Positions 1 to 64,000 of a stretch of 64,000 bases of DNA are shown piece after piece. The stretch is taken from assembly GCA_009760855.2 (NCBI GenBank), contig WPIO01000068.1:897001-961000 (forward strand). The letters run 5' to 3'. The notes beneath the pieces are model-generated. The model was given only the letters and a program-made list of their open reading frames with translations, did no database searches and was not told the DNA's origin. The translations under genes and the position numbers were made by a program. Origin of the DNA: Cristatella mucedo (Eukaryota > Bryozoa > Phylactolaemata > Cristatellidae). The stretch's first letter is position 1; every line of letters starts with the position of its first letter.

Positions 1-75
1 ATGCTTAGCCTTCTGGGGGAGTAGATCTGATAGATAGGCTGGAGCCAAAGAATGAAGGTACTTAAAAGCTTGTGG
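1..75 (-). mobile_element. LINE A fragment (window edge)
   Basis: Near-identical to the LINE A antisense segment at about 20,308-20,385 (shared words such as GATAGGCTGGAGCCAAAGAA). It encodes, on the minus strand, part of the conserved C-terminal region after the reverse transcriptase. The copy is cut by the window edge. 76-396 shows nothing I can identify. Confidence 0.75.
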
Positions 76-394
76 TGTAGCCTTCGTGCGACAGCTAATG
101 GCTCAAACTGTAAGACGTGGAATGGGTTCAGCAGAGACCCTCATGCCAAGCTCTCCGATGGCAAACGTGATGGAAGATGCTGTAGCCGCCGATGCCTTGG
201 ACCCAAACGAGCTTATAACCGTTGACGTTAGAGACCGCCGTGCATCTCAACGTAGCCAATTCAACGCTAGAGCTTTCGGCCGGCTGCTGCTTAAAATATG
301 AATGACTTACTTTGGCCTTCTGCTTAAATTTGCGAACCGGTCAATGCACATATGCAGTAGACTCATCGTGGTTAGAAGTATTTTGAAACCGCGC

Positions 395-396
<2 letters not shown>

Positions 397-449
<53 letters not shown>
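397..449. repeat. (GA)n microsatellite
   Basis: About 26 GA units preceded by a short GCGCGC run. The open frames reading RERERE or SLSLSL here are artefacts of the dinucleotide repeat. Confidence 0.95.
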
Positions 450-454
<5 letters not shown>

Positions 455-1130
455 ACTTGTTTTGGGTACTTGTGTATTGTGCACCTGCGGCTTCTGCTCT
501 CGTAATTCACAATGCGCATTGACACTAAAGTACGCGCCTCACCTGTGGCCAATAGTGTGGCAATTGACGCAGCGCAGTGCAGCGTCAGGCCCTGATGCAT
601 GCATAATTTCGTGTCGTCTGCTGCGATTAATCGAGCTCGCGTAAATGCACGTGTGGAAAGTAATAAAGGAGAGTCTCGTTTACCGCGCACGTTCGCTCGC
701 TGTGTCTCCGTGAGACTGCCACTAGAGCAGCCACCGCATGAGACACTGTTATACAACACTGGAGAGTCTTTCTGAGACATTGTGCTAAACACGGTGTGCG
801 CCATCCACGTCCGCTTAGAACTAGGCCTGTAACCCAGCGCTAGCCTCAGTGCTAGTCTCAGCTCACGCGACGCAACGAATACTGGTCATGCCTAAACCTA
901 CCAGCGCTGCTAGCGACTTGTAGGCGCTTCGCAAATGCATGTAGGAATGCCGACAGTAGCTCGAACACGGAGAGCTCCTTTACCTTAACATAACAAGTCC
1001 GTATCCATAACGTCAACAAGTCTATTAGATTTGATCGATTTTATCGATTAGATTCTATCGATCGAAAATAGGCCTCAACCGCCAGCACATACGCCGCCAT
1101 CCACCAACCGTACACCCAACACCAGCCCAG
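450..1130. other. Unassigned flank
   Basis: No recognisable gene. 1,020-1,065 holds several overlapping ATCGAT palindromes in an AT-rich stretch. Nothing else stands out. Confidence 0.4.
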
Positions 1131-2260
1131 AGGTTTCGGCGGGTTCGGCGAATTACGGCGGAATCCACTGCAATCCAATCGAATTAGGCTAACGTCAACC
1201 AGACATAAGCACTGCCGAGCTCAAATTTTGCGCTGATATTGCGGTACACGTTTGAATGTATCTGTCCACCAAATTTCATGACGCAGCTCGCGCGCACTTA
1301 TGTAAATGAGCATCGACGCCGGACGCCTGCACCGCAATCCATTCTAGTTCCCGTCAAATCCACCGCAAATCAGCTGCGCACAGCTCCAAAAATTATGGAA
1401 TGTCAAACTACGCTACGCGTGCAACGTAAACAGAAAATTTCGCGAGATTCCGCTCGCGCGTTCTCGCGAAGTCCAGTAAAACAAGATTGCGTTGGTCCAG
1501 TTCGATACCGCAATCCACCGCAATCCACCGCAATCCACCGCAATCCACTGCATTCAACCGCGACACGTGAGAAACCCTGTTCAAAAAGCTCATTTTTTTT
1601 TATTTCATATGACCTTAAACTCTGCGAAAATTGCACTTAAAAGATTTCACTTGCATTGGCATGGCCGTTCTCGTGCAATGTGCTGCAATCGAATGCAGTA
1701 GCCCGGGCCAACACCGCAATCCTCTTCAATCCACCGCATAAAAAAATCGAAATAGATTTCGCCGAGCTCCAGTTTTTATTGAATATTAAAGTGCACTGTG
1801 CTTGTGTGCACAACCACGTAAAATAAAAAAAGTGTGCATGCTCGCACCGTGGCAATGGGTGGCAATCGTCTGAAATGACCAGGAAAACTACCGTAATTCA
1901 ACCGTATTCCGCTGCAAAGCATCCTCAAATTACCATCACGAAGCTCTGATCGACATTACATATGGGACTAGACTCGGTTCAAAGAGTGCACCCACAAAAC
2001 TGTGCTCCATTATGCACACGCAATAGCATGCAACGAATTGCAATCGACTGCAACGGTTCTATACCGGAATCCACCTCAATTGCCGAAATCTGCTGCAATC
2101 CGCCGCACAGCGACCAGAACGCGTACACTGGAAGCTCTAATTACGATTGCACGCCGCTCTACTCTTCGGTTATTGTGTACTCGAATAACTTCACTGTAAT
2201 TGCCTCGACCATTCGGCAGGAATGCACTGCAATTGACCGCATTTGTCCGAGCCAGTAGTC
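1131..2260. repeat. Degenerate 10-bp CAATCCACCG minisatellite field
   Basis: A core of four in-register units plus one degenerate unit of CAATCCACCG sits at 1,511-1,560. Diverged single or double units (CAATCCACTG, GCAATCGACTG, GCAATCCGCC) recur from about 1,150 to 2,240. Open frames across this field are repeat-driven. 2,261-2,483 is unassigned. Confidence 0.7.
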
Positions 2261-2483
2261 AATCTACCGCAGCTGTCACCTCGGCTTTCACAGCGAGAAA
2301 AATCCCTCATCCAGCTAACGCTCGTACGTTACAACTACCCGGTTGTTGGTACGCGCACCACGAGTCCTTGGGAATTCCTAGGAATCTCTATCAGACCGAG
2401 TTTCGTTTGATCGGCGAGGAGCAGCCGCGGTTTATCTTCGGAATCGCCAATGCTGCTAGTAAGGCCTACAGAATCTAGTCGGA

Positions 2484-2640
2484 ATAATAATGCTGCATTT
2501 GATAAAGTGCCCTCAGGGAACTCAATCTCGTTCTAGGCACTTTACATCTGCTGCTGCAAAGGAATCACCATCGACGAGTGACGGCCTTGAATGCGGGCTC
2601 GAATGCACACTGAAGGCGCCTCCTTCCAGGAACAGAGACG
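2484..2640 (-). mobile_element. LINE A 3' end
   Basis: Starts with AATAATAAT and continues into the antisense LINE A terminal stem-loop (AAGTGCC..AGGCACTTT) and the GCTGCAAAGGA word found in all other copies. It is 5'-truncated. Confidence 0.75.
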
Positions 2641-2659
2641 AATGCTGGTGCCTATTATA

Positions 2660-3715
2660 ACAATAGTGATAATAGTGGTAAGAATACATTTGACATTGCG
2701 CCGTCAGTCGTCACTTAATCTTATTCTAGGCAATTTTTAAGTATGCTACAAAAGATGCACGGGCGAATGGTTAGTGGCAGCATGCTCAATGACAGCAAGC
2801 GTTACGTGGTTAGACAGCTAATACGGTGTCATTTGTCCATACAGCCATGTAAATCTTATATGGGTACACTGCCCATTGCAGGCTGTTCAACATGGTCGCC
2901 AGAGTCCATGTTGAACAGCATTCTTAAACAGGCTTGCGCGGCTGCATGAACAAACGACGAAGTATTAGCTGGGTTAGAGGTGATGTGCACAGGGTCAGTA
3001 TGCAAATATGGTTAGTGGCAGCATGCTCAGACAATGTCGGCAAGCATAAGCGCAGAAAGGACGAATCAAATGGACCCGCTACATGCTGTGATAAATCAAT
3101 GCGCGCTCGCTTCTTCTTAAATGTCATCAAGTCGGGGATGTCATGACGCCGGTAAAAAGTGAGTTCTAGGCTTTGGGAGCATACGAACTAAAAACGTGGT
3201 CTGAAAAAAATTTGAGGTTCGTACGAGGTATAGGTAAGTGATTAGATTCCGAAATGCCGGTAGTGCGACGCTTGGCCAGGTGGGGAGCTGATCTGATAGG
3301 TAGGCTAGAGCCAAAGAATGAAGGGACCTAAAAGTGAGCGACATAACCTTGAAGTTGATCTGTTGCTTGACTGGTAGCCAGTGCAGGTCGGCAAGAAGTG
3401 GTTTGATGTGGCAACTGCGACTGTCACGATAGACAACCCTAGCGACAGAGTGACGCACCACCTGTAAGAGCTTTATCAAGTGCATTATTATTATTATTAT
3501 TATTATTATTAAGAGCCCGATTGCACAGGCCGGCAGACCGGCAAGCGGTGAGTTACAGAAGTCGAGACTGGATGTCACAAATGCGTGGACCAATTTAGAC
3601 GCCGTATCCCTGCCTAAGCAGGCCCGAGTTTTAGCAGCGTTATGCAGCTGAAAGTAGGCAGACTTGACTGTGGAGCTTTCGTATAATGTGTTCGTACAGC
3701 TCGACACATTCATTC
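2660..3715 (-). mobile_element. LINE A, 5'-truncated, decayed
   Basis: The minus strand encodes pieces of the LINE A C-terminal region (STVKSAYFQLHN, TSSLDFCNSPLAGLPACAI, LLADLHWLPVKQ), followed by its 3' UTR words (TTAGTGGCAGCATGC). Frameshifts and stops break the frame. A tiny second insertion interrupts it at 3,472-3,509. Confidence 0.8.
3472..3509 (+). mobile_element. Ultra-short LINE A tail insertion
   Basis: Only TTTATCAAGTGCATT plus (ATT)n, the last bases of LINE A in sense orientation, inside an antisense LINE A. It is flanked by a direct repeat TAAGAGC (3,465-3,471 and 3,510-3,516), as expected of target-primed reverse transcription. Confidence 0.75.
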
Positions 3716-5240
3716 CTCGAGCTCCGCTCGGAGTCGAGTCCGAGTCACCAACTCATGGAGTCACCGGCGACCAAAAAAATACTCGTGCAGCAGCGTGACC
3801 GCCTTTACCAAAATCAAAAGCCAGATGCGATTGGTCAGTCGCAATCCCCACTGCACGACGCCGAACTATTTTCTCACGCGTCTTCGAAGACTTGCAGCGC
3901 GGCGGCTACGTGCTCCATGTTTCCGTGTTTATGGCCAAGGACTTTGGTTCAGAAGTTCCTGCAGCGTGTGTAACAGTCGGTGCCAGAAGTGCATAATTTT
4001 GGAGGACATTTAACAGCCACCTTCCGGTTGGCTCTTTTCTTCCGACTACACTTGCTGAGGATGTGCTGAATCCGATGAGGACGGTCCGATAGAGCATTCG
4101 CTGTTCGAGAAATTGAGTCCCGAAGAGCTTAATTTGCTGCTGGCAATAACAAAATTGAAGACTCAAAAACCATTTACTAAAGCTGGGCCAACTAAGAAGC
4201 ACCGCTTGATCGAACTTAAGCTAATTGCATGTCGGTGCTGTGCTGAACATAAGCGAATTGAGTAAAAGAGCTCTTCCTACCAATAGCTTCGGGGATAATA
4301 CTCACAGCTAGTGAGTACATCTTGAATTGTGCGGTACGTATTGAGAAGCAAAGGTTAGTGGAAGCGTTTGCGGAACTAGAATAAACTGGTGGCGTACAGT
4401 CTGATTCAAGTATTGCAAAGATTACCAAGCAGTAGGAACGAGTGTCCTAATGACCGAAGGAGGAATAGACCAACCAACGGCTAGTCAAGAAGAGGGCGAA
4501 GAGATGACCAATAAAGTCCAAGTCCGCGCAAACGGTGGTTGAAGCTCCGTACGGTGAAGTCTCGATACACAGCATCTTGGGAAACGCGCGTTTACGCTTT
4601 TGCACGAGAGCGCGGAGCTGGCTGCGGGTGACGCGAAGGTGTTTGGTACCGCAGCAGCCACTGAAGATGCGATGAACGAAGTGATCGTTTCTTTCTAGGA
4701 GGGCTATTATTATTTATTTATAGAGGGTTATTATTATTTCGACCGTGGAACACGCGAACGCCACTTTGCGCCTGCCGCCGTGTACGTCGCTGTTGTAATG
4801 GACTGCTACCCTGATCATCGTGGCAAGTGTGCGTTACGAATCTTCAATCTCGTGCTCCTGATGGTGTTTGCACTTGAGTCACGAGATCTACGATTACAGT
4901 AGCTACCTGGTCGATAAGGAGCCGGCCGTGTTTTAGCAACACTCAATGTAGTATCAATGCCATGTCTCATATGCCGATTTTTCACGATGGCTGTGAAGCT
5001 CGATAGTCAATTTCTTGCCGTCTGTGCTTCGATGACTTTTCATCGCGTTACATGTCATTGAGACTAATTTTGATGAATCCAATGACGAAATCTTTCCAAC
5101 GACTTTTGCCACCCTGCGTTTTAACCGACTTCGTACGGCTCTTGCCAATCACGCTGCGATTGCTGAATCTGCGAGTAAGAATCGCAACCAGTTGGACGTG
5201 TGTCGCATGCAATCGCCATTTGAAATTTGTGTAGCCGATA
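3716..5240 (+). pseudogene. Unidentified protein-like relic
   Basis: I do not recognise a gene. The plus strand holds short reading frames with protein-like composition broken by stops. 4,059-4,265 (68 codons) contains LFEKLSPEELNLLLAITKL and ends RCCAEHKRIE. A frame near 4,797 reads MDCYPDHRGKCAL, faintly like the start of a caspase p20 domain. No splice sites join these convincingly. It could be a decayed gene copy, part of an unknown transposon, or chance. Confidence 0.25.
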
Positions 5241-8200
5241 TCTAGTTGGTTTCAATGCTGAGCACTCTTGCAGCAGCTTGAGAATGTGCCACCAAAATTT
5301 CATGTAAAATCAGGCAGAAACCCTCTTAACGCAATTGCACGTTGATAGGCAATCATTAGTTAAGCTTCACCAAGTGAATTCGTAGTTGATTATGGTAACA
5401 CGTCGAGCACTAACTTCTGGAATAAATACTGACAATTCTTATCTAAAACACTGAATTGACTCTACTGGAAGGTAATTTCCCGCTCTCCCATAGGATTAAT
5501 TACCTTGGTTGAGCTCAAGTTTGCAACCTGAGAGTAAACCACAAATCGTCTTAGCCCCAACTTGTCTTCTACCGCATCAATAATATTTTGAATGAAAATC
5601 TATCAATCTGGGATGCATTTTTTATATGATTTAGTAATAATAATAAAGAAAAGCGCCGCGCCACACTAAATTGACCAAGTAGCTAAGGTCCTCCGAAATC
5701 GTGGGCTCGAGCCCCGTGGCTGAATAGAGATTAAGTTATTTTAGGGCGCTATACAAAGCTATATTACACACACACACACATACATACATATATATATATA
5801 TATTGCGTATGTTGGAGAACTAAATATATTTCTTTGCACATCACTGCGGCTTATTAGTCAAAGCAGCTGCTTCGTCGCTATTCGAACGAGTCTTCTGGTT
5901 TCTTTCAAAAAATTACAGCGTATGCCTGTATTTCTTACGCGTGCGGGTGCGTCGGAGCTGGTGTTCCGCGGTTAATCGGGCAGAAGCCTCCGGTTGTCGC
6001 CTAAGTGCACGTGGCTAAAATAGCAGCGTCAGTACTACGCTGACTTCTTTTTTTGTGAGCTACCTCAACGAACTACGACGAGCTAACGCCGCGAGTAAAA
6101 TGCAATTACAGGCGAAAACCTATGCACGCACGCAGTCACTAGGAGGGTACTTCTTTAGGCCACTGTCTTACACAAGCATTCTAAATAAAGTTCAGATTAC
6201 GACAAAGTTATCACCTTCCGGCTTTGTCATTCGCTCATGTTAGTGACTTTTCTAGGACAGATATTTTTAGCTTCTATTTAAAGAGAAATTGTACCCTTTT
6301 AGAAAGAAGAATAATTTTGTGCTCTGAAGGTATGCCATTTATTAAGAATCGTCAGCCAATCTAAAAAAATTCATACTCCGCGTTATGGTCAAGTCTGAAG
6401 CTTCGCACCCTAAAATATGGCCTCATATAAAAAATCTTCTAAGAAGCACTTTTTGAGGCGATATATTTTGAGGAGCACCTCGTAAGCGTGCGGGATGCGT
6501 CATCCAACCAACGCTCGCCTAAGCGAACTTCAATATGTCCGATTTCCATCCTTCCGTTTTCTATCCGTCAAACTAACGACAGTAGCTTTGAAGTTTTTTA
6601 GAGATACACTGCGATTCACTAGCTTCACAAATTTCCAAAACTAGCTACTACTTCAATCCATTACACAAACCGATTTGTTCTAAGTCAACTCAAAAACTTC
6701 AAACAATTTCACTTGCACGTTGTCATAAAAAAAATCTTAAAGACCCGCTCCGCCTTTGGCCCGACACTTTTAAAGTTCGACGCGGCTGCCATTTTCACAA
6801 TAAGCTGTGGAGCGAACCTACGACTTCGATTTCATATTTTTAAACACAGTATTTTTTAGTGCATTCGCAAAATTTTCAAGCAGATGTGCATTTGCGTTGT
6901 CGCACAAATAATAATATTAATAAGAAGACACGCATTTGTACGGTGAAACAAGAGCATATAGAAACAATTCGATTAGAATAGTGCAAGAGATTATTGTCGA
7001 TTCCTAAATTATAATAATTGAATTAAGAATCGGATAAGTCATAATCTGTCGTTGATACGCTATGAACTGGAAATTTGCAGTGATAGCTGGTAAGTTGTAA
7101 TTTAAGCTTCGAAGGGAGTTGTACACTATGCTGTCTATGCTGTACGCTCGTGCCTCGCCGCGGCTACGAAACACGTACGAATCGACGTTAACGACGCGGT
7201 GTTTCAAGGATTCGGCAGTGAAAAACGCAATGCACGAGTTCATGTAGCAGACAAACACATTCTGGGTTCAGTAAAAAAAAGTATCAAAGTTACTCATTTA
7301 TCAGCTGTATGTACTTTCAACTGTCGGTATTTGTTTATCAACTGTGGCTGTATGACATGTGAAATTGGCTGGAAAACTAATCGAAAGAGATGCCGTTAGG
7401 GTATAGCGTCAGAGGGTCATTTCTCTACCTTAGCGGCTGTCAATTGAAAGTTCCATTTCGGTCACTATGAAGGTGAAAATATTGGTGTGTATAAGCTTCT
7501 TATTATTTTGACAAGCACAGCGCCAGGCTATATTGTTTTGAATTGCACTTTATAAACAGGTAGACGCATGCTCAAATACACCTGACATCTCACGCAAAGA
7601 TAGCGGTTTTTAAAAATAAAAGAACCATTTTATTGAAAGAGAACTAACTTTTGTGGAGATATGAGGGGGGTTTACACGCTAATCCGATGATCCGCAATGC
7701 AACCATTTTCGCAAATGTTGTCCGCGCGACATATTTTCCAAATAAACATTTTTACGTAGTGCATCGTCATTTTATCGCAGAGCCAGCCTCTAGTGACGCT
7801 AAAAATTAGACTATGTCCATAACAAGCCACATTTTGTGAAAAACTGCCGAAAAAAAACATATTAATTTTCCCAAAGCGAGCTCCTCCAAGTTTAATTTAC
7901 GGTGCTTAGTTGAACCGAGTTCTAAAAATTTCAATATCTGTAATATTTTAAGTTCATTTGAGTAGAACAAGTGCGTTCATTTTCCCCAGTCTTAGCTGAG
8001 TTTTTAACCACGTATGAGGCAGTTCTTTGAGGCATTACTAGAGTATAGGAAACTATACGTTGAAAGAAGGCTCTTTTTACATTGCGCTATTCGCGAGCCA
8101 CACATTGTTGTAAAAGCACGCGCCCTAATAAAATTGGTTGCTTGGGCACATGGAGCTGTTATAAGAGAACGCTCAGTGTTCAGCAAATAATGTCATTTTA

Positions 8201-8604
8201 ACAGATTCATTTTTGTTTGACAAACTGTTTACCCTGCCTAGGTTGATAGCTACGATTCTTCCCTAATCTGTGGTTCCTGTCTACTTTTGAGCGTACATGG
8301 ACGCGACTACATCATTGTAAGCAGATTAAGGGTCGCGGGGTCACTACTGAGCGTAGCCCCTTCGAGCTTCCGCCTACTGGTCAATTTATAACTTCCTTGG
8401 CGACGCCGAATGCGCATGCCACGTCGCTTAAGCAAGATTAAAGTTCTGCTCCTGCATTACTCTGCTGGATGCAGGTTTCTTACAGGACACCATTTTGAAT
8501 CTGGACGGCTTCAAAGTCTAGAAAGAAATTGATTTCATTCCGTTCGGAGTGTATTTTCCGCCATTCTGGGAATTTCGCTTTCGCATCTATCATCTGGTTA
8601 TGCA
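5241..8604. other. AT-rich flank, mostly unassigned
   Basis: No convincing exon. The only recognisable items are a SINE-2 fragment at 5,673-5,765 and a CA/TA microsatellite at 5,766-5,803. 5,804-8,604 shows no repeat or coding signal I can name. Confidence 0.4.
5673..5765 (+). mobile_element. SINE-2 fragment
   Basis: B-box-like GTGGGCTCGAGCCCC is followed by the LINE A-like tail (GAATAGAGATTAAG..TTAGGGCGCTATACAAA), then a CA/TA repeat. The 5' tRNA-like head is partly lost. Confidence 0.6.
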
Positions 8605-8870
8605 ATATAATGTATCTCCGTCTGTAACTCCACAATGTCGTAAAGACCGTGTGGGTGTTACACAGGAGAGTTTTGTATAGCGCACTCACAGCCTAAGCGG
8701 GTCTCGGTACGCATTCGGTAGCCAACAGACTTCGTCCCACGCAACACAGAGAAAGTGGGAAGCATAGCAGATTCGGTAGAGCAGTTGAGGTTGTGAGTAG
8801 GGCGGAAGTAGCAGCTCAAGACCGCTGGAAAGGATGAGCCATAGTCGGCAGTAGGAGAGTAGAGTATGAG
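8605..8870 (-). mobile_element. LINE B 3' end
   Basis: Antisense copy of the LINE B terminus, with the words GTCTGTAACTCCACAATG, GAGAGTTTTGTATAGCGC and CACTCACAGCCTAAGCGG shared with 54,190-54,470 and 57,958-58,230. It is 5'-truncated. Confidence 0.8.
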
Positions 8871-9540
8871 CTTTGTAAAAGCTTAATGAAGCTTATTTTA
8901 AGCGGGTCAAATATATCGCAGTTTGAAAGTGCCAGGTTACACGCTGAGTCGGGCCCTTGGAATCGATGAGCACGAGAACTGGCACTTGAAATTGCCAAAG
9001 CTATTTGCAAGTATGTTCTAAAAATAGTCGCATTTGATAAGCACCCAAACTCCTGGCTTTTGATGGGTGATTTTGAAAATTGCGAGGTCGATTATATTAG
9101 TATTTGATTATATTGAGATTCCACTGTAGTGGCAATCGATGCTGAACAAGACTGTTGCCGAAGTCCAGGGGTCAGAGGCTAATTTCCCTCAAGCGCCGCC
9201 ATGCTCAGGCCACGCCGCCGCTCGCCAAGCCGCTGAGCTAGGGTAAGACGAGCGGCCGTCAGGTTAGACCTCTTTATATATCGCATGCGCCAACAACAGG
9301 AGAACTAAACAAGTCTAAAAGGGGATCCTACATAAAGTCATCTATAGGGGCGCGAGACGACGAAGCAAGCACGAACAAACGTCTTAGTTGGTCAGTCGGC
9401 TTCCGAAATCCCGCTTGTACCGACTCCGTTCCAACAGTACGAGCGGACGCCTTAAAAGATTTGGCTAGCTGAGTAACTGCTTGGCTAGTCGGAGTCGACG
9501 TCTACCACAGTCGAGAGCTTCCGCCAAAAGACGCCAACTC
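8871..9540. other. Unassigned, rising GC
   Basis: No gene or repeat recognised. From about 9,190 the sequence becomes richer in GC and CpG towards the ADAM10 5' end. Confidence 0.4.
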
Positions 9541-11038
9541 ATGGGGCGGGCCGCGAACACACTACACGGGGAACGCGGAATATACGTTACAACAACGAGA
9601 GTGCTGTCCAGCTCCACTTGAGCCTTGGGCACTCGTTACCTTGCGTTCGTGGCCGCATTGCCGCAGCACGCCTGCACCCATCCAGGTGCAAAACTCGGCG
9701 AGGCCGGCGCCCCCAACACCACGACTTACTCGGCCAACCTCCGTTCCCCCGATGATCTCTCGTCGCCGAACATTCGGCCATGCCCATAGGTCAGACCTCA
9801 GCCTAGCCGGTGACCCTTACAGCCGTTCCATCCCAGCCAACCGAACCTAGCCTGGGTACAAGACAATCGACCTCGCACTTTCCAAAATAAGCGATATACA
9901 GAAGTATGGGCGTGACATCACCACCCCGAGGCTCCGCCCAGCCTGACAAGGGCAGGAGTGCATTACTCCTCTGCAGCCGGGTCCTCCCTACCGATTGAGT
10001 GAAGGCATTACTGAATGGCCACGCGGGCATGCGATCCCTCCCCGCCGGCTATCGTTCAGCTTTCGCAGCCGCGAGCGGACGTGTCGTCCGTCTCCAGCTC
10101 CCACGCGTGCACTGCACGCGGAGAGAAGAGCCTCGCGATTTCATCTGCTTAATTACATCTTGTGGAGAAGTCTGTGGTTTCGTTTACCATTGGTGTACGC
10201 CACACTGCCTAAGCGCTCGTCAACTTTCCGAGTGACAAACCGATGTCGACCCCCACAGAAGCACTAGCTCGAACGAGTCGCGCCACTGTTAGGGCGGAGT
10301 CTTAGGAGTTTATTTGCACGAGAACACGCATAAAATTCACAATTGCATTGAATTTTAAGAGCTAACTTAAATAGTGTTATTTTTAATGGGGACTTCAAAC
10401 CGCACCACCGAGCAGCTTATTTAAAAATGGCAGACGGCCGAAATTTGAAGTGCCGGCCACCGGCTGGGCTGGGCCTATGTAGGCCATTTGCACGACGATG
10501 CGCAGGTGCAAACACATTAAAATTTGTGAGGAAGCTCAAGCTACTGTTGTCTTTAAGTAAAAATGTAGCATCGCACAGCTTATTTTGAAAATGGCAAGTG
10601 GATAGGTGCTTGAAAGTTGCGTGCCACTGATCGGACCGGGCTTTTGAAGCCATCAGCACTAAAATACACCTTCAAGATTGCTTGCGGTGGTTTTTGATTA
10701 ACTCGTGATGCTGCTGTCTGTATTATAGAATTAAATTGCATGCTGGCTCGTGGATCGCAGTTCAGCCGGGCTACTGGCTGAGCCAGGCCTTTGGAGACCA
10801 CTTCCGCTAGGACGCGCAAGCGAAATCGCATGCAACTTCCCGAATTACCCAAAGCACCGTCGTTTCTCACAAGAACTAAGCAACGCAGGTTTGCGCGGCT
10901 ATTTCGGGAAACGGCCGGCGGAGGATCTCAGTAATTCCTTGGACCCTGGGTACCGGAACAACGGGTGATGTGTGGGATACTTCCGGTCCACGGCTGGCTG
11001 GGTGTGGTGGTTTCGCTGCCCCTCTCTCCGGCTTGCAG
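9541..11038 (+). promoter_or_regulatory. CpG-rich ADAM10 5' region
   Basis: Many CpG dinucleotides compared with the AT-rich flank, directly upstream of the ADAM10 start, suggesting a CpG-type promoter. No TATA box is obvious. A pyrimidine-rich stretch ending CTCTCTCCGGCTTGCAG (AG at 11,037-11,038) would be a good splice acceptor, so an upstream 5'-UTR exon may exist here. The exact transcription start cannot be read from sequence. Confidence 0.4.
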
Positions 11039-11039
11039 T

Positions 11040-11088
11040 ATGTGGCGGGCAGCAGCGTACTTATGTCTTCTACTGGCAGCCTCGGCGG
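11040..11088 (+). CDS. ADAM10: ADAM10 exon 1: start codon and signal peptide
   Basis: Encodes MWRAAAYLCLLLAASA plus one base: a charged start, a hydrophobic core and small residues before the likely cleavage point. The donor is GTAAAG, phase 1. Joined to exon 2, the next residues are DSRRLDDYIRH. An in-frame ATG at 10,968 would add 24 residues. I prefer 11,040 because the signal peptide is then textbook length and a good splice acceptor lies just 5' of it (AG at 11,037-11,038). Confidence 0.8.
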
Positions 11089-12344
11089 GTAAAGTAATGC
11101 GCCGTCGCGAAGCGCATTTCAGAGCGATCGTTGCTGTCTCCGCTGCCCTGTCATTTAGCTGCGACGCTCGCGCACTTCAGTCCGCAACGACCCGGTGCAT
11201 AAGATAGCAGGAAGGTATTCGCCCGTGGCAGAAGCGGTCGATGGCTGTCGGAAGTCGCTGCTGAGGTGCCATCGACTGAAAAAGCGCGTTGCAGTGGTTA
11301 TTTCCATCGTCGAATGAGCTTGTCTAGTGCGCAAGCGCGTTCTTTAATGGCTTCAGCAACGCGGCTTCCGAGAGGCGACCGTGGCCGAGGGCGCCTCTCG
11401 CGGCCGAGGTCGGCATCGCGCTTCTCCGCTTTACGACTGGCCGCCGATTTCTAACTATGGTTTTCTTAAGGAAAACACTTTCCGGAAATTGTGCGCTCCT
11501 ACTTCTACCGTCGCGACGGCTGCTCTCTCTAGACTGCAGTGACTTGCAGTATCCGTCGACGGATAGTGGCCTAGTCACAGTCTGCGTTCGTGGCCGAGTT
11601 TAAGGGACCAGACGCGGCGCCGCGTCTAGTGGCGCCGCCTCGATATTTCTCGCCGCCGTCAATTTGAAGTACCTATTTTATGGTGATTCCAATAGCTCTT
11701 TTTTTTTACCGTCGTCTCGGTGCCGGATACTAAGCGCCTCTGTCGCGCAAAGAAGAGAAATTACTAATTGGTGTAGGGGGATTGGGCCGCAAGCGCTTGG
11801 ATGACATGATCACGCGAGCCGTGCACACCGCATCGAAAGGCACGGCAGCGAATCGTGACCGCTTAGTGGCGGCCTCTGCAGCAGCAGCAGCAGCTGCTGC
11901 TGAGCCGGGTGAGCCTTCTTCGCGAAGTCGTCCCATCTACGGGCTCGCTTGTTTCCCACTAGGCTCCATGGCTGAAGCCTCGTCTGCCACGAATGCTGAC
12001 TTGGCAGTGAGGACTGCACGCCTAGCAGGCTGTCGCTTTTAAGTTTGTGGGTTTTTGCAGTGATGTCTATTAAAAAAGACATGCCGACGTGCGATCGTAA
12101 ATGAGCTTCGCGAAGAAAGTCCTGCCCCTTTTTTTCAGCCGGCCTTGTGGTGCTGAAGCTCTTTCTTGTGGCACTGCAGTCAATTTGATCAAGCTGCTTC
12201 CTTCGCCGCATATTTAAAGTTCATGGAAGAGATAAAGTTAGTTCTTTGAGGGGATAAACACATGTATTATTATTATTATTGTTGTTGTTTTTCTAATTTA
12301 GCATGCTTCAAAGTTTAGGCACGATTCAAAACACTCATTTTTAG

Positions 12345-12475
12345 CCACCATCGTGCTCTTACAGCCAGCGGGCAATATGTAATTGCCTGTTGCGTGACTC
12401 AAACCCACGACTTGAAGTCTGTGAATCACGAACGTCTTACCCCTGGCCAGCAGCATAGTGGCCATACCAGCTACT
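12345..12475 (-). mobile_element. SINE-1 copy
   Basis: Read on the minus strand: a tRNA-like head (CCAGGGGTAAGACG), a B-box-like GTGGGTTTGAGTC, then CAGGCAATTACATATTGCC, the body motif shared with 45,660 and 44,740. The tail is missing. Confidence 0.65.
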
Positions 12476-12626
12476 GTTGCAGGTGCTGTGAGCACAAGGC
12501 AAGCAGCACGTTCAAAGCCGGGCTGGGCCAAGCTTGTCTGCTGCTGCCCTGTGTATCCGTATGTAGCATGGTACAAGAATTCTGTTTGAGGTGGCTCTTC
12601 GTTTCTACAGCATGCTTCTCTCGGCC

Positions 12627-12667
12627 TGTGTGTGTGTGTGTGTGTGTTGCACATGCTCACATGAGTT

Positions 12668-12718
<51 letters not shown>
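12627..12718. repeat. (GT)n microsatellites
   Basis: Two GT runs, 12,627-12,647 and 12,671-12,718, separated by a short CA-rich spacer. Confidence 0.95.
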
Positions 12719-12721
<3 letters not shown>

Positions 12722-12734
12722 CGTGCGTGTGTGT

Positions 12735-12868
12735 ACAGTCGACTCCGCATATAAGAAAATCGGATGTAGGAATACTCTGCTTATTGGAATAGCAGTTCCT
12801 CGTCCCAGATTTACTCCAGCTATAGCCTCACTCTGCATATGGCAATACTCCACCTATAAGAAGGGTCA

Positions 12869-12869
<1 letters not shown>
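12735..12869 (+). mobile_element. Possible TA-flanked DNA transposon end
   Basis: TACAGTCGACTCCGCATATAAG resembles a terminal inverted repeat of Tc1/mariner-like elements, and similar CGCATAT/TATAAGAA words recur through 12,869. No opposite end is visible because the sequence runs into a GT repeat. Confidence 0.35.

Positions 12870-12870
<1 letters not shown>

Positions 12871-12940
<70 letters not shown>
12871..12940. repeat. (GT)n microsatellite
   Basis: About 35 uninterrupted GT units. Overlapping open frames (VCVCVC, THTHTH) are artefacts. Confidence 0.95.
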
Positions 12941-12943
<3 letters not shown>

Positions 12944-13152
12944 CAGTGGAATATACATGCAGCTATTCTCAAGAGGGAGTGCGACCTGTGGAACTGCACT
13001 AAAGTGCCGGCTGCCACAGGGCTGTGAATCTGAGCAGAGGGTACGATTGGTCATGTTCTTCTTGTGACTTGACGTCAGGATCCAAGCCCTGCTCTGGGCA
13101 CTCGACGAGCATAGCTCATTGCTCAGAGTGTCTGTACTCGTCCTGTATGCGA

Positions 13153-13202
13153 GGGGGGGGGGTGCTCGTAGCTATAGCTAATTGTTGCTACCCCCCCCCC
13201 CC
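13153..13202. repeat. Poly-G and poly-C pair
   Basis: A run of ten G (13,153-13,162) is followed 28 bp later by twelve C (13,191-13,202). On one strand they can pair into a hairpin with a G:C stem. Confidence 0.85.
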
Positions 13203-13350
13203 GTGACTGCTTCTGCCATCCACTGGCTCGATGGCTGCTTGCCGACCTTAGGCAACCATTGCTAGCTAGCTACCTGTGGCCGTGCAAAGGCTTGAGGTAG
13301 CCGTGGTGGTGAATTGCTGCTGCTCCACCTGGTGTGTGGTAAGCAAACTA

Positions 13351-13540
13351 GTAATAATAATAATTTTTATTATAATACACTTGATAAAGCACCTTCAGAG
13401 AACTAAATCTCTTTCTAGGTGCTTTACACTTGCTGCAATAGAAACACGATCGAATGCTCGATAAACAACAAGAATAACATGGTTAGGGGCGACACGCACA
13501 TGGTCAGCATACAAGTGTGGTTAGTGGCGGCATGCTACAA
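13351..13540 (-). mobile_element. LINE A 3' end
   Basis: AATAATAATAA.. then the antisense terminal stem-loop and the 3' UTR words GATAAACAACAAGAATAACATGGTTAGGGG and TTAGTGGCGGCATGC, as in 25,902-26,100. Strongly 5'-truncated. Confidence 0.8.
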
Positions 13541-13849
13541 ACTAGAGCGGCATGGGTTATGGTATTGTAGAGATTATCGTTGAATTATTTTTTGCTTTTT
13601 TGGATCTGCCGGTAACTGGCTGTGGATGCTCTCCTCTGCCTCCACCCACTTCGGTTTGTCGTTGTCTCCGGCTGGGGCTCTGGCTGTCTCACTCTGTTCT
13701 GGCTTAGTTTCCCTTGTCCTTAATTGCTTGCTGGCCTAGCTGCTTTGGCCCACTGAGACCATCTATCCTGGATATAGTGCATTGATCGACCTCTAGTCCT
13801 GAATGCCGACCTGGGTGCAGTGGTAGGCCGGGATCCAATTAATGCCGAC

Positions 13850-14000
13850 TCCAGTTCAGTGCAGTTTTCAACCCAGTGTCCCTGGACAGCTGGCATGCAT
13901 CTGTCGGCTCAATGCCGGCTTCTTTAACTTCCGATCAAGTTGTGGTGATGGCCGTCGAGACTCTTCTGCCGCCATGTCAACGAGGCTGCTAAATCAGATA
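13850..14000 (+). mobile_element. SINE-1 fragment, decayed
   Basis: The tail part is clear: GTGGTGATGGCCGTCGAGACTCTTCTGCCGCC then GAGGCTGCTAAATCAG, as at 45,668-45,865. The head is diverged. Confidence 0.5.
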
Positions 14001-14970
14001 ATCTTTCCTTTTCTCCTACGACACCCGATGGCTGCATGGAGATCTTGCAGCTCTATTGCTGCGTCGAGCCAGCCTAGAGCCGGATGAAGGCTACGAATGA
14101 TTGATCTCTGGCACGAGTGAACAAGCCAGTGTGTGCTCGTAAGTGAAAAGGAAAGCAAGCACAAACTCACTGGTATCCTCGGAAGTTGACTTTTGCAATG
14201 AGCAGCTGAGTGACTCATATCGGCTCGCCCACTTCGACAGGTGATTCGGTCTCGTCTGCTGTGTCCGGGCAGCTGCTGTTTGTCGTCCAGCGCCACCGAT
14301 GGTGCTGGCACCGCGGTGCAAACATGCGAGCCGTCGTTTTGTCGACTGCTTGTCAGTGCTCACCGCACCAGAATGTGATCCAATGGATGCCAGATGACCA
14401 GCCCGGTCTAGCCCGATCGTCAAGCCTGCACCTAGGTTGCTCGAGCGATCGGTGAGATCTATGATGAGCCTCAGATTCGTGAGAGCAAACAAGCCGTTAA
14501 TCGCGTGACCAAGTCTGCAGCAGGATGTTTCTAATGGCTTATTAGCGCTGGGGCATGACGAGCTTGTTAAGGCATGGGATGTAGGCGACTAGCTTATTAC
14601 GAGAGAAGAGGCCAATGCACACATCCGTGAGCCGATGCCTGCCTCTGTCATCGAAGGCCGTCTGCTGACCAAGCTCAACCATCCTTGGCCATTGCTCGTG
14701 CACAACAGCTGCTTAGTCATCACTGCTTGGTGGGCACACTGGCTGAGATGCATGTGTAGCCGGCTAACCTTTGGCTGAGATGCATGTGTACCGGGGTAAC
14801 CTTTACATCCATGCACGAGGTTTGGTTCAAGTGGTTGTCATTCTTACGGCATATGTCTGTATTACTTTTTAAAATGAATTTATGGTTGCTGACAGTACCG
14901 GGCAATAGGTTTGCAGTGCACACCACATTGTTTTCGGCTCGATGGCAGCATATCTGACAGTAACAAATTA

Positions 14971-15126
14971 AAAATATATATATATAATTCGTTTATATAG
15001 CGCCCGACGAGAACTTAATCTCTCCATTCAGGCGCTTCACATATGCCTCTGGGCTTGAGCCCACGACCTCAGCCAGAACTTGGTCGGGGCGAGCACCTTA
15101 ACCACTGGACCAAACCAGCTCGGCAT
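14971..15126 (-). mobile_element. SINE-2 copy, near complete
   Basis: Minus strand: A-box-like TGGTCCAGTGGTTAAGG, B-box-like CGTGGGCTCAAGCCC, then a LINE A-like stem-loop tail (AAGCGCCTGAATGGAGAGATTAAGTTCTC..GGGCGCT) and a TA-rich end. The head derives from a tRNA but does not fold as an intact tRNA gene. Confidence 0.75.
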
Positions 15127-16385
15127 AGTGACCAGGAAAGGAGGTTTGCACTACCTGTAAGGCTCAGTTCCTGGTTTCACTGGTGGTACATTTGCTATTA
15201 GCCTTTGCAGCACTAGGACTGTTGCAATCTAAGTTAGCATCTGCATCGTGGAGCCTTTAACGGCCAATATTTGGACACTAGTAAAGTTTGAGCCTCTGCT
15301 GCCCATGGTAGTCCTTGCATTCGTCACAATGGCTGCACTCACCAGTTAGCTGCCGCCAGCTTTGAGGATAGTGGGGCCAGAGGTAGAGTAGGGCCCTGCC
15401 AGACCGAAGTTAAAAAACAATCCCAACAGGACTATAGTGCAAAGGTCAGGTGTAAGATCAAAGGCTCTAGCCATGAGCCTCTGGCTTAGTTCTGGTCTGT
15501 TCTCCTGGCTCTAGTCTCACGGGACAGTGAGACTTGCAGCTCTGTCGGTCGGGTCAGGGAGGCTTGCCGAAGCACTTACATTTACTCGTTTCCTTGCAAG
15601 GTAACCTTGACTAACGCTTGCTTGCTGTTGGTTTATGACATATGACCAGAAGATTCGTTTATGTGCACCTCTAGTCATTGGATTACATGCCGAAACTACT
15701 CAACTGCAATCAGCTTCCTGTGCTGCACGTGATGGTTTGGCGGCCATTGTGTGAATGTGTATGTGCATGAATGCATGGTTTGGTGTGCGTGTGCCTGTGG
15801 GTGCAGGTGTGCTTGCAAGCTTAGCTGTGAGCCTGCTGGCAACAGCCATTTGGAAGGAGCATTTCCCTTCTAAGCACTCTTTCGGATTGTTCTTAGGCCA
15901 CCTGGCTGTGATTTATTACTGACCGATGTTCTTGGGGTGCAGTACAAAGGCTTATAATTGTTATATTATTATCTCAGGCGATTTATGTTTCGATCTTCCA
16001 GGTTCCTCTATGACCTCTACCATCTCATTGGCAAACCGAGCTAGATCTAGATCGATGGTCGGCCTGACGACCCAGTCAGCTGACCGGCTTTTATTTTTAA
16101 TGAGTGCCCTTTGCTTGGTAACGATCCGAACTGCTTACAAAATCCTAGCGGTCGCTCGACGTTCGGCCGAGGCAAAAGGCTCATGTTCCTGTTGTCAGTT
16201 ATTTCAGATTGCCAGCTGAAGCTTTTCTACAGCAGCATGGACGTTACTGCTTTGTTTGATGTCTGCAAGTTGGGGCGTTGAGATGAGCTTGTGTTTCTTA
16301 CTTTGGCATCTGGTCTCTGCTATCATCTGTTAGCTGCTGTTTACTTGCTAGTTGGGCCGCTAACAATTAAGGCCAAATTGGTAGG

Positions 16386-16480
16386 TAATAATAATAATAA
16401 TGATGCACTTGATAAAGCACCCTCGGATAACTCAATCTCTTTCTAGGCACTTTACATTTGCTGCAAAAGGAAGCAAAGTT
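16386..16480 (-). mobile_element. LINE A 3' end
   Basis: AATAATAATAAT, then the antisense stem-loop (GATAAAGCACC..AGGCACTTT) and TTTGCTGCAAAAGGA. Strongly 5'-truncated. Confidence 0.8.
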
Positions 16481-16601
16481 ATGGTCCTGACCTCTTCAGG
16501 ACTAGTTTTGGGGACCAGTACCCTGGTTGTCCATTTGATTATCCTGAAGTGAATGTGAGAGTTGCCACAAAGGTAGTTGCTCTGTGGTGTATGTCTTTAG
16601 G

Positions 16602-17110
16602 AAATAATAATAATAGTATCTGTGTAGCACCACAACAGAACAACAGAACTAAATCCTTTTCTAGGCAATTTACATATGCTGCAGAGAGCCAGGTCAGTAG
16701 TTTAGTAAGTCAGCACACATAAGCACATAAACGACAATTCGCATGGACCCCAGCAAATGCTGTTAGGAACAGGTGGGTTTTAGTTTGTTTAAATGCTGCT
16801 TGATGTGATGGTTGTGCGGGTCTTTGAGAAGTGGTAGAATATGGTAAGTGCAACGTTCACGAAAGGCATGCCTAGCTGCAGAGTTTTGCACCCACTGTTA
16901 GCAGATGTGAAAATTGTGAGACAGATTTGTGTTACATTGTTGCACTGCATTGTTGCTAGCAGTGAAACATTGTGCACCCCAAGTGGAAGCCACACGGGCT
17001 TCTGGGGAGCATAAGTATGGCAGACGACCTACAAGTTAAACTAAATACAATAGTCAGGATAGACCGAACCGATTTCGAATACATTTGCTAGGGCCTCAAG
17101 GACTATTTGA
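16602..17110 (-). mobile_element. LINE A-related fragment, old
   Basis: AATAATAATAAT start, a diverged stem-loop, then the GCACACATAAGCACATAAACGAC and ACCCCAGCAAATGCTGT words of the LINE A 3' UTR. It decays towards 17,100. Confidence 0.6.
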
Positions 17111-17135
17111 CCATTAAACAACCCTGATAGTAGTG

Positions 17136-17413
17136 ATGGAGCCAGTGGATGGGCAGGGGGGGGCATTCCCCCTCTTAGTCCAGGGGACAGCTACCTAGGC
17201 CGCCCCTATACGTAAGCGCTCCTACGGTTTCCAATTAAGTGTCTCACGAAAAAATTATTTCCTTTCTTTCTCTCTATGGGTAACTGCCGAGTGCATGTCG
17301 AATGAAAACTATAATTGTCTGCTTTAGTTTTACAATTACTTCCGGGTCATTCCCCCTATGTAAAAATCTTACGAGTCTTCCTCTCCCAGGTGAAAATCCT
17401 GGCTCAACCTCCA
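17136..17413. mobile_element. MITE-1 copy
   Basis: Ends are inverted and related (GGAGCCAG.. and ..CTGGCTCAACCTCC), with G-run and C-run subterminal blocks. It resembles the element at 18,478-18,705. Non-coding; the superfamily is not assigned. Confidence 0.45.
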
Positions 17414-18366
17414 CCTACAATGTTGGCGAGGCATGCCTTTCAGCTGCAGGGCGACATGCATTCCAGTCTATGATTCATTAGCATGCGTTTGGTGGCTGTG
17501 TGAGCACTCTGGCTCACCACGGTAGCAGACATGTCAGCTTGGCTCGAGGTTTTAGCGCTAGTCAGTTAGTGTATACTTGAAGACTGTCTCAAATCCTACT
17601 TAGAGAGATTGTGCTTGTTGGCCTGGTAGCAGTTGACGAGCTGTAACTAATGCTACTTCTCACCTGGTGGTGGCTGGTACCACCAGCTGCCAGCCATTGA
17701 CTCACCAGGCCCTGCTGTAGCAGTCACTGATGTAACCAGTGATGATGTAACCAGTCACTGATGTGGGCAGGCAGCCGGCAGCTTCACACGAACTGTTCCT
17801 GTGTGAGTTGCTCATTCTCTTCAATACTCCTGCACCACTAATACGACTTCCTGTGTGGCCTTGTGTTTTGGTCGTATCAGCTTGCAAGAAGTCATCGTGG
17901 CCGTACCTCTTGTTACCGTGTTGAGGTTTATAGAGTTGCATGATGGGTTGTGGAACAGTACTGACTAGCAGTAATTTATGCAACACATTTTTGCAAGTGG
18001 TCTTAGCGTAGGAGAATAAAGCAGCAGCCAGTCTCTTTGCCCTTGCATCAACGATGGGTGTCAGGATGAAAGGGCCGCCGGAGCCCAAGCTGTAGCAACC
18101 TAGCAGTTGGCGATCGAGCTTTTTTGTACACGTCCTCCGCTGCTCTGGGCACACAGCCTCGCTGGGTTTTCTGCCTCGGCCATCCTATGTGCACGTTTGT
18201 GGAAGGGTTGTAGGGTGCCCTGCTAAAGAACTGCCCAGATCTCCTGCCCTATAGAGTTTGCTACAAAATAAAAGCATGAGAGAGCAAGCTAAAGAAAGGA
18301 CCAGGGGGTACCGGATGGAATAAGCCTGAAGGTGTATAGTAAGCGATTCAATTTCTATCTGTGTTC

Positions 18367-18370
<4 letters not shown>

Positions 18371-18444
<74 letters not shown>
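18371..18444. repeat. (GT)n microsatellite
   Basis: About 37 GT units. Confidence 0.95.
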
Positions 18445-18446
<2 letters not shown>

Positions 18447-18477
18447 TTGGGCCTTGCATCCGGAGAGTTCTTGAAGA

Positions 18478-18705
18478 GTGACAGAGCCAGGATTTACATC
18501 TAGGGGGTAAGACCCTACAAATACGCATGTAGGCGTGCTAGATCTGCGATTAATAAAAAATGGTAGCACAAAATCAGTGTTTATTCTATGCCTGCTCGGC
18601 GGTTGCTCGTCGAGTGGATTGAGACATAGTTTAATCGTTGTTGACGGTCGTTGGGCGTGGGATTAGTAGGCAGCCTATGTTGCTGCCCCCTCTGGCTTCA
18701 GCCAG
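18478..18705. mobile_element. MITE-1 copy
   Basis: Left end GAGCCAGGATTTACATCTAG matches the inverted right end of 17,136-17,413. The inner word GGTTGCTCGTCGAGTGGA is shared with 33,433-33,450. The right end, CCCCCTCTGGCTTCAGCCAG, is inverted to the left. Confidence 0.45.
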
Positions 18706-19805
18706 TGCCTGCAGACTGTGGGTCAACTAGTGTGGGGTGGTCGAAGGTTCGGTTGAAAGGGCTAGCCATGATACCGGAGTCGTACCTTCTGTATTGAGGC
18801 ACTTGGGTCTTTAAGAACTCCAAAGCACCCAGTTAAAGTGGGGCAGCTTTGGAACTTGAGGACTTGACCATGTAGTAGGAGGCTAGTAGGTAAGGTAGCA
18901 GAGACTAGTAGGCAGCATGCAAGGGCGGCGGCTTGTTCAAGCACCGGGTGACTCCGGCTGACGGCCACTGGTGGCTCAAGAGCAAGTAACTGCCAATTGC
19001 CCAGTCTAGTTTAGCCTTAGAGTCCTTGCATAAAGCCGGATTTGCCACTTGAATGAAAATCGCCGGAACAGGACCGTGCCCAGTCTTGGCAGCCCCCTCT
19101 TCTTTGCAGAGACTTTGTGCCGCAAAGAAGACCGGAAGAGATTGCCCCTCCCCAGACAGTTGGATTTAACTGCAGAAAGCATTGTGTAGCCAGGGTCAAT
19201 TTTCGGTTTGCAGCTGCGGTTTCGTCCTGCAGCTTGAAGCTACCCAAACAGGCTGCTGATTGTTTGCTTGCTGTGCAGCCTAAAACCGATGAGCAACTTG
19301 ATAAGGGGGCTCTTGCAAATGCCTGACAGTCAGTCACGTGGCAATGTAAGTGTGCCACGACGGTTCAGCAACAGATAGCGTATGTGATCTATAGTGGTTA
19401 GTTTGCATTGTTGTTTTTGGCCAGAAGCTTTCGGTGCTTTGTATAATGTCTCGAGGCGGCTTGCACCACTGGCTGTCCGGCAGCCTTGCTTCTGTGCACG
19501 GTTATTGCGGGCAGTTTTGCTAGAGCTTCGGTCTTTCGAGTTGGTGGATGTGCAATCGACCACTCTCCTCGATGATATACTTTGCATCTTGGTGACTTGT
19601 AGTTATAGGCCACATGCACCCCCACGACATGCAGGTGCTTTGGGGTCCGTGTTGCTCTTCTTGCTCTGCATCTCACGACATGCCTTCTTCCTGTGGGGGA
19701 CCCGGGGGCAAAATGACCAAGCCTAAGAAATATTTGGTTGAACCAGCCTCCAGACCTATGTGATGCCAATGTTACTACTTGGCTAGTACAGTAAATGTCT
19801 GCCCT

Positions 19806-19892
19806 TTGCAGCAAATGTAAAGCGCCTAGGAAGAGATTGAGTTCTCTGAAGGCGCTTTATCAAGTGCATTATTATTATTATTATTATTGCCG
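19806..19892 (+). mobile_element. LINE A 3' terminal 85 bp
   Basis: GCAGCAAATGTAAAGCGCC, the stem-loop, GGCGCTTTATCAAGTGC and (ATT)n in sense orientation. Only the extreme 3' end was inserted. Confidence 0.85.
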
Positions 19893-20145
19893 TGTACAGT
19901 AAAAGGCACTAGCTGACTGTTCACTTGACTTGCATTGGTAGTCAGTCAGGTCTTCACAGGTCTCTGGACATGCGTTTGCGTGTGCAATATGTCATACCTG
20001 TTCTATGTCGTTCTCTAGCTCTTGAGCATATCTGTCTTACTCTGTGTTTCTCTGCCTACTTCTCACTGCCTAGGTCTCCAATATATCTCCCTCCTCTTCC
20101 CTCTCCCTCTCTCTCCCTCCACTTTTTCTCTCCATTTCATCTGTT

Positions 20146-20600
20146 AGCCAAGTTCTTTTTAAATGTGGTCAAGTCAGGGGATGTTCTGACGCATGTCGGG
20201 AGGGAGTTCCAGGCTTTTGGAGCATACGAACTAAATGCACGGTCTCCAAAGGATTTGAGGTTTGTACGAGGTATTGGTAGACTGTTGGATTCCGAAAAGC
20301 AGGTGGTACGATGCTTGGCCTCGTGGGGGAGTAGATCTGAGAGATAGGCTGGAGCCAAAGAATGAAGGGACCTAAAAGGGAGCGACAAAACCTTGAAGTC
20401 GATCCGTTGCTTGACTGGTAGCCAGTGCAGGTCGGCGAGAAGTGGTGGGATGTGGCAACTGCAAGATGAGATGTCACAAATGCAAAAAAAAGACCAACTT
20501 AGACATGGTATCCTTATCTAAACAAGCCCGAATTTTAGCAATGTTATTTAGCTGAAAGTAGGCAGACTTGATTGTGGAGCTACTCTGATTCTTTATCCGG
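20146..20600 (-). mobile_element. LINE A internal fragment
   Basis: The minus strand encodes LINE A C-terminal pieces (APAYLSDLLPHEAKHRTT, SNSLPIPRTNLKSFGDRAF). A deletion near 20,465 removes the segment between LLADLHW and STIKSAYFQLNN. The usual 3' tail is absent. Confidence 0.8.
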
Positions 20601-20939
20601 TGAGCATAGGATCGTTTGACAGTACCTACGTCATCTGTGTCTAGCTGGTAAGGGTAGACAGCTTCTGTTTGTGTTTGGAGCACTCTGCTGGCTGGTTAGG
20701 GGAGATTATTGGTGTGCAGGCTGCTGGTTTTTCCCTGTCCCATCTTGATGGTGCTGGGGCTGTTTTGGATTGTTAGCCTCTGTGGTTTGCTAGAACCACC
20801 ACCTGCACCAACCCGGCAGCTATGGTTCCACACAGATCAGATTGGCCAGACTGAGCATTTGCTTCATATCGACCAGCCGGACCTGCAATCATGCTTGCTG
20901 GCTGGTCTTAGTGCTTAGCCGAACTCAGTGGCTCTGGCT

Positions 20940-21125
20940 GCTGAAGTCCAATACCCAGGGGTAAGGTGCTCACACTTTACCATCCGGGTCATGGGTTTGA
21001 GTCCTGCAGTAGGCAATCCATTATTGCTCTCTGCAAGCTCTCTGTAAGGGCGATGACCTCCGAGGCACTTATGCCGCTAAATACATGAGACTGTTTGATC
21101 AGCTAGCCTTTGCACTACTGTACTT
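20940..21125 (+). mobile_element. SINE-1 copy
   Basis: Head CCAGGGGTAAGGTGCTCAC, B-box-like ATGGGTTTGAGTCC, body GTAGGCAATCCATTATTGCT, then a diverged tail with GAGGCACTTATGCCGCTAAA. No LINE B terminus is retained. Confidence 0.65.
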
Positions 21126-21527
21126 CTACTAATGCTGAGGCTTATGAGGCTACCAGCATGAGGATTATCGGAACAGGGTTAGCTTGCTTTGTGCTTTTTT
21201 GCGTTTAAGACAAGAGCCTAATAGTTCCTCATTGCCTTTGCTCAATCCGTGTGAGTCATTCTTGCTGTGCTTTTGCATGCGGCTGTAATTGTGCATGGCA
21301 TTACCATTTTAATAATTACAACAATACATTTAGGTGCTTTCTAATTCACTTCAAGAGATGCTTTCTTCCTGCCTAAGCGATGTCCAGAAAGAGATTTACT
21401 GCTCTTAGGGCACTGAACAAATTTATTGTTAGTAGTAGTAGTATTAAACCCACTAGCAGAACCCTCTGACTCATATGGATTTCTGCCGTCCACCAAACAG
21501 GTCGAGGGAAGAATCCTGGTCAAGATG

Positions 21528-21690
21528 CTTCGCTGGTTTAGCCCTGTGGTTAAGGTGCTCGCATCGACCAAGGTCAAGTTGAATATTTTTGATACCGAGG
21601 TCTTGGGTTCGAGTCCCAAGGCATATGTGAAGCGCCCGAATAGATATTAAGTTTTCTTAGCGTGCGATACAAATGAATTATATATTTTTA
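21528..21690 (+). mobile_element. SINE-2 copy, near complete
   Basis: A-box-like TAGCCCTGTGGTTAAGG, a strong B-box-like GGGTTCGAGTCCC, then GCATATGTGAAGCGCCCGAAT and the LINE A-like tail ending in AT-rich sequence. Confidence 0.75.
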
Positions 21691-22073
21691 ATTCTAGCTA
21701 TGCTGATTGCTGCCGTGCGCTTCAGCTGTCTGGGATCAAGTTTTAAGGATTTATTTCAATTTCTTAGACAAGACCCTAGTTTTGAACCCTTGGAGCCACA
21801 GCCCCGGTTTGGCTGATCATGCCGACCAACAGCAATCTCACGGCCCTAGATGGTTGCTATTGCTGCATGACCGTTGTGCTTACTTGGGCTGACTCAATGA
21901 TTTTGCTTACTCCAAACACTTTGCATAACGTTCATCTCTGTGCTCAATGTGTAAGGCTCGTGCCGTTTTACAAAAGGCTGCCGTTGTAATTTACAATGTG
22001 GAAGTTGTGCAGTTACTTAGCGTTTCCGACCGTTTTCTGCCAACTGGTGCTTAAGACATGTGGCTGTTTGCAG

Positions 22074-22212
22074 ACAGTAGACGTCTTGATGATTACATTA
22101 GACACTTCGAGGAACTGAACTATGACCGCCAGACTCTCGGCACCCGTCATGATCGAGTCAAGCGGTCGACTAACGATAAAAACTTGCATCTAGAATTTAC
22201 AGCCTTTGGAAG
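22074..22212 (+). CDS. ADAM10: ADAM10 exon 2: start of prodomain
   Basis: The acceptor follows TGGCTGTTTGCAG and the donor is GTGTGT. Phase is 1 in, 2 out. Encodes DSRRLDDYIRHFEELNY.. to ..LHLEFTAFGR, matching the ADAM10 prodomain start (human PLNKYIRHYEGLSYN.. LDFHAHGRHF). Contains a basic DRVKR patch, as does the human protein (RAKR). No stop in frame. Confidence 0.93.
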
Positions 22213-23569
22213 GTGTGTACAATCAACACGTCGGTGCAAGTGTGGCAGCTGCTGCAGCTGCGCTTGTACTATCTAGCTTTGTTCGGCCACGCTTTTTCCA
22301 CTTGCTGGCTGTGCTTGGCATCAGAAACCGTTACTAAGAATGCACCCTGATCGACGTACTAGATTGTAGGCTTCTTGGAAGTCCAGTTGCATTGATTTTT
22401 AGTTTGTCAAACGTGCTGTTGTCATATATTTAGGCCATGGCATGCTGTTAATTAAGGGCACAGGCTACTGCCAAAGCGTACTGGGGCCTTCAGCCTTACG
22501 AACTAATTTGAAAGTGCCTGGCAAGTCGGCATCTTGCCCCTTAAGCCTTTGTAAAACCCAGCAAGGTCAAGGTGCAGCTCTTGTGGAAATACTGGGGGTA
22601 CCTTCATGTCCACAGCATGCTTCATCATGCCCTGAAGGCATTTTCACTCTGCTCAAAAGAAGGGGCTTACTTCTTCTCTGAATGTTCTTGTCATAGCAAA
22701 CTTGGCAGAGAATGGGTGTAGTTTCATTTTCTGAAGTGCTTCTCCTAATATCTGTTTCGATTTCTCTCAATGTTGCCCTGAAGCCCTCTGCTAGCAAGAA
22801 TGCCGAGGAGGTCTTGTCATGGTCGCGCTAACAAAACCAGGGTGAGGGCGAATGCTTACTAGTTTTAGAATCAGTTGCCAGTCGATTTGTTAGATTCTAA
22901 TCTATTGGAGCACGAACTGGGTAGGCGATAAGCTATTGTCACACATGTGAGTGGCTCTGTTGTAATAGTTGCCTTTGATAGTTGTAATAGAGCCCATTTT
23001 GATAAGATAAATTCAAGTGTGCTCAACGGTTGTTCACTCGCTCTTTACTTGGCAGTGGACGAAAAAATCGCAGCATCGTAGGCAAGTGGGCTGCTCATTT
23101 AGTGTGTTCAAATCTGAATCGCTTATTCTGTTTCTGTGATGTCCACTCATCTGTCTGCTGTACTGTACTGTCACACCGATAAGCAACCTTGCTTGACTCT
23201 GTTATGTATGGTTGACAGCAATTTTCTGTCTGGGGAACTTAAAAAAGATTGATCGTCTCTGAATCTCAAGTGGTGCTTAACCTTGTATTCCGTGCTGCCT
23301 TTCTGTAAAGCAGTCTTTTTTTTCGAAATTTGCATTTGATGGCAAACAGCCTAGCAGTTAAAGAGCCAGTGTCACATTGGTGAAAGCCAAAATGTCTTAT
23401 TTAATTAGTTTCATCGTATTGCTGTCCCAGAAGAATCGACGTTGACTATTTTGGACAGATCAGCTGCAGACTGGACTGGATGGCAGTGTGTATGTGGTTT
23501 TGCTTGATAGAGCAAGTGCACATTGTGAGGCTGGGGAGTATACTGGCCAAGTTTCTCCTGTGCTTATAA

Positions 23570-24150
23570 AACAGTGCAGCCAGGCTTGTCTGTAGTGGAC
23601 GTCCCGATTGCCATATTATACCACTTCTCACCGACCTGGTTCCCCATCAAACAGCATGTTGACTTCAAGGTTTTGTCTGAGGGCGCTTTATCAAGTGCAT
23701 TATTATTATTTTTATTATTATTATTGTCACTTACGTTTAGATCAGTCCATTCTCTTGCTCCAACCTACCTATCAGAACCACTTTCTAATCAGGCTAGGCA
23801 TCGTACTGCTGCTCTTTTGACTCAAGTCGTTTAGCTGTGCGTTTAACCAACCTTAAATCCTTGAGATGCCGTGTCTTCAGTTCATATGCTCCCAAAGCCT
23901 CAAATAACTCACTATTCACTGACATTACATCCCCTGACTTAACATTTAAAAACAGCTAAAATGCATCTTTTCCTCACAGCATTTGCTGGGCCCTTTCGAA
24001 TTTTCCTGTGTGTGCTCATGCATGCTGACACTTAACTTTTCCACTAACCATGTCGACACACTCCCTTTATAGCATATGTAAAACGCCCCTAAAGAGATTA
24101 GGTTATCTAAAGCTGCTATACAAATTAATTATTACTGTTGTTATTACTTG
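23570..24150 (+). mobile_element. LINE A 3' part, decayed
   Basis: Sense-strand remnants of HITPLL..GYQSSNSMLTSRF, LTFRSVHSLAPTYLSE and SYAPKAS, then the LINE A 3' UTR and terminal stem-loop near 24,075-24,135. Interrupted by a tiny insertion at 23,678-23,723. Confidence 0.75.
23678..23723 (+). mobile_element. Ultra-short LINE A tail insertion
   Basis: TGAGGGCGCTTTATCAAGTG then (ATT)n interrupts the host LINE A reading KVLS..LTFRS. A direct repeat TTGTC (23,673-23,677 and 23,724-23,728) flanks it. Confidence 0.7.
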
Positions 24151-25000
24151 GAGCAGTGCTGAATATTTGCTACACACGTATTGACCAGTCTTCTTACTCA
24201 CAGACCGGTTGCTGACTAAAACAGATTCTTCTAGGAAGCCAGCCAAGCGTGCGTGAGCTATGTACTCATTGAATCAAATGTATTCATGTATGTACATGAG
24301 CTGTAAAAATGTACTCATTTGTTGTTTTTTCTGACTGATACTTTGCAGACTTTGTGTGGGAGGCAGGGTTGAGGCTTGTTGCCACATGGCGATTTAGGCG
24401 TTATACTTACTGATTTTGTGTAAATTTCCCTGCCTACATTGGCTTATTACACAGGAGGAGATAAGTAATTATTATTTCACTCAGCTTGTTTGAGATTGAA
24501 ATTGTACAATCTCAGGTTGGAGAACATTTAAGAAATTACAAAATACAAGCCAATAATAGTGTTTCTGCATGTGAGAACTTGGTATCGGCCGAAATAAGAA
24601 AGACACCGGAACATAAGGAATAGTAGCTGAATCGCTATGATATCACCTGGGTTCTGACTGTTGGGATTCTGTCACAAAAGCACTCGATCTACTTGTATAT
24701 TACATGGCCAGTACGTGCCAGCACTTGATGTATGCTTCGGCCTCTATAATGAGAGTTGCTTCAGTTCGCCTGCTTTTGAAACCAACTCAGTCAACTTGCA
24801 TCTCAGGTTATTTCCGAATCTTTTTAGAGGTCCACAACAGAATGGTATAGCCAAATATGGTTCACCGGCTGCCAAGTCCCTATTGATTTGCTGTCTTCTG
24901 TGCCCATGAATAATTGATCTGCTGTTGGAGTAAATCAAAGGCAGCTTTGTTTGTGTGAACATAGCCACTACTAGGTTTGCTGCAGATGCCGTGGCAGCCG

Positions 25001-25030
25001 GTTGCCATGGCAGCTGGTTGCCATGGCAGC
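25001..25030. promoter_or_regulatory. Tandem RFX X-box-like palindromes
   Basis: GTTGCCATGGCAGC occurs twice (25,001-25,014 and 25,017-25,030), 16 bp apart. An additional GTGGCAGC half-site lies at 24,991. Each copy is close to the palindromic X-box bound by RFX factors (GTTNCC..GGNAAC). Function is inferred only. Confidence 0.4.
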
Positions 25031-25489
25031 TATGACCAGCATTGGATACTGCGACCCTTCAGGGGCCAGTTCGATTACTCAATTAGCCAGTAGGCTGGGC
25101 ACACAGGAATGCTTGTAGCATCACGTGGCTTTGCTCTGCCCCCTACTGCTTGTGCTCAGCAGTCCCTTGCCTTGATGTGCTGAAAGCTGGTGATGGCACT
25201 TGCTTGATTTTGCACTCTGGGCTGAGCTTAACTTAACATTTCCCACCGAAAGATCAAACCATCCTTGTTATTGTTTGCATCAATTAGAAGATTAACATTA
25301 CAGCCATGAAACCTGAAACTGATTAACGTCGTACAGCCGTAGCCACAGGCAGCTGCTTGTGCAAACCTGTATGCATGCAGAGACTGTTCCGACAGGGTTG
25401 CAGACCTTGCCTTGTGTGAGCGAGTGTGTGCACACGTGGACGTGCGACACGAGCCGCCTCGCCACGAGTCATCTCAAAATGCATATGCC

Positions 25490-25895
25490 AGTCTTATTAG
25501 ACTACTAGCCTTGCAGACCCAGAATCTACTATTCTCATTCTGAGGTGCTTAGATTTGCTGCTAGCCTGCACTAATAACATACTAAATATGTCCGTAGCTG
25601 CAGATCTTGTCCTCATATTCTGCAAAGAGGCTGTAATCAGGCTGCTCATTAAGAAGTCGACTCTAGACAAGGAGAATTCCAGCAACTTCTGTTCAGTTTC
25701 CCTATTGTCATTCCTACTGAAAACACTAAACCAAGTAGTGGCAAATAAGTCAAACTCTTATATCAAAACTTTGGACCTAGCAGGTTCCAGTCGCGTTTTA
25801 GAGCAAATCACTCCACACGGTCAGGCTGGTGCAAATGTAATAGCCTCGATAATGCTGACTTGGATAGTCTCTCTGCTGGGTCTCTTGACAGCCTT
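25490..25895 (+). mobile_element. LINE A reverse transcriptase, piece 1 of a split copy
   Basis: Sense frame with TNNILNMS, KKSTLDKENSSNF, VSLLSFLLKTLNQVVAN and ending at LTAFD. These correspond to the RT segment of LINE A (NYRPVSLLPFLSKTLERVVA..DLSAAFDTIDH). The frame stops exactly where an antisense LINE A begins and resumes near 27,025. Confidence 0.75.
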
Positions 25896-26950
25896 TGATA
25901 ATAATAACAATAATAATGCACTTGATAAAGCGCCCTCAGAGAACTCAATCTCTTTCTAGGCGCTTTACATTTGCTGCAAAGGGAAATGCAATTGAATGGT
26001 GAATAATATCATGCTTGATAAACAACATGAATAACATGGTTAGGGGTGACATGCACAGGGTCAGCATGCACATGCTGTTAGTGGCAGCATGCACAGTGTC
26101 AGCACGCATAAGCACGTGAAGGACAAATCACAGGGACCCACTAAATGCTGTCCTAAATAGGTGTGTTTTTAAGTTCTTTTTAAATGTGGTCAAGTCATGG
26201 TATGTTCTGGCGCAAGTCGGGAGGGAGTTCCAGGCTTTGGGAGCATACGAACTAAATGCATTGTCTCCAAAGGATTTGAGGTTTGTACGAGGTATTGGTA
26301 GACTGTTGGATTCCGAAAAGCAGGTGGTACGATGCTTGGCCTCGTGGGGGAGTAGATCTGAGAGATAGGCTGGAGCCAAAGAATGAAGGGACCTAAAAGG
26401 GAGCGACAAAACCTTGAAGTCGATCCGTTGCTTGACTGGTAGCCAGTGCAGGTCGGCGAGAAGTGGTGTGATGTGGCAACTGCAATGCTCACGACAGACA
26501 AGCCTAGCTGCGGAATATTGCACCAGCTGTGATCGCCTGACTGCACATACCGGTCGACCAGCAAACAGTGAGTTACAGAAGTCAAGATGGGATGTCACAA
26601 ATGCAAAAAAAAGACCAACTTAGACGTGGTATCCTTATCTAAACAAGCCCGAATTTTAGCAATGTTGTGTAGCTGAAAGTAGGCAGATTTGACTGTGGAG
26701 TTGATGTGGTCGTCTAACGAGAGGTCACTTTGGAACATGACACTTAGATTTCGAGCTGATTCAACAGGAGATATGCTGGCAGAGCCAATTTTGAGCCTCA
26801 GCCTTTCCAATTTGTGTATCACACTGGGTTTGCCCATAACTAGTAAGTTAGTTTTATCAGCGTTTAGTTTTAGAAAATTTGCTGCCATCCATGTGCGGAT
26901 GTCATCAATACATGCAGCAAGTGAGTTGATAGCATTAATCCCCAAGTCCT
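25896..26950 (-). mobile_element. LINE A inserted into an older LINE A
   Basis: Starts AATAATAACAATAATAATGC plus the antisense stem-loop. The minus strand encodes the C-terminal region in long frames (LDFCNSLFAGRPVCAV.., INSLAACIDDIRTWMAANFL, FLKLNADKTNLLVMGKPS). This is one of the better kept copies, 5'-truncated just downstream of the RT active-site region. Confidence 0.85.
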
Positions 26951-27024
26951 CGAATGCGTATCATCTTACTTGGGCATTACTAGTTCTGCACCTTAACGGT
27001 TTTGGTCCTGTTTTTGGCTTAGGT

Positions 27025-27631
27025 CCTATCCCCCTTGAAATTTGTCTCCAGCACCTCTCATCTTGCCTGGGTGTCACGTGTACTGCACTGCAATGTTTCA
27101 AGACCTATCTCGGTGGGAGAGTCCAGAGTATTGAGGTGAATGGACAAAGATCGTCCAAGGAACCACTGAAGTATGGGGTATCTCGGGGCTCTGTGCTTGG
27201 TCCCATTCTTTTCACGGTTTATACTCACCCTCTTACCGATGCGATTGCCAGGCACAATCTAGGCTTCACTTCTATGCAGGTGGCACTCAGTTTTACCTTT
27301 GCATTGATCCCACCAGCCTTCCAGCTTGTACATTTCCCTCAACTCCCTTGCTGCATGTATTGATGACATCTGCGTATGGATCTGGCAGCAAAATTTCTTA
27401 AATTGGATGATGATAAAACCAACCTACTAGTTATTGGCAAACCAAGTGTGATTTGGAAATTGGAAAGGTTAATGCTCACAATCGGCTCTGCCACCACATA
27501 TCATGTTGAATCTTCACGAAATCTAGGTGTCATGTTCCAAAGTGACGTTTCATTAGACGACCACATCAGCTCTACACTCATGTCGGTCTACTTTCAGCTA
27601 CATAACATGCTAAAATTTGGGCTTATTTAAA
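27025..27631 (+). mobile_element. LINE A reverse transcriptase, piece 2 of a split copy
   Basis: Continues the copy begun at 25,490: LSSCLGVTCTALQCFKTYL, SIEVNGQRSSKEPLKYGV, SRGSVLGPILFTVYT, then FLKLDDDKTNLLVIGKPS and LGVMFQSDVSLDDHISS. The YADD box is lost to frameshifts near 27,280. It is interrupted at 27,631 by LINE B and resumes at 30,211. Confidence 0.8.
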
Positions 27632-30210
27632 CAGGGATGCAATGCCGAAATTGATCAATTCTCATTCTATCAATCCATGCGTTCTGACAAGGTTGGTGGC
27701 GGGGTTACAATTGATGTTCGTCAATTGTTTGGCTATAAGATGTGCAGTTTTTCGCATGGGCCGTCGTTTGAATCAGTTGCAATCAGGTCCTCATCTAAGA
27801 CAATGCCTCTCACTGTTGTGATATAACGACCTCCTTCTGGCTGTCTAAACTTGTTTATAGAAGAGTTTTCAGAGTTCCTCGCTAAAATATTCGTGTGTGA
27901 CAGACCGTTACTGATTGCTGAAGACTTCAATATTCACGTTGACAACATTAGAAACAGCCAGGTCCGCTCATTTCTTGACTGTCTGGAGAATTTTGGTTTG
28001 GTCCAGCTCTTTTATCATACCACCCACGTCGGTGGCTATATTCTAGATCTCGTGATTATTAAGGATGTCTTCCCCACTGACCTTGTGGTATGCATGCTGA
28101 CCCTCTCGGATCATTGTTCGGTCTTGCTCACTGTTCCTGCTCATTTGTACATACAGGGTAATGTCGAACTTGTCAAGTGACATAACTTACAAACCATTGA
28201 CATAGACAAGTTTTTTAAATCTGTTTTTGGTGCAGGTCTTCTTGATCTGCATTGAGACTCGACCGGCAGCGTCGATACTCTCACTTATGCAGTGAACATG
28301 AAACTCGGGAGTGCTCTTGACAAGCATGCTCCCGTTCATTCTATCCGTGTACAAAGTCGTGGAAATTCCTTTCAATTTACAAAAAACTCCTAAAGATGTG
28401 CCGTGTTAAGCGCAGGCTTGAACGTCGTTTCAAGAAATTTGGGTTTAATTTAGATCTAGTAAATTTCAATGACTTCCTTCGAGTTTACACCCGGAAGGGT
28501 AAAAAAACCAAGGCTTCTCTTTTCATTCGAAAGCTGAATTCCTGCCAGTCGGACCCAAAACAGATTTATAAAACAGTAAACAATTTACTGGCCAATGCTG
28601 AGAGGTCTGACTCCCCAGATATTACTGGCTCAGCCGAAAAGTTTTCAGCCTTTGCTGAAAAATTGTGCACATTTGTGCCTCCATAAAGCCCCTTCGAGTA
28701 AAGCAATTGTGGAATCACAACCTGTGACCTTCCTTAAAAGGTTTTCCGAGGTTTCTGCATGCGATGTTTCGACCTTAATAAGGTCTAGCAAAAAGAGCTC
28801 ATCTCCTGAAGACCCTATGCCTTCATCTCTGTGGTCTTCACTAGCAGACCAACTTAGCCCTGCCATAACCGAGATTTGTAATGCTTCTTTGGGAAAAGGG
28901 GTCGTACCCAAGTCCTTCAAATGTGCAATAGATAGACCCATACTTAAAAAGCCTGGATTAGATACAGAGGTCCTTGCAAACTATCGCCCAGTTTCCCTTC
29001 TTTCTTTCTTGTCAAAGATTCTTGAAAAAATTGTTGCTAAGCAGTTGGTTGAACATATTGAAAAGAATTAAATGTCAGAAACATTTCAATCATGATTCAA
29101 GAGGCAGCACTCTGCTGAAACTGCTCTCCTCCGTGTTAACAATGACATTCTACGTGGCAATGATGACGGGAGTGTCACTGCCCTAGCTTTGCTAGATCTG
29201 TCTGTTGCCTTCGACACCATTGATCACGATGTTCTACTTGAACGATTGAGAACAACGATCGGTCTGGCAGACGAAGCACTGGCGTGGTCTAAATCACACT
29301 TGTCTGATCGTGTTCAATCCGTGTCGTGTCGGGGTCAGGTCTCACACACGAGACCTGACCTGTGGAGTCTCTCAAGGGTCTGTTCTCGGTCCCTTGCTGT
29401 TTTCCATTTATACTCAAGCTCTGGAAAAAGTGATTAAGGCCCATGGAATTGGATATCACTTTTATGCTGACGATACTCAGTTGCATTTGTTATTCAAACC
29501 GTCGGAATCTGCTGCAGCAACTGAGAAACTGAATGCTCATAGGACACCCTCAGCCTGTGGCTGGATTAAAAGGCTTTGCTCTTCTAATAGGTGTTGCTGT
29601 TGTGCGACCATCACCATGTGCTCGAAATTTAGGTGTTTTCGACAGCTCAAATCCCATGGGTTTGAGCATGTGTCTCCTTTGCGGAAGGAGCTAGGATGGC
29701 TGCCGGTTGAGCAAAGGATACAGAGAAAAGTTCTTACGCTGACCTGCAAGGCCCCCACGGCTTGGCTCCTTCGTACCTAGCTGAACTGCTGCACCAGTTT
29801 CAGCCTCTTCGAGCCCTCAGGTCCTGTATGGACAATAAATTAGCTGTCCCATTCCTCTGCTTAAAGACAGTTGGTGACAGAAGCTTTAGCTCTGCAGGTC
29901 CTAGACTGTGGAACTCGCTTCCACAGTTCTTACGCAACGACAACTACTCTCCTGCTGCCGACTACGGCTCATCCTTTTCAACGGTCCTGAACTGCTACTT
30001 CCATGCTACTCACTACCTCAACTGCTCTCCTGACTCTGCTATGCTTCCCGCTTTCTCTTTTTTGCGTGAGACGAAGTCTGTTGGCTACCGAATGCGTACC
30101 GAAAGCTGCTTAGGCTGTGAGTGCGCTATACAAAACTCTCCTGCGTAACACCCTCATAGTCTTTATGGCTTGGTGGAGTTACAGATACAGTTGGAGATAC
30201 ATTGCATTAC
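27632..30210 (+). mobile_element. LINE B, longest copy (endonuclease and RT), broken
   Basis: The most complete LINE B. Its AP-like endonuclease end lies at 27,690-28,150 (RPPSG, AEDFNIHVDN, LTLSDHCSVL), and linker and RT follow. RT motifs: NYRPVSLLSFLSKILEKIVA near 28,980, LLDLSVAFDTIDHDVLLERL near 29,190, GVSQGSVLGPLLFSIYTQAL near 29,370, FYADDTQLH near 29,460. A deletion after about 29,540 joins the RT to the C-terminal part (PSYLAELLHQFQPLRALRSC). It ends GAGTTACAGATACAG.. and TTGCATTACAT. Several stops and frameshifts show it is inactive. CR1/L2-like by motif order. Confidence 0.9.
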
Positions 30211-30915
30211 ATCAATGTATTTGTGACATTCTGTCTTGACTTCTGTAGGTCACTGTTTGCTGGTCTACCGGCCTGTACAATCACGTCCTTACAACTGGTG
30301 CAAAGCTCTACAGCTAGGCTTGTCAGTCGTTAGCAATGCAGTGACCACATCACACCACTTCTAGCTGACCTGCATTGCCTCACAGTCATGCAACGCATCG
30401 ACTTCAGGGCTTTTTCACTCACTTTTAGGTCTCGTCATTTTTGGCTTCAGCCTACCTGTTAGATTTACTCCCCCACCAGGCTATGCATAGGACCAACAGC
30501 TCTCTGGAATCTAATCATTTGCCTATACCTCATACATACATCAAATCCTTTGGAGACCATGCCTTTAGTTCGTATGCTCAAAGCCTGGAACTTGCTTCCG
30601 ACTGGTGTCACGACATCCCCTGACGTGACCACATTTCAAAAGAAGCTAAAAACTCGTCAATTTTTCACAGCATTTAGGAGGTCCACGTGATTCTACCTTT
30701 GTGTGCATATATAGGCCTTCTGATGCTGTGCATGCTTCCACTAACCATATTGGCATGCTGACCCTGTTGATGTCACCTCTAAGCCTGTTATGCTTGTTGT
30801 CATTGAACATACTACCACCAACCATTCGATCACGTTTTCTTTGCAGAAAATGTCAAGTGCCTCGAAAGAGATTGAGTTATCTCAGGGCGCTATAACAACG
30901 GTACTATTATTATAG
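30211..30915 (+). mobile_element. LINE A 3' part, piece 3 of a split copy
   Basis: Resumes LINE A after the LINE B insertion, at TTTGTGACATTCTGTCTTGA (the FVTSRLDFC region). It runs through the C-terminal part to the 3' UTR and terminal stem-loop (AAGTGCCTCGAAAGAGATTG..CAGGGCGCTATAA), then ATT repeats. Confidence 0.8.
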
Positions 30916-31860
30916 AGCTTAGATGTCAACGGTCATCTGGTGAGCCGTTAAATTATGCAATACCCCAGGGATCTGTTCTTGGGTATCTATCTCAGCAGCA
31001 GACTCCAGAGCATTGATTTAAATAGGAGACAAGTCATCCGACGAGTTTTTTCAGTGTGGTGTAACCCAGGGATTGGCTCTCGGACCACTTCTTATCACCA
31101 TTATACTCTCCCCCTGGTCGGTGTAATCGCTTTGCTTTCATTGTTTGTGAAGATCTGCATGCGCTTAATTCTACCCTGCCTTCCAGTATCTTACACTCTT
31201 TGAATTTCCTTGCAGCATGTATTGTTGGCGTTTGCACTTATTCTCTGCAAACATTCTACAATTGCGCGAAGATAAAACCAACCTAAACCTCACAATCTCA
31301 GAATTCCATCGCAGTATGCATTGCCGACCTTCTCTCTTGGACAGCAGCAAACTTTCTTAAATTGAACTCTCTTGGTCGGCAACAGACTCGCCGAAATTGA
31401 ACGACAATACAACCAATCATACAGGCGAACCTGGTTGCACTCAGAAACTGGAAGGCCCTATCCTCAAAATGGGCTCGGTAAACATATCTCCTGTTGCCTC
31501 TGCAAGGGAATCGGCCCATGATGTTCCAAAATTATCCTTCAGAGACGATGATGCCAGCTCCACTGTCAGGTCTGCCTACTTTCAGCCACAAATTGCAAAC
31601 ATTCGGGCCTGCTCAAATGAGGGTAGCACAGCCAGGCTAATGCTGAATGCATTTCTGACAGGCCGTCTAGACTTTCCAGACTTCTTTAACTCACTACTTG
31701 CAGGTCTTTTTCTCGGTGTAATAAGACACTTATAGTGGATGCAAAACTGCTTCTAGGCTTGACTGTCAAAAACCTGGCATCTGCCACATCAGCACTTCTC
31801 ACTGACCTGCACTGGCTCCCCCTGGCAGCATGACGACTGCAAGGTTCGGTCACTCATTTT
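30916..31860 (+). mobile_element. LINE A fragments, heavily decayed
   Basis: Sense-strand RT residues (LGIYLSSRLQSIDLN, NFL..LNSL) and later C-terminal ones (KMGSVNISPVASARES, SSTVRSAYFQPQIANIRAC). Many frameshifts; probably more than one insertion. Confidence 0.6.
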
Positions 31861-31867
31861 TAGTAAT

Positions 31868-32570
31868 AGATATAATTAGACATTTACTTAGCACCCCTAG
31901 ATAACTTAATCTCTTATTAGGTACTTTACTTATGCTGTAAGGAAACATGCCAATATGGTTAGTGATGCAAAAGCACACAGAGGACGATTCACTTCACAGA
32001 CTCGGCATATAATGTGAGGAGCTTTATGTATTTTTAGCTACTTCTGAGTGTCGGTGAAGACCGGGATCGCCGAAAGATTTCAGTTTAGTGTGAGGACCTG
32101 CGATGAGGCGATCGACTGGCAGCCGAGGAGCAGGCTGTGCAAGAGCACGCCGGGCCAGCACGGAGGTCGGATAGGCCGCCTGGTGTGAGCGATTGAAGCG
32201 ACCTGCAAGCCCGCCAGCCAGAGGACCTAGAAGTCGATTCGATGCTCGATCGGTAGCCAGTGAAGCTGAGGCTGACGTATAGTGATGTGGTAGCTACACC
32301 GTTGACCGAATGCCAGACCAGCCGCTGAGTTGTTCGGACGATTTAGAGCACACACCGGAGTCCTAAGTGGGTAGAATCGCTGCGATCTAGACACAATGCC
32401 CCCCAATGCCTGATCGATTTGGCTGTCCTACTCTTGTCTAAGCAGGCTCTGATTTTTGCAATATTCCACATCTGCAAGTAGGCGTGTTTGGTCGAGGAGG
32501 CAATTTTGGCTCCTCCAACGACAAGTCGTCGTTTTGGATACACAGCAGAATTCTTACTTTCTTTCGAACT
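31868..32570 (-). mobile_element. LINE A-related copy, old
   Basis: Antisense tail words (CACTTAG.., TTAGGTACTTTACTTATGCTG), then a diverged C-terminal region. The minus strand retains KHAYLQMWNIAKIRACLDKS. Confidence 0.6.
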
Positions 32571-32865
32571 AGTGCACCGGTTTCAGAATCCACGTGCCCT
32601 TTGGTCCTCTCACAACACTTAATGCAGCTGCCTCATTCTTTCAAATAAAGGTTTGTTGCTAGAGCTCTGAGGTCCGAGACTGCAGAATCACATCAATAAC
32701 TCGTGTTGAAAGACGATAACTTGTCTCCTGCTGTCGGACACAGGCACTCTGTCGTGTGCATCTGCTACTTCTGTTGTATCCACTTCCTCAAATGTCCTTT
32801 TGACTTGGCTTGGCTTCTTATTTAGTCTTTATTACATGAGATGACTTCTGTTGGCAATGGTAATA
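32571..32865 (+). mobile_element. LINE B C-terminal fragment, old
   Basis: Words match 29,795-30,080 in order (CACCGGTTTCAGAATC.., CTCCTGCTGTCGGA.., CACTTCCTCAA) with many substitutions. Confidence 0.5.
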
Positions 32866-32916
32866 ATCACGATATAAATTTGTGTACTTCCTGTGTACTT
32901 TATATATGCTGTAAAG

Positions 32917-33314
32917 CAGGGGTCGGCAAACATTGTTGAGTTAGTAGGCCATTTCAGGGGGTCAGGAAAGCATACTAGGCCAGAAGAAACCACGCCCAGT
33001 GTGCCGTGTCGGCACACTGGGCGTGGTCAACCGAACAAACAGTCGAAACAGACTCGGAGTCTGCACGGCACTTATAGGGGTAGACATTTATCATCCCTCT
33101 CCGGTCAGGTGCTTCTGTTGCATTCAAGCACCTGATATCAGTTCTGCAAATGAACACGGGTGGGCCACAGCTTGAGCTGCAACCAGCAGTAAGGAAAGGA
33201 ACAGAACAATTCAATTAGGCCGGATCCTACAGTAAATAACTAGAGGGCAGTAGGCTGGACTAGATTACTAGCTAGGCTGTATCTGGCCTAGAATCTGGAG
33301 TTTGCCGACCTCAG
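32917..33314. mobile_element. hAT-type MITE with 8-bp TSD
   Basis: Left end CAGGGGTCGGCAAAC is mirrored by right end GTTTGCCGACCTCAG, the typical hAT terminal repeat. An exact 8-bp duplication CTGTAAAG flanks it (32,909-32,916 and 33,315-33,322). It is 398 bp with no transposase frame, so it moved with help from an autonomous relative. It contains a perfect 16-bp inverted repeat with a 5-bp loop. Confidence 0.85.
32990..33026. repeat. Perfect 16-bp palindrome inside the MITE
   Basis: CCACGCCCAGTGTGCC (32,990-33,005), loop GTGTC, then its exact reverse complement (33,011-33,026). GC-rich and without mismatches. Confidence 0.95.
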
Positions 33315-33336
33315 CTGTAAAGGAATCGTGTCGATC

Positions 33337-33594
33337 AGGAGCGTAGCCAGTATTTTCATATGGAGGACAAGATCCTCCCATCGATAAAAATTAATGTCCA
33401 CTGTTATCGTACTCATTCGACATGCAATTGGTGGTTGCTCGTCCAGTGGAAGTAAGATACGATTTCGTCGTTGGTGAGGTTCGCATGGACATCCTTCTCG
33501 ATATACAATAGCATGGCTTCTTACTCAATCCCAGCTTTTGCCCCGGCCCAATATTAGGGTGGGGCAGAGGGAGACAATTCCCCTGGCTACACCA
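33337..33594. mobile_element. MITE-1-related copy
   Basis: Left end GGAGCGTAGCCAG, right end CTGGCTACACC (inverted). The internal GGTTGCTCGTCCAGTGGA is shared with 18,603-18,620. Non-coding. Confidence 0.5.
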
Positions 33595-33604
33595 TCGATG
33601 TCAA

Positions 33605-34135
33605 TTGCGTGGTGATGACATGCCGAATGTCAGCATGCATTAGCATATAAAGAACAATTCATTCAGACCCAGCAAATTATGTGAGGAACTGGCATGTTTT
33701 AGCTACATTTTAAATGTTGTCAAGTTTCGGGTTGTCGTGACGTCTGTCGGGAGTGAGTTCTGGGCTTTGGGACCATCCAAACTTAAGGTACGGTATTCAA
33801 AGAATTTGATGCTGGTTAGGGGCACAGGTAAACGACTTCAGGCAGAAGAGCCGGTGGTACGATGTCTATCCTTATTGGGAAGTATTTGGGATATGTAGGA
33901 CGGAGCCATAGAAGAAAGGGACCTAAAAGTGAGTGACAGAGCCTTGAAGTCGATAGTTGAAGTTGCTTGACATGTAACTAATGCTGGTCGGTGAAACGTG
34001 GCTTCCTGTGGCAATTACGTGGCGTTCACATAAGACTAGTCTTACAGCAGAGTTTTTCTCGAAGTCTAAGCCTTTTATGGCAGTTGAGACGGGATGTCAC
34101 AAATGCATGTATCAGCTTGTGTGGTGTCCTTGTCT
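33605..34135 (-). mobile_element. LINE A, piece 1 of a split antisense copy
   Basis: Antisense 3' UTR and C-terminal words (GCATTAGCATATAAAGAAC, GGGACCTAAAAGTGAGTGAC, CCTTGAAGTCGATAG). Ends at GTGTCCTTGTCTAAC, where LINE B begins; continues at 34,505. Confidence 0.7.
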
Positions 34136-34504
34136 AACGTCTGCCATGGCTTGGCTCCTTCGTACCTAACTGAATTGCTGCACCAGTTTCAGCCTACTCG
34201 TGCTCTAAAGTCCTGTATGGGCAATAAGTTAGCTGTAACATTCCTTCAGTTAAAGATTGTTGGGCTATAGAAGGTTTTGCTCTCCATGTTCTAGATTGGA
34301 GCTCACTTCCATGATTCATGCACAACTATATCTACTCTCCTGTTGCTGACTATGCCGTATCCTTTCCAGCCGTCCTGAGCTGCAACTTCAATGCTTCTCA
34401 CTTCTTCGACTGACTTCCTGGCTCAGCTAGTCTCACTTACTTGTGTCCTTTTGGCTGTGTCGAGTTGCAGCCGGAGATATATTGCATAACATAAGTACAC
34501 CTGA
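34136..34504 (+). mobile_element. LINE B 3' part nested in LINE A
   Basis: Sense LINE B from the GLAPSYLAELLHQFQP region (CATGGCTTGGCTCCTTCGTA) to its terminus GAGTTGCAGCCGGAGATATA and TTGCATAACATAA. Frame broken. Confidence 0.7.
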
Positions 34505-34880
34505 ATTTGTGCAAAGCTACACAGCTGAAAATAGGCAAATTTGGCTATGGAGCTGATGTGGTCATTTACTGAACGGTCGCTTTTGAGCATGGCTGCAGCG
34601 TTTTTGCATCAACTGCAAGCGCCTTACAGCCTTACAGGCCACAAGACCTGCGAGTAGTGAGTCACATCAGAAATCTAGATAGGTTGTCACAAGTGCATGG
34701 ACCAGCTTGGAAGTGGCATTCCTGTCCAAGCCCAAGCCCAAAAGTTTTGCAATACTGCTGCCTACGATTTCGTGCAGATGCTACAAGAGGTCTGCTGGCC
34801 GAGCCCATTTTGAGGGATACTTTTTTCTGCTTTCTGTGTGACACTTGGTTTGCCCGTGACTATTAAGTTAACTGTATCGT
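34505..34880 (-). mobile_element. LINE A, piece 2 of a split antisense copy
   Basis: Resumes LINE A antisense (GCAAAGCTACACAGCTGAAA.. GGAGCTGATGTGGTC). The segment around 34,600-34,760 repeats earlier LINE A sequence, suggesting a rearrangement. Confidence 0.6.
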
Positions 34881-34884
34881 CTTT

Positions 34885-35305
34885 CAGTTTGAGAAAGTCA
34901 GTCCATTCTCCCGCTCTGGCCCTACCAATCTGAAATACTTCCTAATCAGCTTCTCACTCTATCACTCGCTCTTCTGAATAAAGCCATTAGATGTGCCTCT
35001 AACCAAACTCAGTTCCTTTGGAGACCGTGCCTTCAGTTTTAACGCACCCTAAGCCTTGAACTTACTACCCGTAGTCATCGTGATATTCCTGACTTGACTT
35101 GTAAAAAAAAGCTAGAAACCCAACTGTTCCTGACAGCATTTGCTCCATCCCTGTGAACATCGCTTCATGTGCAAATGGATGCTGAAATCGTGTTATCATT
35201 AATCTGTTGTTATGCTTCCTTGCGTGCATTTATAGAGCGCCGCCTAGAAAGACATTTAGTTCTCTTAGTGCACTATGCACGTGTTTAATGGTAGTATTGC
35301 TATAT
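34885..35305 (+). mobile_element. LINE A 3' part, old
   Basis: Sense C-terminal remnants (AGTCAGTCCATTCTCCCGC, CTTTGGAGACCGTGCCTTCA), then the 3' UTR and terminal stem-loop near 35,235-35,280. Confidence 0.65.
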
Positions 35306-35559
35306 TACTATTTCAAAGTTGTGTTTATTTTTTAATTGTCGCTTTGCTTGGCTAGCATCACCTGTGATTGTCTTTTTGTTCCTGTGTATCCTTAATTGCT
35401 GCTTCTGTGGGCCGGCGTGTCATGCAAATGGCAATCGGCTCTTAATTTAGCTAGGCTATTGTGAAGGTCACCTAATACAATTTAATTCGGTTCTACTCGA
35501 ATTTTTGCCATAAAGTGCATCTATGTTGGTTCTTCCCTTACTGATTTGCGGCATTTTAG

Positions 35560-35678
35560 GCACTTCCAATTGCATCTGCAGCCGGATACAGAAGGTTTCA
35601 CACCCGATGCTGTAATCGAAGTTGACGGCAAATCTGAGCCTCTCGACACATCGCACATTTATAGAGGAGAGCTGTACG
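35560..35678 (+). CDS. ADAM10: ADAM10 exon 3: prodomain
   Basis: The acceptor follows GCGGCATTTTAG and the donor is GTAGGT. Phase is 2 in, 1 out. Completes GR then HFQLHLQPDTEGFTPDAV.. to ..LDTSHIYRGELYG, matching human HFNLRM.. DTSHIYTGHIYG. No stop in frame. Confidence 0.95.
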
Positions 35679-36232
35679 GTAGGTCGGCCTGTGAGCTCTG
35701 CCATCCTCTCAGTTGCTACCAGCGCATGTCTTGGCACTGCCACCCGTGGGCTGAACAACTGGCGACTGACTGATTACTCTAATTCGCCTGGACCAGGCTT
35801 ATGGCCAAGTAGCAGCCTTTGGAAGGCGCGAAGTGCGGGGCTTACGCTGCGCTTGCTATCCATTGTGGAGCTGGCTACTAATGCAGGCACTGCTCGTTCA
35901 AGTCAGCGTTAAGTGTGTTGTGGCGGCTTAGTGCTTCTGGATTCAGCCACCCTCGAGACTGTGCGCTGAGACCCGGTCGTTTGATGATTTACATGGTCGA
36001 CTTGGTTGGTCGATAAAGTTGGGTTAAAGTCAGCCCAAAATGTGCCCCAGAGCACTTGCACCGATCATGTGGTCGCTTGTAGTTAGCTGTTTGCGCGACT
36101 GAAACGGCCCTTGCATTCGACTCATGTAAATAGTAGTTGAGTTTAAGGTTTTTACTTTTAAGAAGAACCGGTTACCGGAGAGAAGCATTTCAGAATGGAT
36201 GGGTGGGGAAGACCCAAATTTATTCAAATCAA

Positions 36233-36330
36233 GGATAGTGCAGTGGCTGGATGGCCCCTCCCGTCTTTGCCCAAGGATAATGTTCTCGAACCTCGCGACC
36301 GAAGTCTTGGGCTCGAGCCATGAAGCCGGC
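36233..36330 (+). mobile_element. SINE-2 head fragment
   Basis: TAGTGCAGTGGCTGG (A-box-like), then GACCGAAGTCTTGGGCTCGAG (B-box-like), aligned in order with 21,536-21,618. No tail. Confidence 0.5.
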
Positions 36331-36534
36331 CTCCTCGATGGCCCACTGCATGCGTCCTGGTGCCTGCCATGGCTCTTCTGTCTAGTTGTGGTAAGCCAAC
36401 GGTAGATTGTGATGCATGGTGAATGAAACCACCAGTGAAGCTTTGTAACAACTTGATCTGGGTGAGCATCGTTCTGTAGTGAACCCTGTGAACCTACAGG
36501 CTCAGGATCATGCTGGTCACCATACTGACTAGTT

Positions 36535-37478
36535 ATGTGCAAGCCCAGTGTGATTCAGAAATTAGAAAGGCTGACGCTCAAAATTGGCTCTGCCAGCATA
36601 TATCCTGTTGTATCAGCTCGAAATCTAGGTGTCTTGTTCCAAAGTGACCTCTCGTTAGACGACCACATCAGCTCCACAGTCAAATCTGCCTATTTTCAGC
36701 TATACAACATAGCTAAAATTCGGGCTTGTTTAGATAAGGATACCACGTCTAACTTGGTCCATGCATTCGTGACATCCCGTCTCGACTTCTGCAACTCACT
36801 GCTCACTGGCCTACCGGCATGTGCAATCAGGCGATTGTAGCTGGTGCAAAACTCCGCAGCTAGGCTTGTCTGTCGTGAGCATTGCAGTTGCCACATCACA
36901 CCACTTCTCGCCAACCTGCACTGGCTACCAGTCAAGCAACGGATCGACTTCAAAGTTTTGTCGCTCGCTTTTACGTCACTTCATTCTTTGGCTCCAGCCT
37001 ATCTCTCAGATCTACTCCCCCACCAGGCCAAGCATCGTACCACCTGCTTTTCGGAATCCAACAGTTTACCACTACCTCGTACAAACCTCAAATCCTTTGG
37101 AGACTGTGCATTTCGTTAGTACACTCCCAAAGCCTGGAATTCCCTCCCGACTTTCGTCAGAACATCCCCTGACTAGACAACATTTAAAAAGAACTTAAAA
37201 ACACACCTATTTAGGACAGCAGTGGGATTTTTAGTGGGTTTCTGTGATTCGTCTTTGACGTACTTATGCGTGCTGACACTGTGCATGCTGCCACTAACAA
37301 CATTTGCATGCTGACCCTGTGCATGTCACCCCTAACCATGTTATTCATGTTGTTTATCAAGCATGATATTACTCACCATTCAATTGCATTTCCCTTTGCA
37401 ACAAACGTAAAGCGCCTAGAAAGAGATTGAGTTCTCTGAGGGCGCTTTATCAAGTGCATTATTGTTATTATTATTATT
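36535..37478 (+). mobile_element. LINE A 3' half, best sense copy
   Basis: Starts in KPSVIQKLERLTLKIGSAS and reads 101 codons to PACAIRRL. After a stop it resumes with QNSAARLVCREHCSCHI to LPRTNLKSFGDCAF. It ends with the 3' UTR, the terminal stem-loop (AAGCGCCTAGAAAGAGATTG..GAGGGCGCTTTATCAAGTG) and (ATT)n. This copy defines the LINE A terminus. Confidence 0.9.
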
Positions 37479-37994
37479 ACTGACCGAAAATGGCTCTACC
37501 TGCCTGAAGCATTAGAGATGAGAATGTGGGTGTGCACAAAGGCAATCGTGCTACGTCCACCGGCTTCATCGAAAAAAACGTTTGTTTAGTTTGTTTCGAA
37601 CGGCTTGAAAAGCAGCCATCACCAGGGTAAGTGCCACAGGTAGCCTTTCATTGCCACTGTCGGGATATGTGTTTGTGTAATACGTTAGCGACACTCGGCG
37701 GTGCTTTGTATAGTATGGGTTTGAGTGCTCGTTGCCCGGCAAGTCACTCTTTAGTTGTAGCAATTGTGCTAACTATTACTATCGGAGCCGAAAACTCACC
37801 ACGAATGGCTCTACTGCAATGCACTCAAATACAGTAGAAGAATTCGTGTCGGCCACAGCAGAATGAACGGGCAGCAACAGTATTTAGTGTTTCGTGAGAA
37901 AAATCTAATCTTGCAAGTTGATTGTCAGCAACCCCCTTCTCTACGCATCTTTTTAGCTCCCTTTCCCTCCAGCCTTTGCATGCATACTAAAAGC

Positions 37995-38092
37995 CGTGTA
38001 TGCTTTGTTGCGCTATAGAAAACTCTCTATCGTAATACCCACTTAGTCTTTGTCGCTTAATGGATTTGCAGACATTACATTATATTAGCTGT
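37995..38092 (+). mobile_element. LINE B (or SINE-1) tail remnant
   Basis: TTGCGCTATAGAAAACTCTC, TACCCACTTAGTCTTTGTCG and CAGACATTACATTATA follow the LINE B terminus in order. Confidence 0.55.
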
Positions 38093-39537
38093 CAAGATTC
38101 AGTCATTGGGGTATCTGTACTCCAGACGCCTTCTTCATACTAGCCACCCGGCTTAACCGCACGGTTGAGTATTGCTACTTGCTTTCCCGGCAGTTTCTTA
38201 AGAGACTTTCGGTTTCACAAGCCTTTGTTGGTACAACGAGTGCTGTTGTTCAGTCAATGTGTTTACCACCCAGACCAATGTGTTAGCTGTGGTATTTTGC
38301 CACTAGATATATACGAATGTGTAATCTATTCTGAGCAATGGCTCTATGTGTGTGACTGTGTCCGGCCATTGGCCTGTGAGTGCTAGGTGAGGTACTCATG
38401 GTGACTGACTCTTGCCCTTATTGAGGATTAGATAGATGTTATGCCGGCAGTTTTGCCTTAGCGCCTTTCAGGCTGCCCCGTGCTCAACCTGTGGCCAAGA
38501 GCCGTCATAGCATACAAGAAAGAAAACCAATAAGCCTAACGGAACAGTTTGGGGAGAGTTAAATAGTAATTGGTAAGTTTTGTTTGCAAAATAAAGAGAG
38601 GCCGAAATCCGTCTGCTGTGGAACTTTGTGTCGAAAATTGTGTGGCTCGATTCAGGGTTGATCCCACAACTTCGGGTTACTAGGTCGAGTACTGTATTGC
38701 AAAATTTATTCAGAATGCAATCGTTTTGGCTCTCGACACAGGGCTTTAAATTGTCTTTAAACTTGTCACTTGTCTTTAAATTCCTGCATACATGCTCCAT
38801 TCGAATCCTGGTGTACTGAATGAATAAATGTGTATGTTTATGATGATCGATCGGGTGCTAAGTGGCAACTACTTCATCTGCTGTGGTTGACGACCAGGAG
38901 CATGTCCACTGCATGACTTAAACTGCGGACAACAAAGGATCGCCCACTGCAGGGCACAAACTCATGAAGCTCGAGCACTCCTAGGTGAAGACCTGGGATG
39001 TGTGAAGCACCCACTGACGGTTCCTTAGCAACCTGTGAATGGCTGAATTTATGTTGCCTCTAGCAGTGGTTGCAAGTCAGTAATTTTCAAAATACAGATC
39101 GACTGATGGCCTCTGCAATCGAACTGAATGGCTAGAATTTGCCTCGAGCAGAATCGATCCCACAGCCTGTGGTTATTGGTCCGGCGCACTGCCCATCGAG
39201 TTGTGGAGATCATCACCCTTTTAGACAAAGGAGCAAATGATAGCAGCGAGAAGAAGTGGTGGAAGCAATAGGAGGAAAGAATTTGTCGTCGTTATGTAAG
39301 AGCCGTGAAATTTAGTTCCACTGGAGTGGCATGATGTAATAGCAAATATTCTGGCGGTATTCGTTTTTGCTCAAGCGAGTTTGGTGCCCAAATTGGTGTT
39401 GGTAGTGAGTGCTTGTGGGTAGTACACCACCCCGAGCTCTGTACCAACTGATGTAGTAAAGCCTGAGGGCAGCAGCAGACTGGCACCAAGCGGATCCAAC
39501 CGGTTGGCAAGCATAACCTGTCAATCAAGTTCAAGTA

Positions 39538-40194
39538 CAGTCGTCCCTCATTTATCGTGGTTAATCAGTTCCTACTCTACTGCAATAAGTGAATTTCTGA
39601 TGAGTAGGATTATATTTATAAAGCGGATGTTTTCGTAGTTGGAGCATTGAAAACCTGTTCACGACCCTCTAAATACGGTTTTTTGCACTGTTTGAGCCCT
39701 GGATATGAAATAACACAACAATGATCACCATTACACTCGTATTTACCAGTATATCAGTCAGAATGAGAGAAAATTAGATATATTAGACATTAAAATATCA
39801 TTATCATCGTACATTTAGTTACATGCACACATAAAAGTGTTTACACTAGGATAGTAAAACATTGAACAGCACGATCTGATTGGCTTGGTTTCACCACACC
39901 ATATTTTTTGGAAAAAAGTTCCGTCCCACACACATGGAGTGGTCGAACGGCTGCACCTGGCGTTGAAGGGTATGCGAGAGGTGGGTGCTCGAATACAATG
40001 ACCCACAGACCATGTGTATATTAATTTACTTTTTATTGTCATACAGTGGTGTATAATTGACTCAGACAACTAAGAGCGTGCTGTATCATTTTCACTATCT
40101 CGATCAACTCTTTAATGAATATGTGTGCATTTGAAATAAACCGTGATAGAGTGAAGCCGCGAAAGTCGAAGCGCACAGTGGCGAGGGACGACTG
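39538..40194. mobile_element. pogo/Tigger-like MITE
   Basis: Starts CAGTCGTCCCTCATTTATCG and ends GGCGAGGGACGACTG, with a TA on each side (39,536-39,537 and 40,195-40,196), as expected of a Tc1/mariner-superfamily insertion. 657 bp; no transposase frame seen. Confidence 0.75.
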
Positions 40195-41007
40195 TATGTG
40201 CTACAGGTCTGTGCTAGAATGAGGTTATATACTTTGGTTGGTTATGAAAAGTGATAGGGACTGCTAGTTGATGCTGTGCGCTATGAAACAACTCATGTCT
40301 GAATACTGTGATATCCGCCTATGACGTGTGAGTTAGCTCTCTGATGAAAGAGTGCTCGATCAATATTTGGCTGTCCATTATTGTATGACTCATTACGGAC
40401 TAACCAATTTCAGCTTTACTCGGAAGATATTCCTGGCTTTCTGAGCACCCCTGTAAATGCTACAAGATGCTACCTATTTCTTTTTTTTTCTTCGTGTCTG
40501 TCGTGTTGTGGCTTGCCTTTACCTGGTGTATGTGATTTCCAGATCAAATCTGCAGTTGCTTGGTATGCCTTGCTTCTGTGATGGCACTGTTCAGTTATTC
40601 AAAGCTTCAAAGGCTGTCAGCTATGTCGCTATATATTTCTGTGTGGAATTGACGCATGCAGGATAGTTGCCAACTGTGTAAGGACTTTCGTGCACTCTAG
40701 TGATACAGTGTACTGTGGATCAGTGTACTGTGGTACAGCATTACATGGGAAGGAACAAAATGATGCTAGTTGCACTGCGATCGGATGAAACCTTGGATAT
40801 ACTGAAAGCCTGTGTCTTGGCTCCTCACAGATGGCTGGATGCTTTTGAACGGTAACCTGAAGCCATTGCAAGGAATCAACTAGGAAATTTCATGCTTGCA
40901 GGTCTCAGCTGTGTATTTTTCAATTGGGCTATTGATCTGCAGACAGTTACACTTGTCGGATCTAAGTGTAGTGCCAGGCTTGATCATCTGAAGTTGGTTT
41001 TTTGTAG

Positions 41008-41182
41008 GCGATCCGAGCAGTCCCGTCCATGGATCTGTGATTCAAGGTCGATTCTTAGGCACAATAAAACATTCTGACAGTGGCTCCTATTGGGTCGAGG
41101 CAGCAGAAAAGTATTTCCAAAAACCCAGCTTTCATTCAGTCATTTACAAGGAAGAAGATGTGGAGGACAGAAAGTTTTTCGA
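41008..41182 (+). CDS. ADAM10: ADAM10 exon 4: prodomain
   Basis: The acceptor follows GGTTTTTTGTAG and the donor is GTAGGT. Phase is 1 in, 2 out. Encodes GDPSSPVHGSVIQGRFLGTI.. and SYWVEAAEKYF.. FHSVIYKEEDVED, matching human FSHGSVIDGRFEGF.. YVEPAERY.. FHSVIYHEDD. No stop in frame. Confidence 0.95.
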
Positions 41183-41714
41183 GTAGGTTTTTTTAAACGG
41201 CGATTGACTCTTTGTCTAACCGTTGTGCTTAGTAACTGTTTAGTTATCGTAATGTGTAGTTGCTTGATTTTAATAAATGCCTGCTTAGCACATCTGTCCT
41301 GTTGCCATGTTGCTAAGCTGGGGGTCGGCACTCTGTACTTCTGTTTTTTAATGTTCTGTTAACATTTTTTTTCAATATTTGTATGTATTCGTACATGACT
41401 GTCGGTTTTCTATAGATTCGAAAGTCATTTTTTGACATCGGGCCGGGTTAGCCAGTATGTCGAAAAAGGACTGAGTTATGCATGCTGTAGTATGTTTGCA
41501 TAGTTATGTATTGCTAGCTCGCGAGTGGGATTTACAAAGCCTTCCGTCCTACTAGCGGGTATCGTGAGCCTCCCCCCCCCCACTCACCAAGTATCTAAGC
41601 TACTTGGTCGAACCTGCTGTTGGCACTTTGTTATGTGCACATATATTTTCCATGCATCCCGTCAGAAGTAGCGAGCCTACTCTTTCTCGCTGCAACGTGT
41701 GCCACATATTACAG
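41183..41714 (+). other. Intron 4
   Basis: 532 bp, without recognisable repeats apart from a poly-C run at about 41,571-41,581. It has a T-rich start and ends in the exon 5 acceptor ATATTACAG. Confidence 0.85.
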
Positions 41715-41853
41715 CGATCTTCGGAAACGTCGCGAAGCCACTAGCAGCAAGGGTGGCTGTGGCAATTCAGACCCGCGTGTCAGCGAATGGATGCGAACTG
41801 TGCAGAACTCGACCGTGCCTGCATCCGAAGGCGTTCGTGATCCTAATCTCGAG
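41715..41853 (+). CDS. ADAM10: ADAM10 exon 5: cysteine-switch exon
   Basis: The acceptor follows CACATATTACAG and the donor is GTCGGT. Phase is 2 in, 0 out. Encodes DDLRKRREATSSKGGCGNSD then RVSEWMRTVQNSTV. The Cys in GGCGNSD aligns with the human prodomain Cys in GGCADHS, which is thought to cap the zinc in the zymogen. The donor is the least certain part. Confidence 0.88.
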
Positions 41854-43286
41854 GTCGGTGATGTCACTAATGTCTTTAGAACTTGTGTCTTCTTGTGGTT
41901 TTAGTTGTTGCAGTGATTTGCATGCAGAACAATTGCAGTGACGTGATTTTTGTATCAGCAATTTCTCTATTGCTTTGTAATGTGTCAGAGCTGGCACGGT
42001 TGCCAGCTGCGATATGATTGCACATCACACCTGCTCTTGAATGTAGGTGAATTTATAGTAGTCTCGCCCTCATCGGCTGATTGCATGGGTCAGACAGTTG
42101 GGGGTCGATTGCCAGTGCAGCTCGAAGATGCTTTCGAAGGAGTGGCTTTAGGTTGGCTGGCTGCTGTGGCTGCATGTTTCTTACACTGCTGACTGACCTG
42201 CAGTGGGTAGGGAGCTAAGTGCTAGCTCCTGCAAGCTGGCGTTTGCTAGCTATTGTTCACAGTTTGTTAGTGTGCCCGATGCAGATGCTTAGCATGACCA
42301 TACCTTAGTGTGTCTGTAGATGTCAACTAGCCCAACTCTCGACTTCAAACTTCGGGCAGGGGCACAGGCTAGCCTGAAGGGTGCTGCCATCTGGTGACAG
42401 GGAGCTGCAATCCTGTGGGATGTAAATCTGTTCACCTTCAGGGGAAAATAAGGCTGGCTAAAGATTTCCAAAATTGTATAAGACTTATAGCACTGCACTG
42501 TGTGTGAGTGTGCACGTGTGTGGACTGAGGAACTAATGGATGCCGTTAGGTCCACATGAATACTTAAGTGGGCTTTCTGGGGCCTTCCGTGCATCCGGGT
42601 CGGCATCACAGGGCTGAAGTTGGCCATCTTGGACACGGCGGTGGAGATACAGGCAAGCTGGCAACCAAACACTTCACCTTCGTGCGGATGTCGTCTGCTG
42701 TGACGAGGTGCTCTATGTCAGGAGTGAACACTCTTTCAGACCTTGCTCTAGCCTAGGCCCCACGGGTCCTCAGCTCATAGCCCAGGGCACTCGACCAGCC
42801 GGTGGCGTTTGCTGGAAGCACAATCACTTCAGTCCTACCAGGGCTTGGTACTGTTCTCTATTTTTAGTTTGAATTTATATCGGTGGGATTATATATGAGT
42901 AGAGATCATATTTAATTACTTTCCAACTCTTGGTGGGAGCAACTGACCAACACAATGTGAACATTATTTTGAGTCAAACCCGCTCACCCCAGCTGCAGCT
43001 CGCAGGAGTTCGAGGTTTAACAGCCCTGTGATAGCTTAAACTGCAGTCGACTGGAACAAGATTACCTGCCGCATACACATATTTCCTGCAATTGGTATAA
43101 ATCCCGGCAGACGATGGAGGCATCCTACTGGTCACACTGCATTTAGCACGTGCAATGTGCTCCATCTTGTTCGCTTGCCCAAAAGCCGTGCAAGTGACGC
43201 TTTTGCCAAATGGTTCACACGAACTCCTGAAGAGAAATGCATGATTTTTCCTTACTGTTGCCGACTCTCGCCATGCCTACGTGCAG
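41854..43286 (+). other. Intron 5
   Basis: 1.4 kb with no recognised mobile element, RNA gene or conserved coding segment. Confidence 0.75.
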
Positions 43287-43463
43287 GAGTCCAGCGGGGC
43301 AGATGAACATGGCGCGTTCAAGTACACTCGACGCGGGCAAGAGGTGCACGGTGGCAAACGTGCACCGAGGCAGGCAGCTGGTAACCAGAAGACATGCACC
43401 TTATTCCTGCAGTCCGACCCGGAGCTGTGGCGCTACTACAACGAGACCTTTTACTCGAAGGCG
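43287..43463 (+). CDS. ADAM10: ADAM10 exon 6: prodomain end and start of protease
   Basis: The acceptor follows GCCTACGTGCAG and the donor is GTATGT. Phase is 0 in, 0 out. Encodes ESSGADEHGAFKYTRRG.. GGKRAPRQAAGNQKTC, then TLFLQSDPELWRYYNETFYS. NQKTC..QSD..YY aligns with human EKNTCQLYIQTDHLFFKYY, the first residues of the mature protease. Basic clusters YTRRG and GKRAPR precede it, but the human RKKR convertase site is not conserved exactly; RAPR is the only RXXR match. Confidence 0.92.
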
Positions 43464-44360
43464 GTATGTACTTGCAGCTGTGTGTGGTGCACATGCCTTG
43501 TATGAATGTGCTGCTGTATTGGCATGCATGTATACCTGCTGTATTTGACCTGTATATTACCGAAAGGGAATTTTAGTGCACATTTTGCGGAAAATGGTGT
43601 GTAGACAAGCACACTCGTAGAGGTTTGCTTTTATGCGTGCAATATTGGAATAGAGCTGTTGCCTTCGATCTGGGGAAGCGCTTGCAGCTCGCTCTCCATA
43701 CTAACTAGGCTACTGACCGGTCTCCATGTCAGAAGGTTTCTTCTATTCAAAAGCTTTCTCTCCGAGCTAGCCAGCTACTGAGCCACCTGAGCCACCTTGG
43801 CTCAGTAGCTCGGGCATGCTCAGCTTGCCGTGTCTGCCTTCTACTCTCTGTGGTTTCAGAGAGCAGTCGTTTTAAGGCTGTTGGTGATAGAATAATTTTT
43901 TCTGCTGATGAAGTTGTTCAGCTATGACATACTTTTGCTTTTAGCCGATTGAGGTGCCTCCTTCCCAAGCGTTGGCTCATTGCTGCCACTTCAATTGCTT
44001 CGTGTGCCTATTCAACTGTCCTAATTTGCTACGGTTGATATTTTTCTTTGTCGTGTGAGAAAAGGCTGTCAAGTTTTCAGCGTGCTCTAGGAAACTCCCC
44101 AGCCTAGCGACAATAGAGAGAGAAACCACACTGCACTTTGTGTAAAAATGGCATTGGCCGCGCAGTCCTGCTGAACTGTAGAATATATGGGTTTTAAAAG
44201 AGAGAACGATGATTTTCATATGGATCCTGGTCGTTAAACTCGTTCGAGTCAAACCTAATGGTAGGTCTAGATCAGTCCTTATAAAATGGCCAAGAGATGT
44301 TTAGCGAGGTTAGTACAATACAACTTTTAGAAATTCTGAGGGTCCAATACTGCATCATTA

Positions 44361-44433
44361 GTGTGTGTGTGTGTGCATGTGTGTGTGTGTGTGTGTGCGT
44401 GTGCGCGCGTGCGCGCGTGCGCGCGTGTGTGTG
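44361..44433. repeat. Alternating GT/GC repeat
   Basis: (GT)n grading into GCGCGCGTGCGCGCGTGC, an uninterrupted purine-pyrimidine alternation apart from one ATG. Confidence 0.9.
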
Positions 44434-44689
44434 AAAAGAAGCAGTCTACATGGAAAGTTTAGGCAAAGTTGTTTGCCTGATACAATGCACTCCGGTAATA
44501 CGTTTAGTGAAGCATGCATCGAAGGAATTTAAAGCAGAGTTAAGTTCAGTTGCTGCACTAGCATAAACATAGCTTGCATATTTATGGTATTTGTAAATGG
44601 ATAAAGCTGTCAGACTAGCAGTGAGATGTGTTACAGTCGAAAACTTTATAAAGTAAACTAATTTAACAGCCTCATTTTTATAGCAGAAG

Positions 44690-44805
44690 AGCCTTAACGA
44701 CTAGGGCACCACTTGCAGTGAGCAATAAATGATTGCCCACTTCAGGACTCGAACCCGTAATCTGGGTCATGAATAGCAAGCACCTTACCCCTGGTCTAAG
44801 GGGGA
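44690..44805 (-). mobile_element. SINE-1 copy
   Basis: Minus strand: CCAGGGGTAAGGTGCTTGC head, ACGGGTTCGAGTCC B box, GGGCAATCATTTATTGCTC body, AAGGCTCTTCTGCTAT tail. Confidence 0.75.
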
Positions 44806-45210
44806 ATATTAATAATAAGACGTTTGTAGTGTCCTCAGAGAACATAATCTTCCAGGCAATTTAAATAAGCTGTAAAGGACCTTGGAATCGACTCGGTGCT
44901 TGATAGGGAGCCAGTGAACCTAGGACAGAACTGGTTTGATTTGGTAGCTAAGTGTGACAACAAAGACAAGCTGCCCAGCCTTGCCACAGATGCAGACTAT
45001 TAAGGGTGAGGGCCAAGAGTCCTGACTAGAAGGAACTGTGGTGATCTTGACGTGATGTCACAAAGGCATAGACCAGTTTGGCTGTCGTCTCAATCTAGCT
45101 CAATCCAGATTGTCCATGTAATGAATCTGACACAGGTGACAGGAATCCAAGTACGGCTCTCTTCTTAGCAGTTTCAGTCCCCCTCAACGAAATCATCTTT
45201 TTCTGTCTAT
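44806..45210 (-). mobile_element. LINE A fragment with internal deletion
   Basis: AATATTAATAATAAG and a diverged stem-loop, then a jump to the C-terminal region (GGAATCGACTCGGTGCTTGA). A deletion removes most of the 3' UTR. Confidence 0.65.
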
Positions 45211-45409
45211 CATTTAGTTTGCTTGAGACAATGCCCTGTATTTATATGTGCTTTGGCTCAGGTTAGAGCTGCACACGTTCTGAGGAAACGTTTTATCTTA
45301 TGCTTTGCCCTCGGAATCTTGATTTCACACCAGTCTGTTGCTTATGCTTACTGGATCTGTAATGGGTCGAATACAGTTTTTTTGTTGTTGCAAGGCTACT
45401 GCCGACCAG

Positions 45410-45550
45410 GTGAAGCAGCAGATCTCGGCTCTATTTTCGTCGCATGTCAGTGAAGTAAATGGAATTTACACGACCACCACGTTCAAAGACACCACTGGCA
45501 CCAGCCCTAAGCTTTATGGTGGCTACAACTTTCGTGTTGACCGAATATTG
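45410..45550 (+). CDS. ADAM10: ADAM10 exon 7: catalytic domain
   Basis: Donor GTAAGT. Encodes VKQQISALFSSHVSEVNGIY.. then YGGYNFRVDRIL, aligned with human VIAQISSHVKAIDTIY.. FMVKRI. Phase is 0 in, 0 out. The start is chosen because GAC-CAG|GTG gives a gap-free fit to exon 6 (..YSKA then VKQQIS). An acceptor 15 bp upstream (TTGCAAG, exon from 45,395) keeps frame, adds ATADQ and has the better pyrimidine tract. Confidence 0.9.
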
Positions 45551-45576
45551 GTAAGTCGGCAGTGCACAGCTACTCG

Positions 45577-45870
45577 TCGAGCCGTGATGGCTCACTAGGT
45601 AAGGCTGTTGCTTTACTCGTTCTCGGTTCGAATCCTCCGGTAGGCAATCCTTTATTGCTGCTGCAAGTGGTGGTGATAGCCGGCAAGGCTCTTCTGCCGC
45701 TATGACCTGAAGAGGCACTTGTGCACAAAATCAGGCAGCAAGGAGAGAAACTGCTATACAAAGCTCTCCTGGATAATACCCACATAGTCTTTATGGTTTT
45801 GTGGAGTTACAGACAGAGATACATTACATTACATATACAAAAGAGGCTGTTAAATCAGCTATTGGAGAGA
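45577..45870 (+). mobile_element. SINE-1 with LINE B tail, most complete copy
   Basis: Head GATGGCTCACTAGGTAAGG, B box CGGTTCGAATCC, body TAGGCAATCCTTTATTGCTG, then GGCTCTTCTGCCGCTATG. From 45,748 it has the LINE B terminus: GCTATACAAAGCTCTCCTGG, ACCCACATAGTCTTTATGG, GTGGAGTTACAGACAGAGAT, (TTACA)n. Confidence 0.85.
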
Positions 45871-46969
45871 CGAATAGAGAGAGCCCAAGTGACTCCTACA
45901 GCTCGATGAGCTTTGGCCAGAGTGTGGTGAACAGCTGCCATTGCCCTCGTCGGCAGCTGCCGGCGAGTTTTAATGACTGAACCCATGTCGCAGGCATATC
46001 TTTGCTTTCGCACCCGGCACATTCCGAATGTGCATGCAGCCTATCGTCGAAATCTGTGCTTGTAGTTTTTCAGACACTGGCATATGTGCCAGATGCAGAG
46101 CTTCTGCCCCGAGCCTTCCTGAGAAAAGCCAGTGTGAAGAGACCCATCCCACAGAATCCAAAATAAGCTTGGATTTATAAAGGGAGGAGTTATGTGGTGA
46201 CGTCACTCCTACCCAGAACTGACATTACTTTTGAATCACGGCCGAGCACCTAAGTTGCACCCATGTTTGCAAAATGAAAAATCGGACTGCGGTTGTCATC
46301 ATGGCATGCCATGGTCATCTATGACGGGACTTGTCTGTGAAGCCCGCTGTTTTGTCAGGCATGCGCTCTTGAAAAGTCTTGTTCCGTCGCTACTGCAAAG
46401 GCGCAAATTGCTTTAACGGAGCCGGAGGCTCAGCCACAGGATCCACCGAACCCAAGACCTAAGCAGTCAAAGTAGAATTTCTATCGCGTGTAGTGCGTCG
46501 GGTGTTTGAGCAGCAAACATGGCTCGTGGTTGCTATGGGATTCGGGTGTTTAAACATGGCTTTTCTTAAGCCCATGAAGCCCAGAACTTTTACAATTTGG
46601 CTACAAATCAGGTTTCGTACAGCAGTGCAATCACTTTGGGATATGAGAGGTGGGTTTTACCCACACACCCACCGACAGAAAGTCGGCTTCTTCTGGCTTA
46701 TTTTGTTGCCTAGCCTAACATGCCTAGGGGAGGGGACTCATCGACAGCGCTACGAAATGACGACTTCAGGCCCTACATAAAATGACACTTAGCAATGGAG
46801 AAATGCTGCAGACTCTTAAAATCAGCCAGATAGTGGCGAACTACAATCTTAGCAGGCTTAGAACGCTTGACAGTATGGTTAGTAGACTGCACTGTGGTCG
46901 GCCAAGGAAGACTAGCCGCTGCTGGATGTCTTGTCATCAGAAGGTGCTGGCTCTTAGGCGACTGATGGC

Positions 46970-47400
46970 ATAATAATAATAGCAATGCACTTGCTAAAGC
47001 GTCCTCAGAGAACTCAATCACTTTCTAGGCGCTTTACATTTGCTGCAAAAGGAAACGCGATTGAATGGTGAGTAATGTCATGCTTGATAAATAACATGAA
47101 TAACATGGTTAGGGTCACATCCACAGGGTCAGCATGTAAGTGTGGTTAGTGGCAGCATGCACAGTGTCAGTATATATATATCAGCATAAACACATAAAGG
47201 ATGAATCACAGGGACCTACTAAATGCTGTCCTAAATAGTGCATTTTAAGTTCTTTTTAAATGTGGTCAAGTCAGGGGATGTTGTGATGCAAGCCAGGAGT
47301 GAGTTCCTTTGCTTTGGGAGCATAAGAACTAAATGCACAGTCTCCAAAGGATTTGACGTTTGTACGAGCCTGCCCGAAAAGAGATTAGCTCTCTTAGAGA
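46970..47400 (-). mobile_element. LINE A 3' end
   Basis: AATAATAATAGCAATGCACTTG, stem-loop, GTGAGTAATGTCATGCTTGA.., then the start of the C-terminal region (TTTTTAAATGTGGTCAAGTC). Disrupted after 47,365. Confidence 0.8.
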
Positions 47401-47824
47401 TTCTGCTCACCGCAAATGTCATTATTATTATGTTTAACGACGCTAAAAGGACTTTTTTGCTAAGACCCACCAGATCATTAGTGTCATTTGTAATGAATAT
47501 ATAATATAATTCATGCATATAGCGCCTCAATTTGTATACCCCGTGACTGCACCCCACGATAGTGCCGGCCTGACAGCTGGCATTCAGTGCTGTAAGCGTT
47601 AGCTGTCGTTGCGTCTTTAAACCGAGATACAGCTTTAAAAGCAAGCTGATATAACGGGCAAGGAATATAGCCACCACGTCGCATATCCTGCATTATGGCC
47701 AAGAGCGAGCCTCGACACTTGCCGGTGGCACTCAGTCATAGGAAGGCTGAAAGTACAGCGTGCAGCCTGGACCAGGGCCTCTCGGTGGCCTCTGACCAAA
47801 GGCACAAAAAGCTCAAGTTGCATT

Positions 47825-47905
47825 AGCTTCGACAGCAGGCAATCCTGTATTGCCTCGGCGAGCAGGAGCGATCGCTGCCAAGGCTCTTCTGCCACTGTGT
47901 AAACC
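47825..47905 (+). mobile_element. SINE-1 body fragment
   Basis: AGGCAATCCTGTATTGCC and AAGGCTCTTCTGCCACTGTG follow the SINE-1 body. Confidence 0.45.
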
Positions 47906-48219
47906 TAGGCTTTTTAATACGCTGGCCTTTACTATTACTTGCTGCTACTTGTTAATTTCTTGCGAGATTGTAGCGGCAAACCGCCTGGCTTCGTCCGTTG
48001 TCTGGTCCGATCCTCGGAGAGTTTGGCCTCAACCCTGGCACGCCGCCACTGTGTTTGCAGCGGCCGCAGCAGACTTTCGGTGGGCTGAATGGAGCCAGTG
48101 CGTCTCGCCCTCTCACCGTGCTGACTTCACTGAAGTCTCTGCTTCTCCTGCTTCTGTGCCTCGTCGCTCCTCTGGGCTCCGTGCACGGGCCTTCATCGTT
48201 TGACATTGTTTTGTTGCAG

Positions 48220-48415
48220 ATTAACACGACGGAGCCATGTGACGACAACATTGCCAGCAACGACAGCCCTTACTGCAACCGAGCCATCGATGCCAGCAAC
48301 CTGCTCAATCTCAACTCGTATCGAAACCACGACGGCTACTGTTTGGCGTTCATATTCACGTACCGAGACTTCTCTGGTGGCACCCTGGGCCTGGCCTGGG
48401 TCGCCGACCCTGGGC
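48220..48415 (+). CDS. ADAM10: ADAM10 exon 8: catalytic domain
   Basis: The acceptor follows TTGTTTTGTTGCAG and the donor is GTAAGT. Phase is 0 in, 1 out. Encodes INTTEPCDDN.. NLNSYRNHDGYCLAFIFTYR then DFSGGTLGLAWVADP, very close to human INTT.. [28 protein letters not shown]. Both 9A and 9B accept its phase-1 donor. Confidence 0.97.
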
Positions 48416-49379
48416 GTAAGTCGGCCCTGCCTCCCTGAGTCGGCGCTTGCTCACCTTCACCTTCACCACTGGCTGCCCGATTGTCCGGCTCATGTAGCTG
48501 CATTCGTAGCTCGTTTTGCAGACGGTCGCTTGCCTCTGTGTTGTGTGCATGGTGACAGAGGTTTATCGACCGCCCGTGTGCGTTGTTAGCTGGTATCATT
48601 GGGCCTTGTGTCTGGAAAACGGTGCGCCGAGCATCTTGCTTTTGTTTTCGTGAATGCGGTTGCCTTGTGGAGCTTCACCGGCCTTCGTACGCCGGAAGTG
48701 CAGTAGTTCTGCGCAGCTATCATCCTGCTGTAGCAGCTAGCGAGCACTTCTTTGACGCAGCTTCCCGTGGCTTCTCTCCACTGCTGATGCCTGTCACCCC
48801 AGTGTTTGACGTCGGTTACTCTCAACGATCGACGTTGCACCGACTATGGTGGCCACTCGTTCTGGGTTTGCTAGAAATCTCGCATTTGCCAGTTGATCGC
48901 GGAAAATGCGCATATGAATTGCCTATGTATCACACTCTGGTCAATGTCCTCGGCACTATTTATACTAGCACAGATGTAAACTCGGCTCTTTATCGTGAAG
49001 CAGTTAGCGGCTTGGAGTGATAGGGCGCAATACGTGTGTGGGTTGTTTCTTTTTAGGTTCGATCCTCAGTGCCAAAGTACAAAACGGAGAGCTTGTATGA
49101 AAGGATGTGCATTCGTTCTGTGCATTCGTGCTTTGTACCTGTTCAGTTTCTTGAATGCATTGGGACCGATGGTTAAGCTGAGGCGTGTGTGCAGAGGCGC
49201 GCGAGTTAATTTTTATATCCCGTCCGTAACATAGCAAGGTCTAAGTGCATGTTACACAAGCTAGTTTTCTTTAGTGCACTCAAATCTTTATCGGCTTGCG
49301 GTTAACATACGTTAGCCAACCGACTCATCTCATGCAATAAATAAAGAGAAGTTAAGAAGCACAGCCAGAAGAACCGAAG

Positions 49380-49530
49380 TCAGGGGACTGTCGAGGAATT
49401 AAGCTGCAATCAAGTAGCCACACCACGTGACGGCTGGAAAGGATGCTCCGAAGTGGGCAGCAGGAGCAAAGGTGTCGCTTAAAAATTGTGAATGAGCGTT
49501 TAGGACCCGCAGAGCGAAAGCTTTTGGTAT
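49380..49530 (-). mobile_element. LINE B fragment, old
   Basis: Words match 54,400-54,510 in order: GGCTGGAAAGGATG, GGCAGCAGGAG, AGGACCCGCAGAGCGAAAGC. Confidence 0.5.
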
Positions 49531-49828
49531 ATTATTAGTACAGCAGACTCAGCTATTAGGCCTAACCTCCAGCTGAGAAGAGCGCACGTGTTTGGGATGT
49601 GACCACACTTCTGGTGCAGAGCAGATTCCTTATACCGTTAGAGCCCTCCAGTTAAAAGTTCCTCTCACTAACTGGATGTTAACCTACACCGCCCGAATGG
49701 CAGGTTTGTTTCGTGCTAGTCTACAGCATTCACATTGGGGGCTTTTGGTATTTCCTGTGCTAAACGTTCATGCACTGCACCGTATTCGTTACTCCAACTT
49801 ACGGCTGAAAAGGTGTGGGCTCTTTCCT

Positions 49829-49972
49829 CTATATAATTCATTTGCATAGAGCTCTACAAGAACTTAATCTCAATCCAGTCGCTTTACATGCACCAAAGAG
49901 CTCGAGCCCACGACCTTGGTCGTTTTATACAAGTACCTTTTCCTCGGGGCCAAACCAGGCCCCCTTATCATT
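49829..49972 (-). mobile_element. SINE-2 copy, decayed
   Basis: Minus strand: GGTTTGGCCCCGAGG head, CGTGGGCTCGAGCTC B box, GTGCATGTAAAGCGAC and the AGATTAAGTTCTTG tail, TATATAG end. Confidence 0.65.
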
Positions 49973-50620
49973 CAACTTCTTTTGCAAGTTCACTGCTGAT
50001 TCAACCACACTGCTTTTTTTGGTGGCTTCTTAAGAATTGGCTATTTTTCTCAATCTGATATATACCCCTCGTTTGTAGGTAATCTAGCATTGCAGTTTGC
50101 TATTGGTTTGTGGCCAGGCGACGGAGCAACGGTGCTTCCTGCAGATTTTTTGCTTAATGCGAGTCTAACCTATGAGTGGGCTCCCTCGACGTGCTGGTGT
50201 TCTGGGAAGAAATGTGTGTCTTCAGTACGCGTGTGTGAGCCAAAGCTTATTCACTTATCTTCCTTTTATTTTTGAATAAGGGGCAGCATATCGTCCTGTT
50301 TTAGCGTGCATTGCTTCTTGAAATTTGTAAAAAAAAAATGACTTCCTTGCGAAAGATAAAATGAGAGAGCTATAGGTAATCGTGGCGCTGCTCTGGGCAT
50401 CACGTGTGCGCCCGGCGATTGCTTTTGTACTTACTTGCTCGATGAAGACGTGTCAGCCTTTGGCTGAAGTTACGATTCTTGGCTGCTCATTTTCTCGCAG
50501 CCTGCTTACTCTGCCTTTGCATGAATGCCGGCAAATAAATTGGAAAAAACCTCTTCAAGTGCCGAGCTGTTCGGCAGGCCATGCACGATTGAGACACCGT
50601 CGAGCGCTATTTGTTTCCAG

Positions 50621-50793
50621 GTACGGTCGGTGGGGTGTGCTCGAAGTACACACTCATAACCAGTGACACGATCCAGAGCCCTTTGAGTTTAAACACGGGC
50701 ATCGTCTCATTGCTTAACTACGGTAGAACGGTTCCGTCCGCTGTCTCGGTTATAACGTTCGCCCACGAGATAGGGCACACGTTTGGCTCACCC
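50621..50793 (+). CDS. ADAM10: ADAM10 exon 9A: alternative zinc-helix exon
   Basis: 173 nt, phase 1 in, 0 out; the acceptor follows TATTTGTTTCCAG and the donor is GTGAGT. Encodes 58 residues with the split codon: RTVGGVCSKYTLITSD.. SLNTGIVSLLNYGRTVPSAV then [16 protein letters not shown]. It carries the first two zinc His and the catalytic Glu; the third His is the first residue of exon 10. The open frame, sharp splice sites and retained active site argue that it is functional, not a dead duplicate. It differs from 9B most in its N-terminal half, and has Thr where 9B and human have Asn after the second His. Use is expected to be mutually exclusive with 9B. Confidence 0.9.
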
Positions 50794-51492
50794 GTGAGTG
50801 GCCGTCGGCCATCTTCTGACGTCAGTCGGCACAACATGCCACTTGGAGCCGGCCCATCCCTCCTCCCCATCTTCCTCCCCGACCGCCACCTCACTCTCTC
50901 TTCTTCTACCCCTCTTGTTTTACTCTTTCGGACTCTGATCCTTCGTGAAACGGCCGTGTCACGTGGCCGTGCCATGTCACGGTGGTTACCTCTCGGGGTG
51001 CTGGGTCTCTGGTCTCCCCAACTCGGCGCCCCCAGTTGTAGGCTAGTACACGCTGCCACTCGCTTCACGCTTAAGTCGGCATCTCACTAATCGGCCGTCG
51101 TGCTCAGCTGTCGTGCGGCTCGTCGACAGCCAAACTAACACGCTGCCTCGTTTGGTGTGGCTGCCGCTACCACGGATATTGTTTTGCGGAGTGGCCTCGC
51201 TGTGTAGCCGGCTGCTGTGGTGCCTAACAGCTGCACTAGCGTGGGTGATAGTAACCGGCTGCTGACGGTGCTGCCTAGACAATCCAATTTGGTTGCACTC
51301 GCTTCTTGTGCCATGCGTGCCACTCACGTCGGTCACCAGTCACCGCTACGCTTTGCCACCGCGGCCCTCGGCGGCAGCAGCCGCCCGGCCAGAGCCACTC
51401 CTAACCGCTAGTGGGCGGTAGGCGGGCGGCATTGGGCCTTCTCTTGCGCTGCTCTGCCCGTGCGGTGGCACCGCTCACCGACTTGCTTGCAG
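50794..51492 (+). other. Intron between exons 9A and 9B
   Basis: 699 bp, GC-rich at its 3' end, with no recognised repeat. It would separate the two alternative exons and may hold the control elements that decide between them. No long complementary stem is obvious by eye. Confidence 0.7.
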
Positions 51493-51671
51493 CCAGCAAA
51501 GGCGGAGTCTGTACTAAGTGGTCCCGATACAGTGACGATTCATCCGGCACGTACGTCTATAAAAGCTTGAACACTGGCATTGTCACGATTGTCAACTATG
51601 GCAAGCTAGTGCCGCCAAAGGTGTCGGTAATCACTTTCGCGCACGAAATCGGGCACAACTTTGGATCGCCG
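51493..51671 (+). CDS. ADAM10: ADAM10 exon 9B: alternative zinc-helix exon
   Basis: 179 nt, phase 1 in, 0 out; the acceptor follows GACTTGCTTGCAG and the donor is GTAAGG. Encodes 60 residues: [19 protein letters not shown].. [20 protein letters not shown] then [16 protein letters not shown]. It is closer to human ADAM10 than 9A at VPPKV and HNFGSP, so it probably represents the ancestral form. From SLNTG to GSP it shares 28 of 36 residues with 9A; upstream only GGVC, K and a few others agree. Confidence 0.95.
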
Positions 51672-52027
51672 GTAAGGCAGCCGTCACGCTCGGCTTTTGG
51701 CGCCGCTTTTGGCACACGGATCACGCCTCCCATCACCGACGGTGTTGTAGATAACCTCGTGTGCACCGGCTGGAGCAGCTTCTGCTCGATCTCGAACTCC
51801 CCTTTCGGCCAAGCTTCTTGGGCGTGGGCTTGTAACTAACTTCTTCCTGCCCTCTTCCCCCCCTGCCAGCCGTCTGTCGTAGCCAACCTTGACCCGCCTC
51901 TCCCCAACCTTCAGCAGGCTGCCTTCAGCTTCTCGCTTCGTTTCTCCATCGGCAGGAGCAGCGGCTCGCCAGCTGCCGCTGGCTCTCGGCCACCCCCGTG
52001 CGACCGGCGTGGTTTCTCGCGTTGTAG
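51672..52027 (+). other. Intron after exon 9B
   Basis: 356 bp, CpG- and pyrimidine-rich, no repeats recognised. Ends in the exon 10 acceptor CGCGTTGTAG. Confidence 0.85.
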
Positions 52028-52229
52028 CACGACAACCCCGACACAAATCCGGATTGCGCTCCGCTGAGCGCATCCAAGTCGTCGCAGGGCAACTACATAA
52101 TGTTTGCCAGCGCTACGTCGGGTGACATGCCCAACAATAACAGGTTTTCATCGTGCAGTATGCAGAAGATTGGCGCCGTTCTGACTTCGGTCACCCAGGG
52201 GTTGAATGGCCACTACAATTGCTTCCAAG
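52028..52229 (+). CDS. ADAM10: ADAM10 exon 10: third zinc His and Met-turn
   Basis: The acceptor follows TCTCGCGTTGTAG and the donor is GTGCGA. Phase is 0 in, 1 out. Begins with His, completing HExGHxxGxxH from either exon 9. Encodes HDNPDTNPDCAPLSASKSS, then QGNYIMFASATSGDMPNNNR (Met-turn region) and FSSCSMQKIGAVLTSV.. NCFQ, matching human [24 protein letters not shown].. NCF. Confidence 0.96.
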
Positions 52230-53655
52230 GTGCGAGCACTAGCTTTAAGGCTCCCCCTCCTCGCTTCCCCCGGCTTTGCAGAGGCAGCTCTGGGCAGCAC
52301 TCTCCTCTTCATCCACCTTTGGATGGCCCGTGAAGTGCTCTGCTTCCTTGCAGCATGCTCTGCACCCTCGATGCTCTATGCTGCCATGCATGACTGAAGC
52401 TCAAGCGGCTTGCGTTGCACATCCGATGGCCAACAGTCGGCTTGCCTGCTGAAAAGGAAAGTGAGCAGCCTAGTATGGGATGCAAGCATAACAAAAATAA
52501 TTAGCATACAAGTAGTGGAATGGAAGAGCTGAAAATGAAGGTGCTGTATTCTGCAACATGACAGAGAAAGTATAATAATAATAATAATAATTAATGCTCT
52601 TGATAAAGCGCCCTCAGAGAACTCAATCTGTTTCTAGGCACTTCACATTTGCTGCAAAGGGAAATGCAATTGAATGGTGAGTAAAATCATGCTTGATAAA
52701 CAAACAACATGAATAGCATGGTTAGGGGTGACATGCACAGGGTCAGCATGCAAATGTGGTTAGTGGCAGCATGCACAGTGTCAGCACGCATTAGCACGTC
52801 AAGGACGAATCACAGAAACCCACTAAAAAACCCACTGCTGTCCTAAATAGGTGTGTTTTTAAGTTCTTTTTAAATGTTGTCTAGTCAGGGGATGTTCTGA
52901 CGCAAGTCGGGAGGGAGTTCCAGGCTTTGGGAGCGTACTAGCGAAATGCACGGTCTCCAAAGGATTTGAGGTTTGTACGAGGTAGTGGTAAACTGTTGGA
53001 TTCCGAAAAGCAGGTGGCACGATGCTTGGTCTGATGGGGGAGTATATCTGAGAGATAGGCTGGAGCCAAAGAATGAAGTGACCTAAAAGTGAGCGACAAA
53101 ACCTTGAAGTCGATCTATTGCTTGACTGGTAGCCAGTGCAGGTTGGCGAGAAGGGGTGTGATGTGGCAACTTCGATGTTCACGAGAGACAAGCCTAGCTG
53201 CAGAGTTTTGCACCAACTGTAATCGCCTGATTGCACATGCCGGTAGGCCAGCAAGCAGTGAGTTACAGAAGTCCTGCTGGGATGTCATAATTATCGTCAC
53301 AGAAGCGATTACCCAGTCACTATCGTGATGCAGCGAACCAGCAGCAGCAGTGACACATTCCTGTTGGTCTTAGAGATCTGCCTTGGTGCACACACGAGTG
53401 TGCTCCCCAAAATTGCCTACATGTATACAAATGGACACGGCAAATAAGCCGGCGAATAGTGCTAAATCGCTTCTGACTGTCCCGAAGGTTTCACCGAGGC
53501 AGTTTAGTTATCGAAAGCAGCACTCTCTAGTGGCTGACAGTATGCGTGCCGAATTGAACGCCTTGCGACACCCTGTGAGCAAAAAGCAGCCTTGCTTAGT
53601 ATGCTGCCATTAGCTTCGGCTTTGTCGTTCAGTCTTTCAATGTCTTTCGTGTCAG
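52230..53655 (+). other. Intron 10
   Basis: Contains one LINE A fragment (listed). 52,230-52,572 and 53,293-53,655 show nothing else recognisable. Confidence 0.8.
52573..53292 (-). mobile_element. LINE A 3' part
   Basis: AATAATAATAATAATTAATGC, antisense stem-loop, 3' UTR words, then minus-strand frames with QDFCNSLLAGLPACAIRRLQ, QNSAARLVSREHRSCHITPL and LLANLHWLPVKQ. 5'-truncated at the RT end. Confidence 0.85.
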
Positions 53656-53827
53656 CCTCGCAACAGGCATTCTGCGGCAACGCCATCAGGGAGGAGAAGG
53701 AGCAGTGCGACTGTGGCTACCAGGCCGACTGTCTGCCACGTGATAGAGACTGCTGCCGATGCTGCGTAGGCGCTTCCGACTCGACGACCACCGGCACGTG
53801 CATGCTTCGGTCAAGCGCAGTGTGCGA
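53656..53827 (+). CDS. ADAM10: ADAM10 exon 11: disintegrin domain
   Basis: The acceptor follows CTTTCGTGTCAG and the donor is GTAAGT. Phase is 1 in, 2 out. Encodes ASQQAFCGNAIREEKEQCDC then GYQADCLPRDRDCC.. TCMLRSSAVC. The spacing of CGN..E.CDCGY..C....CC matches the ADAM10 disintegrin segment (human ICGNG..EECDCGYSDQC..CC). Confidence 0.95.
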
Positions 53828-54187
53828 GTAAGTACTGGAACCCGTTGCTGGACCGGCGACCCTGCTGTTGCCGAGTGCCCCTGCGGCTGCTGCTACGAGT
53901 GCTGCAATTGTGAGATCCATAGTCGCCAATGAAAGTCAAAGCATTTGAGATGATGACATCAGGATGCTGCTGCCTCCTCTCCTTCCTCTTTCTCTTCTTC
54001 TTCCTCATTCTCCTGCCTCTTCTACCTTCTCTTCTCCTTCCTTCGTCTTCTACTACTTTTTTCTCCTCAAAACGACATCTTGAGTGCGACAGAGTAAGAC
54101 AGCCAGAGACCAATCAAAGAACAGTCAGGCAAGCAAAATGGATGATGATGCAGAGGAGGGAGGAAGCTGGGAGTGCGTATTGTAAGT

Positions 54188-56035
54188 AGATGTGACTGTA
54201 TCTCCGTCTGTAACTCCACAAAGTCATAAAGACCGTGTGGGTGTTACGTAGGAGAGTTTTGTATAGCGCACTCACAGCCTAAGCGGCTTTCGGTACGCAT
54301 TCGGTACCCAACAGACTTCGTTTCACGCAACAAAGAGAAAGTGGGAAGCATAGCAGAGTCAGGAGAGCAGTTGAGGTAGTGAGTAGCATAGAAGTAGCAG
54401 CTCAGGACCGCTGAAAAGGATGAGCCATAGTCGGCAGTAGGAGAGTAGTTGTCGTTGCGTAAGAGTTGTGGAAGCGAGTTCCACAGCCTAGGACCTGAAG
54501 AGCTAAAGCTTCTGTCACCAACTGTCTTTAAGCAGAGGAATGGGACAGCTAATTTATTGTCCACACAGGACCTGAGTGCTCGAACAGGCTGAAACTGCTG
54601 CAGCAGCAGCTCAACTAGGTATGAAGGAGCCAAGCCGTGGTGGGCCTTGTGGGTCAGGGTAAGAACTTTGCTCTGTATCCTTTGCTCAACCGGCAGCCAT
54701 CCTAGCTCCTTCAGCAAAGGAGACACGTGCTCAAACCGCTGGGACTTGAAGACCAGCCTTGCAGCCATATTCATAGTCCGCTGCAGTGGCATAATAGCTT
54801 TCTTTGGCAGCCCAGCCAAAAGGGAATTATAATAATGAAGCCGAGACAGAACTAGAGAGCTAGTTGAATTTTTTACAAGCCACTGTGGGAGGCAGCTCCT
54901 GATCTTGGACAGGGATCAGATGTGATGGCTAGCTGTAGAGGCAGTTTTCTGAATGAAGCTTTTGAAATTGAGGCAGCTGTCGAACACGACACCTAAATCT
55001 CGAGCAAGTGGTGATGGCCGCACAATAGCGTCACCTATTAGGATGGCAAACCATTTTAATCCAGCCACACGCTTAGGGTGTCCTATGAGCAGCAGTTCGG
55101 TTTTATCATCATTTAATTTCAGGAAGTTTTCTGACATCCAGGATCGAATATCCGCAAGGCAAGCATTCAGTTTCTCAGTTGCCGCTGCAGATTCCGACGG
55201 TTTGAATGACAAATACAACTGAGTATCGTCAGCATAGAAGTGATATCCTATTCCATGTGCCTTAATCACTTTTCCCAGAGGTTGCGGATAAATGGAGAAC
55301 AGCAAGGGACCAAGTACAGACCCTTGAAAGACTCCACAGGTGACCCTTCTCGTGTCTGAGACCTGGCCCCCACACGACACGGATTGAAGACGATCAGACA
55401 AGTAGGATTTAAACCGTGCCAGTGCTTTGTCTGCCAGACCGATTTTTGTTCTCAATCGTTCAAGCAGAACTTCGTGATCAATAGTGTCGAAGGCAGCAGA
55501 CAGATCTAGCAGAGCTAGGGCAGTGACATTCCCGTCGTCGTTGCCACGTAGAATGTCATTGTTAACACGGAGGAGAGCAGTTTCAGTAGAGTGCTGCCTC
55601 TTGAACCCTGATTGAAATTTTTCTGACATTCCATTATTTTCATTATCAGATTATTCATATTCATTATCTTCAAAATCAGCTGCTTAGCAACAATTTTTGT
55701 AAGAATCTTTGATAAGAATGGAAGGGAAACTGGGCGATAGTTTGCTAGGACCTCTGTGTCTAATCCAGGCTTTTTAAGAATAGGTCTAATGATTGTCGAT
55801 TTGAAGGACTTGGGGACGACCCTTCTTCCCAAAGAAGCATTAAAAATCTTTGTTATGGCAGGGCTAAGTTGGTCTGCTAGTGAAGACCACAGAGATGAAG
55901 GTATAGGGTCTTCAGGAGACGAGCTCTTTTTGCTAGACCTTATTGAGGCAGCCACATCGCTTGATGACTGGAGAAGGTTTGTTGCACTTATCACTGTTGT
56001 TGCAACTGACAACCTATACACATTCGTACCTTTTT
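54188..56035 (-). mobile_element. LINE B, RT to 3' end, broken
   Basis: The minus strand reads, from 56,021 down: SSKKSSSPEDPIPSSLWSSL, NYRPVSLPFLSKILTKIVAK, FNQGSRGSTLLKLLSSVLTM (shifted frame), then STETALLRVNNDILRG, LLDLSAAFDTIDHEVLLERL, GVFQGSVLGPLLFSIYPQPL, FYADDTQLYLSF and FLKLNDDKTELLLIGHP. A third frame carries PLQRTMNMAARLVFKSQRFE to the C-terminus. The YADD catalytic box is intact, but two frame breaks inactivate it. The 3' UTR ends at CCGTCTGTAACTCCAC. Confidence 0.92.
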
Positions 56036-57537
56036 TTAATCAAGTTGGGCTGAGTGTCTAAGTGCATACCTCAGTGTATATATTTCTAATCCCTGTGCAT
56101 TGATGCATGTTACTTAGTGAAGGCCTTTGGAACATAGAACTGCAGATTTAGTTAATCACGTTTGAAAAAGCTTTTGGTTTTATCTTGTTCGATAATGAGT
56201 AGCCGACAAAAGGGGCTGTACAAAAGACTTATTCTAACTGTTACTATTATTACTATTATTGTTATTGCTCAGACAGCAGGACTGCAGTAGTTTTGTTTTA
56301 GCTAGCTTTAGAGAGATTCAGCCCGTAGTTTTGGAAATGAAATAAACGTGTTAGCCACCTTGGGGAAATCCTTGCGTTTTGAGAACTAATTCGGCTTCTG
56401 GGATTAAAGTACTCTTTCCATTGTCTATGGAAATGGCATATTTTAAGGCATTTTAGTCGTACCCATCATGTGAAACCTTTTGCATTCCTGCTGTGTCCGT
56501 GTGGGACTTTTTGTAGTGACTTCGCTGTACATTCATATTGTTTAATAGTATTTTGGTGTCAAGAACTTTTATTAATGACAAGAATTTAACAAGATTTTGG
56601 CATTCCATAGATCAGAGCAGTTGTTTGGTGGGACTTCATTTGGCAAATGGATTATTACAGCTCGCATGACAAATAAAACTACTAATAGTCGTAGTAATAA
56701 TGGGTCGTCTGTGTAGCACCCGAGAGAACTAAATCTCTATCCAGGCGCTTTCGAGATCGCTGAGATACAAAGCTGTTACCGAGGGTTAATTACATGCTCG
56801 TATCGTGCTTAGATAGATAAGCTAAAGCATGCAAGGAGACTTTGTGCGAATGTAACCTTATTTTTTGTGATAGAAAGTGTTGAACCCCTCGTGTGCATAC
56901 TATCGGTGCTGTTGGACAAAGATGGGGTCAATCAGTTGATTGGATAGCAGCTTAATATGATTATTCCGTAGCCCTCTTAAACTTTCTCTTTTACTTTGGG
57001 CTCACGAATCAACCCTAGTCCATGCCAGCTGAAATAATGTCTGCCCTTTCCCCCTTTTCCCTGCCTAACAAAGACACTCGAGCGAGTAAAGCTGTAAAGC
57101 TAGCTAGTAAAGCTCGCTTAGGAGTTGGAGCTAGTTATGCTCCCTGTTGCTATTTTTATGTTCGAGGTGCCTTTATTTCTTTAGTTTGGCACAGCATTTG
57201 TAAAGCATCATAGCTGTGAGTTTCGCATTCTTTTTTGAGCCTTAGGCATGCATGTGTGCACATGTGAACGTATGCGGGTGGGTAGGTGGAAAGGTGGCTT
57301 CGGCGCATGCATTTCATATGCATGCAGGTAGATATTCCATCGATCTGTAAATCTGCTTTCCAGGCTTTCCGGCAGTTGGTGTTTAGTAGACTTTGATGTC
57401 AAGTCAGACTAAGAGTTGGCTCCTGGCTGTCGGCCAGTTAATGCCTGCATATGGACAAGTGCCTGTGCCAGTCGAAACCTTGTTGACTATGCAGCCTACC
57501 TGCTTTGTGTGTGCAACTGCACCTCGTGCTGCTATGG

Positions 57538-57865
57538 TAATAATCATACTAATAATAATAATAATACATGTGTATAGCATTCTCAGATAACATAATCTCA
57601 TGCACTTTGCTGTAAAGGAAGGATGGTCAAATGATTAGTGGTAGCATGCACAATTTCAGCAGGCATAACATGGTTAGAGGTGAAATACGCAGTGTCAACA
57701 TGTCAAATATGGTTAGCTGCAGCAGGCACAGTGTCAGCTCACGTAAGCGCACAAAGGACGAATCACAAGGACCCACTAAATGCTGTCCTAAATAGGTGTG
57801 TTTTTAAGTTCCTTTTAAATGTGGTCAGGTCAGGGGATGTTTTGATGCAGCGTAATTCCTTATTG
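57538..57865 (-). mobile_element. LINE A 3' end
   Basis: TAATAATAATAATAAT, a diverged stem-loop, the 3' UTR words GTGGTAGCATGCACAATTTC and TTTTTAAGTTCCTTTTAAAT. 5'-truncated. Confidence 0.75.
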
Positions 57866-57954
57866 GCCTCCCGTGTGACCACCGGCACAAGACACATATA
57901 CATGGGGTTGTTAATTAGCATGCACACCCACCTAGGGACTATGGCCTTTGTGTA

Positions 57955-58289
57955 ATGTACTGTATCTCTATCTGTAACTCCACAAAGTCATAAAGACCGT
58001 GTGGGTGTTACGCAGGACAGTTTTGTATAGCGCACTCACAGCCTAAGCGGCTTTCGGTACGCATTCGGTAGCCAACAGACTTGGTCTCACGCAACAAAGA
58101 GAAAGTCGGAAGCATAGCAGAGTCAGGAGAGCAGTTGAGGTAGTGAGTAGCATAGAAGTAGCAGCTCAGGACCGCTGAAAAGGATGAGCCATAGTCGGCA
58201 GTAGGAGAGTAGTTGTCGTTTCGTAAGAATTGTGGAAGCGAGTTCCTCAGTCCAGGACCTGCAGAGCTAATGCTTCCGTCACCAATGGT
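57955..58289 (-). mobile_element. LINE B 3' end, outer piece 1
   Basis: Antisense LINE B from its terminus (TCTATCTGTAACTCCACAAA) up to CTTCCGTCACCAATGGT. It is interrupted by LINE A and resumes at 60,173 in the expected order. Confidence 0.85.
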
Positions 58290-60172
58290 AATAATAATAA
58301 TAATAATATTGCACTTGATAAAGCGCCCTCAGAGAACTTAATTTCTTTCTAGGCGCTTTACATTTGCTGCAAAGTGATATGCAATTGAATAAGTAAAATC
58401 ATGCTTGAAAAACAAACAAAATGATTTAGGGGTGACATGCACAGGGTCATCATGCAAATGTGGTTAGTGGCAGCATGCACAGTGTCAGCATGCATAAGCA
58501 CATCAAGGACGAATCACAGGGACCCACTAAATGCTGGCCTAAATAGGTGTTTTTAAGTTTCTTTTAAATATGGTCAGGTCATGGGATGTTCTGATGCAGG
58601 TCGGGAGGGAGTTCCAGGCTTTGGGAGCATACGAGCTAAATGCACGGTCTCCAAAGGATTTAAGGTTTGTACGAGGTATTTCTAGACTGTTGGATTCCGA
58701 AAAGCAGGTGGTACGATGCTTGGCCTGATGGGGTAGTATATCTTAAAGATAGGCTGGAGCCATTGAATGAAGAGACCTAAAAGTGAGCGACAAAACCTTA
58801 AAGTCAATCCGTTGCCTCACTGTTAGCCAGTGCAGGTCGGCGAGAAGTGGAGTAATGTGGCAACTGCGACGTTCATGACAGACAAGCCTAGCTGCGCAGT
58901 TTTGCACTAGCTGCAATCGCCTGATTGCACATGCTGGTAGGCCAGTAAGCAGTGAGTTGCAGAAGTCGAGACGGGTTGTCACGAATGCATGCACCAACTT
59001 GGACGTGGTATCCTTATCTAAACAAGCCCGAATTTTAGCAATTTTATGAAGCTGAAAATAGGCGGATTTGACTGCGGAGCTGATGTGGTCGTCTGACGAG
59101 AGGTCGCTTTGGAATATGACACCTAGATTTCGAGCTGATTCGACAGAAGATATGCTGGCAGAGCCAATTTTAAAAGTCCGCCTTTCCAATCTCTGAATCA
59201 CACTGGGTTTGCCCATAACTAGTAAGTTAGTTTTAATCAACGTTTAGTTTAGAAAATTTGCTGCCATCCATGATCGGATGTCATCAATGCATGCAGCTAG
59301 TGAGTTGAGAGAATTTGAGGTGCTCGAAGGCTGGGAGGGATCAAAGCAAAGGTACAACTGAGTGTCATCCGCATAGAAGTGAAGGCCTAGATTGTGCTTG
59401 GCAATCACATCAGCAAGAGGCAGAGTATAAACCGTGAAAAGAACCGGACCTAGCACTGAGCCCTGAGGTACTCCATATTTCAGAGGTACTTCAGATGATC
59501 TTTGTCCATTCACGTCAATACTCTGGAGTCTCCCACTGAGATAGGACCTGAACTACTGCAGAGCAGTGCCAGTGATGCCCAGGCGAGATGAGAGGCGCTC
59601 TAGAAGTACTTTGTGATCGATGGTATCAAAAGCTGCCGAAAGATCGAGCAAAACAAGCAGAGACACTCTACCCATGTCTGCATTCCTAAGTAGGTCGTTG
59701 TATACCCGAAGCAATGCTGACTCTGTGGAGTGATTAGCTCTAAAGCCAGACTGGAACTTACTAGCAAGGTGTGAGGTTTCGATATATGAGTTCAGATGGT
59801 CTGCCACGACCCGTTCCAGTGTCTTTGATAGGAATGGTAGAAGGGAGACTGGGCGGTAGTTGCTTAAGTTCTCTTGGTCTAGTGTAGCTTTCTTGAAAAG
59901 TGGCCTGACTACAGCTTTTTTGAAAGGTGCTGGGACCTGACCTGAGGCTAATGGCATATTAATGATGTTGGTTATGCATGGCAGCAGCAGATCAATGCAA
60001 CGTAGTAGCAGGACAGTGGGAATAGGGTCCATTACATGTTGTCTTCTTTGATTGAGATACGAACTTTAGGACTAGATCACTAGTGACCTGCTTAAATGCA
60101 GACATTGAGGCGCAGCCAGGAACCGAGGCACAGCATTCTAGTGGGAAGGTTGTCATCGCAGTCTTCATGGTC
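58290..60172 (-). mobile_element. LINE A, longest copy (RT to 3' end), broken
   Basis: Minus strand from 60,032: DPIPTVLLLRCIDLLLPCIT, NYRPVSLLPFLSKTLERVVA, HSTESALLRVYNDLLRNADM, LLDLSAAFDTIDHKVLLERL. After a stop at about 59,550: SSEVPLKYGVPQGSVLGPVL and LHFYADDTQLYLCF. After another break: LVMGKPSVIQRLERRTFKIG to the C-terminal LLADLHWLTVRQRI. All RT boxes are visible, split over three frames. It is inserted into LINE B, with ATGGT on both sides (about 58,285 and 60,168). Confidence 0.92.
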
Positions 60173-60500
60173 CATCATGGTCTTAAAGCAGAGGAATGGG
60201 ACAGCTAATTTATTGTCCACACGGACCTTAGGGCGCAAACAGGCTGAAACTGATGCAGCAGTTCAGCTAGGTACGAAGGAGCCAAGCTGTGGCGGGCCTC
60301 GTGGGTCAGTGTAAGAACTTAGCTCTGTATCCGTTGCTCAACCATCCTAGCTCTTTTAGAAAAGGAGACACGTGCTCAAACCGCTGGGACTTGAAGACTA
60401 ACCTTGCAGCCATATTCATAGTCCGCTGCAGTGGCATAATAGCTTTCTTTGGCAGCCCAGCCAAAAGGGAATTACAATAATCAAGCCGAGGCAGCTGCTT
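60173..60500 (-). mobile_element. LINE B, outer piece 2
   Basis: Resumes at CTTAAAGCAGAGGAATGGGA. The minus strand has the PLQRTMNMAARLVFKSQRFE frame and LDYCNSLLAGLPKKAIM, continuing 57,955-58,289. Confidence 0.85.
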
Positions 60501-60574
60501 GTAGCTCTTTTGCTGTCGTCTGCCTGAGGAAATCAGCTCTGTGCTTGTGTGTGCCCGTATCATGTAGCTAGCTC

Positions 60575-60668
60575 GAATAATAATAATAGATATATCCTAG
60601 CTGATTAAACAGCCTCTTTTGTATAGCGACAGAAGAGCCTTTACGGCTGTCACCACCACTTGAAGGTT
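60575..60668 (-). mobile_element. SINE-1 fragment
   Basis: AATAATAATAATAG tail, then the minus-strand ACAAAAGAGGCTGTTTAATC word (as at 45,842) and AGTGGTGGTGACAGCC..AAGGCTCTTCTGTCGCTAT. Confidence 0.65.
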
Positions 60669-60765
60669 AGCCTGTACTTGCAAAATGATGATTGTGGCGG
60701 CAAGTAGAGCAAGTCCGGCTGGTCTCTCGTACACGCTCATTTATTCCTTCGTTCGCTCGTTTTAG

Positions 60766-60864
60766 CCCGTCTGCAGGACCGTGCTGCAAGAGCTCATGCT
60801 CTTATTATTCGGTTGCCGATAGAGTCATATGCAAGCCAGCGACGGAATGTCAAGGCCAATCGAT
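60766..60864 (+). CDS. ADAM10: ADAM10 exon 12: end of disintegrin domain
   Basis: The acceptor follows GTTCGCTCGTTTTAG. Phase 2 in gives VC-D-PSAGPCCKSSCSYYSVAD, then RVICKPATECQGQS, aligned with human CSPSQGPCCTAQC..KCRDDSDCAKEG. The chosen donor (GTGCAT at 60,865) is weak. It is the only phase-2 site compatible with exon 13, and it removes the Cys of the following MC pair. The exon is sure; its 3' end is not. Confidence 0.85.
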
Positions 60865-62658
60865 GTGCATATATCCTTTTTGTGACTTCCAAAATAGCCT
60901 CGTGTAGTTTTCCCCCTTGCACTTGCGGATTTGTCTCCATGCCTGTCTGCTGCCATATGGATTACCACCTTCCCCCTCCCTGAGTCCTTATGGTAGTCCG
61001 GCCTAGCCTCGGTCGGCAGGCGTCACGGCTGATCGTGGTTAAGATGCCATTAACCGGAAGTGGAGAGCTTAGGTTAAGTCGGGAAGCAGCTGGCTGACGA
61101 GCCCCTCCCCACCCACAAATACTGAAGGGAGCAAGCAGCAAAGTGGATGCAGTGCTAGTTTGGGGAGAGAGGTGCCACAACGAGGCAATGCTGGGTCGTC
61201 AGAGTACCATTGTGCATCACGAGTGGTGAAATTTTGCTCACCTGCTTAGGGAACGGAAACTTGGCAGCATTTTTTTCAAGTAGCCGAATTGGAGTGGTGC
61301 CACCGTGTGGCCCGGCAGCTGCTGGTGGTCAGTTACCTCGAAAACTGTTCGGCCACCGGCATTGGATTTGTTTTATCCGAAAGACTGCCTCCGAATCTAG
61401 TCCTACAGCAACACTCATTCCCAGCTTAGAATTAGTGACCCCTTACGGCAACGGCCTGGCTAAGGAAGTTACTAGCTCACTGGTTTTGTCTACGTCCAAC
61501 TACTATAAATTGCTATAGCAGGGCTACCGAAGAAGCCATTAAGCCTCTGTCAGTGCTAGCTATGTACGGCCACTAGGTTGGTTTTCATATCTGACGTTCT
61601 ATCGTGTCTGCCCTTGGCTGAAAGAGCTGCCAGCAGACTCAAACGAACTTGATACTTTAACCCCACCGTGCCACCATCATCCCCCCTGCAAAGATTAGGC
61701 AGTCCTCTTCGTGTCTCTCGCATCCTCGGTACATCAGTTCAATAGCCGTTTCTTTTTTTTTGCTCTGCGAGTGCTATGAGTCTGGCAAGCGCACCTCCAA
61801 AAGTATCGCTAAACCACGTTTTCCTTCCTGCTACTGACTCCGGCACATCGCATGTAGCTGTCCCATGCGTGCTATGTCAGCACAGCTAATTTCTTCTGAT
61901 ATCCTCCTGCTTGCAGCTGTGCTTCTCGCCTTCTCCTCATTGATAATCATAGCATTGACACGGGGTTTATATCAAGTGCCTTGAAACAAACAAATCTCTT
62001 TCTAGGCACTTTGCTTATGCTGAAAAGGAAGCGTGACATTTGGTCAGCTATAGCGAGCGCAGTTTCAGCAACCAAATGGCAACGAGGGGACAGTGCACGC
62101 AGCCACAGCAAAGGCTGCGAGGAACAGGTGGGAGTTTAGCTGTTTAATTGTGTAACCCTCTCCAACGTAACGCCTGCTTAGTCTGCGTAGCTTTGTGGGC
62201 TTCCAGCTTCCAGAGATGTCGTACTTGGGAGAATCTTCGTTTTGCCGTCACTCGCTGGCCCCCCTCAAAAAAAACAGGAGAGGAAGGCAGGCTGCATGCT
62301 GTGGCTGCTGCACTCGGTGGAGTGGAGGAGTTTCATTGCGCAAAGCGACTCCCACTGAGCCCGCCGCTCGGCAAGCAAGCTCCCTGAGCGTAGGGTGCAC
62401 CTCTCCGGCTGCTTGCAGTGTAGCACCGGCCGATCGCATACGAAGGCTCGCGAGCATGTTCGTGACCTGCACGGTGCTATGGGATTGGTGAGCGTTTTGT
62501 ATTCACTTCCTTGTCAGAGACTGCTCCCGTGCTCAGGCAAGGTTCACCCGGAGTGAGGCACGCTCGGCAGCAGCAGCAACAGTAGGGCCAGAGTTTGCTG
62601 CCACCCAATTATGCCCCTGATCTGCCACCTGCCGTGACTTTAAATCCTTGACTCCGAG
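60865..62658 (+). other. Intron 12
   Basis: Contains a LINE A-like fragment at 61,965-62,150. 60,865-61,964 and 62,151-62,658 have no recognised repeat. An open frame at 62,195-62,491 is Cys-rich but does not follow ADAM10 spacing. Confidence 0.65.
61965..62150 (-). mobile_element. LINE A 3' end, old
   Basis: AATCTCTTTCTAGGCACTTT and GCTTATGCTGAAAAGGA follow the antisense LINE A terminus; the 3' UTR words are diverged. Confidence 0.55.
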
Positions 62659-62749
62659 CCCCACTGGCAACAGCTCCAGCTGCCCGAGCCCGGTGCCCAA
62701 AGCGAACTTGACGTCATGTAATCAGAACACTCAAGTTTGCATTAATGGC
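62659..62749 (+). CDS. ADAM10: ADAM10 exon 13: cysteine-rich region
   Basis: Encodes ..TGNSSSCPSPVPKANLTSC then NQNTQVCING, matching human [20 protein letters not shown] and VCING. Donor GTGAGT, phase 0. The start is uncertain: AG sites at 62,658, 62,673 and 62,679 all fit phase 2, and an in-frame TGA at 62,618 bars a longer exon. The first is chosen as it keeps the GNSSSCP motif. Confidence 0.88.
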
Positions 62750-62909
62750 GTGAGTATCTGCCAGCCGCTATTCCTCGGTGCATTGCATCTGCTAGCAGGC
62801 ATGTCGGTGCTGTGAATATTTGGAATCAGTGGGGGCAGACATTCGTTCGGCCTGGTAAGAATCCCTTTGGTCACCTCGATGATCCATACTGATTGCTGCC
62901 ACTTTGCAG

Positions 62910-63012
62910 GAGTGTGCTTACTCGATATGTTTAAAAATCAACTGGGTCGACTGCGAGCCACCGCTACCTTCAGACGGCAGCACGGATTCCCTGTGCTACA
63001 TATCGTGCCGAG
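62910..63012 (+). CDS. ADAM10: ADAM10 exon 14: cysteine-rich region
   Basis: The acceptor follows CTGCCACTTTGCAG and the donor is GTGAGC. Phase is 0 in, 1 out. Encodes ECAYSICLKINWVDCEPPLP then SDGSTDSLCYISCR, aligned with human [20 protein letters not shown].. ELCHVCC. It is the last exon in the window; about 150 further residues are expected downstream. Confidence 0.93.
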
Positions 63013-63244
63013 GTGAGCGCCCACCACGACTTGCTGCCTCCCTCCCCCCCCCCCTTAAGCGCTGCCGTGTTAGGCTGGGTTAGGCCAGGAAGGTAAGCAG
63101 CCAGGTCGTGGGTGTAAGCAGAGCAGCTTGCCTGAGCCGTTGCTGCTTCTGTCGCGACTGCCCTCATGGCTCTGTCTACAGCCGAGCAGTCGCCGGACGA
63201 GATGGTGCACGATGCTTTGCTGGAAGCTCACGCTCTCTCAGCCG

Positions 63245-63677
63245 AAGGCAGCTATATGCTTTTCGGAATCTAACTGTTTACTTATACCTCGTACAAACCT
63301 CAAATCCTTTGGAGACCGTGCATTCAGTTTGTATGCCCCTAAAGCCTGGAACTCATTTCCTAGTGGTGTCACGACATCCCCTGACTTGATGAAAATTAAA
63401 AAGAAGCTAAAGATGCATCTATTTATCACAGCATTTAATGGGTCCGTGTGATTCGTTCTGTATGTGCTTATGCATGCTAACACTGCATGCTGCCACTAAC
63501 CACACTTGCATGCTGACCCTTTGCATGTCACGTATAACTATGTTATGCTTGTTGTCATTGAGCATGCTATCACTAATCATTCGATCATGCTTCCTTTGCA
63601 GCAAATGTAAGTGCCTAGAAAGACACTGAGTTCTCGGAGGGTGCTTTATTAAGTGTGTTATTATTATTATTACATGT
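63245..63677 (+). mobile_element. LINE A 3' end
   Basis: Sense frame SESNCLLIPRTNLKSFGDRA then FSLYAPKAWNSFPSGV and TTSPDL, then 3' UTR, terminal stem-loop (AAGTGCCTAGAAAGACACTG) and ATT repeats. 5'-truncated. Confidence 0.85.
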
Positions 63678-63784
63678 GGGAAGGGCAGCAGCAGCCAGAG
63701 GAGCTTGGTGTGCGTCTGCCTGGTTTCGTTCAGCACCGGCAACTTTCGTGCTGGCTCAAGCCTGTTGCTGCTGCACCATTACAT

Positions 63785-63845
<61 letters not shown>

Positions 63846-63905
63846 CACGCTCACACATGCTCACACACACGCTCACACACGCGCACACACATGCACACAC
63901 ACACA
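63785..63905. repeat. (CA)n microsatellite, compound
   Basis: About 28 CA units, then interrupted CACACGCTCACACATGCTCA repeats. Confidence 0.95.
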
Positions 63906-64000
63906 GCCTTTGCCTCTCTGCCTGTCTCCCACTCGCTTTTTCCATGCTTTCCGAAGCCACTCGGCAGTGGTTCGTGGCGGATTCATGCTGTTGGTAAATA

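Follow-up and report, generated by a model that had tools for sequence, protein, structure and literature searches.

The ADAM10 gene of the bryozoan Cristatella mucedo carries its active-site exon twice in tandem, and these two copies, here called 9A and 9B, are by their sequence a real, old and constrained duplicate pair. In productive mRNA they are very likely mutually exclusive, and this one gene probably makes two ADAM10 forms. In our view, the pair likely goes back to a tandem duplication of one ancestral ADAM10 exon 9, after which both copies persisted as alternative cassettes for the active site. Among animal sheddases, ADAM10 is the main activator of Notch. The window analysed here is a stretch of 64,000 nucleotides from contig WPIO01000068.1, and all positions refer to it.

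In a structure-sequence comparison, the closest solved structures for both predicted isoforms were the ADAM10 chains 6BDZ and 6BE6, with ADAM17 far behind. The E-value to 6BDZ was 5.5e-46 for the 9A isoform and 2e-51 for the 9B isoform, against best ADAM17 E-values of 2.3e-28 and 5.3e-29, respectively. This bears out the identification as ADAM10 in an earlier note on this DNA. Both isoforms also scored above the cut-offs of Pfam reprolysin models (four for 9A and five for 9B, among the matches listed). A whole-protein profile run over the six-frame translated window placed the prodomain, the reprolysin domain, the disintegrin part and the Cys-rich region in this order on the plus strand (Table 1). 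The gene extends over more than 40 kb within the window, and it seems to continue beyond the window end, ahead of its membrane anchor; no exon for the membrane anchor or cytoplasmic tail was present among the whole-protein profile matches in the 64-kb window. One intron holds a non-LTR retrotransposon-like open frame on the minus strand (59553-60065; RVT_1 match 6e-14), and similar-looking intron frames were seen by eye at 54244-56039 and 58743-59243 on the minus strand and at 28580-29780 and 36529-37116 on the plus strand. Long TG/CA dinucleotide repeats, which appear as CV or TH runs in translations, lie at 12567-13067 and 63619-63999.

Table 1. Exons and candidate splicing elements of the ADAM10 gene in the window (exon numbers 5 and 6 are our own numbering).
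Feature	Position	Strand	Evidence or remark
Prodomain exon (matched stretch, boundaries approximate)	22070..22216	+	whole-protein profile i-E 1.4e-11
Prodomain exon (matched stretch, boundaries approximate)	35552..35689	+	whole-protein profile i-E 1.3e-8
Prodomain exon GDPSSPVHGS...	41008..41182	+	i-E 8e-17; end placed from donor sequence
Probable further prodomain exon (boundaries approximate)	41722..41829	+	weak match, i-E 0.017
Exon 5, prodomain end and protease domain start	43295..43463	+	i-E 2.9e-9; frame joins exon 6
Exon 6, protease domain	45395..45550	+	tblastn 1.7e-4; i-E 3.6e-10
Exon 8, common to both isoforms, ends in phase 1	48220..48415	+	tblastn, frame; donor GTAAGT
Extra AG near 9A acceptor	50603..50604	+	possible weak-acceptor mark
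Exon 9A, 173 nt, alternative active-site exon (HEIGHTFGSP)	50621..50793	+	profile, frame, splice sites
Pyrimidine tract (87%), 75 nt	50853..50927	+	candidate splicing-control element (putative function)
Exon 9B, 179 nt, canonical active-site exon	51493..51671	+	profile, frame, splice sites
Exon 10, common to both isoforms, third zinc His is first codon	52028..52229	+	tblastn, frame
Exon 11, disintegrin part with CCxCC insert	53656..53827	+	tblastn, profile, frame
Cys-rich region exon (3' boundary approximate)	60766..60871	+	i-E 5.3e-9
Cys-rich region exon (5' boundary approximate)	62663..62749	+	tblastn 4.4e-7; i-E 1.6e-9
Probable next Cys-rich exon (boundaries approximate)	62910..63020	+	i-E 7e-4

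Exons 9A and 9B are flanked by exon 8 on one side and exon 10 on the other, each present once, and are separated by an intron of 699 nt. Both are open throughout, have GT-AG sites, are entered in phase 1 and left in phase 0, and share their split first codon with exon 8. The acceptor and donor are GTTTCCAG and GTGAGT for 9A, and GCTTGCAG and GTAAGG for 9B, while the acceptor of exon 10 reads CGTTGTAG. The exon coordinates, splice sites, phases and spacing given in the earlier note were reproduced base by base, and the same holds for its residue layout, with two zinc His and the catalytic Glu in each copy and the third zinc His in exon 10. GGVC and SLNTG are likewise retained in both copies. 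When an exon-9 profile (84 distinct rows, both window copies included) was run over the six-frame translations, 9B was matched with an i-E of 2e-30 and 9A with an i-E of 9e-26; since the next of the 14 listed matches had an E-value of 1.1, these two matches are not due to chance. No third exon-9 copy was found in the window by this profile. Furthermore, tblastn with the 120 listed homologues, window copies excluded, placed exon 9 at these two sites only (E <=1e-3). By tblastn and profile together, exon 9 is the only doubled exon in the window. A separate search with the 9A region alone gave two matches among 11 candidates.

The two copies are identical at 34 of 58 aligned residues. Their identity at codon positions 1, 2 and 3 is 72, 72 and 22% (positions 1 and 2 versus 3, Fisher p 3e-10 with sites treated as independent), and over the 58 codons pN is 0.29 and pS is 0.90, which is saturated. 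Synonymous saturation combined with conserved first and second positions indicates that the changes since duplication were filtered at the protein level. The tandem duplication proposed earlier is supported, and both copies were maintained as protein. For its age we turned to an exon-9 tree of 32 rows (30 of the 242 homologues, 58 columns, one starred fork), on which 9A and 9B pair at 98/76, a fork that is not starred. Watersipora is a bryozoan genus, represented here by homologue P0131. Neither the grouping of 9B with Watersipora (p-AU 0.164) nor that of 9A with Watersipora (p-AU 0.0975) was rejected, so that on this tree the duplication may predate or postdate the split from Watersipora.

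Comparison with the homologues identifies 9B as the canonical copy and 9A as the fast one. Among 122 full-length homologues, 119 are closer to 9B and one is closer to 9A, with two ties. At the zinc motif HExGHNFGSxHD, 9B conforms, whereas 9A keeps the His residues, including the third, the Glu and the Gly but has Thr in place of the Asn that follows the second zinc His. All 122 full-length homologues have Asn there; in the 191 of 242 homologues where the zinc motif was found, the residue is N in 185, S in five and A in one. Serralysins carry Thr at this place (HEIGHTLG), so the Thr of 9A need not abolish activity. The relaxed features of 9A could alternatively reflect a loss of function.

This leads to the strongest rival explanation, in which 9A is a fading duplicate, either a remnant or an exon seldom used, and exon 8 is joined to 9B constitutively. 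Such fading would fit the departure of 9A from five of the 32 columns conserved at >=85%, as compared to two for 9B, its long branch on the exon-9 tree (2.56 versus ∼0 for 9B, measured over few columns), the extra AG close to its acceptor, and the single Watersipora sequence, whose HNFG-type exon 9 is nearer to 9B (0.59) than to 9A (0.52). However, synonymous sites are saturated and yet first and second codon positions have remained alike, and in simulations of decay a 9B-like frame stayed open in only 23% of the runs at 30% random replacement and in 13% at 50%. The frame of 9A, both its splice sites, the zinc His, the Glu and the GGVC Cys are all intact, which argues against a long-standing loss. 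Taken alone, the codon-position pattern may be compatible with a late loss, and the death of 9A, if any, may have been recent. Altogether we regard a fading 9A as improbable, and prefer the reading in which both cassettes were retained for use.

The reading frame itself imposes a choice between the copies. With lengths of 173 and 179 nt, both exons leave a remainder of two on division by three. Between exon 5 and exon 11, transcripts with 9A alone or 9B alone have no stops, while those with both exons have eight and those with neither have four. When both are joined, the first stop falls at nt 768 of the exon 5-11 stretch and two junctions of that stretch remain downstream; when both are skipped, it falls at nt 615, with the next junction 107 nt further. 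A productive mRNA must therefore carry exactly one of the two, which supports the claim in the earlier note that the exons are probably mutually exclusive. Under the usual rule, premature-stop mRNAs of such a layout would be cleared by nonsense-mediated decay. The pair also has the general features by which mutually exclusive exons are recognised, being adjoining homologous exons of similar length and equal phase that are free of stops. For human mutually exclusive exons, a frame shift leading to decay is among the restraints described in the part of PMC5740500 available to us, and reads that join both exons were tolerated in that human set where joining breaks the frame.

The same frame shift could serve to lower ADAM10 output, if the second copy were mainly co-spliced with the first as a poison exon. 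The early stop upon joint inclusion and the two junctions of the tested stretch downstream of it would suit this role, but a poison exon needs no protein-constrained metalloprotease sequence with matching phases, and both copies have these. We therefore hold control by a poison exon to be very improbable. Least credible of all is an assembly or paralogue artefact, in which 9A was misplaced from another ADAM10 gene or haplotype: lophotrochozoans do have several ADAM10 genes (for instance, two Crassostrea virginica proteins of 52% identity), but here exon 9 alone is doubled, on the same strand, collinear and with matching phases, and its synonymous divergence is saturated, whereas haplotype copies would be nearly identical.

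We mapped the positions at which 9A and 9B agree onto a predicted structure of P0131, the Watersipora homologue (777 residues, built from an alignment of 30 rows; mean pLDDT 75.8, with 71-90 in the blocks that span residues 351-410). Its exon-9 part contains a hairpin of two strands, a further strand and the active-site helix. Agreement was found at none of 10 hairpin positions, at four of five in the further strand, at 12 of 15 in the helix and at 18 of 28 in between; along the sequence, it amounts to 6/22 before SLNTG and 28/36 from SLNTG on. The earlier note concluded that the two proteases have different catalytic cores. Their sequences do differ, mostly in the predicted hairpin ahead of the active-site helix, but they have identical zinc ligands and the same Glu, and the helix differs at three of its 15 positions, so that this wording is too strong. 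On the model, a retuned cleft rim is likelier than an altered core. The zinc chemistry is thus common to both forms, while its neighbourhood differs. The hairpin presumably lies beside the substrate cleft, and its change may retune substrate choice.

The donors of 9A and 9B match the consensus equally well (7/9 each), whereas the AG-free stretch upstream of the acceptor spans 14 bases for 9A as compared to 69 for 9B, 53 for exon 10 and 82 for exon 8. The pyrimidine tract of Table 1 begins 60 nt past 9A and holds four TCTT and one CTCTCT motifs, which may be sites for a PTB-like factor. Equally pyrimidine-rich windows make up 0.08% of the plus strand, and the 64-kb window has two further tracts of still higher content. 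The richest plus-strand stretch (95%) lies at 53970-54044, shortly after exon 11. Both the shortness of its AG-free stretch and the tract past its donor fit 9A as a regulated exon, and our working hypothesis is that 9A might be controlled by a PTB-like factor with 9B as the default.

Other routes to exclusion were considered. A search for intronic docking and selector pairing gave one 14-nt inverted repeat of 86% only, and in a duplex test of six intron pairs against 30 shuffles each, which chains weak pairs and thus has little power, none stood clearly apart (16, 24, 2, 23, 5 and 30 of the 30 shuffles at or below the observed value). Exclusion through a distant branch point, as described for OGDH in the available text of PMC7969005, is unsupported here, as the tract ends 566 nt before 9B and the AG-free stretch of 9B comprises 69 bases. 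Exclusion by too short an intron is ruled out by the length of the intron between 9A and 9B.

In the mechanism that we propose, the spliceosome would connect exon 8 with one copy or the other, and wrongly spliced transcripts would be lost to nonsense-mediated decay or yield truncated protein. The 9B form would be the default, general sheddase. The 9A form would be the regulated one. It would keep the zinc chemistry but have another hairpin close to the substrate cleft and a zinc motif with Thr, and its substrate choice, or its activity on Notch or on further ADAM10 clients, may be altered. Should both cassettes be expressed, a splicing switch would alter the active site in part and leave the prodomain, the partner-binding domains and the membrane anchor as they are. 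This would constitute a natural chimera experiment on the surface patches that set ADAM10 substrate choice, and a source of sheddase diversity by a route other than gene duplication. More tentatively, and with less than even confidence, we suggest that bryozoans, or one lineage of them, have two ADAM10 sheddases per gene through exchange of the active-site exon, that the 9A form with its rebuilt hairpin and HEIGHT motif cleaves different clients or is a weakened or dominant-negative version, and that shedding of Notch and adhesion molecules is set by a splicing switch and not by paralogues as in bivalves.

Mutual exclusion of exons is in itself a familiar arrangement; it is the exchange of the zinc-binding exon of ADAM10 that is unusual. 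As in the tandem sets described in the accessible parts of PMC5740500, PMC9741552 and PMC2581893 (SNAP25 exon 5), the exons here are adjacent, similar in length and of the same phases, one would be used at a time, and joint use breaks the frame. What is exchanged here, by contrast, is a piece with two zinc ligands and the catalytic Glu. In the available main text of PMC5740500, which covers the human set, ADAM10 and metalloprotease do not occur, and neither do ADAM, protease or peptidase in that of PMC9741552 or of PMC7954323. The last of these, in its available part, reports nine mutually exclusive events touching catalytic sites, with a fly nucleotidase-like gene as example; there too splicing swaps part of an enzyme active site, but those cases change catalytic residues whereas 9A and 9B keep them. 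The MASP1 gene, which gives rise to MASP-1, MASP-3 and MAp44, likewise produces two proteases through mutually exclusive splicing, but according to the accessible text of PMC3759447 it swaps whole serine protease domains, encoded by one exon or six, whereas here a cassette of 57-60 residues is swapped inside the domain. With known ADAM10/Kuzbanian proteins the gene shares its domain order, its closest solved structures and the exon-9 motif; unlike them, it has two exon-9 versions, of which 9A reads HEIGHTFG instead of HExGHNFG. An alternative exon 9 in ADAM10/Kuzbanian was not reported in the titles and abstract beginnings of the papers listed.

On a quick tree of 55 rows (the window and 54 author-chosen rows of the 242 homologues), the window ADAM10 pairs with P0131 at an SH-aLRT of 99. 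The branch of P0131 is flagged as long (1.52, compared to 0.8 for the window and a median of 0.34). In path length, the annelid Owenia lies closer to the window than P0131 does. By score, P0131 ranks third over the shared exons, behind one protein and Owenia, and eighth from exon 10 onward. A CCxCC insert in the disintegrin part is found in the window (CCRCC, in exon 11) and, among the 242 homologues, in P0131 alone (CCKCC), which makes it a useful bryozoan marker. Tree and insert, as independent lines, suggest that the gene is probably of bryozoan origin. The one P0131 sequence examined, from a cluster of three, has a single exon-9 version; the protein database was clustered at 90%, a level at which isoforms differing in one short exon would merge, and the label isoform X2 of P0131 implies further isoforms.

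Among the bivalve matches, ADAM10 diversification proceeds via separate genes, in contrast to the exon pair found here. Several ADAM10 proteins each were seen in Crassostrea virginica (P0129 and P0154) and Potamilus (P0173, P0175 and P0185), in each case on a contig of equal length, which suggests tandem gene copies in both. The Crassostrea virginica "isoforms" X2 and X3 were rejected as exon-9 isoforms since, at 52% identity, they are paralogues. When the exon was scored locally on its own, 9A exceeded 9B for four of the 242 homologues. One of these is P0024, a short ADAM10-like protein of 255 aa from Mytilus edulis, whose exon-9 part includes CSRYTL and LSLNTGIV and scores 169 with 9A and 153 with 9B; on the tree it stands beside P0121 on a long branch, away from the other bivalve ADAM10s.
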